Source: a candidate division WOR-3 bacterium (lineage in GTDB: Bacteria; Hydrothermota; Tepidihabitantia; SM23-42). From it: a DNA stretch of 37,726 bases. This document shows positions 1 to 37,726 of this stretch, piece after piece. The notes beneath the pieces are model-generated. The model searched no databases. It worked only from the letters and a program-made list of their open reading frames with translations, and was not told the origin of the DNA. The stretch's first letter is position 1; every line of letters starts with the position of its first letter. The stretch spans positions 1-37,726 of the forward strand of contig JAOUFJ010000024.1 in assembly GCA_029858255.1 (NCBI GenBank), in the 5' to 3' direction. A program made the translations under genes and the position numbers.

Positions 1-2758
1 ACGTATCCACATACAAACCCGCCACCACCACTAAATCACAATCCACCAACATCCCATACGGCGCCGACGCACCCGCCGTCACCGTAAACGGATCCGAACC
101 GTTACTGCCACTACCACCCGGCGCAATCGTCCCAAAACTACCCGCATTGTCGACAATCGTCAGATGTGACGAATTGCAGAGTAAGGTAGCGCTTACGTTC
201 GTGGCAGTCGCACCTCCCTCATTCTCAAGGGTCACGACGATATCCGCTGTTTCACCCGGATCCAGTATCCCATTACCGGATACCGAATACTGCTGGCAAC
301 TAAGAGCCGGCGCGTAGACGGTGAGGCTGAACTGTGACACCCATGTCGAGTCGACATTGTCCTTGCAGGTAAGTGTGAACAGTATTGTATTGTTGTTCGG
401 ACACGATGAAGAGATGGCTACATCGAAACCGTCGGTTCCTGTGTAGGCGGAATCATTCGCCGCGATGTTCCCAAAGTTCTTTACTGTATCGGAAAGTGTA
501 GCATATGTATTCTCAGTGCTGATGATGCCGCTTATGCTGTTGCCCTGACTCTGTCCCCAATTCATCACCCATACCGGCAGTTGTGCGGACTCACCAGGGT
601 TAAGTTGGTTATTATTATTGCCGCCTGGAGACGGATCGCTGATCAAATAATTCAAGAATGTAACATACGCATAGTTGGTTGACTGAACAATAATCGAATC
701 CTCAAATGGATAGTGATTCAGAGCAGTAACCGTGATATCCATACCACCCGGCGAGTTCGGGTAAACGCTCAGCGTCACCAGCCCGGCCGTGTTCGTGTAT
801 CCGCTCGCATACGCCTCATCTCCTTTCAGGAGACAAACGAGAGCATTGTTCACAGGGCTGCCGCTGCTGGTCACTACCACGTTCACGTTCTGAGACCCAA
901 GAGGAATCGCGGAAGGAAAGTTCACCGTAAGATTCTGCGGCACATCGGTCCACACGGGCATTTCCGGATCGCCAAGGAGATTCAACTCATAGAGGCACCA
1001 GCGGGTCATGTCGTATTGATACCCTGAGTCTGCATAGTATACCCAGGCATCTTTGGATACGGAATGCGCTTCGCCAATGTGGAACATATCATCGGATATA
1101 ACATTATAATAAAATGACGTGTCTATTCGTTCTGACGGGCCGGGCACGTAACCTATACCGCTTACATAAGCACCCCAGCCATAACGCGAATTCATCAATG
1201 CGGCAACGAGTCCTCCGCCAACACGGTTCACGAGATGCTCGGCAAAGCAATCGCCTCCCGGCACAAGATCCCAACCGCCGCACATACAGGCGATCGAATT
1301 CGCGATGCCCTGCCGGTCACCGTTCACCAAATTTTGGGCGTCGGTCGAGTTGAGATACGGTGTACCCATGTATATCCCGTTCTCATCACCGTGGCCAACC
1401 CAGTGGCCCATACCATAGCCGACGTTCATCGAATCGATCATCCACTGTCGGCTCAGTGTCCCGTTGCGCTCGTACAGCTTTCCATCTACCCAACCGGACG
1501 GTGTCATCCTGGCAAGTGAATCCTGTATCGGCCGTTCATTATAGCTCGACCAGAGTATTGCCGCCGGCAGTAGCATTTTCTTCAGATAATCGGTCGGCGG
1601 ATTCTTCTCATACGTGAAAACCTTGTTGACGAAGTTCTGCGCCTTTGCCACACTGTACACCGAAGCGCGGCCGACAAAGACATCTGCATACATATCAACG
1701 CTGTCGCTGAGTTGTCCGTACACGTGGTTGCCGTTGAAATCCCAGTTACCATCGAGGTCAGCATAGTACAGATCACTGGGGATCGTATCATCACGGCCGA
1801 CAGTTGAATAAGTGTAGTAGTATGTCATCCTTGCCGGCACGATGTTCTGCCCGCTCGTCATCTGATCGCCAGATCCACCGAGCAGAAAATATATCGTGCC
1901 CCAGTTATCCTTTGCGTCCTCAATAAATGCCCTTATCTTCTCCTGCAGGTCATAGCCCGTGTAATTGCTGCTGATCCAGGAGACTTCGACGACAGTCGCC
2001 GGGACACCTTTCTTGGTCTTCCACTCGGCGAAACGCTCGAACACCGTATCGACAGGCGGCGCGCTGATGACAACATACTCAAAATATCCCGGAGGCACGG
2101 TAGCCGGCCTCATGTTCTTTTGAACGAGCGGGGCAAATTGCAGTACATCCTCAGGGTTGACAACGAGGGCGCGCACCGCGTTGCCGAAAACATCTCTCTG
2201 CCGGTCAGTGGCGATCCAATTTCGAGCCCCGTTCTCCCGATACTCTATTTCATATGTAATGGTTGTAGCAAGCTGGAGTTTCTTCTGCGCGGGTATATAG
2301 CGCACAGGAAAAATCTCCACGTGAGCGATCCGGTACCCGTTCATGTTACCCGTGCCGCCGTTTGCTATCGTGTTCTCCGGAAAGGGTTTGTCCCATGAAT
2401 AGATATCAGGATCCGGTGGGAAAATTTCGGGCTCAAAGGTCTTGCCCGGCATTGGCAATGGCACGTCGGGTTGTGCCGGCACAACGTTGAATGTACCCGG
2501 AACATCCTGCCAGTCTTCGGCAATGACTCTCACGTTCGTCAGCACGGCACCAGCAGGAATGACCAGTTTCTGCACAACGCGTGGCATGCGTGGAGCACCT
2601 GGATAGACCATAACTGGATGCCCTTTGATCTCAATCACATCACTGCCAGCGGCGCCGTAGATCAACAAATCCTGCATCGAAAACGTCGCTGTCTTCGTCA
2701 TCGTACCCGCGAAAAGCGGAATGACGACACAGATCAAAACGATCAGAAGTTTCTTCAT
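1..2758 (-). CDS. Secreted C25 (gingipain-type) cysteine peptidase, partial
   Basis: The frame stays open from ATG at 2758 to the left edge, giving at least 919 residues with no stop, so the C-terminus is missing. The N-terminus is a signal peptide (MKKLLIVLICVVIPLFAG), followed by a propeptide-like region to about residue 210. The catalytic domain at about 215-570 shows the C25 hallmarks: GHWVGHGDENG with probable catalytic His456, SIACMCGGWD with probable catalytic Cys491, then CFAEHLV and NSRYGWG. After about 570 come Ig/CARDB-like beta modules (for example NPGESAQLPVWVMNWG). In the family such proteins are exported endopeptidases, often with a C-terminal sorting domain; here that end lies outside the window. 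A strong ribosome site (GGGGGAGG) precedes the start. It lies 52 bp downstream of the M14 peptidase gene in the same direction, so the two may be co-transcribed. Confidence 0.88.
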   Translation of the reverse strand, partial: MKKLLIVLICVVIPLFAGTMTKTATFSMQDLLIYGAAGSDVIEIKGHPVMVYPGAPRMPRVVQKLVIPAGAVLTNVRVIAEDWQDVPGTFNVVPAQPDVPLPMPGKTFEPEIFPPDPDIYSWDKPFPENTIANGGTGNMNGYRIAHVEIFPVRYIPAQKKLQLATTITYEIEYRENGARNWIATDRQRDVFGNAVRALVVNPEDVLQFAPLVQKNMRPATVPPGYFEYVVISAPPVDTVFERFAEWKTKKGVPATVVEVSWISSNYTGYDLQEKIRAFIEDAKDNWGTIYFLLGGSGDQMTSGQNIVPARMTYYYTYSTVGRDDTIPSDLYYADLDGNWDFNGNHVYGQLSDSVDMYADVFVGRASVYSVAKAQNFVNKVFTYEKNPPTDYLKKMLLPAAILWSSYNERPIQDSLARMTPSGWVDGKLYERNGTLSRQWMIDSMNVGYGMGHWVGHGDENGIYMGTPYLNSTDAQNLVNGDRQGIANSIACMCGGWDLVPGGDCFAEHLVNRVGGGLVAALMNSRYGWGAYVSGIGYVPGPSERIDTSFYYNVISDDMFHIGEAHSVSKDAWVYYADSGYQYDMTRWCLYELNLLGDPEMPVWTDVPQNLTVNFPSAIPLGSQNVNVVVTSSGSPVNNALVCLLKGDEAYASGYTNTAGLVTLSVYPNSPGGMDITVTALNHYPFEDSIIVQSTNYAYVTFLNYLISDPSPGGNNNNQLNPGESAQLPVWVMNWGQSQGNSISGIISTENTYATLSDTVKNFGNIAANDSAYTGTDGFDVAISSSCPNNNTILFTLTCKDNVDSTWVSQFSLTVYAPALSCQQYSVSGNGILDPGETADIVVTLENEGGATATNVSATLLCNSSHLTIVDNAGSFGTIAPGGSGSNGSDPFTVTAGASAPYGMLVDCDLVVVAGLYVDT

Positions 2759-2810
2759 CTTACCTCCCCCTAAGGGTCATGAATCGCATATGGCCAAAAA
2801 ATATCATAAA

Positions 2811-5048
2811 CTATCTCATGATTACTGCTTTAAGAACCTGTCTTGCTTCATCGGCTGTAAAGCGCAAGAAATATATCCCGTTCGGAACCACCCCGCCCTC
2901 ATCATCACGACAATCCCAAACAACAGATGATGGATATCCGATATCAAGCAACCTTTCTGACAGATCTGCCACGAGCCGTCCCGAGGAGTCGTAGATACGT
3001 AAACTCGTGTTCTTGGATTCGTGACCGAGTGTATATCTAACCTGCACACGGTCCGTGTTGGGATTCTGGAACAATGCAATCGAAGATGTTATGCGCTGCA
3101 GCCCGGCGACATCCCCTTCATCGATATTGAACGAAATCTCCGCACGCGCAAGACACGAGTAACCACCCCAACCCCAACTCGCGTTATTCCCGCGAACCTG
3201 ATAGAAAAATTCTCCGCTTGCATGGTTTTCGAAATCATACAGCGTGTCATTGATGGCGGATGACACCGTGTCCACATTTTCAAAAAGACACACCGGATAA
3301 ATATCATCGACAAAGAAGCCGCCATTGAGTATCGAACCATCGGTCATAGAGCGAAATCTGATATGCACAGATTCATCTACCCAATCCTCGAGCGAGTACG
3401 CCCTGCGTATCCAGCCGCCGGAACTTCCCGTATACCGCGTTGTGTCGAGATTATACCATTCGAGAGAATTCTTCGAAACCTCAACCACTGCTACATCATA
3501 GTTTGTTTCCAGATCATACCAGCACCAGAAGGTAACAGAATCCCCTTCCTCAACCATGTAGGGATGCAAGGTTTGTACGGCGTGATTCATGTTGAAATAG
3601 CTCCGCGAGAAAAAACTGAACTCGCCGGAATGGACCTGTGTAGTATCCAGAATGAAACCATCCAGGATCCATCGGTCGGCACCGTTTTCCAGATCGTCCT
3701 CGATGACCGAAGGACCAGTAAGCTCAAGTAACTCCCAGTGTGTTGGATGGTTATCATCCGGGTTCCGGGTGTGCCACGCAACAGTGTAATCAGAGCCCAC
3801 ATTGCCAAGGTCATAGATCTCCGGCGGCGGCACCACGGCATCGAGCAGCAAGACTATCGAGTCGCAAAATCCTGCAAGGTACTTCAATGCCTTGAAATTC
3901 TCGTGCACCATTTGATCGAGCTGGGAGACCGGTTGATACTGTGAGGTTCCCAATTCAGTCGTGAAGGATAGCATGGAAACGCCACCAACCCAATGGGACC
4001 AGCTGTAAAACCAGTCAACGCTTGAGCCGCTCACCGGGTATATCGCAGAATAGATCGGACCAGAATCGTAGGTGCCGCCATACAAGCGGTGAACCTGATC
4101 TGCCATGTAGTCACCCACCTGTTCATGTAGTAGACCATCCGGCACTCCGTCATCTGTCCAACCCCACGGCCACATTATCACCTCGCCCGAGCTGTGATAT
4201 GACATGTACGCATTAATGATATGCTCTTCAACAAAATACGTCAAGGAACGAATTTCATCACCCGACCCGCCATATGCACCGCAGAAAAGGCTATGGCTTG
4301 GCCGGTGCGATGCCTGGCCCTCGTCAACCGCACCCCAATCACCTTCAATATCCGGCGAACACCCGCGGTAGTTTCGATTCGGGTCGTTACCGATGTAACC
4401 GCCGAACGGTTCCCGGTTCTTCCGCCAGTAAAAACCCGTCGGATAATCATATAGATAACCGTCAACGTTTATCACCGGGAAACAGTATATCTCTGTATTG
4501 TTGATGATTTCGGTGATCTCTGACACAGAACCATATGCACTGAGCATCGAGTCAACAAAGAACATGATGACCGGCACGCACGCCCACTCATTGGAATGAT
4601 GTGCACCGTCGATCAAAAAACCAGGCTCATCATCCTCTTCGAGATGCGGATTATCTGAGATCTTGATGCCATATATCCAGTTACCGTTAAACGTGGTTAT
4701 CGGCAAAGAGTCGAGTTTACATAATGACGGATAGTCCTGGACCAGGTGCCTGAGGCTGTCTTCAATCTCAGCATAAGAAAGGTACTCGGCGCGAACACTC
4801 TCTTTCGCAAGTGCCACGTCATGCACGATCACTTCGTAAATGAGTCCCGAGCCAACAATCCTGCTGAACTCGTCGCTACTAACAACCAGGTCGTAATATT
4901 CACCCGCCCTTGCACCGACAACATCGAAGTCATATTTGACCGACACTCTTTCCATATCGTGCCAGGTCGGCGCATACACTCGAACTACCATCTCCTGGGC
5001 ATAGACCGCAACAACCAGAAATATAAATAGAAAAAAAATTCTTTTCAT
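2811..5048 (-). CDS. Secreted M14 zinc carboxypeptidase with C-terminal FlgD-like domain
   Basis: This is a 745-residue exported metallopeptidase. A signal peptide (MKRIFFLFIFLVVAVYAQ) is followed by a propeptide and the M14 domain at about 90-400. Zinc ligands are His151 and Glu154 (GAHHSNEW) and His285 (SYHSSGE). Substrate-binding residues lie in WRKNR (208-212) and DPNRN (222-226), Tyr337 is in IYPVSGSSVDW, and catalytic Glu365 is in FTTELG. After it come a fibronectin/jelly-roll-like stretch (about 420-640) and a FlgD-like end (VPNGIYFLRF...AVIMR) of the type-A sorting or anchoring kind. I chose ATG 5048 because AGGAG lies 5 nt upstream; the in-frame TTG at 5051 would sit only 2 nt from it. 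It probably trims secreted peptides together with the neighbouring C25 peptidase. Confidence 0.93.
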   Translation of the reverse strand: MKRIFFLFIFLVVAVYAQEMVVRVYAPTWHDMERVSVKYDFDVVGARAGEYYDLVVSSDEFSRIVGSGLIYEVIVHDVALAKESVRAEYLSYAEIEDSLRHLVQDYPSLCKLDSLPITTFNGNWIYGIKISDNPHLEEDDEPGFLIDGAHHSNEWACVPVIMFFVDSMLSAYGSVSEITEIINNTEIYCFPVINVDGYLYDYPTGFYWRKNREPFGGYIGNDPNRNYRGCSPDIEGDWGAVDEGQASHRPSHSLFCGAYGGSGDEIRSLTYFVEEHIINAYMSYHSSGEVIMWPWGWTDDGVPDGLLHEQVGDYMADQVHRLYGGTYDSGPIYSAIYPVSGSSVDWFYSWSHWVGGVSMLSFTTELGTSQYQPVSQLDQMVHENFKALKYLAGFCDSIVLLLDAVVPPPEIYDLGNVGSDYTVAWHTRNPDDNHPTHWELLELTGPSVIEDDLENGADRWILDGFILDTTQVHSGEFSFFSRSYFNMNHAVQTLHPYMVEEGDSVTFWCWYDLETNYDVAVVEVSKNSLEWYNLDTTRYTGSSGGWIRRAYSLEDWVDESVHIRFRSMTDGSILNGGFFVDDIYPVCLFENVDTVSSAINDTLYDFENHASGEFFYQVRGNNASWGWGGYSCLARAEISFNIDEGDVAGLQRITSSIALFQNPNTDRVQVRYTLGHESKNTSLRIYDSSGRLVADLSERLLDIGYPSSVVWDCRDDEGGVVPNGIYFLRFTADEARQVLKAVIMR

Positions 5049-5145
5049 CAATGCTCCTTTTCAAAAGACTTAATTCTGCCGATTGTTAAAACTAATAAGA
5101 AATACAGCAGGCTAGTGAATACTGCAGAACAGAATCATATTCTCC

Positions 5146-5859
5146 CTAAATGACCTCACCAATTCTATTCATGCGGATCGCCTTCCATTGCCAGAACTTG
5201 AAGACTTCAAAGAAATTAGAGACCTCACCGCCCGGGTCAAACGAGAAATAGATGAACAGTGGTTTACCCTTCAGATATCTCTTATGCAAAGGTCCCCAGA
5301 ATCTTGAATCCGCCGAATTATCACGATTATCACCCATGGCGAAAATACAGTCCTTGGGCACAACGACCGGTCCGAAGTTATCACGCACCTGATAGCCAAT
5401 GATGTCCGCAAGATCGGCTTTCTCCCACGCTTTCTGATAATTTCGGTCATCGGCGATCACGCCCCGGATCACATTACGATCGGTATGACGGATATAGGGT
5501 TCATCAACCTCATTGCCGTTCACGTACAGGACCTTGTTGATCAGCTGGACCGTATCATTTTCGACCGCAACACAGCGCTTCACAAAATCCTTGTTCTCGA
5601 ACGGATACCTGAACACAATTATTTCCCCGCGATTCGGCATCCGTCCAGGTATTATCGGAATTTGTTTCGTTGTTAGGGGTATCGGGATTTTGACGCCGTA
5701 TATGAACCTGTTTACGAGAAGAGCGTCTCCGATGAGAAGCGTCTTCTCCATGGATGCGGTGGGAATAACATAGGCCTCAACGAAGATTGCACGTAGGATC
5801 AAAACAACAGCGATCACGGTAGCCCAGGTGTAGATCTCGCGTTTGAGTCTTACCTTCAC
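5146..5859 (-). CDS. lepB: Signal peptidase I
   Basis: This 237-residue type I signal peptidase (S26A) cleaves signal peptides from exported proteins at the inner membrane. One N-terminal membrane segment (about 9-27) is followed by box B with nucleophile Ser36 (IPTASMEKT), box D with general base Lys94 (DFVKRCVA), and box E (GDNRDNSADSRFWGP). Only one transmembrane helix is visible, as in Gram-positive-type enzymes, rather than the two of E. coli. The start is GTG with no Shine-Dalgarno sequence; the -10 box ends 7 nt before it, so the message is probably leaderless. The gene lies upstream of and parallel to the two secreted peptidases, which are natural substrates. Confidence 0.95.
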   Translation of the reverse strand: MKVRLKREIYTWATVIAVVLILRAIFVEAYVIPTASMEKTLLIGDALLVNRFIYGVKIPIPLTTKQIPIIPGRMPNRGEIIVFRYPFENKDFVKRCVAVENDTVQLINKVLYVNGNEVDEPYIRHTDRNVIRGVIADDRNYQKAWEKADLADIIGYQVRDNFGPVVVPKDCIFAMGDNRDNSADSRFWGPLHKRYLKGKPLFIYFSFDPGGEVSNFFEVFKFWQWKAIRMNRIGEVI

Positions 5860-5866
5860 AGCATTT

Positions 5867-5894
5867 ATTATAACGTCATACGGTCAAAAGTCAA
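5867..5894 (-). promoter_or_regulatory. Sigma70-type promoter of lepB, leaderless arrangement
   Basis: On the minus strand TTGACT (5894-5889) and TATAAT (5872-5867) are separated by 16 nt. The -10 box ends 7 nt before the GTG start of lepB, so transcription should begin at or next to the start codon. Confidence 0.75.
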
Positions 5895-5940
5895 CAGTCT
5901 GAAACCCCTGCGGTCGATACGACCCTGAAAACACATTGGC

Positions 5941-6046
5941 ACTGCAGACACGCTAACGCTGAAGACATGTCGCTTAGCTCCTGAAGACACGCTAATGCTG
6001 AGAAACGGTGAATGGGAGCGTCGGAGAAACGGAGACACTACACGAC
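5941..6046. repeat. Intergenic mosaic repeat modules (copy A)
   Basis: This non-coding stretch contains variants of a word close to CTGAAGACAYGCT. The 41 bases at 5960-6000 match 16781-16821 with two differences. The following 6007-6035 segment recurs inverted at 11511-11539 with few differences and, more loosely, at 16583-16608. There is no gene in it. Together with the REP-like and 9-bp repeats it fills the 412-bp gap between lepB and the tRNA gene. Confidence 0.75.
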
Positions 6047-6051
6047 CCCCC

Positions 6052-6090
6052 GTCATTGCGAGTCCCGCGTAGCGGGACGTGGCAATCTCG
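6052..6090 (+). repeat. REP-like palindromic element (CATTGCGAG...GCAATCTC)
   Basis: GTCATTGCGAG at the left and GGCAATCTCG at the right enclose a perfect hairpin (GTCCCGC, loop GTA, GCGGGAC, at 6062-6078). A second member lies inverted at 36512-36545 with a different centre. From memory, short CATTGCGAG/GCAATCTC elements occur in many unrelated bacterial genomes. There is no coding content. Confidence 0.7.
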
Positions 6091-6097
6091 GCAGTCG

Positions 6098-6209
6098 AAC
6101 GAAAGTAACGAAAACAACGACAATAGCGATAATAACGAAATTAGCGGTATTAACGATAATAGCGAGAATAACGGGAGTAGCGAGCTTAACGAACCAAACG
6201 AAATTAACG
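6098..6209 (+). repeat. Degenerate 9-bp tandem repeat (array A)
   Basis: Twelve consecutive 9-mers of the form A[A/G]CGNNNNN, mostly ending in T (for example AACGAAAGT, AGCGATAAT, AACGAAATT), stand in strict register and end with a partial AACG. The ACG/GCG core is invariant while positions 5-8 vary. Arrays with the same unit lie at 11252-11423 (opposite strand) and 16844-17007. The array is intergenic, just upstream of the tRNA promoter. Reading it as codons gives an Asn/Ser-Glu/Asp/Gly-X repeat, but no start or ribosome site supports translation. Confidence 0.85.
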
Positions 6210-6226
6210 TTTTTCGTTCCCCACCC

Positions 6227-6254
6227 TTGACTTGAATACGATATTCGCTAAAAT
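6227..6254 (+). promoter_or_regulatory. Promoter of tRNA-Val and possibly the downstream operon
   Basis: TTGACT (6227-6232), a 16-nt spacer and TAAAAT (6249-6254) stand 17 bp upstream of the mature tRNA 5' end. No other promoter is evident before the zinc-ribbon gene at 6403, so read-through from here is possible. Confidence 0.7.
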
Positions 6255-6271
6255 AGACCATGTTTGAACGT

Positions 6272-6347
6272 GGGCGGTTAGCTCAGCCTTGGTTAGAGCG
6301 TCTGCTTGACATGCAGGAGGTCACCCGTTCAAGTCGGGTACCGCCCA
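6272..6347 (+). tRNA. tRNA-Val (anticodon GAC)
   Basis: A full cloverleaf can be drawn: acceptor GGGCGGT/ACCGCCC (7 bp), D stem GCTC/GAGC, anticodon stem TCTGC/GCAGG with loop TTGACAT (anticodon GAC, reading GUC), T stem ACCCG/CGGGT with loop TTCAAGT, and discriminator A. CCA is not encoded (ATTCC follows), so the CCA end must be added by an enzyme. Confidence 0.95.
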
Positions 6348-6402
6348 TTCCCTTTTGTTCGCGATATTCCCTGCGTTCAGAATCGCTTGTTGAAAGGTTG
6401 TC

Positions 6403-7110
6403 ATGGATAGCACGCTGGATCTCCTCTTAAAGATCCAAAGTCTTAACGATGAAGTAGAAGATACCAAGACGCAATTAACACAAATGCCCCAAGAGATGGC
6501 AAAACTCGAGAAGCAAATGAGTACACGCGAGGAAGAGTTAAAGACGGCCGAAGCCAGAATTCTTGACCTTAAGAAAACATACAAACTCAAGGAGATCGAG
6601 ATTGCGGATAATGAAGAAAAGATGGCAAAACTGAATACTCAGACTTTTGCGGTGAAAACAAACGAAGAATACCGCGCCATACTCAATGAAGTTGATTTTC
6701 TGAAGCAGAAAAATAAGGAAATCGAAGATGAAATGCTCGGCTTTATGGAAGAAGAGGAAAAACTCAACAATTCGATAGACGCAATACGTGCTGAAACCAA
6801 GGAGTTTACCGACGCGACGAAATCCAGAATCGCCGAGTTGAAGCAAAGAAGTGAATCGCTGACCGAGCAGCAGAAAATAGCAGAGGCAAATCTCAACGAC
6901 AACATTGCCAAACTCCCCGAGGATGTGAAAGTCTTGTACAAGCGAGTCGCAAAAGTTCGCGACAAAACTGTCTGTGCCATAGTTGACAACACCTGCACCG
7001 GGTGCTACGCCAACCTTACGCATCAGTTTCTCAACGAACTCAAAAAACGCAACAAGATACTGTTGTGCGAAACCTGTGGTCGGATTCTTGTTTATACTAC
7101 TTCCGGTTAA
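6403..7110 (+). CDS. Coiled-coil protein with C4 zinc ribbon (COG1579 / CdsZ-FlgZ type)
   Basis: This 235-residue protein has a long charged heptad-like coiled coil from about 5 to 185 (many Lys/Glu/Gln, spaced Leu/Ile) and a C-terminal zinc ribbon with Cys198-x2-Cys201 (CTGC) and Cys222-x2-Cys225 (CETC). This matches the COG1579 family, whose studied members include H. pylori HP0958 (FlgZ) and chlamydial CdsZ; its general role is unclear, and nucleic-acid binding has been proposed. It is the first gene of a five-gene plus-strand run and lies 6 nt upstream of the RNase H-like gene, a common neighbour of COG1579. Confidence 0.88.
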   Translation: MDSTLDLLLKIQSLNDEVEDTKTQLTQMPQEMAKLEKQMSTREEELKTAEARILDLKKTYKLKEIEIADNEEKMAKLNTQTFAVKTNEEYRAILNEVDFLKQKNKEIEDEMLGFMEEEEKLNNSIDAIRAETKEFTDATKSRIAELKQRSESLTEQQKIAEANLNDNIAKLPEDVKVLYKRVAKVRDKTVCAIVDNTCTGCYANLTHQFLNELKKRNKILLCETCGRILVYTTSG

Positions 7111-7116
7111 TAGCCA

Positions 7117-7575
7117 ATGGCTCTCCAAAAAAAGCCGCAGTATTCTATTTTCGTGGATGGTTCGTCGCGGGGCAATCCAGGCCCCGCAGGCGTCGGCGTT
7201 GCTGCCTTCGGCGCAGGCGAAGACAACCCCTCAGTTGAAATATCCAAATACATAGGGCTCACAACTAACAACGTAGCCGAATATGAAGCCGTCATCCATG
7301 CGCTTAAATGGATGATCGATTCAGGCATCCGGCAGGCCACGATCAAACTCGACTCGGAATTGGTATTCAAACAACTAATGGGCAATTATCGCGTCAGATC
7401 TCCACACATCAAACTGCTCGTAAAAAGAATAAACACACTCAAGTCGCAGATCGAAGAGGTAACTTTCGTGCTAGTGCCGCGCGAAGAAAACAAACTGGCG
7501 AACCGGCTCGCCCAGACGGCATCAAAAAAAGTTAAGGTCAAACACCAGAGATTCAAGCAGCTACCATTACGGTAA
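7117..7575 (+). CDS. RNase HI-family protein (RVT_3 type)
   Basis: This 152-residue RNase H-fold protein should cleave RNA in RNA:DNA hybrids or act on nucleic acid. Motifs are FVDGSSRGNPGPAG with Asp14, NNVAEYEA with Glu55, and KLDSELV with Asp79. The fourth carboxylate, expected as Asp in AD-x-LA, is Asn129 (KLANRLA; codon AAC at 7501-7503). In E. coli RNase HI the equivalent D134N change is known to keep considerable activity, so loss of function is not implied. The C-terminus is short and basic (KKVKVKHQRFK). It has no clear Shine-Dalgarno site and is 6 nt from the preceding gene, suggesting translational coupling. Confidence 0.9.
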   Translation: MALQKKPQYSIFVDGSSRGNPGPAGVGVAAFGAGEDNPSVEISKYIGLTTNNVAEYEAVIHALKWMIDSGIRQATIKLDSELVFKQLMGNYRVRSPHIKLLVKRINTLKSQIEEVTFVLVPREENKLANRLAQTASKKVKVKHQRFKQLPLR

Positions 7576-7576
7576 C

Positions 7577-8926
7577 ATGTTTGGCAAACGTGAAATAAAC
7601 GCACCAAGAATCCTCATCGGAGGGTATCTCGGCATAATCGCGATCGGCACGGTGCTGCTTATGTTACCCGCGTCAACCCGGAGCGGCATCAGTTTCATCG
7701 ACTCTCTCTTCACCGCATCCTCGGCGCTGTGCGTCACCGGGCTGATCGTCAAGAACACGGCATTGGATTTTACCCTGTTTGGTAAGTGTGTCTTGCTGGC
7801 TCTGATACAGATCGGCGGTCTGGGTTACATGACACTCTCAACTACTTTTTTCTTCTTCATCGGACGCAAGATATCACTTCGCGACCGCCTGCTTTTCAAG
7901 GAATCGATCAATCTTCTCACCTACGAGAATTTGCGTCGCTTTGCATGGCGTGTGTTCAGGATCACGATTGTCGTCGAACTGCTGGGAACGGTGTTGCTGT
8001 ACTCGGCTTTCGTGCAAAGATTCAACGCGCCGACCGCCCTCGGGCACGCATTCTTTCATGCAGTCTCAGCGTTCTGCAATGCAGGTTTCTCTACTTTCTC
8101 GGAAAACATGGCATTGTTTTCATCGTCAGTTTCAGGACCACTGGTAGTCTCCGTGCTATTCATATTTGGCGGCATCGGATTCGTTGTGATATCGGATCTG
8201 TATACGACCTTTATCAGAAGACAAAAGAAAAAACTTTCCCTCCACACGACCATCGTGTTGAGAACGACGCTTGCCCTCATCATGATCGGTACAGCCTTTA
8301 TATTCTTTATCGAATACGACCGCAGCCTTGCTGGTTTGCCTTTCCATCATAAACTGATCACGGCTTTCTTCCAGGCCGTCACTCCGAGGACCGCTGGCTT
8401 TAACACAATGAACATAACACTTTTCTCGCCGGTCACCATCGCGCTTCTCATGCTGTTCATGTTTGTCGGTGCCTCTCCTGGCGGTACGGGTGGAGGTATA
8501 AAAACAACGACGTTCGCACTCCTATTCAGATGGGCAAAAGACCTGATGCTCGGCAGGTACGGCAAAGATGTAATCGCTTTGAAGAACAGGATCCCCATTG
8601 AGCAGGCTTTCCGCGCCTTCCTGATTTTCATGCTATCTGGTTCAACGATCGTCGTCGCCTTCTTCCTTATTTTGCTCATAGACAAGCAGAACCCGCTCAA
8701 GGTCCTTTTTGAAATCTTCTCAGCGTTCGGCACAGTCGGACTTTCTCTGGGTTCATCAATTAACCCGTTTTGCAGTTTTTCGTACGACCTTTCCGTACTG
8801 GGCAAGTTGGTCATAATCGGTACTCTTATTGCGGGCCGGGTTGGTACCATTACCCTGGGAAGTGCGATACTCAAGCCCCATCCCCTGGAATACGCGTACC
8901 CTGAAGAACCAATCGTGGTTGGCTAA
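7577..8926 (+). CDS. TrkH/KtrB-family potassium transporter subunit
   Basis: This 449-residue inner-membrane protein has four M1-P-M2 repeats. The selectivity-filter turns are visible: SALCVTGL (about 50), SAFCNAGF (about 165), TPRTAGFN (about 275) and SAFGTVGLS (about 390). The gating loop GASPGGTGGGIKTTT lies in the third repeat. Length and filter fit KtrB/TrkH, which moves K+ (with Na+ or H+) and needs a cytoplasmic RCK partner (KtrA/TrkA); no such gene is nearby, so it must be encoded elsewhere. The start is 1 nt after the stop of the RNase H-like gene, so translational coupling is likely. Confidence 0.93.
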   Translation: MFGKREINAPRILIGGYLGIIAIGTVLLMLPASTRSGISFIDSLFTASSALCVTGLIVKNTALDFTLFGKCVLLALIQIGGLGYMTLSTTFFFFIGRKISLRDRLLFKESINLLTYENLRRFAWRVFRITIVVELLGTVLLYSAFVQRFNAPTALGHAFFHAVSAFCNAGFSTFSENMALFSSSVSGPLVVSVLFIFGGIGFVVISDLYTTFIRRQKKKLSLHTTIVLRTTLALIMIGTAFIFFIEYDRSLAGLPFHHKLITAFFQAVTPRTAGFNTMNITLFSPVTIALLMLFMFVGASPGGTGGGIKTTTFALLFRWAKDLMLGRYGKDVIALKNRIPIEQAFRAFLIFMLSGSTIVVAFFLILLIDKQNPLKVLFEIFSAFGTVGLSLGSSINPFCSFSYDLSVLGKLVIIGTLIAGRVGTITLGSAILKPHPLEYAYPEEPIVVG

Positions 8927-8930
8927 TTTG

Positions 8931-10460
8931 ATGAACAAAAATTACAACCCGGGTGTACGCATCCTTGAAAATACACGTGTTGTTGACTTTGCCAGAAAAA
9001 GGGTTCAATCGTGCGCGCTGCTTATCGAGGACGACACTATCAAGGAGAAAATCACTGAACGCCATGCCCGGCCAAAAGGAATCCTCAAACTTGACTTGCG
9101 GGGAAAGTATGTAATACCGGGATTCATCGACGCCCATACTCACCTCGTCCCGGAAGGCATCAAGATGCAACGGCTTGATCTAAGTCGGTGCCGTTCACTA
9201 GAAGATTGTCTGGAGAAGATACGCGCTGATCTCAAAACAAAGGACATTAGCTTCGCTTCTAATTGGGATGAAACGGCATGGCCCACATATGACTCCAAAG
9301 ATCATAACCGCCACACGCTCGATAAGCTTTCGAGAAAAAAGCCAATAATAATGCGCCGCATCTGCGGCCACTATGCAGTCGTCAATACCGCCGCATTACG
9401 GCATATTCCAGAGAATCGAAAAATCGTCGACCGGAAAAAAGGAATTCTCCTTGAAGACGCCGCCCTTAACCTCAATGACTTCTTTCCACCAACCGATGAA
9501 ATGATGGAGAAGGCAGTGATGCTCGCGACAAACAAGGCCTTGCGTCAGGGTATAACATCAGTCCACGAAATATCCAAACCAAGTTATTTCCGCGCACTTC
9601 AGAAAAAGAAAAATGAACTCAAGATCAGGTATTCGATATACCTGACAGAAAAGCATCACAAGCATGTGTTGAGGACAGGTTTACGAACAGGATATGGAGA
9701 CGACTGGCTCCGGTTCGCCGGTACGAAGATCTTCCTCGACGGCTCCATCGGCGCACACACGGCTGCGCTGAAGCAACCTTACAGGAATGAGCCAATAAGG
9801 GGTAAAATCCTGATACCATCACGCAAACTTGCATGGTTCGTCGATACTGCTGAATCAAATGGTATACAATTAATGCTGCATTCGATCGGCGACCGCACAA
9901 CTGATACTGCCCTTCGAGTCCTGAAGGAACACACTTCTCATGGAAATCCACTGAGACACCGCATCGAACATCTCGAGATGCTCAACGGCGAAACCATTGC
10001 CGCTATCGGTCGGATGAAAACAATCGCATCGATGCAACCGAATTTCGTGCATCGATGGCAGAAATCCGGTGGTTTTTATGAAAAAGTTCTGGGGGCTCGG
10101 TATAAAAAGATGAATCCATTCCAGTCGCTACTGCGTAACCGGGTGAAACTTATGTTCGGTTCCGACTGCATGCCACTTGGTCCGCTATACGGAATTCAGG
10201 GAGCGATCAAGCACCCTTCTGAGGATGAACGTCTGAGCATAGCCCAGGCCTTCCTTCTATACACCGAAGCAGGTGCATTTGCCACCTTTGAAGAAAAAAA
10301 GAAGGGTAAACTGGAACAGGGATATCTTGCAGATCTCGTCGTGCTGAACGAAAATCCCCTCGAAGAACGAAATTTGCTCAATCTGAAGGTCGAGGGAGTA
10401 ATGGTTGGCGGGGAAATGGTTTTCAGCAGCATTCCCGAATGGTGGTGCGCGCGAAGATGA
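8931..10460 (+). CDS. Metal-dependent amidohydrolase (amidohydro_3, YtcJ-like)
   Basis: This 509-residue hydrolase is a TIM-barrel amidohydrolase with metal site FIDAHTHL (HxH) near residue 62-69, a second site LMLHSIGDRTTD, RIEHLEM, and MFGSDCMPLG with the late Asp. It ends with the usual beta-sandwich return (ADLVVLNENPLEE...GVMVGGEMVF). Family members hydrolyse amide or formamide bonds in small molecules; the substrate cannot be told. I chose ATG 8931, 4 nt after the trkH stop; longer in-frame forms would overlap trkH by about 100 nt and add no conserved residues. The 3' end overlaps the next gene as ATGA. Confidence 0.88.
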   Translation: MNKNYNPGVRILENTRVVDFARKRVQSCALLIEDDTIKEKITERHARPKGILKLDLRGKYVIPGFIDAHTHLVPEGIKMQRLDLSRCRSLEDCLEKIRADLKTKDISFASNWDETAWPTYDSKDHNRHTLDKLSRKKPIIMRRICGHYAVVNTAALRHIPENRKIVDRKKGILLEDAALNLNDFFPPTDEMMEKAVMLATNKALRQGITSVHEISKPSYFRALQKKKNELKIRYSIYLTEKHHKHVLRTGLRTGYGDDWLRFAGTKIFLDGSIGAHTAALKQPYRNEPIRGKILIPSRKLAWFVDTAESNGIQLMLHSIGDRTTDTALRVLKEHTSHGNPLRHRIEHLEMLNGETIAAIGRMKTIASMQPNFVHRWQKSGGFYEKVLGARYKKMNPFQSLLRNRVKLMFGSDCMPLGPLYGIQGAIKHPSEDERLSIAQAFLLYTEAGAFATFEEKKKGKLEQGYLADLVVLNENPLEERNLLNLKVEGVMVGGEMVFSSIPEWWCARR

Positions 10461-11245
10461 AAAAATTGCTCTGGATATTCTCTAAAGCATACAAGAAATT
10501 CAATACCGACCGCTGCCCTCTCCTTGCATCCGCCTTGGTTCACGCGACAACATTCAGCCTCTTTCCCTTGCTCCTTGGGCTCTTGTCTCTATCACTCTTC
10601 ATCCTTGGATCTTCCGAAGGTATCATCGAAAAGATCATGCCGGTCATCAAACAGGTTTTCCCTGCCGGCATTGATGAAATAGTACGGAACATAACTGCCA
10701 TCAAACAGACATCAATAGCGATTGCCGTTATCGGTTTTGTCGGCTTCATGTGGGCATCAGCCAGCATATTCAGAGCAATTGAATCGACCTTGAACGTCAT
10801 CTGGAAAGTCAAGAGAGACAGACCTTTTTTCCGTAAGAGTGCGATCACCATAGGTTCATCATTTCTCGTCTTCATCGGGCTGTTCGCATCATTCGGACTG
10901 ACACTCTGGGGAAGCACAGTCGGCGCGTCCGGCATCGCACGGTTCCTTCCCGAGATAAGCTTCGTCGGAAGCATCGTGCTCTTCGGTCTGATCTTCAAGA
11001 TCTTCCCGAATCGCGGGGTGCGCTGGAAGGAAGCGTACTTTGGTGCTATATTCACAGGGGTCTTCTGGGAAATCGCAAAATATCTCTTTTCCATATACAT
11101 CATCAGGGTCGTCGATTATTCAAAACTCTACGGCTCGTTATCGGCAATCATCATTCTGTTTTTGTGGTTGTACTATACTGCGTATATTTTTCTGTTCGGT
11201 GCCGAACTTTCTTATGTATTTGCACGCCGCAAACATTTGAAATGA
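10457..11245 (+). CDS. YihY/BrkB-family inner-membrane protein
   Basis: This 262-residue protein has about six hydrophobic segments, among them the ones around LVHATTFSLFPLLLGLLS, IGFVGFMWASASIFRAIEST and LSAIIILFLWLYYTAYIFLFGAEL, the last being the family signature. The old name 'ribonuclease BN' is wrong for this family; the function is unknown, with transport or envelope roles suspected. The ATG at 10457 overlaps the amidohydrolase stop (ATGA). An upstream GTG at 10439 would add six residues but is less attractive. It is the last gene of the run; I see no convincing terminator after it. Confidence 0.88.
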   Translation: MKKLLWIFSKAYKKFNTDRCPLLASALVHATTFSLFPLLLGLLSLSLFILGSSEGIIEKIMPVIKQVFPAGIDEIVRNITAIKQTSIAIAVIGFVGFMWASASIFRAIESTLNVIWKVKRDRPFFRKSAITIGSSFLVFIGLFASFGLTLWGSTVGASGIARFLPEISFVGSIVLFGLIFKIFPNRGVRWKEAYFGAIFTGVFWEIAKYLFSIYIIRVVDYSKLYGSLSAIIILFLWLYYTAYIFLFGAELSYVFARRKHLK

Positions 11246-11251
11246 CGATAA

Positions 11252-11423
11252 ACCGTTAGTACCGTTAATTTCGTTAGTCTCGTTAATACCGCTAAACAAC
11301 AAAGCGAATTTGGAATTGCGAATTTCGGAATGCGGAATGCGGAATTTAAGAAACGTTATTTGCGTTACGTTCGTTAATAGCGCTAGTATCGTTATTGTCG
11401 TTAATCCCGCTAATTTCGCTATT
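11252..11423 (-). repeat. Degenerate 9-bp tandem repeat (array B) with an inserted GGAATGC-type module
   Basis: Five 9-mers at 11252-11296 (ACCGTTAGT, ACCGTTAAT, TTCGTTAGT, CTCGTTAAT, ACCGCTAAA) and eight at 11352-11423 (for example TTCGTTAAT, AGCGCTAGT, ATCGTTATT) are the reverse complement of the unit seen in arrays A and C. Between them, 11300-11350 holds a different short repeat (GGAATGC twice, GCGAATTT), related to 16887-16924. There is no coding content. Confidence 0.82.
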
Positions 11424-11591
11424 TCTGTACATGGCTGTTTAGATTTTTGGGTTTTTGAAATTTGTAATTGTTTTGTATTTAGATATTAGGATTTCGGATT
11501 TGTGGGGAGTTCTCCGTTTCCCCGAGGCTCCGATTCACCGGGGCTCATCATCTTAACCTTTGATTTCCTCAGGATCGTCGCCAGTCCCCCC
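11424..11591. other. Non-coding spacer upstream of nrdR
   Basis: An AT-rich degenerate stretch (11430-11505, words like TTTAGAT, GGATTT, TTTGTA) is followed by a reverse copy (11511-11539) of the module at 6007-6035. I see no gene or RNA structure here. Confidence 0.6.
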
Positions 11592-11619
11592 TTGACAAAT
11601 TTTCGATTGTGGCTATAAT
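11592..11619 (+). promoter_or_regulatory. Sigma70-type promoter of nrdR-nrdD
   Basis: TTGACA (11592-11597), a 16-nt spacer and TATAAT (11614-11619) are both perfect hexamers. Expected transcription start is near 11626, about 34 nt before the nrdR start. Confidence 0.85.
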
Positions 11620-11628
11620 AACGTTGTG

Positions 11629-11644
11629 ACTCTATATATAGTGT
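11629..11644 (+). promoter_or_regulatory. NrdR box (operator)
   Basis: ACTCTATATATAGTGT matches the known NrdR box consensus (ACACWATATATWGTGT) at 15 of 16 positions and lies just downstream of the predicted transcription start. NrdR boxes usually come in pairs about 31-32 bp apart; only a weak second match (11595-11610, 34 bp away) is seen. The position suggests that NrdR represses its own operon together with nrdD. Confidence 0.85.
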
Positions 11645-11659
11645 CTTTGGGGGTGGCGA

Positions 11660-12130
11660 ATGAAATGTCCGAGATGCGGCAAAGACAGTGACCGCGTTCT
11701 CGAGACACGAACTTCTCAAGCAGGGTCGGTCGTGCGGAGGAGAAGGGAATGCACCAAATGTCGTTTTAGGTTTACAACATATGAGACGGTCGAGAGGGTT
11801 CCTCTCGTCGTGATCAAACGCGATCGAACAAGAGAACCCTATGACCGCGCCAAACTCTTAAATGGCATCGCGACCGCCTGTCGTAAGAGACCCGTAGCTG
11901 CAGAAAGAATAGAATCCATTGTAAATGATATTGAAGATATTTTGTCTGACCGATATCAGATAGAGATACGATCGTCTGACATAGGCAGAATGGTCTTGGA
12001 TCGATTGCTGGAAATTGACGAGGTCAGTTACGTTCGTTTTGCCTCAGTCTACCGAAAATTCACCAACATCGATAAATTTGCCAACGAGTTGAAGATGATC
12101 AAAAAGGAGCGAAGATGGAAGAAAAAGTAA
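11660..12130 (+). CDS. nrdR: Transcriptional repressor NrdR
   Basis: This 156-residue protein is the standard NrdR: a zinc ribbon with Cys3, Cys6, Cys31 and Cys34, a basic segment (VVRRRRE), then an ATP-cone (about 48-138) that senses ATP/dATP. In the family it represses ribonucleotide reductase genes when dATP is high. Here it sits directly upstream of nrdD, overlapping it by 16 nt, behind a promoter with an NrdR box, so negative autoregulation of a nrdRD operon is expected. The C-terminus is a lysine-rich tail (KKERRWKKK). Confidence 0.97.
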   Translation: MKCPRCGKDSDRVLETRTSQAGSVVRRRRECTKCRFRFTTYETVERVPLVVIKRDRTREPYDRAKLLNGIATACRKRPVAAERIESIVNDIEDILSDRYQIEIRSSDIGRMVLDRLLEIDEVSYVRFASVYRKFTNIDKFANELKMIKKERRWKKK

Positions 12131-14541
12131 CGGTAAGAATCGGTATCTCTGAAGAGATCCCACGAGAGAAGATTTTTCAATATGTGAAGAAAAGAGATGG
12201 GGAAGTGGTCACCTTCGATAAATCAAAGATTTCAAACGCGATCTACCTCGCGGCAAAAGCCGTGGGCGGTGAAGACATAACCTTGGCAGACAAATTGGCT
12301 AACGAGGTGATTCTTTTTTTGTACACGAGAAAGGGCAACGTCACGCCCGAAGTCGAAGAAATTCAAGATGCGGTCGAAAAAGTATTGATTGAAAATGGAC
12401 ACGCGCGTACCGCAAAAGCTTATATTCTATACCGAAAACAACGAGAAATATTACGCAAGAAGAAATTACTGCTCAGCAAACCCGAAGAAAGGGAGACAAC
12501 CGACTACGCATTGTTTGTCCGCACTTCAGATGATGATTTTGTAGCATGGGACCGCGAACGAATAATAAAGGCGTTAGAAAACGAAACCGGGCTCGAGCGC
12601 AATTTGGCTGAAAAAATTTCGGAAGAAACAGAAGAAACCATTCTTAATTCCAATGTTCATCTGGTGAGCTCCTCGCTCATCCGCGAAATCGTCAATGTCA
12701 AACTGATCGAACACGGATTGGAAAATTCAAGATTGCGCCATATGCGTCTTGGCATACCCTTGTACGATGCAGACAAGATAATCCTCTTTGCGAACCGTGA
12801 GAACGCCAATATCCCGCACAATCCGGAAGCGACAAATATGACCATCGCCGAGACGGTTAAAAAGCAGTATATGCTCTCTCAAGTATTCAGCCGGGACGTG
12901 GCTGACGCCCACATACGTGGTGACATTCACCTGCATGACCTCGGTTTTGGCGACCGTCCCTATTGCTCGGGCCAGTCGCTGGAATATGTCAAGAAATTTG
13001 GACTGAATCTGCCGAATGCATTATCGATCGCCCGACCGGCAAGACATCCGGACACATTACTTGCCCATATGGTAAAATTCTCTGCTGCGCTGCAGGGACA
13101 CTTTGCGGGCGCAATTGGCTGGGATGCCGTAAATATTTTCTTCGCTCCTTTTTTAACAGGCATGTCAGACCGCGATATCCACCAACTCGCACAGATGATG
13201 ATCTTCGAATATTCACAGCAGTCGGTGGCGCGCGGTGGGCAGGCAATATTTTCTGATTTGAATCTATATTGGGAAATCCCAAAGCATTTTCGTGATGTAC
13301 CCGCTATCGGTCCGGGTGGCGAGTACACCGGTAAGAAATACGGAGAGTATGCAGAGGATGCGCAGAAGTTCGTTTGGGCGCTATTCGATGTATATATGGA
13401 TGGTGACGGAACTGGCCGTCCATTCTTCTTCCCGAAACCACTGGTTCATATCACCGAAGATTTCTTCACGACTCCTGGTTATGAGGATTTCCTAAATCAC
13501 ATTTCCGATGTATCGTCCAAGCGAGGTAATACATATTATGTTTTCGACCGTGGTCAGACAGCAAAAATATCTGAGTGTTGCCGGCTCTCTTTCAAGCTTG
13601 AGGAGAGTGATTTGAGGGACGCACATACTCCATGGAAAATGCGCTACACTGCCTTGCAGAACGTCACCCTCAACCTGCCCCGGGCTGCCCTGCTGGCAAA
13701 TGGAAGTGATCAGCAGTTGTACAAACAGCTCGATGAATTGCTGCAACTCGTGGTCAAAGCGCATATTCAGAAAAAAACATTCATCGAGAAACTCGTTTCT
13801 TTGAAACAAGAGGGCCCGCTCGCCCTTCTGACCATGGAACGTGATGGTGAGGCTTACCTAAGACTCTATCGCGCAACGTTTTTGGTGGGATTACTTGGAC
13901 TGAACGAACTCGTCCAATATCACACAGGTAAAGAAATGCACGAGGATGAGGAAGCTTTCCGTTTTGGTCTGAAGATTCTCTCATATCTCTATCTGCGGAT
14001 CAGAGAGCTCTCAAAGTCCCACAATATCAGGTTGGTAATGGAGCAAACACCCGCTGAATCTGCTGCCCATCGCCTTGCCCGACTTGACCTCGAGCACTTT
14101 GCCGAACAGGCAGCCGGAATCGTCAAAGGTGACACAACAGGCAACGCGGTATATTATACGAATTCGACCTACCTCAATGTCAGTACGTCGATCGATCCGA
14201 TCACAAGGGTACAGCTCGAGGGTAAATTCCACGACCTGATCGAAGCCGGTGCCCTTACCCATATCTGGCTCGGTGAATCGCAACCACCCAAGGAATCTGT
14301 GGCGAACTTCGTGGTCAAGACATTCCGAAACTCCCGCAACGCCCAAATCGCCTTCTCTCCCGAATTTACGACCTGTAACAATTGTTTCAAAACGGCAAGA
14401 GGGCTGCGGAACCAGTGTCCGCACTGCAATAGCGAGAACGTCGATCACATCACGCGCGTCACCGGTTATTTCACAAAAGTATCGGGATGGAACAAAGGAA
14501 AAAAAGCTGAATTGAAGGATCGTTATCGCTCGAAACTCTAA
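12115..14541 (+). CDS. nrdD: Anaerobic (class III) ribonucleoside-triphosphate reductase
   Basis: This 808-residue glycyl-radical enzyme makes dNTPs from NTPs without oxygen. The N-terminus carries two ATP-cone-like domains in tandem (about 22-112 and 135-225), so allosteric control is probably elaborate. Active-site cysteines are seen in GDRPYCSGQ and SECCRLS. The C-terminal zinc site is Cys754, Cys757, Cys768 and Cys771, and the radical glycine is probably Gly784 (RVTGYF). A clear AAGGAGC site lies before ATG inside the nrdR end. The activating radical-SAM enzyme NrdG is not next to it and must lie elsewhere. It implies an anaerobic or facultative life style. Confidence 0.96.
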   Translation: MEEKVTVRIGISEEIPREKIFQYVKKRDGEVVTFDKSKISNAIYLAAKAVGGEDITLADKLANEVILFLYTRKGNVTPEVEEIQDAVEKVLIENGHARTAKAYILYRKQREILRKKKLLLSKPEERETTDYALFVRTSDDDFVAWDRERIIKALENETGLERNLAEKISEETEETILNSNVHLVSSSLIREIVNVKLIEHGLENSRLRHMRLGIPLYDADKIILFANRENANIPHNPEATNMTIAETVKKQYMLSQVFSRDVADAHIRGDIHLHDLGFGDRPYCSGQSLEYVKKFGLNLPNALSIARPARHPDTLLAHMVKFSAALQGHFAGAIGWDAVNIFFAPFLTGMSDRDIHQLAQMMIFEYSQQSVARGGQAIFSDLNLYWEIPKHFRDVPAIGPGGEYTGKKYGEYAEDAQKFVWALFDVYMDGDGTGRPFFFPKPLVHITEDFFTTPGYEDFLNHISDVSSKRGNTYYVFDRGQTAKISECCRLSFKLEESDLRDAHTPWKMRYTALQNVTLNLPRAALLANGSDQQLYKQLDELLQLVVKAHIQKKTFIEKLVSLKQEGPLALLTMERDGEAYLRLYRATFLVGLLGLNELVQYHTGKEMHEDEEAFRFGLKILSYLYLRIRELSKSHNIRLVMEQTPAESAAHRLARLDLEHFAEQAAGIVKGDTTGNAVYYTNSTYLNVSTSIDPITRVQLEGKFHDLIEAGALTHIWLGESQPPKESVANFVVKTFRNSRNAQIAFSPEFTTCNNCFKTARGLRNQCPHCNSENVDHITRVTGYFTKVSGWNKGKKAELKDRYRSKL

Positions 14542-14553
14542 ATGCAATTTACC

Positions 14554-14582
14554 GGGGCATTGGGGCACACGCCTAATGCCCC
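14554..14582 (+). terminator. Hairpin terminator after nrdD
   Basis: GGGGCATT pairs perfectly with AATGCCCC, and the stem extends inward by about three pairs (G-U, G-C, G-C) around a 7-nt loop. It is followed by TTCTC, only a weak U-tract, so efficiency is uncertain. It lies 12 nt after the nrdD stop. Confidence 0.6.
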
Positions 14583-14620
14583 TTCTCATTTGAAAAAAAG
14601 AATCTCTTAAGAAGGACGAC

Positions 14621-16006
14621 ATGTCTGTCGTACACAGCAAGTCCGTCTTCAATCAACTAATAAAACTCGCCTGGCCAATTGTACTCGCCTTCATGATGCA
14701 GACGAGCTACAACCTGGTTGATATATTTTGGGTAGGCAAATTAGGAGCGACTGCAATTGCCTCGGTATCACTCGCGGGCAATTTCTTCTATATTATCCTC
14801 GCGCTCGGCCAGGTTATCGGTTCCGGCACCGTAGCACTCGTCGCGCATTCATTTGGCGGTCGGTTATTCGACCGGGCCAACAGCATAGCGAAACAGTCAC
14901 TGCTCCTGGCATTCATCATTGCCCTTGCCATAGGTATACTCGGCTTTGTCTTTTCGAAGCAGATAATGTATTTCCTCGGTGGCCGCGGCGCAGTTCTCAT
15001 ACTGAGCAATGAATACCTTCGAATTGTGTCGATAGGCTTTTTCTTTCAGTTGTTGTCTTTCAGCATAAACTATATTTTCCGGGGTGCCGGCGACATGAAA
15101 ATACCGATGGTCATTATGTTGATCGCCACGGCAACCAATCTGATTCTCGACCCTCTCCTGATCCTGGGAATCGGATTCTTTCCGCGACTCGAAGTACAAG
15201 GCGCTGCAGTCGCCACAGCAATCGCAAAGTTTGTGAGCTTCGTCGTAGGATTCCTCATTCTTCTCAGAGGACGCTCGGGCATCAAAATCAGTTTCACCAC
15301 CCCGTGGCAGCTCCAGAGTACCATTGTGAAGAAGATCTTCAATGTCGGCATACCCGTTGGCATATCCTACGGGCTAATGGCATCAAGCATCATGGTCGTG
15401 TTCGGTATCGTCGCTGCTTTCAGCGAACACGCACTCGCCGCCCTGGGAATCGGCACCCGCATTTTTCAGTTTGCCAGCCTGCCGGTCGTTGGTATCGGAG
15501 TCGCAACAACAACCCTGGTCGGACAGAACTTGGGTGCTCGTAACCAAAAAGGTGCAACACAGGCAGGTAATGCAGCTTTGGGTTTGAGTACGGTAATAAT
15601 GGTTCTGTTCAGCGTGTTTTTCATAACAAACCCACGACCTTTGATTGCACTGTTCACCCAGAATATACCGACCATCACCCATGGGACCGAATTCATCAAC
15701 ATCGTCTCATTCTATCTAATCTTCGTGGGCATCACTACGAGCCTGACCGGAATCTTTCGCGGCGCCGGTTATACCGTACCCCCAATGGTCGCCGGAATTC
15801 TGAAAGTCTCTCTTCTGTACGTATTGGCAATATTCCTCTCACGCACAATGCATGCGGGAGTGAGCGGTGTTTGGTGGGCAATGCTCATCGCCTACGGCGT
15901 TGAAAGTTTGGTTATGATATTGTGGTACAGAAAGGGAAGCTGGCGCGAAAAAGGATTGGCGCTATTGAAAGGACTGGCGCCAACAGACACGCCTGTATCA
16001 AAATAA
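14621..16006 (+). CDS. MATE-family multidrug/metabolite exporter
   Basis: This 461-residue inner-membrane protein has about twelve transmembrane segments in two similar halves (starting near LIKLAWPIVLAFMMQTSYN and IFNVGIPVGISYGLMA). Each half has the usual MATE openings (DIFWVGKLGATAIASVSLAGN; VAAFSEHALAALGIGTRI; VGQNLGA). MATE proteins export drugs or metabolites using H+ or Na+; the substrate is unknown. AAGGA lies 6 nt before ATG. The 3' end overlaps the end of the convergent PAP2 gene by 9 nt. Confidence 0.93.
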   Translation: MSVVHSKSVFNQLIKLAWPIVLAFMMQTSYNLVDIFWVGKLGATAIASVSLAGNFFYIILALGQVIGSGTVALVAHSFGGRLFDRANSIAKQSLLLAFIIALAIGILGFVFSKQIMYFLGGRGAVLILSNEYLRIVSIGFFFQLLSFSINYIFRGAGDMKIPMVIMLIATATNLILDPLLILGIGFFPRLEVQGAAVATAIAKFVSFVVGFLILLRGRSGIKISFTTPWQLQSTIVKKIFNVGIPVGISYGLMASSIMVVFGIVAAFSEHALAALGIGTRIFQFASLPVVGIGVATTTLVGQNLGARNQKGATQAGNAALGLSTVIMVLFSVFFITNPRPLIALFTQNIPTITHGTEFINIVSFYLIFVGITTSLTGIFRGAGYTVPPMVAGILKVSLLYVLAIFLSRTMHAGVSGVWWAMLIAYGVESLVMILWYRKGSWREKGLALLKGLAPTDTPVSK

Positions 16007-16498
16007 CTTGACGGCGAGCAACCCGACCACGATCCCGAGGGCCGCGCCACCCAGCACGTCAGTGGGATAATGTTTCCCCAGATATATCCTTGAAAAACCA
16101 ACGACCGTGGCGTATATGAACATGGGAATTTTTATCTTAGGATTATGGTGGGAATAGATCACGGCTTGTGTGAATGCAAACGTTGTGTGACCAGAAGGAA
16201 AAGATGAGTCTATTCGTTCCGTATCTCCATCGGGGCGCTCGCGATTTATCAGTAACTTGAATGAAACAACGGTGGCAACGTCACCAACAAAGCCGGCAAT
16301 ACCTCTCCGTGCTATCTCCTTTCTGTCAGACAAATAGAGACCGACAGGCGGCAAAGCATCCAATCCCGGGTATGAAGCGATTTCGATCCCTTGCATGAAA
16401 TACTTCACAGGCCGTGATTGCCAATCCTGGCTTATCGTTTCATAGATGCTCTGTTCGCAACTGTTGAGTGCCTGACAGCATAAAACAAGCAGCAGCAT
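15998..16498 (-). CDS. PAP2-family membrane phosphatase
   Basis: This 166-residue protein carries the complete phosphatase signature: Lys81-x6-Arg88-Pro89 (KLLINRERP), PSGH (101-104) and SR-x5-H-x3-D (Ser136, Arg137, His143, Asp147). Family members dephosphorylate phosphatidate, undecaprenyl pyrophosphate or lipid A at the membrane; which one cannot be told. The protein is short, with an N-terminal hydrophobic stretch and Cys7/Cys8. There is no Shine-Dalgarno site; a promoter -10 box ends 6 nt before ATG, so the message is probably leaderless. Confidence 0.92.
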   Translation of the reverse strand: MLLLVLCCQALNSCEQSIYETISQDWQSRPVKYFMQGIEIASYPGLDALPPVGLYLSDRKEIARRGIAGFVGDVATVVSFKLLINRERPDGDTERIDSSFPSGHTTFAFTQAVIYSHHNPKIKIPMFIYATVVGFSRIYLGKHYPTDVLGGAALGIVVGLLAVKLF

Positions 16499-16504
16499 AT
16501 CTTC

Positions 16505-16532
16505 ATTCTATAGTAATATTATCTGCTGTCAA
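16505..16532 (-). promoter_or_regulatory. Promoter of the PAP2 gene, leaderless arrangement
   Basis: On the minus strand TTGACA (16532-16527), a 16-nt spacer and TAGAAT (16510-16505) are followed by 6 nt and the ATG. Confidence 0.7.
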
Positions 16533-16555
16533 GAAGTCAGCGCCAAACGCAGAAC

Positions 16556-16835
16556 GCCCTACGCTACACGTACACTGAGAATCAGTGAATTGGAGCGGCG
16601 GAGAAAGACAGAAGCTGGGAGCAGAAAGAAACTAAGAAGTAAGAGGCTGAGAACAAAACAACGGTTTAGGACCTGCGGTCGGTTTGAGCGCTCCGCGTGG
16701 TTTGACGCTGGAGACATGCTGCGCTGCAGACACGCTGCTATGAAGACACGTCCGCACAGCGGACTGAAGCCATGTTTCACTGAAGTCATGTCGCTTCGCT
16801 CCTGAAGACACGCTAATGCTGGAGAATAATTATCG
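16556..16835. repeat. Intergenic mosaic repeat modules (copy C)
   Basis: This non-coding 280 bp contains a loose copy of the 6007-6035 module (16583-16608). It then has a run of variants of TGAAGACAYG (about 16708-16821), one of them followed by the perfect hairpin GTCCGC/GCGGAC. The run ends in the 41-bp segment 16781-16821 that matches 5960-6000 with two differences. No gene is supported. Confidence 0.72.
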
Positions 16836-16843
16836 AGAAACGG

Positions 16844-17007
16844 AACGAAACTAACGGGAATAACGAACCAACGAAATTAACGTTTTCTGTCAAATTCGCA
16901 TTTCGCATTTCGAAATTCCAAATGTTGTATTAGCGGAACTAACGATAATAACGAGAGTAACGAAATTAACGGTACCAACGGTAATAACGATAGTAACGAG
17001 ACTAACG
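16844..17007 (+). repeat. Degenerate 9-bp tandem repeat (array C)
   Basis: Units AACGAAACT, AACGGGAAT and so on at 16844-16883, then eight in strict register at 16932-17003 (AGCGGAACT, AACGATAAT, AACGAGAGT, AACGAAATT, AACGGTACC, AACGGTAAT, AACGATAGT, AACGAGACT) and a final AACG. Between them (16887-16924) is the GCATTTCG-type short repeat related to 11300-11350. The array ends 26 bp before the -35 box of the 31-residue gene. Confidence 0.83.
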
Positions 17008-17033
17008 TTCTTGTCATTAGTTATTTCCATCTC

Positions 17034-17061
17034 TTGACACTTAGTGTATTTATTATATAAT
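17034..17061 (+). promoter_or_regulatory. Strong promoter of the 31-residue basic gene
   Basis: TTGACA (17034-17039), a 16-nt spacer and TATAAT (17056-17061) are both perfect hexamers, suggesting high expression. Confidence 0.85.
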
Positions 17062-17091
17062 AACGACGTTCGGAATCAAGGAGGTCAAACA

Positions 17092-17187
17092 ATGCCGTGC
17101 GGAAGAAAGAGAAAAAGAAAGAAAATTAAGAAACATAAGCTAAAGAAAAGACGAAAAAGGGATCGCCACAAGAAGAAGCTGAGATAA
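17092..17187 (+). CDS. 31-residue very basic protein, probable ribosome-associated (AURKAIP1/COX24-like)
   Basis: This is a tiny protein starting MPCGRKRKRKKIKKHKLKKR, with about 22 Lys/Arg residues of 31. It has a perfect promoter and an AAGGAGG ribosome site 7 nt before ATG, so the short gene is almost certainly real and strongly expressed. The MP-x-GRKRKR...KHK-x-KKR...RHKKK pattern resembles very small basic proteins of Bacteroidetes and relatives that are annotated with an AURKAIP1/COX24 domain and are thought to be ribosomal; this is recalled, not searched. Its stop lies 2 nt from the convergent lpxA stop. Confidence 0.8.
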   Translation: MPCGRKRKRKKIKKHKLKKRRKRDRHKKKLR

Positions 17188-17189
17188 GA

Positions 17190-17984
17190 CTACGACAGGG
17201 ATAGTATCTCTGTTACTGCGCTGCTATTTTCTTTCAAGAGGATACCGCGTTTCGATCCTTCAATGAATTTAAGAAACTCGTGCGCTTGACACGAGTTTCT
17301 TTTTTCAAGCATCTCCTTGCATTGAGCAAGGGTCCGTTCCGAGCGGTAAAGCAATCTCATTACGTTTTTGATCTCTTCAATTTCCTCCCATGAAAAAAGA
17401 TTGCGCAGGAGGCCGGTCGTGTTGAGCCCACAGACTTTCGCTCCGTTTCCGCTGGCAAGGAGAAAAGGTGGCAGGTCTTTATTCAAATATGATTTCGCTC
17501 CGAGCATCGCATATTTACCGACCCTGCAGAATTGGTGGATGCCGGCGTGGCCGCCGATGTAGGCATGATCACCGATCTCCACATGGCCGCCAAGCTGGGC
17601 AATACTTGATACCACAACACCGTCTCCGATCACGTTGTTGTGAGCCACGTGAACGTAGGTCATTATGAAATTGTTATTACCGATAAGGGTTTTGCTACCT
17701 TCCCCCGTCGCTCGCGAGATCGTCGCGTATTCCCTTATGACATTGTTATCACCAATGACACAATATGAACGTTCACCTTTAAAATGGTAGTCCTGCGGTT
17801 CGACGCCGATCTGTGCACCGGCGCTTATGACATTATTTTTTCCGATAACCGTACCGTTCCTGATTATCACGTGGCTACCGATCCGGGTCCGGCATCCAAT
17901 AACAACATCATCTTCGATGATGGAATACGGACCGATAACTGCGGATGCGTCTATCTCCGCCTTTCCACTGACCAGGAAATCCAT
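17190..17984 (-). CDS. lpxA: Acyl-ACP--UDP-N-acetylglucosamine O-acyltransferase
   Basis: This 264-residue enzyme does the first step of lipid A synthesis, moving a 3-hydroxyacyl chain from ACP to UDP-GlcNAc in the cytoplasm. The left-handed beta-helix hexapeptides are plain (VIGPYSIIED, VIGKNNVISAGAQIG, VIGDNNVIREYATIS). The catalytic His lies in YVHVAHNNVIGD; GGHAGIHQFCRVG follows, and the C-terminal helical part begins near GLLRNLFSWEEIEEI. I take ATG 17984; the in-frame GTG 17987 directly before it is possible. It follows fabZ with almost no gap, the usual pairing. It proves an LPS-type outer membrane. Confidence 0.96.
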   Translation of the reverse strand: MDFLVSGKAEIDASAVIGPYSIIEDDVVIGCRTRIGSHVIIRNGTVIGKNNVISAGAQIGVEPQDYHFKGERSYCVIGDNNVIREYATISRATGEGSKTLIGNNNFIMTYVHVAHNNVIGDGVVVSSIAQLGGHVEIGDHAYIGGHAGIHQFCRVGKYAMLGAKSYLNKDLPPFLLASGNGAKVCGLNTTGLLRNLFSWEEIEEIKNVMRLLYRSERTLAQCKEMLEKRNSCQAHEFLKFIEGSKRGILLKENSSAVTEILSLS

Positions 17985-17987
17985 CAC

Positions 17988-18404
17988 TCACTCCCTGATC
18001 CCGGCAAGTATCGTTGCCTCGCAGGCAAGTGAATCATTCACCTTTGCCGTACCCGCAATTTTCACAACTTTACCGCGATCCTGCAGCAGTCTGGCTTCGA
18101 GAATGAGTGTATCGCCGGGTTTTACGATCTTCCTGAATCTTGCTTTGTCGATCGCCATGAACAGGGGGATCGCGTTCCTGCGGTTGCGTAAAAGCATCAC
18201 TCCTCCGGCTTGTGCTATTGCTTCGACGATCAGAACTCCCGGCATTATCGGTTCCCCAGGAAAATGCCCGGTTAAGAAATACTCGTCATCCTTGATCTCT
18301 CTTTTCGCCAGGATCCTATCGTCTGAAACTTCCAATACCTCGTCGACGAACAAGAACGGTGGCCGATGAGGTAAGATTTTTTTTATCGCTTCGATATCCA
18401 TCAT
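17988..18404 (-). CDS. fabZ: 3-hydroxyacyl-ACP dehydratase
   Basis: This 138-residue hot-dog enzyme dehydrates 3-hydroxyacyl-ACP in fatty-acid elongation and competes with LpxA for the same substrate. Motifs: LPHRPPFLFVDEV near the N-terminus, the catalytic His in GHFPGEPIMPGVL and the catalytic Glu in IVEAIAQAG. The start has two adjacent ATG codons. Its TGA stop is immediately followed by the lpxA start, so the two are translationally coupled. LpxD is not in this operon. Confidence 0.96.
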   Translation of the reverse strand: MMDIEAIKKILPHRPPFLFVDEVLEVSDDRILAKREIKDDEYFLTGHFPGEPIMPGVLIVEAIAQAGGVMLLRNRRNAIPLFMAIDKARFRKIVKPGDTLILEARLLQDRGKVVKIAGTAKVNDSLACEATILAGIRE

Positions 18405-18432
18405 TACCCACTCCTCACTGCAATCTCATGTT

Positions 18433-19278
18433 TCAATAACTGATACTCTTGTAGTCGCGCAGCAACTGAACTTCCCTCTGACCGCACCCACACTTGCCTA
18501 TTTGCAGACCGGAACGGTGATGGCCATGACAATCCGACCCCCCGGTCATCAAAAGTCCATTATTCGATGCCATCTCATACAGTTCCTGCTGACATGCCAT
18601 CGAATGGTCAGGATGCCAGACTTCAATACCAACTGCGCCATCATCTATCAGACGGTTGATGAGATCCCCATCACCATATATGCCCGGATGGGCAATGACA
18701 GCAATGCCATTCCACTCGTCGATTTTTTTCAGCAGGTCCTTAGGCGCGATGCTCATCTTAGGTTCATAGTAGGGAGAATGATAGCTCAAAAAACGCACGA
18801 ATGCTTCCCTGATCGATTGAACATATCCACTCTCGCGCAACGCCTCCGCGATATGCGGTCTGCCCAGCGCGCTGTTTTTAGCGAGTTCCCTCATGCGGTC
18901 GAAGTCGAGCTTTATACCATCGCGCGACAGTCTCTCGACGATCTTCTTGGCTCTTTTTACACGGTGTTCACGGAGAGTTTCCAGGTATCCTAGAAGATCG
19001 GGATTATCGTGGTCGATGTAGTATGCAAGAATGTGTATATCGATCAATCCGATATTTGAACTCATCTCAACGGACGGTATGATATTTATTCCCATATCGC
19101 CGTTATCCTTCAACTCATCCATTGCCATCAATGAATCATGATCAGTAATGGCAATGGCTTCCAGGCTGATTTCGTGACAATATTGAACAATCTCAGAAGG
19201 GGAAAGCAACCCATCCGAGCAATTTGAATGTATATGAAGATCTGCGTATTTCTGGTTTTCGGGATAAGTTGAGCTCAA
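18433..19278 (-). CDS. PHP-domain metal-dependent phosphoesterase (TrpH/RNase AM-like)
   Basis: This 281-residue PHP protein has the metal-binding motifs DLHIHSNCSDG, ITDHDS, PSVEMSS, IAHPG and GSDCHG. Members of this group (COG0613) hydrolyse phosphate esters, some being 3',5'-nucleoside bisphosphate phosphatases or 5'-3' exonucleases; the substrate here is unknown. The start is TTG at 19278, overlapping the upstream ATPase stop as TTGA, with AAGGA 3 nt upstream. The next Met lies inside the domain and would lose the DLHIH motif, so TTG is favoured. The C-terminal CGCGQ stretch is cysteine-rich for its size. Confidence 0.9.
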   Translation of the reverse strand: MSSTYPENQKYADLHIHSNCSDGLLSPSEIVQYCHEISLEAIAITDHDSLMAMDELKDNGDMGINIIPSVEMSSNIGLIDIHILAYYIDHDNPDLLGYLETLREHRVKRAKKIVERLSRDGIKLDFDRMRELAKNSALGRPHIAEALRESGYVQSIREAFVRFLSYHSPYYEPKMSIAPKDLLKKIDEWNGIAVIAHPGIYGDGDLINRLIDDGAVGIEVWHPDHSMACQQELYEMASNNGLLMTGGSDCHGHHRSGLQIGKCGCGQREVQLLRDYKSISY

Positions 19279-20099
19279 GATTCCTTCGTCAAGAGACCGA
19301 GATCCTGCACCGTATCATCAATAATCTTCACGTCAATGAGCTCTCTTTTCAGAAGAAAACCCTCGAGCAAAGCATTGTCGCAGATCGCGTTTATCGTTCT
19401 TGGATTACCCTTTGAATAGAAGTATATTGCCTTGAGTGCTTCTTCATCGAACAGATTTCGCATGCCGCCCGCAACGCGGAGCCTATGTAATATGTAGTCA
19501 TATGTTGCCTTCTCATCGAGGGGATCGAGCACGCAGCGGATCGCAATGCGCTGGTAAAGCGGGGGATCGAGTTTGAGGTAATCTTCGGTATCAGGCAACC
19601 CAAAAAGAATGAAGTTCAATAACTTGCCTCTCTCTGATTCAAGATTCAGCAGTCCACGAATTTCTTCCATTATTTCTTTGCTGCGTAGCATATTGGCTTC
19701 GTCGATCAATATAACCACTTTCTTTTTTCTCTTCGCGAATTCGAGGAGGCGGTGATAGACCGCGGTAATTATCTCGATTTTGTCATCCGAATCACCACCG
19801 GCTTCCAACATCAACGAAATCTTCTTCAGAAACCAAAGAGAGGTTATTTCCGAATGTATGATAACAAGGAGCGTTGCCTCAACCTGCTGGTCAATCAGCT
19901 GGTCCAGCAAACGGCGGGACAGTGTGGTTTTACCGGTACCGATCGCCCCAACCAAAAGCGCAAGACCCTTCTCCGTATCAACGGCATGGGACAGCTTAAT
20001 CAGAGCCTTCGAGTGCTGCGGAGAGTCATAATAGAACTTCTCATCAGCCGCAAAGCTGAAAGGATGTTCTCTCAGATTGTAGAATGATTCGTAACCCAT
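19275..20099 (-). CDS. ExeA/MshM-like AAA ATPase, second of a paralogous pair
   Basis: This 274-residue cytoplasmic ATPase starts MGYESFYNLREHPFSF and contains SPQHSKAL, Walker A GAIGTGKT (51-58, Lys57), Walker B VVILIDEAN, then GLPDTEDYL and a C-terminal lid with GNPRTINAICDNALLEG. This is the ExeA/GspA N-terminal type, known in type II secretion and MSHA pilus assembly; the transmembrane and peptidoglycan-binding parts of ExeA are absent. It is a clear paralogue of the ATPase at 21912-22733 (same length, same start MGY-x2-FY, same end region). It lies 7 nt after a TPR gene. A role as a motor working with that TPR protein is inferred. Confidence 0.9.
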   Translation of the reverse strand: MGYESFYNLREHPFSFAADEKFYYDSPQHSKALIKLSHAVDTEKGLALLVGAIGTGKTTLSRRLLDQLIDQQVEATLLVIIHSEITSLWFLKKISLMLEAGGDSDDKIEIITAVYHRLLEFAKRKKKVVILIDEANMLRSKEIMEEIRGLLNLESERGKLLNFILFGLPDTEDYLKLDPPLYQRIAIRCVLDPLDEKATYDYILHRLRVAGGMRNLFDEEALKAIYFYSKGNPRTINAICDNALLEGFLLKRELIDVKIIDDTVQDLGLLTKES

Positions 20100-20106
20100 G
20101 CAATCG

Positions 20107-21912
20107 TCACAGGTAGGTAATCTTAGACTTTCTGTCTACTTTTTGTTCTATTGAAGCACTTTTGTCTGACAAATTACCTCCTGACGCATTCTTGCGTCTT
20201 TTCTCTAATTCATCAGTAACCTTTTGTTTGAGCTGAAGTATCTTCTGGTTCAAAGCCGGAACCTTCTTGTCTATGTTGTATGCATTGACATAAGACTTAA
20301 GCGCACTCCTCAGCTCATTTCGCTTCTCGTGACAGTTACCAAGCAAGAAATGAATACCGAAATATTCCTTGTCACCATGTCCTTCAATCTCCAAACTTTC
20401 AGATAAAACCCTAATGGCATCATCTACCTTATCATAATCAAGATAACTTGCTCCGATCATCTCAAGAGCTTTCAGTTTCAGCTTTTCATCCTTTGCCGCG
20501 ATCTCCAATTCTTCAACTGCTTCCTGGTACAAACCCATGCCTTTATAGGCGACACCCAGGTCATAATGTGAAGTGTAGTCCCCTTCGCCGATGGATTCGA
20601 ATACTTCGCGTCTGAATTCGGACACCAGTTCTTCGATACTCTGCATTGCCTGGGCCTTTGCTTCACTCTGTTCGATCCTCAAAACCTCACCCAGATCAAC
20701 AGCACTTGCCGCTTTTTCTGGTGGCGCAGCTGGACCAATAGGCCCGACCCGTTCCTTGGCAACCACGTTTTCTGGATCAATACGCAAGACGTCACGGTAT
20801 ATCTTTTTTGCCTCGCTCTTTGCCTCTCGGCGGTTCAACGCTTCGGCCAGCTCAAGCATAAAAGTCACCTGTGTATCATTGTCTTTACGCATTCGCGCAA
20901 TTTCAACGAGGTGCTGCCGCGATTTCAAATCGAAAGGCCTCAAATCTGCGATTTTCTTATTCAGATTCAAAGCCTTATCATAGTCCTTGCTTCTCCATGC
21001 CGCGTTCTCGGCATCACGAAAACAATCGATGGCCTCTTCGATCGAATCGAGTTTCAAATACAGCTCGCCCAATTCTATAGTCTTGTCAATCTCGGACAGC
21101 TTCTCAGTTATGTCCACGCCGACGGATGAGCTGCGCTGTTCATCCTTGAGCAACTCTGCAACCTCGGGTGAAACGATATCTTCAATGGAAATACTATCCT
21201 TAGCCTGACGATCTTTTTCTACAGGCTTTATTTCCTCGAGCCGGATGGGCTCTTCAACTTCTGCAATTTTTCCTGTTGTCTTTTCTTCGACCTCCGCTTC
21301 GGGCGTCTCCTCCGGGATATCCGGAGTCACTTCGGTTTTGATTTTTTCTTCGAGCACAATCTCTTTGAACTTCTCGTGTTTCGTCTCAATTTCTTTCGCC
21401 TGTTCCAGCAGTTCACTCCCACGGTCTTTCTTGCCAACTTGCTCATATATAGCCGATATTGTTTTGAGTATCCGAGCATTGTTCGGAACCAGTTCCCTAA
21501 TCATGTCGTATGTTTTCAGAGCAGTATCCAGATCATTTGCCCGGCGTTTTCGATCCGCATATTCGAGCAGGTAATTTGCCGCCTCACCCCGCTGGTCCAG
21601 ATCCTTGTGCAATTCACCGAGCAGCCCGTAGATCTCCGTACGGTTCTTGTCGAATCTCAAGATTTTTTTGCATAGAGCAATTGCATTCGGGAAATAAGTT
21701 TCTTCCTTGAAAGCACGGGCGCCTTTCTCATACGCGCTGAGCGCGTTTTTCTGCTGATTCACCCTTAGATACAGATCACCCAATTTATTGTACAAAGAGC
21801 CTTCGCTCGGAAACTCTCCAATAGCGCTCTCGAGCTCCTCAATGGCTTCATTGAATGAGCCCTTCGCCTCCAGCTCGGCGATTTTTCTTTTCAGGTCAAC
21901 TAGCTCCGCCAT
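20107..21912 (-). CDS. TPR-repeat protein with acidic linker, partner of ExeA-like ATPase
   Basis: This 601-residue protein has N-terminal TPR units (about 5-190, for example GSLYNKLGDLYLRVNQQKNALSAYEKGA), an acidic Glu/Pro-rich linker (about 195-275) and more TPR units (about 285-385 and 430-565). It ends in a low-complexity tail finishing KSKITYL. No signal peptide or membrane segment is seen, so it should be cytoplasmic. Its ATG overlaps the stop of the preceding ATPase (TAATG). TPR proteins scaffold protein complexes; the function here is unknown. The architecture and last residues resemble the TPR protein at 22749-24671, so the two TPR/ATPase pairs are probably a duplication. Confidence 0.88.
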   Translation of the reverse strand: MAELVDLKRKIAELEAKGSFNEAIEELESAIGEFPSEGSLYNKLGDLYLRVNQQKNALSAYEKGARAFKEETYFPNAIALCKKILRFDKNRTEIYGLLGELHKDLDQRGEAANYLLEYADRKRRANDLDTALKTYDMIRELVPNNARILKTISAIYEQVGKKDRGSELLEQAKEIETKHEKFKEIVLEEKIKTEVTPDIPEETPEAEVEEKTTGKIAEVEEPIRLEEIKPVEKDRQAKDSISIEDIVSPEVAELLKDEQRSSSVGVDITEKLSEIDKTIELGELYLKLDSIEEAIDCFRDAENAAWRSKDYDKALNLNKKIADLRPFDLKSRQHLVEIARMRKDNDTQVTFMLELAEALNRREAKSEAKKIYRDVLRIDPENVVAKERVGPIGPAAPPEKAASAVDLGEVLRIEQSEAKAQAMQSIEELVSEFRREVFESIGEGDYTSHYDLGVAYKGMGLYQEAVEELEIAAKDEKLKLKALEMIGASYLDYDKVDDAIRVLSESLEIEGHGDKEYFGIHFLLGNCHEKRNELRSALKSYVNAYNIDKKVPALNQKILQLKQKVTDELEKRRKNASGGNLSDKSASIEQKVDRKSKITYL

Positions 21913-22733
21913 TACTCGAATTTCAAACCCAGGTTGCTTACCACCCTTTCGATCAGAATCTCATCGATCTGCTGTTTACTCTGCAAATATCCTTCCAACA
22001 ACGCATTATCGCAGATTATATTTACCAACCGCGGTCTACCCTCTGAGTACCGGCAGATGAGATCAACAGCCCGCGGACTAAAAATTTCGTTTTCACTACC
22101 TGCAATGTTAAGACGGTGAGCAATATACGACCTCACGGTATCACTGCCCATCGATTTCAACCTGATCTTAACGGCTATACGCTGATACAAAGCGCGGTTT
22201 GACGAAATAAAGTTCTCAAGGTCTGGCAAGCCACTAAGAATGAATGATAGGAGCCTCGTATCTCCGATCTCAAGATTCAAAAGGCCTCTTATTTCTTCAA
22301 GCACACTTGGATTGTCGATCTTATTCGCCTCATCGATAATGATTACTGTCTTTTCATTACGATGATATATCTCGTTGAGTCGCTGTGAGATGCGTGCGAT
22401 TATCTCGGTCGTCGAATCGCTTAGATCGCGCAAACCAATGAGATTCGCAATTCTCGTGTAAAGCCATGCCGGGGAAAATTCAGAGTGGGTCAAAACGATC
22501 AGCCCAATCTGGAACTTGCCCATCGAGTATAATTCGTTTAGGATCTTACGCGAAAGGGTTGTCTTCCCCGTTCCGATATCTCCCAGGAGCACTGCCAGCC
22601 CACGCGCACCCCTTGCTGCATGCAGTAAATACTCCCGCGCGAGCGCGTGTTGCGGCGAATTGAAATAGAACTTGGGGTCCGGGTGGTTCGCAAATGGTTC
22701 TAACTTGAATTGGTAGAACTCTTGATATCCCAT
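21912..22733 (-). CDS. ExeA/MshM-like AAA ATPase, first of a paralogous pair
   Basis: This 273-residue ATPase starts MGYQEFYQFKLEPF and has SPQHALAREYL, Walker A GDIGTGKT (51-58, Lys57), Walker B VIIIDEAN, EEIRGLLNLEIG, SGLPDLENF, and a lid with GRPRLVNIICDNALLEGYL. It is the sister of the ATPase at 19275-20099. There is no membrane helix. It lies 15 nt after the TPR gene at 22749 and overlaps the next TPR gene by 1 nt. Probably an AAA motor or switch for an envelope assembly; the partner system is not visible in the window. Confidence 0.9.
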   Translation of the reverse strand: MGYQEFYQFKLEPFANHPDPKFYFNSPQHALAREYLLHAARGARGLAVLLGDIGTGKTTLSRKILNELYSMGKFQIGLIVLTHSEFSPAWLYTRIANLIGLRDLSDSTTEIIARISQRLNEIYHRNEKTVIIIDEANKIDNPSVLEEIRGLLNLEIGDTRLLSFILSGLPDLENFISSNRALYQRIAVKIRLKSMGSDTVRSYIAHRLNIAGSENEIFSPRAVDLICRYSEGRPRLVNIICDNALLEGYLQSKQQIDEILIERVVSNLGLKFE

Positions 22734-22748
22734 TAGCCTCCTAATGGA

Positions 22749-24671
22749 TTAGAGAAACGAGATATTCTCGCCCCTCTGCTCGTACGGTTCTTCTTCTTCG
22801 GGCTCAGGAGCCGCTTTCTCATCGTATGTCTCACCTGGAACCTCGACGGGCTCCTGTGGCCTGACTATCTCAGGTTCTTCCGTTTTCTCCTCAATCCCCG
22901 TGACTGGTTTCTCTTCACTCGCGGGTTTGATCTTCGGCGCACTCGGGTAGACAACACTCGTACCTCCGAGGAGTTCATACATTTCCTTTACATCTTTATA
23001 GTCTGGCGCCGTGGACATGATATGTTCAATCTCCCTTAAAGCGTTGTCAAAATCACCCATCCCCTGATAAGCCGAAGCGAGCAAATACCGTAATTCGATT
23101 TTTTGACTTTGCGGTATGTCCTCGAGAAGAATAGCCGGACCCACCGTCTTGATCGCTTCGCTGTACTTGCCGAGTTTGATCATTGCCGCACCGGTAATTT
23201 CCAGGGACAGCGGCCAGGTGTGCTTGTTTATTTTCAGCTCGTGTGCATGGGTAAACGCTGTCTCATAAAGCTCGGCATCAAAAGCCCGCTGCGCCAACTC
23301 CAGTCTCTTGCCGACATCCTCTTCATCCCACCGGATATTTCCACGGAATTCATCAAATTCAGAAGCCACTTCAAAACTTGGCGCAGAAGGCGTCTCCATT
23401 TCCTTCAGCAAAAATTCAATATCGGCGATCTGCCCTTCGAGAGTCTGGGGCTCCTCGATCTCTTTTTCTACTGGTTCTGTACCCTTTTCTTTTTGCGCAC
23501 GGTCAACATAATTTTCTACCTCGCGTATGAGATCATCGAAAATACCTTCTACAGGCTCAGACGTGTCGGCGATCGATTCCTCCTGCATCGCTGCTTCGGC
23601 GTATTCTGGTTCTTCAGTAACAACTTCTTCAGGTGGCTCTACGACCCCCGTATCCTCTCCCTTGGTCCCTTCTGCCACTTCAACAAATTCCTTTTTCTCA
23701 TCGACCGTCTGCTCGGCACGTTCGGAACCTTCAGCAACAACTGGTTGAGCGGTCTCTTCAGCAACTTCGGAGCCTCTTTCATCTATGGTTGTCTCAGCTG
23801 GCTGTACGGGCGCTTCCGACAGATCTATTTCCCTCTCCTCGATTTTCTCTTCTGGAGCGGTACCGGTCAGAGCCTGCAGTTCCCTCAATTTGTCAAAAGC
23901 TGATTCGTTGCCCGGGTCGATCTCAACGATCCGGTTGAGAACATTGATCGCTTCCAAAGGTTCGCCCTGTTCGACCAGATCGCTCACGGCTCGATTGAAC
24001 TCAACGAGCGCTTCATCTTTAGAGCCTATTTCATAGAGCAGATTGCCCAATTCGACCCGGCTCTTTGGATCCAACCCTTCATCACCACCGTCCGGTTGAG
24101 GGAGTAAACGGTTGATTTCCTTCAAAATACCTTGTTCATTTTTCTCGGTGGCTATTGACTTCAGACGACTTAATTCCTCTTCCGCCTGTTCGCCGCGATT
24201 CATGACCCTCAGGATACGCACATAAGATAATCCCAGCCGTAAATTGTCGGGCTGCAACTCAACTATCTTACGCAACCCGTTAATAAATGTAGTCTCGTCT
24301 TTATTCTCGATCGACAATGAGCATAGCTCGATCATTTTCTGTATCCCCTGGTTGGGAAGTCCGGTCTGCCTGTAGAGCTGCGCAAGATGGACATATCGGT
24401 CACTATTCGTACGTTCGAGCTTAGCTACTTTTTCAAGACATATGATGGCCTCGAGTTGCTGATCGTTCTCCGCGTAGATCGCTGCAGCCTGCTCGTAGCG
24501 CGTTACTGCTTCGCTTCTCTTACCCATACGCTGAGCAAGATCGCCAGAAAGTTCCAAAGCCCTTGCAGAATTTGGGCTTTCATGCAAGGCACGACGCAAA
24601 AGAACCTGCGCTTTTTCGAGCTGTCCCTCCTGCATGTAGCTTCTGCTCTTTTCCAAGAAATCAGTTTCCAT
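22749..24671 (-). CDS. TPR-repeat protein with long acidic linker, partner of ExeA-like ATPase
   Basis: This 640-residue protein starts METDFLEKSRSYMQEGQLEK and has TPR-like helices to about 270. A very acidic, low-complexity linker (about 275-430, rich in Glu, Val, Pro) follows, then a second helical/TPR block (about 450-580) and a second acidic tail ending RGENISFL. No export signal is seen. The end resembles that of the TPR protein at 20107-21912 (NISFL against KITYL). AAGG precedes the ATG. It is 30 nt downstream of ftcD, which places it in the same transcription unit. Function unknown. Confidence 0.86.
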   Translation of the reverse strand: METDFLEKSRSYMQEGQLEKAQVLLRRALHESPNSARALELSGDLAQRMGKRSEAVTRYEQAAAIYAENDQQLEAIICLEKVAKLERTNSDRYVHLAQLYRQTGLPNQGIQKMIELCSLSIENKDETTFINGLRKIVELQPDNLRLGLSYVRILRVMNRGEQAEEELSRLKSIATEKNEQGILKEINRLLPQPDGGDEGLDPKSRVELGNLLYEIGSKDEALVEFNRAVSDLVEQGEPLEAINVLNRIVEIDPGNESAFDKLRELQALTGTAPEEKIEEREIDLSEAPVQPAETTIDERGSEVAEETAQPVVAEGSERAEQTVDEKKEFVEVAEGTKGEDTGVVEPPEEVVTEEPEYAEAAMQEESIADTSEPVEGIFDDLIREVENYVDRAQKEKGTEPVEKEIEEPQTLEGQIADIEFLLKEMETPSAPSFEVASEFDEFRGNIRWDEEDVGKRLELAQRAFDAELYETAFTHAHELKINKHTWPLSLEITGAAMIKLGKYSEAIKTVGPAILLEDIPQSQKIELRYLLASAYQGMGDFDNALREIEHIMSTAPDYKDVKEMYELLGGTSVVYPSAPKIKPASEEKPVTGIEEKTEEPEIVRPQEPVEVPGETYDEKAAPEPEEEEPYEQRGENISFL

Positions 24672-24701
24672 TCGTAGCCTTCATCGAAATTATAATTGTT
24701 T

Positions 24702-26207
24702 TCAAAAAGTTGTCAAGAATATCTTCTCGATTTCTCTAAACATTTTCTCTTCTTGTTTGGTCAAAGAGTCAACTGTAGTATTCATTGAAGTGTTAAATTC
24801 GTCATCGGTAATTGATTTGAGGTTTATGAGCACATTCAACCGCGCGCCGATGAACCCGCTATGCAAGGCATGAAGTGCGACCCCAACGTCAGATATCGCA
24901 CTCTTCAAACCCTTCTGGGCGAGTGTTTTAGCATAGGGATAGACCAACAGAATCTTCTTGCATACCTCAAGGGGTACCTGGGCGGCATTCTTCAAGCCAT
25001 CCTGCACCGCCGCTTCTTTCGCCTTTTTCTCTTCTGGTGACTCTTCCGGCAGCTTGAACGCAGTCATGACCTCATCGAAGGCCTGCTTATCCTTATCGAT
25101 GTACTTGTAGAAATCGTACATTTCAAGCTTCAGATGGCCATGGAAGTCCTTGAGTTCGGCATCCTTTGTTTTGCGAACGGTTATCCCGGTGACCATCGCC
25201 AGCAGCCCGGTACCGAGTGCAGCTTCGAGCGCCGCGACGCTGCCCCCGCCGGGAGTAGGTTTGGACATCGCCAGATCATTAAGGAATTCAAGTATCGACT
25301 GCTTTCCCGCCTTGCCGCGCAGACGGTACTCGAGAATCTGGTTCTCGTTGAAACGGTCTAACTGGAGGTAATATCTTGCCGTGTCAATCAAGGCTTGTTC
25401 AGGAACCAACCCAACGATCTCTGATTCCTTGATACATACACCGTAGCGCTCGGCTTCACGGCGCGCCATTTCATACACCCTGAAAAGTGGCGTTTTTGTG
25501 TACTCGGTCATGTTTATCGAAACTTGGGCAACTCCTTCATTCTTCAGTTCAAAACCCAGTGCTTTGCAGTAACGGAACCCCCCGCTCATGAAACGTATTG
25601 CCTTGGCGATCTTCTGAGCGATCTCGACGTCGGACGTATCCAGATTAAGATTGAATGCAATGAGCGGAAACCTGGCTCCCACCACGGTAGCTCCGGCAGT
25701 GGGGTGTATTTTCGGTTCACCAAAATCCGGTCTACGGTCTGGATTGGTCTCTATTTCATCACGCAGTCCTTCGAATTCACCCCTCCTTATGTTGGCGAGG
25801 TTCTGACGGTCCGGCCGGGTTGCAGCCGCCTCGTACAGGTAAACTGGGATCTGAAGCTCTTCGGCAATCCTCTTCCCGAGACGTTTTGCCAGTTCCACAC
25901 ACTCGCGTGTCGTTGCATTACTGATCGGCACAAACGGTATAACATCGGTTGCACCCATGCGCGGATGTTCACCTTTGTGTTTTGTAAGATCGATCAACTC
26001 CGAGGCTTTCTTCGCACCCCTGAAAGCGGCTTCGAGCACGGCTTCGGGTTCGCCGACGAATGTTACAACTGCTCGGTTATGGCTCGGGTCCATCTCCCGG
26101 TCGAGCAGATCAACACCAGCACTCTCTATCTCACCGATAATCTGATTGAGTTTTTCCTCGTCACGACCTTCACTGAAATTCGGAATACACTCAATTATTT
26201 TTTCCAT
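24702..26207 (-). CDS. ftcD: Bifunctional glutamate formiminotransferase / formimidoyl-THF cyclodeaminase
   Basis: This 501-residue fusion has the same layout as the animal FTCD enzyme. The formiminotransferase part covers about 1-300 (ECIPNFSEGRD, probable catalytic His81 in KHKGEHPRMGATDV, HPTAGATVVGAR). The cyclodeaminase part covers about 310-501 (SKPTPGGGSVAALEAALG). It moves the formimino group of formiminoglutamate to tetrahydrofolate and then releases ammonia, giving 5,10-methenyl-THF, and so links histidine breakdown to one-carbon metabolism. It overlaps hutI by 17 nt. hutH and hutU are not present here. Confidence 0.96.
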   Translation of the reverse strand: MEKIIECIPNFSEGRDEEKLNQIIGEIESAGVDLLDREMDPSHNRAVVTFVGEPEAVLEAAFRGAKKASELIDLTKHKGEHPRMGATDVIPFVPISNATTRECVELAKRLGKRIAEELQIPVYLYEAAATRPDRQNLANIRRGEFEGLRDEIETNPDRRPDFGEPKIHPTAGATVVGARFPLIAFNLNLDTSDVEIAQKIAKAIRFMSGGFRYCKALGFELKNEGVAQVSINMTEYTKTPLFRVYEMARREAERYGVCIKESEIVGLVPEQALIDTARYYLQLDRFNENQILEYRLRGKAGKQSILEFLNDLAMSKPTPGGGSVAALEAALGTGLLAMVTGITVRKTKDAELKDFHGHLKLEMYDFYKYIDKDKQAFDEVMTAFKLPEESPEEKKAKEAAVQDGLKNAAQVPLEVCKKILLVYPYAKTLAQKGLKSAISDVGVALHALHSGFIGARLNVLINLKSITDDEFNTSMNTTVDSLTKQEEKMFREIEKIFLTTF

Positions 26208-27387
26208 AGATTACCTTCCCTTCCTTAATAGTATAACTGACCATATCCTCCCCAAATTGGTAGGGAATCTTTCTGTAATTGTCGACATTAAGTACGACCA
26301 GATCCGCCTGTTTTCCTTCTTCAATACTGCCAACGCGGTCAAAAATACCAAGCGCCCTGGCGCCATTCTTGGTCGCGCCAATGAGGGCTTCCTCCACATG
26401 CATGCCATACGCGAGACAGGCGAGCGCGATGATTTTCAGCATCGAATAGATCATACACGATCCGGGATTGAAATCACTCGCTATAGCTACATCTGATCTC
26501 GCCGACCGGAACGCTTGCATATCCGGTTTGCCATTAAGCCGTAGAAATACCGAGGTGCCGGGGAGCAAGGTGGGCACGACGCCGGACTTCTTCATCGCCA
26601 CGATATCGCGTTTCGTCGAAACGAGCAGGTGATCCGCCGATGTGCAGCCCAGTTTGGCGGCAACGAGCGCCCCACCTATGTTGGCGAATTCATCCGTATG
26701 GATCTTCAACTTGAATCCCCAATCCCTTGCGGCCGATAATATCACCTCGCTCTCTTCCTTGCTGAAAGCGATACGATCACAGAAGACATCGCAGAAGGCG
26801 GCCAATTTGTTTTTAGCAACGTAGGGGATCATCTCATCGACCACGCTTTTTATGAAATCATCCCGCTTCACTTTCGCGGGCACTGTATGAACCAGAAAAG
26901 TAGGAACCACTTCAATCGGCGCGCGCTTCTTCAACCGGTTAATGACCCGCAACATCTTGTATTCAACTTCTGACGTCAAACCGTAGCCACTTTTGATTTC
27001 CACCGTCGTTGTACCGTGCCTCAATATCCTCTTCAATCGCTGACGTCCCAACTGATACAGCAAATCCTCGCTCGCTTTTGTAGTATGCTTCACGGTACTT
27101 GCGATGCCACCCCCGGCCCGGGCTATTGCCTCATATTTGAGGCCTTTTATGCGCATGGCGAACTCATCCTCACGACTGCCTCCAAAGACCAGGTGAGTAT
27201 GAGAATCGACAAAACCAGGGCAGACGACGCATCCCGTGGCATCTATGATCCGGTAGTGTTTTTTGGGCCGTACCGTGCCAATCTTCTCAATGATGCCGTC
27301 TTCAATAAGAATTGAACGATTCTTAACGACACCGAGACCGCGTTTCATAGTAAGAATTTCAGTAGCATTTGAGAGTACAATGGACAT
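26191..27387 (-). CDS. hutI: Imidazolonepropionase
   Basis: This 398-residue amidohydrolase opens the imidazolone ring of the histidine-degradation intermediate to give formiminoglutamate, the substrate of the next gene product. Motifs: GFVDSHTHLVFGG (metal HxH), VEIKSGYGL, KIHTDEF, SADHLL and ASDFNPGS. The promoter -10 box ends 5 nt before ATG and there is no Shine-Dalgarno site, so the message is probably leaderless. It is the first gene of an apparent seven-gene minus-strand operon running down to lpxA. Confidence 0.96.
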   Translation of the reverse strand: MSIVLSNATEILTMKRGLGVVKNRSILIEDGIIEKIGTVRPKKHYRIIDATGCVVCPGFVDSHTHLVFGGSREDEFAMRIKGLKYEAIARAGGGIASTVKHTTKASEDLLYQLGRQRLKRILRHGTTTVEIKSGYGLTSEVEYKMLRVINRLKKRAPIEVVPTFLVHTVPAKVKRDDFIKSVVDEMIPYVAKNKLAAFCDVFCDRIAFSKEESEVILSAARDWGFKLKIHTDEFANIGGALVAAKLGCTSADHLLVSTKRDIVAMKKSGVVPTLLPGTSVFLRLNGKPDMQAFRSARSDVAIASDFNPGSCMIYSMLKIIALACLAYGMHVEEALIGATKNGARALGIFDRVGSIEEGKQADLVVLNVDNYRKIPYQFGEDMVSYTIKEGKVIYGKNN

Positions 27388-27392
27388 GAAAT

Positions 27393-27420
27393 ATTTTACC
27401 CTATTTTCGCTTTATGTCAA
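27393..27420 (-). promoter_or_regulatory. Promoter of the hutI-ftcD-TPR-lpxA operon, leaderless arrangement
   Basis: On the minus strand TTGACA (27420-27415), a 16-nt spacer and TAAAAT (27398-27393) are followed by 5 nt and the ATG of hutI. Confidence 0.78.
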
Positions 27421-27513
27421 TGATTAGACCCAAAATCAAGGCTTGAATACACAAGAAAACGCTTTTGAGAAGGATTGTGACTGAGATTTCTTAGACCCTG
27501 AAGAGTCTCTTAC

Positions 27514-28503
27514 TTATTTGTCTTGAGGCGGTTCGCTCCTCCAGACAATTTTGCCGGTTCTATTGACATAGGCACGGTTTTTCAATGTATCAAGCACCAT
27601 GGCCAAACCGCCCGAGAAATGACTCACGAGTCCGAATTGCGCGGGGATCACGATCTTGCCTGATTTATCTATGTAACCCCATCTTTCACCAACCTTAACT
27701 GCGGACAAGCCCTCGAAAAATCCATATGCAAGATCGAATTTCGGCTCTATCGCCAACTCGCCGTTAGTGTTTGTGAAACCCCATTTCTCGCCAATTCTTA
27801 CCGGCGCGAGGCTATCGGAAAAAGTACCCGCGAAGTCATATTGCAGATCAATGACAATGTCACCTTTCTTGTCGATAAAACCCCATTTGCCATCTGCAAA
27901 AACGGGGGCGCTTCCTTCAGAGAACATACCCACGGCATCGAATCGAGGTTCGATGACCACTTCTCCTGCCTGATTAACATAACCCCAGCCCGTACTATCC
28001 CGGAAAGCTGCCAGACCTTCGGAAAATGTGAGTGGGATGTCGAATATCGCATCGATGACCATCTCACCCTTCTTGTTGATGCATCCCCATTTCTCTTCGG
28101 TCCGGACCGCGGCAAGGCCCTCGGAGAAGGCGCGCACGGCCACATATTCAGGTTCTAACACGAAATTTCCGAGCGTGTCAATGAACCCCCATTTCTGTCC
28201 CACTCTGACGTCCGCTATTCCTTCAGAAAAGAAGCTACTGTGGTCGAACTGTGGTTCAATGATAACTCTGCCTTTTGCGTCTATGTAACCCCATTTCCAG
28301 TCCTTCTCGAAAGCCACGCGGCCTTCAGAGAACCGACCGACCCGGTCCAACTGCGGTTCAATTACGACTCTGCCCTTGTTGTCAATGTAACCGATCTTCT
28401 GTTCAACCATGATCGGAAACAACTTCGCCTCCTCATTTCCCCCGGAATTGCGGCAAGAGAAGACGACTAACGCTGTGATGCAAAACGCAAGTATTTTTTT
28501 CAC
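27514..28503 (-). CDS. WG-repeat lipoprotein
   Basis: This 329-residue protein starts at GTG 28503 (AGGAG lies 5 nt upstream) with a lipoprotein signal (KKILAFCITALVVFSC; the Cys would be lipidated). The mature part is almost entirely WG repeats: eight units of about 34 residues, each like KWGYID-x-KG-x-VVIEP-x-FD-x5-FSEGLA, plus a partial last unit ending GKIVW. WG proteins are extracytoplasmic beta-propeller-like repeats of unknown function. Reading further upstream would give a 22-residue extension without a ribosome site, so I reject it. Confidence 0.9.
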   Translation of the reverse strand: MKKILAFCITALVVFSCRNSGGNEEAKLFPIMVEQKIGYIDNKGRVVIEPQLDRVGRFSEGRVAFEKDWKWGYIDAKGRVIIEPQFDHSSFFSEGIADVRVGQKWGFIDTLGNFVLEPEYVAVRAFSEGLAAVRTEEKWGCINKKGEMVIDAIFDIPLTFSEGLAAFRDSTGWGYVNQAGEVVIEPRFDAVGMFSEGSAPVFADGKWGFIDKKGDIVIDLQYDFAGTFSDSLAPVRIGEKWGFTNTNGELAIEPKFDLAYGFFEGLSAVKVGERWGYIDKSGKIVIPAQFGLVSHFSGGLAMVLDTLKNRAYVNRTGKIVWRSEPPQDK

Positions 28504-28638
28504 AAATACTCCTTTTTTCACAAATTGATTATCGCATAATAGATACAGAAATACCTGAACATGTGACAAATACTACAATTGAAAAAAGTGTCGGGATGCT
28601 GACATTGAAATCAGATAGTAACCAGTAGAATGTTCACG

Positions 28639-29391
28639 CTACTTATGAGCCACGCAAATGAGCAGGTCACTTTCCTTTTTATTGTACGGCTCGAACTTGT
28701 ATGAACCGTAGAAACGTATTTTTTTGTAGCCAGCCAGCTGCAGCAGTTTGGTGTAATCATCCTTGAGCAGGATCTGGGCATAATCCACCGACCAAACCTT
28801 GAGCTCCGGCTTCTGCTTGTCGTGTCGTATGTCGAGAACATTGTACCGCGCCCCGCGTTCCCGATAGTCGATCGCAAAAAGCCGTGTAAAATCTTTCTGG
28901 CTCGAGTTTAGTATAAATCTGGGCTTCATCTTCCACTGTTTATCAGTGGTACCCTGAGTAATTATCAATATGCCGTTTTCGCGCAATACCCTCTGCATGC
29001 TCAAGAATGCCCTGATGATCTCCTTTTTATCCGGCATATGAAGTATCGAACTTGAAAGGCATGTGACCGCATCAAATTTCCGCTTGAAATTCTTGTGCAA
29101 CGAACGGTAGTCGACCTTGTGTAGCGGGATATTTACATCCAGGCTTTTAAAGTTCTTCCTTGCCCTCGTCAGCATAGACGTCGAGACGTCCGAACAGGTC
29201 ACCTCACAACCCAATGAGTAGAAAAGATGTGCATCATGACCCGTACCGCATGCACAATCCAGCACTGAATGGATATTGTTTTCCAGAAAAACTTTTTGAT
29301 AGAAGACACGATAGTTCGGCTTGTGCTCACCGAACTTACCGTGGAACAAATCGTATCGTTCTGCAAAACCCTGGTATGCGTCTTTACCCAT
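28639..29391 (-). CDS. Class I SAM-dependent methyltransferase
   Basis: This 250-residue protein has the Rossmann motif I VLDCACGTGHDA (about 43-54), an acidic post-motif CSDVSTSML and LRENGILIIT, as in small-molecule methyltransferases of the glycine N-methyltransferase type. An N-terminal AYQGFAERYDLFHG fits the common 'Y..FA..YD' opening. The substrate is unknown. GGAG lies 9 nt before ATG. It is divergent from the in-frame-TGA gene at 29705 with 313 bp between. Confidence 0.88.
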   Translation of the reverse strand: MGKDAYQGFAERYDLFHGKFGEHKPNYRVFYQKVFLENNIHSVLDCACGTGHDAHLFYSLGCEVTCSDVSTSMLTRARKNFKSLDVNIPLHKVDYRSLHKNFKRKFDAVTCLSSSILHMPDKKEIIRAFLSMQRVLRENGILIITQGTTDKQWKMKPRFILNSSQKDFTRLFAIDYRERGARYNVLDIRHDKQKPELKVWSVDYAQILLKDDYTKLLQLAGYKKIRFYGSYKFEPYNKKESDLLICVAHK

Positions 29392-29533
29392 TATGGCAAC
29401 TCCAGATCATGTAATACTGATTCAATGGCAACAGAGTTAAATTGTCCAGAATATCGTATGTTTTGATGTCATGAATACGAAACACTTCAATATTATATCC
29501 AAACTTGGACAAAAGTCAACTGGTATTCAAGGC

Positions 29534-29561
29534 TTGACATTTCGAAGAATCTAACGATAAT
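29534..29561 (+). promoter_or_regulatory. Promoter upstream of the Omp28-like TGA gene
   Basis: TTGACA (29534-29539), a 16-nt spacer and GATAAT (29556-29561). A second possible promoter follows: TTGTCA at 29566-29571 with TATAAA at 29589-29594. The rest of the 313-bp gap (29392-29533) shows nothing clear. Confidence 0.6.
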
Positions 29562-29599
29562 AAACTTGTCAATATTTCGTAAGGGGGTTATAAAAATGT

Positions 29600-29624
29600 G
29601 TCGATACGGCGTTAGTGTATCGAC
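29600..29624 (+). promoter_or_regulatory. 8-bp inverted repeat in the leader of the Omp28-like gene
   Basis: GTCGATAC and GTATCGAC are perfect inverted copies around a 9-nt loop, placed near the start of transcription from the second candidate promoter and about 80 nt before the gene. It could be an operator or an mRNA hairpin. Confidence 0.55.
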
Positions 29625-29704
29625 GGTCAGGCAATTATAACTCACAACATCCCCAGTAGATATAAACATAAACATTATAAACACTATAAGCATAAGGAGG
29701 TAAT

Positions 29705-30733
29705 ATGCGAAATATATCGCACAGAGTATTGACGACTTTAATGGCCTTCGCCATGCTTGGCGGGCTATATGCAGCCCAGCGCGTCGTCATGATGGAAGAA
29801 GCCTACTGGAGTGGTTGACCAACGTGCCCTTATGCCAGCAGTCTGCTGGACACAATAGCAATGTTGGATTATCCTGACCAGACCGCGCTTGTCGAGTATC
29901 ACTCGGCTACTGGAGATTTTGGATTTTTACAGAAAGCGCGCGACCGCGTATACAATTATTACATTTTTTACGGGTATCCATCCCTTTTCGCCGATGGAGT
30001 AGATCTCTGGCCGATAAGCACATGGAGGCCCTGGCTCACGAGTCGCATGGCACAGCCCTCGCCGGTTACGCTGAATATTACAGGTGGCTATGATCCGGTC
30101 ACGAACAACGGCACGGTAACCGCATCATTCCAGAACGATTCGGCAAGCGCCATAACCGCACGTGTCTACTTTGTGATAACCGAGGACAGCCTCTACCACC
30201 TCGATCCCAATGGACACGGATGGCACAACAAACTGGCGCGAGACTTTCTGCCGGATGAAATCGGCGAAGTGGTGACGATCGATCCCGGGCAGACAGTCGA
30301 CGTGAACCGGCCATTCATGATCGATGCCGCCTGGGATGAGACCCGCTGTAACATAGTGACCTGGATCCAGGTAGATGCACCCTCGCGCGAGGGACTTCAA
30401 GCCGGAAAGATCAAAATAATGGACCTCGTCGGGATCGAAGAGATCGTACTTGAAAAACTGGATAAATCCGTTGTTACCCTAGTCAACAACCCATGTTCTG
30501 CAGATAACATCCGGTTCCTCATCGAACTACCCCAGGGTGCAGCATACGAGTTCGAGATATTCGATGTTCTGGGGCGAAACGTGAAGAGCCTCACCGGTAT
30601 CACTTCAAGTAACCGTGAAATACTACACTTAGACCTGAATGCAGCCAACCAGAACCAGGTTAGCGCCGGCGTCTATCTGTATCGCTTTGTTAGCCAATCG
30701 GAAATAGCAACGGGTAAGATTATCGTAAAGTAA
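29705..30733 (+). CDS. Secreted Omp28/thioredoxin-like protein with in-frame TGA (candidate selenoprotein)
   Basis: One frame runs from ATG 29705 (AAGGAGG site upstream) to the stop at 30733, broken only by TGA at 29816-29818: 342 residues if TGA is read as residue 38. A signal peptide (ending LGGLYAAQ) is followed by VVMMEEAYWSG, then TGA, then PTCPYASSLLD. Omp28-like proteins have EE-x5-W-C-x2-C-P here, so TGA falls on the first Cys and Cys41 is the second. VEYH, FYGYPSLFADGV and a beta-sandwich (VYFVITEDSLYH...HNKLARDFLPDEIGE) fit the family, and the end (AGVYLYRF...GKIIVK) is a FlgD-like tail. Selenocysteine insertion is inferred. The alternatives are a recent nonsense mutation or a sequencing error, in which case translation could restart only weakly at 29861. 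Confidence 0.7.
29816..29853 (+). promoter_or_regulatory. Bacterial SECIS-like hairpin after the in-frame TGA
   Basis: Sixteen nt after TGA a perfect stem CCAGCA/TGCTGG (29835-29840 and 29844-29849) closes a loop GTC. GTG/CAC may add a lower stem. Bacterial SECIS elements need a short stem with a G near the start of the loop, about 16-37 nt after UGA; here the loop starts 22 nt after it. The core GCA-GUC-UGC is close to that of E. coli fdhF (GCA-GGUC-UGC, from memory). Confidence 0.62.
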
Positions 30734-30743
30734 TACCGAAATA

Positions 30744-30873
30744 TGGGGTCAGGTCTTGACTATTGACAACTGTCACATTTTCACAATACCGGAGTCGATT
30801 TTCGAGACCATCACTGCTGCTACACGCAAGCTAGACATATAGCCATTTTGTCAATAGTCAAGACCTGACCCCA
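30744..30873. mobile_element. MITE-like palindromic-ended element, copy 1
   Basis: This 130-bp element has perfect 26-bp terminal inverted repeats beginning TGGGGTCAGGTCTTGAC and ending GTCAAGACCTGACCCCA. It has no open frame and no clear target duplication. It is related to the copies at 33063 and 35485 but inserted in the opposite orientation, as judged by the internal TCGAAAATC/GAAAATG half. It may be a non-autonomous element; no transposase is in the window. Confidence 0.85.
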
Positions 30874-30883
30874 ACTGCCATGC

Positions 30884-30911
30884 TTGATTAATTCCTTGAT
30901 CTGCGTATAAT
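30884..30911 (+). promoter_or_regulatory. Promoter of the gene at 30941
   Basis: TTGATT (30884-30889), a 16-nt spacer and TATAAT (30906-30911) lie just outside the MITE-like copy. Confidence 0.65.
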
Positions 30912-30940
30912 TAACTACAAAAATATTTGAGGAGGAACTC

Positions 30941-31525
30941 ATGAAACATGTAGCGCTATTAGTACTCATCACGATCTTCTCGATCTCGCCACTGCTTGCA
31001 CAAACGACAGATGAAGCACCGGAGAGAACACCGGATGCCGAAGAACTGAGAAGTACAAGCAGAATTCCCGAAGCCGCAAAAGAAGCAAGGGAAGCGGGCA
31101 CTGAAGAAGACGAAATACAGAATGTAGTAAAAGGTGTACAGGAAAAGAAATTATCTCCAGAGGAAGGCGTGAATACCATAAGAATCATGGAAGAGAACTC
31201 GGCTGGAGGAGCATCAAACAGGGGAATCTCCGATTTCGTCGTCGAACAGAAAGCAAAAGGCGTCCACGGTGAGGAATTAGGTCAGACAGTTAGAACCGAA
31301 TTACAGGCCCGGCACCGGGTTAGGGTTGAGGAAGACGAAGGAAAGACAGAACGTAAAGAAGAGCGTGAAGGCAAGGAAGCCGAGGTAGAAAAAGAAGGAA
31401 CTCAAAAAGTCAAGTCCGAAGCCAAAGAAGGCCAGCAAGGAGACCAAAGCCAGGAGCAGAAAGGGATGATGAAGAAACAGGACGAAGAACAGCCCACCTC
31501 AAAAGGGAAAGGCAAGGGAAAATAG
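30941..31525 (+). CDS. Exported highly charged protein, unknown function
   Basis: This 194-residue protein has a signal peptide (MKHVALLVLITIFSISPLLAQ). A helical middle (about 45-125: PEAAKEAREAG, ISDFVVEQKAKGVHGEELG) could form two short repeats of about 40 residues. The tail (about 125-194) is very rich in Lys, Glu and Gln and ends SKGKGKGK. I do not recognise a family. A GGAGG site lies 6 nt before ATG. The following small lipoprotein gene, 34 nt downstream, probably shares the transcript. Confidence 0.75.
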   Translation: MKHVALLVLITIFSISPLLAQTTDEAPERTPDAEELRSTSRIPEAAKEAREAGTEEDEIQNVVKGVQEKKLSPEEGVNTIRIMEENSAGGASNRGISDFVVEQKAKGVHGEELGQTVRTELQARHRVRVEEDEGKTERKEEREGKEAEVEKEGTQKVKSEAKEGQQGDQSQEQKGMMKKQDEEQPTSKGKGKGK

Positions 31526-31559
31526 ATAATGCATCAGCTAGATTAAACAAGGAGAAATC

Positions 31560-31844
31560 ATGAAGAAAAAAATCTTTCTTATCGCCGCAATAGCTGTCCT
31601 GGTAATAATTGGCTGCGCAAATGGCAGTGAAGAAAAGGCACTCGACCAGAAGACAATAGAAAAAGTTGCGAAAATAGCGGCAATGGTCGAGATCGATGAA
31701 GTAAAAGCACTCAAAATGCTGGAAACGGAAAAAATGAGTCTTGATAGGTATAAAGAGATAATTACGGCAATCACGCTCGATACAAAAGCGACAGAGAAGT
31801 TTGTCGAGATGAAGAACGCCTACATGGAACAGTATCAGAAATAA
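31560..31844 (+). CDS. Small lipoprotein, unknown function
   Basis: This 94-residue protein has a lipoprotein signal (MKKKIFLIAAIAVLVIIGC; lipidated Cys19) and then an amphipathic helical body of about 70 residues with no known domain (EKVAKIAAMVEIDEVKALKML). AAGGAG lies 6 nt before ATG. It is followed by a strong terminator. Confidence 0.78.
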   Translation: MKKKIFLIAAIAVLVIIGCANGSEEKALDQKTIEKVAKIAAMVEIDEVKALKMLETEKMSLDRYKEIITAITLDTKATEKFVEMKNAYMEQYQK

Positions 31845-31878
31845 TCACAAGCGAAGTCTAGTCTGGAAATTCGAAACA

Positions 31879-31910
31879 GGGGAAGGCTAAATGCCTTCCC
31901 CTTATCTTTT
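31879..31910 (+). terminator. Rho-independent terminator
   Basis: A perfect 9-bp stem GGGGAAGGC/GCCTTCCCC with loop TAAAT is followed by TTATCTTTT. It ends the 30941-31844 unit. It may also serve the convergent lysE, where the U-tract is weaker. Confidence 0.9.
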
Positions 31911-31922
31911 GCATGTCTATCG

Positions 31923-32546
31923 TCACTGTCCTGATGTTACTGACAACGCAATTCCTGCACTGACCATAATGAACCCGGCCAACCGATTCTGCGTCTTCCA
32001 GTATCTTCTTGAGTCAAACAAAATACTCACACGGTCTGCGAGCATTGTATAGAATGCAAGTACGGTGGCGGCGATCACTACACTGGTCACAGCAAGAACG
32101 ATCAACTGGATATTCTCATCCTGGGTTCGAACAACGAACTGAGGCAGAAGCGCGGCATAGTAGATTATGGCTTTGGGATTGGTCCCGCAGACCACAAAAC
32201 CTTTGACAAATGGCTTGTGCATGTTATTGGAAACCGCTTCTTTTCCGGTATCCAGAAGCGGCCGGCCAGCAGTCCACTGGCGATAGCCCAGATAGACCAG
32301 GTAAATTGCGCCGATAATTTTCAGCACCTGGAAAAGAACAACTGATTGTTCTAATACGCGGTTCATACCAAAGAGCACGATGAAGATCTGGCAACAATTG
32401 GCAACGAGTTGCCCCGATATTGTGGGCAGCGTTCTTCGTGCTCCGTGTCTGATTGCATGGGCAATCGTAAAACAGACAGATGGTCCTGGAATCAGACCAA
32501 AAATAAATGACGCGCCAACAAAGGACAGCCAAACAGGCAAATACAT
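31923..32546 (-). CDS. LysE/RhtB-family amino-acid exporter
   Basis: This 207-residue inner-membrane protein has about six transmembrane segments and the family opening (SFIFGLIPGPSVCFTIAHAIRHGARRT), then GAIYLVYLGYRQW and KGFVVCGTNPKAIIYYAALLPQFV. LysE/RhtB proteins export amino acids or similar small molecules; the substrate is unknown. AAGGAGG lies 4 nt before ATG. A TTTGATATCAAA palindrome sits just upstream, the same as in the marR promoter, so control by the neighbouring MarR is likely. Confidence 0.92.
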   Translation of the reverse strand: MYLPVWLSFVGASFIFGLIPGPSVCFTIAHAIRHGARRTLPTISGQLVANCCQIFIVLFGMNRVLEQSVVLFQVLKIIGAIYLVYLGYRQWTAGRPLLDTGKEAVSNNMHKPFVKGFVVCGTNPKAIIYYAALLPQFVVRTQDENIQLIVLAVTSVVIAATVLAFYTMLADRVSILFDSRRYWKTQNRLAGFIMVSAGIALSVTSGQ

Positions 32547-32561
32547 TGTTCCTCCTTATTG

Positions 32562-32575
32562 GTTTGATATCAAAC
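32562..32575. promoter_or_regulatory. MarR-type operator upstream of lysE
   Basis: GTTTGATATCAAAC is a perfect 14-bp palindrome 15 bp before the lysE start. Its 12-bp core recurs in the marR promoter. Confidence 0.7.
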
Positions 32576-32593
32576 TATATTCACAAAATTTTT

Positions 32594-33019
32594 CTACTTA
32601 AAATTATTCAGCATTTTCACAACACCGCGAACGATCTCTTCTCTTTCCTTTTGCGAAAATCCGCTAAACGCCGTGGCAATGAGGCGCTCAGAGATCATAT
32701 CAAAATCCCGCTCAAGCGACCTGCCCTTGGCGGTCAAACAGAGATAAGTGATTCTCTTGTCACCGGGATCCTTTTCCTTCACTACATACCCGGCACGCAC
32801 CAGTTTATTCACAAGTGCAGTAACGGTCGATTTATCCCTTCCTATCCTCTCAGCAATTTCCTTCATGGGCACCCTGTCTTTCTTAAACAAATTACTCACT
32901 ATCCCGCCATGTGATGGTACGAGCCCTGTGATCTTCCTTTGATTCAATTCTCTGATAATAAATTCATATGCCCTATCCCTCACTCTGGCGATCAAGGCAA
33001 TGACGTGCTCGGTCTTCAT
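32594..33019 (-). CDS. MarR-family transcriptional regulator
   Basis: This 141-residue winged-helix protein has the recognition region MKEIAERIGRDKSTVTALVNKLVRAGYV and the wing KDPGDKRITYLCLTAKG (about residues 50-100), flanked by dimerisation helices. MarR proteins usually repress their own operon and a nearby transporter until a ligand binds. ATG 33019 is chosen because a perfect promoter -10 box ends 6 nt upstream, giving a leaderless message; the in-frame TTG at 33043 would lie inside the promoter. It is followed by lysE in the same direction. Confidence 0.92.
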   Translation of the reverse strand: MKTEHVIALIARVRDRAYEFIIRELNQRKITGLVPSHGGIVSNLFKKDRVPMKEIAERIGRDKSTVTALVNKLVRAGYVVKEKDPGDKRITYLCLTAKGRSLERDFDMISERLIATAFSGFSQKEREEIVRGVVKMLNNFK

Positions 33020-33025
33020 CTTTGT

Positions 33026-33054
33026 ATTATACTTTGATATCAAACCTTTGTCAA
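33026..33054 (-). promoter_or_regulatory. marR promoter with operator between -35 and -10
   Basis: On the minus strand TTGACA (33054-33049), a 17-nt spacer and TATAAT (33031-33026). The spacer contains the palindrome TTTGATATCAAA (33033-33044), so a bound dimer would block RNA polymerase. Confidence 0.82.
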
Positions 33055-33062
33055 GGGGGCTC

Positions 33063-33193
33063 TGGGGTCAGGTCTTGACTATTGACAAATCAATCAACTT
33101 GACCAACATCCAAGTAAAAGCAGTGATGGCTTCGAAAATCAACCCCGGTATTGCGAAAATGCGGCAATTGTCAATAGTCAAGACCTGACCCCA
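33063..33193. mobile_element. MITE-like palindromic-ended element, copy 2
   Basis: This 131-bp element has the same 26-bp inverted ends as copy 1; the internal right half (TTCGAAAATCAACCCCGGT...GCGAAAATG) is nearly the same as in copy 3. It lies 8 bp upstream of the marR -35 box and 9 bp before the promoter of the next gene, so it separates two divergent promoters. No coding capacity. Confidence 0.85.
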
Positions 33194-33202
33194 TCAATCG
33201 CA

Positions 33203-33231
33203 TTGACTTCGCAGCCAATTTGACATAATAT
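33203..33231 (+). promoter_or_regulatory. Promoter of the beta-barrel candidate gene
   Basis: TTGACT (33203-33208), a 17-nt spacer and TAATAT (33226-33231). Confidence 0.55.
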
Positions 33232-33257
33232 CGTGCAGTAATCCGTACACGGAGGGC

Positions 33258-33848
33258 ATGATGGTGAAGAGAATATTGCTCGCTTTATTCCTGTTTATCT
33301 TACCTGTTTTTGCGGTTGAGTATTGTGCCGGCATCATTAGCCATGGAGGAATGGTACCGAGCCGCTGGGGTTCTCTCACATCCAGCGAACCGGCATATCA
33401 GCTGGGACTGGGACTAAACATCTGGTTCACCAATAAGATCGGCGTTCATACCGGTCTTCAATATGCCTGGTATTATTATGAGTACGAACCCGTCACACTG
33501 GAATGGAGCTGCGGGAATCTACTCCTCCCGGTTGATTTGATCTACGGCATCCCTATCGGGAAAAACAAAATTGTGCTCGGCGCAGGATTCGCGATATGCA
33601 AGACGCTGAACGCTACGGGTGCCGTTGGATTCATAACACCGATATCCGTCCCGGACAGTATATTGGAGACAAATATCGGACCCGAATTGATGGTGGGCAT
33701 GGAAATAAATTTCCAAAGCATTTGCCTATTCCCCTCTATTAGATACGCTCACGCCCTTAACGGCCCGAGCAACAAATACTGGGATCGTGAAGAGGAGACG
33801 TCGCATCACTACATACTACTTGGCATTGCGATGATGGTCCGCTGGTAG
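33258..33848 (+). CDS. Small outer-membrane beta-barrel candidate
   Basis: This 196-residue protein has a signal peptide (MMVKRILLALFLFILPVFA). Alternating hydrophobic strands with many Tyr/Trp/Gly follow (YQLGLGLNIWFTNKIGVHTGLQYAWYYY; LLPVDLIYGIPIG; KIVLGAGFAI; GPELMVGMEINF; YILLGIAMMVRW), ending with an aromatic residue, typical of an 8-10-stranded outer-membrane barrel. No specific family is recognised. GGAGG lies 2-3 nt before the first ATG, or 5-6 nt before the second, which may be the real start. Confidence 0.75.
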   Translation: MMVKRILLALFLFILPVFAVEYCAGIISHGGMVPSRWGSLTSSEPAYQLGLGLNIWFTNKIGVHTGLQYAWYYYEYEPVTLEWSCGNLLLPVDLIYGIPIGKNKIVLGAGFAICKTLNATGAVGFITPISVPDSILETNIGPELMVGMEINFQSICLFPSIRYAHALNGPSNKYWDREEETSHHYILLGIAMMVRW

Positions 33849-33864
33849 ACTGCCGGTTAATGCA

Positions 33865-34410
33865 ATGCTAAGAAACTTGCCTGTTATCGCTGAAGAACTA
33901 GTTATTAGTGAATTGACTCTGGATGATCTGGATTACCTGTATGACTTTTCGAATTTGAAGGAGATACAGGAATTTCTCCCTGATAGGTACGAAACGAGAG
34001 AGGAACTCAGACGCACCCTGGAATGGTTGATAGGCAACTACAACAAGAGCGTAAATGAAATCATCAGAATAAGTCTCGGCATAAGGCTGAAGACCGAAAA
34101 CCAATTGATTGGATGGGTTACATACGGACCATTACCATATGACGAAAAATTGAAAGAGATTGCATATGCAATCCATCCAGCATACTGGAATAAGGGTTAT
34201 GCAACCGAGGCAGGCAGAGCATTCCTCAAATGGCTATCAGAGAATATAACAGACGATGATGTCTTTGCAGAGGTGAACCCGCAAAATCGCAGCTCAATAC
34301 GTGTGTTGGAAAAATTGGGGATGGTCAAGATCAAGGAGGACACAAGGAAGAAAGGCGGCATTACTGAAGGACCGTGGATATACAAACTCCACAAGCATGC
34401 ATTTCATTGA
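33865..34410 (+). CDS. GNAT-family N-acetyltransferase (RimJ/RimL-like)
   Basis: This 181-residue enzyme has the acetyl-CoA-binding part AYAIHPAYWNKGYATEAGRAFLKWL and the late motif VNPQNRSSIRVLEKLGMVKI, as in Acetyltransf_3 proteins that acetylate ribosomal proteins, other proteins or small molecules. The N-terminal LTLDDLDYLYDFSN is usual. The substrate is unknown. It starts 16 nt after the barrel gene. Confidence 0.9.
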   Translation: MLRNLPVIAEELVISELTLDDLDYLYDFSNLKEIQEFLPDRYETREELRRTLEWLIGNYNKSVNEIIRISLGIRLKTENQLIGWVTYGPLPYDEKLKEIAYAIHPAYWNKGYATEAGRAFLKWLSENITDDDVFAEVNPQNRSSIRVLEKLGMVKIKEDTRKKGGITEGPWIYKLHKHAFH

Positions 34411-34418
34411 TCGGGATG

Positions 34419-34446
34419 TTGACAGCACTCGCTACAAACCTATAAT
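34419..34446 (+). promoter_or_regulatory. Perfect promoter of the HAD gene, leaderless arrangement
   Basis: TTGACA (34419-34424), a 16-nt spacer and TATAAT (34441-34446) are followed by 6 nt and GTG. There is no room for a ribosome-binding leader. Confidence 0.85.
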
Positions 34447-34452
34447 CCACCT

Positions 34453-35082
34453 GTGAAACAGTACCGTGCAATCATCTTTGACTGTGGTGGTGTAATCTTC
34501 CATTTCTCACCTCACAAGGTTTTCGATCATTGGGCAATGGCGAGCGGCAAAGACGCCAATTCGCTTGAACACAAATTCGAATTCGGCAAAACATTCAAAG
34601 AATTCGAGCGGGGAGAGATCGATGCCGTGGTATTCAGAGATCGTATTATGGAAATGCTCGACTTGAAGCTCAGTGATGAAGATTTCGATAATGGATGGAA
34701 CAGTTTGTACGGAGGATTGGTACCCGGTATCGAAGAACTGCTGCAGGATCTGAAAACCCACTACCGACTGGTCGCACTGACAAATACCAACGAAATACAC
34801 GCAAAAAAGTGGCGCATAATATGTGCACCTCTTCTCCACTTTTTCGAAAAAGTGTTCAGCTCTCACGAGATCCACGCGCGAAAGCCGGAGCCCAAGGCAT
34901 ATGAGATAGTACTGAAACACCTCAATCTGGCTACTGATAAAGTAATATTCCTGGATGACAATCCTGAATTCGTCAGTGCAGCCGCGGCCAAGAATATAGA
35001 GAGCATTCACGTGACGTCATTCAGCCAAATGGTCAGAGCTCTGAGAAACCTCGGCGTCGAAGTAGCGGCGTCCCACGGGTAA
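34453..35082 (+). CDS. HAD-superfamily hydrolase, YihX-like
   Basis: This 209-residue HAD protein has motif I IIFDCGGVIFHF (nucleophile Asp10, with Gly where phosphatases have the second Asp, as in YihX), a helical cap (ERGEIDAVVFRDRI), motif II LTNTNEIH, motif III with Lys (ARKPEPKAYEIVL) and motif IV FLDDNPEFVSAA. The closest type I recall is E. coli YihX, an alpha-glucose-1-phosphate phosphatase. The start is GTG behind a leaderless promoter. The VOC gene follows after 13 nt. Confidence 0.9.
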   Translation: MKQYRAIIFDCGGVIFHFSPHKVFDHWAMASGKDANSLEHKFEFGKTFKEFERGEIDAVVFRDRIMEMLDLKLSDEDFDNGWNSLYGGLVPGIEELLQDLKTHYRLVALTNTNEIHAKKWRIICAPLLHFFEKVFSSHEIHARKPEPKAYEIVLKHLNLATDKVIFLDDNPEFVSAAAAKNIESIHVTSFSQMVRALRNLGVEVAASHG

Positions 35083-35095
35083 TAAGGCCACACCG

Positions 35096-35476
35096 ATGAA
35101 TCTGAACCTCCTCTACCCAATAATCCTCGCAGAAGATTATGAGAAACTGGTAGATTGGTATATGAATACGTTTGATTTGAGGATCAAACATAAGTTTGAA
35201 GGTAAAGAAAACTATACCGTATTAGAACACTCGGGTCAGGCCGTGGTAGGCATCGCAATTGCACGTGAAATGGGTGTAAAACCAACTGCTCCGCGAAACA
35301 ATACCGCCATAATTCAATTCTCCGTTTCGGATATCAATAGGCTCTTCGCAGGAGTCAGAGAAACGGGTAGTAAAATCCTGTTTGGCCCTTTTACAGATGA
35401 AGAAGGAAAATATCTGTACGGCGGACTGCTTGATATCAGAGGAAACCAGATCTGGGTCGTTGAAGAGAGAAAGTAA
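35096..35476 (+). CDS. VOC/glyoxalase-fold protein
   Basis: This 126-residue single VOC unit has LYPIILAEDYEKLVDWYMNTFDLRI at the N-terminus and a C-terminal FGPFTDEEGKYLYGGLLDIRGNQIWVVE. The usual metal-binding His near the N-terminus is not seen, so it may be a binding (antibiotic-resistance-like) rather than a catalytic member. It is co-transcribed with the HAD gene. Confidence 0.85.
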   Translation: MNLNLLYPIILAEDYEKLVDWYMNTFDLRIKHKFEGKENYTVLEHSGQAVVGIAIAREMGVKPTAPRNNTAIIQFSVSDINRLFAGVRETGSKILFGPFTDEEGKYLYGGLLDIRGNQIWVVEERK

Positions 35477-35484
35477 GGACGCCT

Positions 35485-35615
35485 TGGGGTCAGGTCTTGA
35501 CTATTGACAAAATGGTGTACAAACCCAGCGCATAGCTAATAGCAGTGTTGGTTTCGAAAATCAACCCCGATATTGCGAAAATGTGGTAATTGTCAATAGT
35601 CAAGACCTGACCCCA
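35485..35615. mobile_element. MITE-like palindromic-ended element, copy 3
   Basis: This 131-bp element has the same 26-bp inverted ends as copies 1 and 2 and the same orientation as copy 2. It begins 8 bp after the VOC stop and ends 28 bp before the methyltransferase stop, so it separates two convergent genes. Confidence 0.85.
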
Positions 35616-35643
35616 CTCGTTGGCTTTGAGGGAAGATCTGAAG

Positions 35644-36393
35644 TTAAGAAGTTGGTTTCACACAGGCATACGATGGTGAGTCGAACACATTCCTACCTTT
35701 GGGGTATTCTGTTACTTTAAATCCTGCCTTACGCAATAAATCTCTCCAGACATCCACCGTGAAGGTACCACACACGTGGAAGTCATGCTCTATTCTCAAC
35801 TTCCCCTTCTCTCGAATCAGATAGATCATCGTCGTCTCGAATGTATCATCGGACGGATCCGGGTCATAGTTATTTTCGATGAAAGTTATTTCCATGAAAT
35901 CTGTTATGGATACCGTACTCTGTGTCTTGTTCTGCATGAGATCTCCTTTGCAGAACTCCGCATAACAGATCATGACACCGCCCGCACATAGATGCCTATA
36001 TGCGCATTGGAATGTCCTCAGCAAATCGTCCGAGCTTGTAATATAAGCAATACCATCATTGATGTATATTGAATCAAACTGACGCTTCAAATCACAATAC
36101 CTCATATCGGCCAGGTAGAAATTACATTCCGGATTCAACTTTCTCGCATTATCCAACATCGCGTTGCTGATATCCAAACCATAAGCATCAAAGTGTTTCT
36201 TGAAATGGAAGAGATTCTTACCGCCCCCGCAGGTTATATCCAGGAGAGATTTTACCTCGATTTGGGCGTGCTGCTTGATGAGAGCTACGGCCGTTTCACT
36301 TTCTTCCCTGTATTCTTCAACGCTCCCCCACAAAGGCCATAACCATGCAAGGTCATTATACAGACGATACATCCCTTTGGACTTATCGATCAC
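35644..36393 (-). CDS. Class I SAM-dependent methyltransferase
   Basis: This 249-residue protein has motif I SLLDITCGGGKNLFHF, an acidic motif YGLDISNAML, LADMRYCDL and LCAGGVMICY, followed by a C-terminal beta extension (DPSDDTFETTMIYLIREKGK...HDFHVCGTFTVDVWRDLLRKAGF). The substrate is unknown. The GTG start at 36393 is supported by a promoter whose -10 box ends 6 nt before it; ATG 36372 is an alternative. It is of the same general class as the one at 28639 but not closely similar. Confidence 0.88.
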   Translation of the reverse strand: MIDKSKGMYRLYNDLAWLWPLWGSVEEYREESETAVALIKQHAQIEVKSLLDITCGGGKNLFHFKKHFDAYGLDISNAMLDNARKLNPECNFYLADMRYCDLKRQFDSIYINDGIAYITSSDDLLRTFQCAYRHLCAGGVMICYAEFCKGDLMQNKTQSTVSITDFMEITFIENNYDPDPSDDTFETTMIYLIREKGKLRIEHDFHVCGTFTVDVWRDLLRKAGFKVTEYPKGRNVFDSPSYACVKPTS

Positions 36394-36399
36394 GATGCC

Positions 36400-36427
36400 A
36401 TTATATCCAACCGCATCTTGCCGTCAA
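36400..36427 (-). promoter_or_regulatory. Promoter of the 35644-36393 methyltransferase, leaderless arrangement
   Basis: On the minus strand TTGACG (36427-36422), a 16-nt spacer and TATAAT (36405-36400) are followed by 6 nt and GTG. A 10-bp inverted repeat (ACGATGCCAT at 36392-36401, ATGGCATCGT at 36434-36443) frames the promoter and may be an operator. Confidence 0.78.
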
Positions 36428-36511
36428 GAAAACATGGCATCGTATAACGGGGATGGGGGTTGACTTTTTGGCATCAACCGGTGTCTTGTCAGTACTGTCG
36501 GTTGATATGAT

Positions 36512-36545
36512 GAGATTGCCGCGTCGCTCTGCTCCTCGCAATGAC
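36512..36545 (-). repeat. REP-like palindromic element (second copy)
   Basis: On the minus strand it reads GTCATTGCGAGGAG...GCGGCAATCTC, the same ends as 6052-6090 with a different centre. The rest of the 309-bp gap (36428-36511 and 36546-36657) shows nothing I can name. Confidence 0.7.
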
Positions 36546-36657
36546 ACTGCTGTGCAGGATGACTACAGTGAGAACAGATAGATTACGGTTATAACAAATA
36601 AACATGAACCTCCAGTCAGCGTAGGCATTTACCACAGGGGGTGGAGGGATGAGATGG

Positions 36658-36685
36658 TTGACACGGTCGCGCATGCAAATACAAT
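36658..36685 (+). promoter_or_regulatory. Promoter of the radical SAM gene
   Basis: TTGACA (36658-36663), a 16-nt spacer and TACAAT (36680-36685). An AAGGA site follows before ATG 36703. Confidence 0.72.
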
Positions 36686-36702
36686 GAAAAAAGGAATCTA
36701 TC

Positions 36703-37605
36703 ATGCTGCAGGGTGTGCATTTTCTTCTCACTTATATGTGTAATTTTGAGTGTGACCATTGTTTTGTTTACAGTGGTCCGAAAGCTCCAGGCACATTCAC
36801 CCTGAATCAAATCCGAGACGTCATCGACGAAATGACCAAGATCGACACTGCGGAGTGGGTGTATTTTGAGGGCGGCGAACCGTTTTTATTCTATCCCATA
36901 ATGATCGAAGGTATCAAGATCGCCCGCGACAAAGGCTTTAAAGTAGGCCTTGTTTCGAACTCATATTTTGCCACGACCGAAGAGGATGCCGAAATCTGGC
37001 TAAAACCTCTGATCGAATTGGGTATATCTATTCTCAGCGTAAGTGACGACCCTCTTCACCATGGAGACGAAAGGGAGAATTCTGCAAAACGACTCATTGC
37101 TGCCGCAAACAATGCCGGAATACCAGTCCGTTCCATTTGCATTGAAAAACCTGCTGTCGGAGTATCTACAGACGGTACGCAAGAAAAGGGCGAACCTGTT
37201 GTTGGTGGTGACACCATGTTGCGCGGAAGAGCAGTTGAAAAACTAATTGAAGGCCTTCCGAAAAAACACTGGGACACATTCACCGAGTGCCCGCACGAAG
37301 AACTTGTAGCACCCAAAAGAATACATGTCGACCCTTATGGCCACACGCATATGTGTCAGGGGTTAAGCATGGGCAACATGTGGGAAATACCTCTGTCCGA
37401 GCTGGATAAGAAATATGACGCTAACTTGCACCCAGTCTGCGGACCATTGGTCAAAGGCGGCCCCGCTTTACTGGCAAAAACATACGACGTCAAACATGAG
37501 GATGCATATGTCGATGCCTGCCATTTCTGCTACGTTGCACGCAAATCCCTCATAGACAAATTCCCGCAGTTCCTTGCCCCACGACAGGTTTATGGGCTAG
37601 AATGA
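36703..37605 (+). CDS. Radical SAM protein with SPASM-like C-terminal cysteines
   Basis: This 300-residue enzyme has the radical SAM cluster motif Cys13-x3-Cys17-x2-Cys20 (CNFECDHC), the glycine-rich YFEGGEPF (GGE motif) and VGLVSNSYF. The C-terminal third holds more cysteines (TECPHEEL, HMCQGLSMGN, PVCGPLVKGG, DACHFCYVARK), in the pattern of a SPASM/Twitch auxiliary cluster (the CxGxxxGN form seen in CQGLSMGN). Such enzymes modify peptides, proteins or small molecules; no precursor peptide or partner gene is seen nearby, so the substrate is unknown. Confidence 0.9.
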   Translation: MLQGVHFLLTYMCNFECDHCFVYSGPKAPGTFTLNQIRDVIDEMTKIDTAEWVYFEGGEPFLFYPIMIEGIKIARDKGFKVGLVSNSYFATTEEDAEIWLKPLIELGISILSVSDDPLHHGDERENSAKRLIAAANNAGIPVRSICIEKPAVGVSTDGTQEKGEPVVGGDTMLRGRAVEKLIEGLPKKHWDTFTECPHEELVAPKRIHVDPYGHTHMCQGLSMGNMWEIPLSELDKKYDANLHPVCGPLVKGGPALLAKTYDVKHEDAYVDACHFCYVARKSLIDKFPQFLAPRQVYGLE

Positions 37606-37684
37606 CAAGTGTGGGTCACCTATGAAAAAATTGCGTTCCCCTGATTAGGTTTTACTATACTTGGTAGTTAGTTATTTGTCAATA

Positions 37685-37713
37685 TTGACCTCCGGTTAGT
37701 TCGGTATTATAAT
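37685..37713 (+). promoter_or_regulatory. Promoter reading out of the window
   Basis: TTGACC (37685-37690), a 17-nt spacer and TATAAT (37708-37713), 13 bp before the window end; it probably drives a gene to the right. Nothing else is seen between 37606 and 37684. Confidence 0.6.
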
Positions 37714-37726
37714 GTCCTTGGACCAT

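Follow-up and report, generated by a model that had tools for sequence, protein, structure and literature searches.

Does the single TGA that interrupts an otherwise open frame in the genome of a candidate division WOR-3 bacterium end a gene, or is it read as selenocysteine (Sec)? The window, by which we mean the whole stretch of DNA analysed (37,726 nt), carries the frame 29705-30733 on its forward strand, and the sole interruption between the ATG and the TAA of this frame is the TGA at 29816-29818, codon 38. The start codon is preceded by the ribosome site aaggaggtaatATG, and the full product would consist of a signal peptide, followed by RVVMMEEAYWSG-U-PTCP, an Omp28 body and a type IX secretion (T9SS) type A sorting domain (Table 1). 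The Pfam model for Omp28 (PF11551) matches residues 81-222 with 40.4 bits (gathering score 34.9). The TGA sits in a thioredoxin-type U-P-T-C motif, in which the partner (resolving) cysteine is Cys41. The first-pass annotation of this DNA had proposed a candidate selenoprotein, with a signal peptide, a ribosome site and an Omp28 body in one frame broken by a single TGA that takes the place of the redox cysteine and leaves Cys41; it had also suggested a search for selA, selB, selC and selD and an alignment of homologues at the TGA. The broken frame is confirmed, and the comparisons reported below bear out the selenoprotein and the replaced cysteine.

Table 1. Features of the predicted selenoprotein gene; positions are those of the window.
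Feature	Position	Strand	Remarks
Predicted selenoprotein gene	29705..30733	+	342 codons/residues, Sec at codon 38
Ribosome binding site AAGGAGGT of the gene	29695..29702	+	read in sequence
Signal-peptide-like N-terminus, residues 1-23	29705..29773	+	hydrophobic stretch ending AA; helix 2-22 in model
Thioredoxin-like domain, ~residues 24-117	29774..30055	+	AlphaFold model; thioredoxin matches in profile and fold searches
In-frame TGA, Sec38 of U-P-T-C	29816..29818	+	TGA in 54/54 distinct clade members; Cys in 21 outside homologues
Putative SECIS hairpin CCAGC-AGTCT-GCTGG, inside coding sequence	29835..29849	+	fits published bacterial SECIS model
Omp28-type beta-sandwich, ~residues 120-241	30062..30427	+	Pfam Omp28 81-222; 2r2c_A Z 12.0
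T9SS type A sorting domain, residues 262-342	30488..30730	+	TIGR04183; folds of mirolase (8qb1) and PorU (6za2) C-terminal domains

The source genome (2.72 Mb in 82 contigs, 96.6% complete) is able to decode Sec, since selA, selB, selC and selD are all present. On a single contig, C2, lie tRNA-Sec (C2:200492-200581, 75 bits; called by ARAGORN as SeC with the anticodon TCA), selA (472 bits), selB (351.5 bits) and selD (310 bits), the last of which contains an in-frame TGA of its own at codon 18, so that every step from the making of selenophosphate and Sec-tRNA to decoding is covered. Within the window TGA terminates 9 of the 27 larger ORFs listed, including those of an amidohydrolase and a GNAT protein, which indicates that the usual genetic code is in force, as the first-pass annotation had held. 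An Rfam scan of the window returned one tRNA and nothing else.

The surroundings of selD deserve a brief description. On the same strand and 97 nt upstream of it lies a second TGA-containing Omp28 protein of 604 residues (L019:1291-4236, on C2), and the two genes probably share an operon; six of the eight genomes examined, the source genome among them, retain this pair, with a spacing of ~100 nt in five of the six. The interval between selD and selA (L019:5512-11001 and L020:73-3200) contains frames whose translations resemble a corrinoid protein, UroD-like methyltransferases, and 2-hydroxyacyl-CoA dehydratase-like proteins along with their ATPases. A third TGA-containing protein of the Omp28 type, ~800 residues long, is found on contig C7 (L021:43-2427), with the motif UGTC and a SECIS of the same type.

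Homologues of the predicted selenoprotein occur in 123 of 150 related genomes, and nearly all strong full-length ones contain one in-frame TGA. Named contigs assign them to candidate division WOR-3 / Candidatus Stahlbacteria. Codon 38 is TGA in all 54 distinct homologues of this clade and Cys in none of them, whereas homologues outside it (n=21) have Cys at the corresponding position; Cys41 is invariant. Across the collected distinct sites codon 38 is TGA in 56 of 59, the other three being two Cys homologues and one misaligned row, and neither TGC nor TGT was met at this codon in any of the close relatives compared, every one of which has TGA. In a tree of 79 domains the 54 Sec sequences group together (SH-aLRT 98) to the exclusion of every Cys member; the Cys members and two further Sec genes, namely the long form next to selD and a gene of another family, fall outside. 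Because these two Sec genes stand among Cys members, the best tree requires three changes of the Sec/Cys label.

The sequence after the TGA is under purifying selection: dN/dS is ~0.03-0.17 where it could be computed (orthologues at 67-88% identity), and it is low around the motif too for the closest orthologues, at a high synonymous-site divergence to the nearest ones. Gene order is likewise kept in the closest relatives (methyltransferase, WG-repeat protein, small secreted protein, LysE). A TGA codon shared by 54 homologous genes, low dN/dS despite synonymous divergence and a kept gene order together show that the TGA is not there by chance. The gene that follows the selenoprotein gene in close relatives as well (30941-31525, + strand) encodes a small secreted protein of 194 residues, highly charged and of low complexity, for which no Pfam match was obtained. 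Between the two, and starting 11 nt past the selenoprotein stop, is the first copy of a short element whose inverted ends of 23 bp match perfectly (GGGGTCAGGTCTTGACTATTGAC); it is present three times (30745-30872, 33064-33192 and 35486-35614). Such ends are expected 0 times by chance, their exact arms number 26 in the genome, mostly paired 102-108 nt apart, and the whole resembles a small mobile element of the non-autonomous kind.

Sequence comparison indicates that the TGA is followed by a conserved and covarying SECIS hairpin, with shared ancestry as a caveat to the covariation. The candidate hairpin spans 17-31 nt after the TGA, and in the 54 TGA genes the form CCAG(Y)-loop-(R)CTGG begins 17 nt past this codon, its five stem pairs being preserved in 50-54 of the 54 sequences. 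The apical loop has G at its second position and T or G right after it, in 53/54 each. According to the bacterial SECIS model, G is found in the first two apical-loop positions, at 16-37 nt from the UGA (PMC13188914); the hairpin of the window agrees with these rules in its loop G and in its UGA-to-loop spacing of 21 nt. As an unbiased test, Watson-Crick covariation was scored for each of the 1,128 pairings of third codon positions in the neighbourhood of the TGA; the top two ranks went to the two stem pairs made up of such positions, with z 5.9 and 5.6, and the pair after them reached 3.9. Among the 54 genes the pairing is C-G in 20 and T-A in 29, with five exceptions, four of them T-G wobbles. 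In phylogenetically independent pairs the covariation goes the expected way in five and the opposite way in 0-1, numbers too small to be significant (median p 0.06).

Ser45 is encoded by AGY in 54/54 genes, and just downstream TCN is the commoner choice for Ser (61/95). Wherever the alignment is clear, Cys homologues have Ala, Asn or Asp in place of Ser45 and never Ser, and the hairpin motif is absent from them; the fixed Ser-Leu is thus explained by the RNA and not by the protein. The folding energy of the single window hairpin is no better than that of shuffled sequences (z -1.07); the support for the SECIS is comparative. In the long form linked to selD the hairpin is of another kind, and its apical loop reads AGGT.

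If the TGA were a true stop, brought about by mutation or sequencing error, the locus would be a pseudogene, or would give a short product and a reinitiated ORF (29861-30733), and the mechanically called ORF does begin at the ATG at 29861. A reinitiated product would, however, be without signal peptide and thioredoxin motif, and a stop does not accord with a TGA found at codon 38 in distinct genes from many assemblies, with the constraint past the TGA and around the motif, or with a conserved SECIS in a genome equipped for Sec. Pseudogene and sequencing error are ruled out by the conserved TGA and reading frame, and we give the stop reading as a whole next to no credence. Alternatively, UGA might be read as Trp, Cys or Gly, through either a changed code or a suppressor tRNA. 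In favour of this we found nothing beyond the open frame itself, and against it stand the ORFs of the window that end in TGA, the tRNA-Sec with selA, selB and selD, the SECIS-type hairpin at the right distance, and homologues with Cys, not Trp or Gly, at the site. A changed code is rejected, TGA still being a normal stop in the window, and recoding to a residue other than Sec is extremely improbable. The gene 29705-30733 is almost certainly a selenoprotein gene in which Sec is actually inserted.

What kind of protein this gene encodes can be judged from its predicted fold. The AlphaFold model (pLDDT 89.5, pTM 0.68) presents a thioredoxin domain with a strand at 28-34, a loop with Sec38, a helix at 41-55 and Pro92 before a strand; by analogy, this conserved proline would occupy the thioredoxin cis-Pro position. 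The beta-sandwich and, last, the tail follow this domain in the model. The best match among solved structures is HBP35 of Porphyromonas gingivalis (5y1a), with Z 24.4 over 287 residues and an overall rmsd of 12.6, presumably because the domains are turned relative to each other. Atu2684 (AGR_C_4864, 2axo) comes next and shares the thioredoxin and beta domains (Z 19.2 over 201 residues, rmsd 3.6), but this match, at 13% identity, covers residues 22-250 without the T9SS tail. P. gingivalis Omp28 (2r2c) follows with Z 12.0. The top rows of a Foldseek search (transglutaminases, RbmA) represent a common beta-sandwich at TM-scores of 0.2-0.3 and were set aside, and HBP35 is absent from the matches of a sequence profile search with the selenoprotein. 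HBP35 is secreted and combines an N-terminal thioredoxin domain with a C-terminal T9SS domain, but it has Cys48-x-x-Cys51 where the WOR-3 protein has Sec. It reduces insulin via these two cysteines and binds hemin through the part after its thioredoxin domain (PMC2907840), and it reaches the surface via the Por (type IX) system (PMC3120885). By analogy with HBP35, the WOR-3 protein is likely to have thiol-disulfide oxidoreductase activity.

The C-terminal tail, which the first-pass annotation had called FlgD-like, has to be corrected to a T9SS type A sorting domain. TIGR04183 matches it with 36.4 bits (cut-off 23) and is matched in 32 of 33 relatives, while PF18962 stays under its own cut-off (21.2 vs 27); in the fold search the tail resembles the C-terminal domains of T9SS proteins. 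The same genome encodes the T9SS core protein SprA (381.9 bits) and the sortase PorU (450.2 bits), both over cut-off, and dozens of similar tails. Taken together with the HBP35 fold match and the experiments on HBP35, the presence of SprA and PorU makes an exported, HBP35-like thioredoxin with Sec at its active site the best reading.

Two other views of the protein have to be considered. It could be kept in the periplasm or on the inner face of the outer membrane, with the C-terminal domain being a FlgD-like structural repeat and not a T9SS signal: related long forms match the FlgD model weakly, and T9SS export of WOR-3 proteins is a prediction from sequence and fold. The TIGR04183 matches here and in the relatives, the fold matches to T9SS C-terminal domains, and the co-occurrence of SprA, PorU and dozens of similar tails argue against this view and render it unlikely; we regard T9SS export of the selenoprotein to the surface as very likely. 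A role outside thiol-disulfide exchange, for instance as a peroxidase or as a binder of metal, selenium or heme, is rather unlikely. Sec often confers peroxidase activity and HBP35 is also a hemin-binding protein, but UxxC in a thioredoxin-like domain is the classic site of thiol oxidoreductases, and the invariance of Cys41 speaks for such a site too. That the protein is Sec-decoded, exported and thioredoxin-like is highly probable, and as an exported thioredoxin-like protein it probably acts at the cell surface.

In the mechanism that we propose, SelB with Sec-tRNA(Sec) would recode the UGA at codon 38, guided by the downstream hairpin inside the gene. The signal peptide would then take the product across the inner membrane and the type IX system would take it across the outer membrane, with the sortase PorU removing the C-terminal tail. 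The mature protein would carry its thioredoxin domain, with the Sec-x-x-Cys site, on a beta-sandwich of the Omp28 type; Sec38 may attack a disulfide or some other oxidised group, and Cys41 may resolve the product.

Selenoproteins of a related kind have been recorded before. Zhang and Gladyshev (2008) reported 74 'GOS_C' selenoproteins with a thioredoxin-like fold and UxxC from ocean data (PMC2398784), and a 2026 review files GOS_C under NF045500 and names its UxxC (PMC13188914); the NCBI name of NF045500 is Omp28-related selenoprotein. The likeness lies in Sec within the UxxC of a thioredoxin-like fold (UPTC here) and in the Omp28-related body. In contrast, GOS_C is known from marine metagenomes without functional evidence, and our protein scores 38.8 bits against the NF045500 cut-off of 200, so it is not filed in that family, yet is plainly a relative. 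Two other TGA-bearing relatives in the source genome score 75.5 and 50.1 bits, and 17 genomes of another phylum contained no NF045500 member over the cut-off. The Omp28 family (PF11551 and NF033782, with P. gingivalis Omp28) shares the beta domain, and the Pfam cut-off is exceeded here, but the Cys homologues compared have Cys at the site, NF033782 is named for lipoproteins, and the WOR-3 protein combines Sec with a T9SS tail. A text search of the literature, with most subscription papers outside its coverage, gave no paper on a selenoprotein as type IX cargo and none on selenocysteine in WOR-3. The WOR-3 branch of this known sea-water selenoprotein group, with its secretion tag, appears to be undescribed. 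The first-pass annotation had considered a secreted Sec-x-x-Cys oxidoreductase unusual, which stands in part: Omp28-type selenoproteins are already catalogued, and the novelty lies in the T9SS tail and in a WOR-3 branch that is Sec-only and has many paralogues.

Standard annotation would retain only a 290-residue remainder of this protein and so lose it together with dozens of similar relatives. The many paralogues of this Sec-only branch and its T9SS tail suggest that selenium is spent on extracellular redox chemistry in an uncultured phylum. It seems reasonably likely that WOR-3 bacteria possess an export set of T9SS selenoproteins, a Sec-only branch of Omp28/HBP35-like thioredoxins that are extracellular and occur as several paralogues in many of the searched genomes. 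If so, no class of T9SS-secreted selenoproteins would have been described before this one, and the Sec trait of the WOR-3 phylum would owe part of its retention to Sec chemistry at the cell surface.
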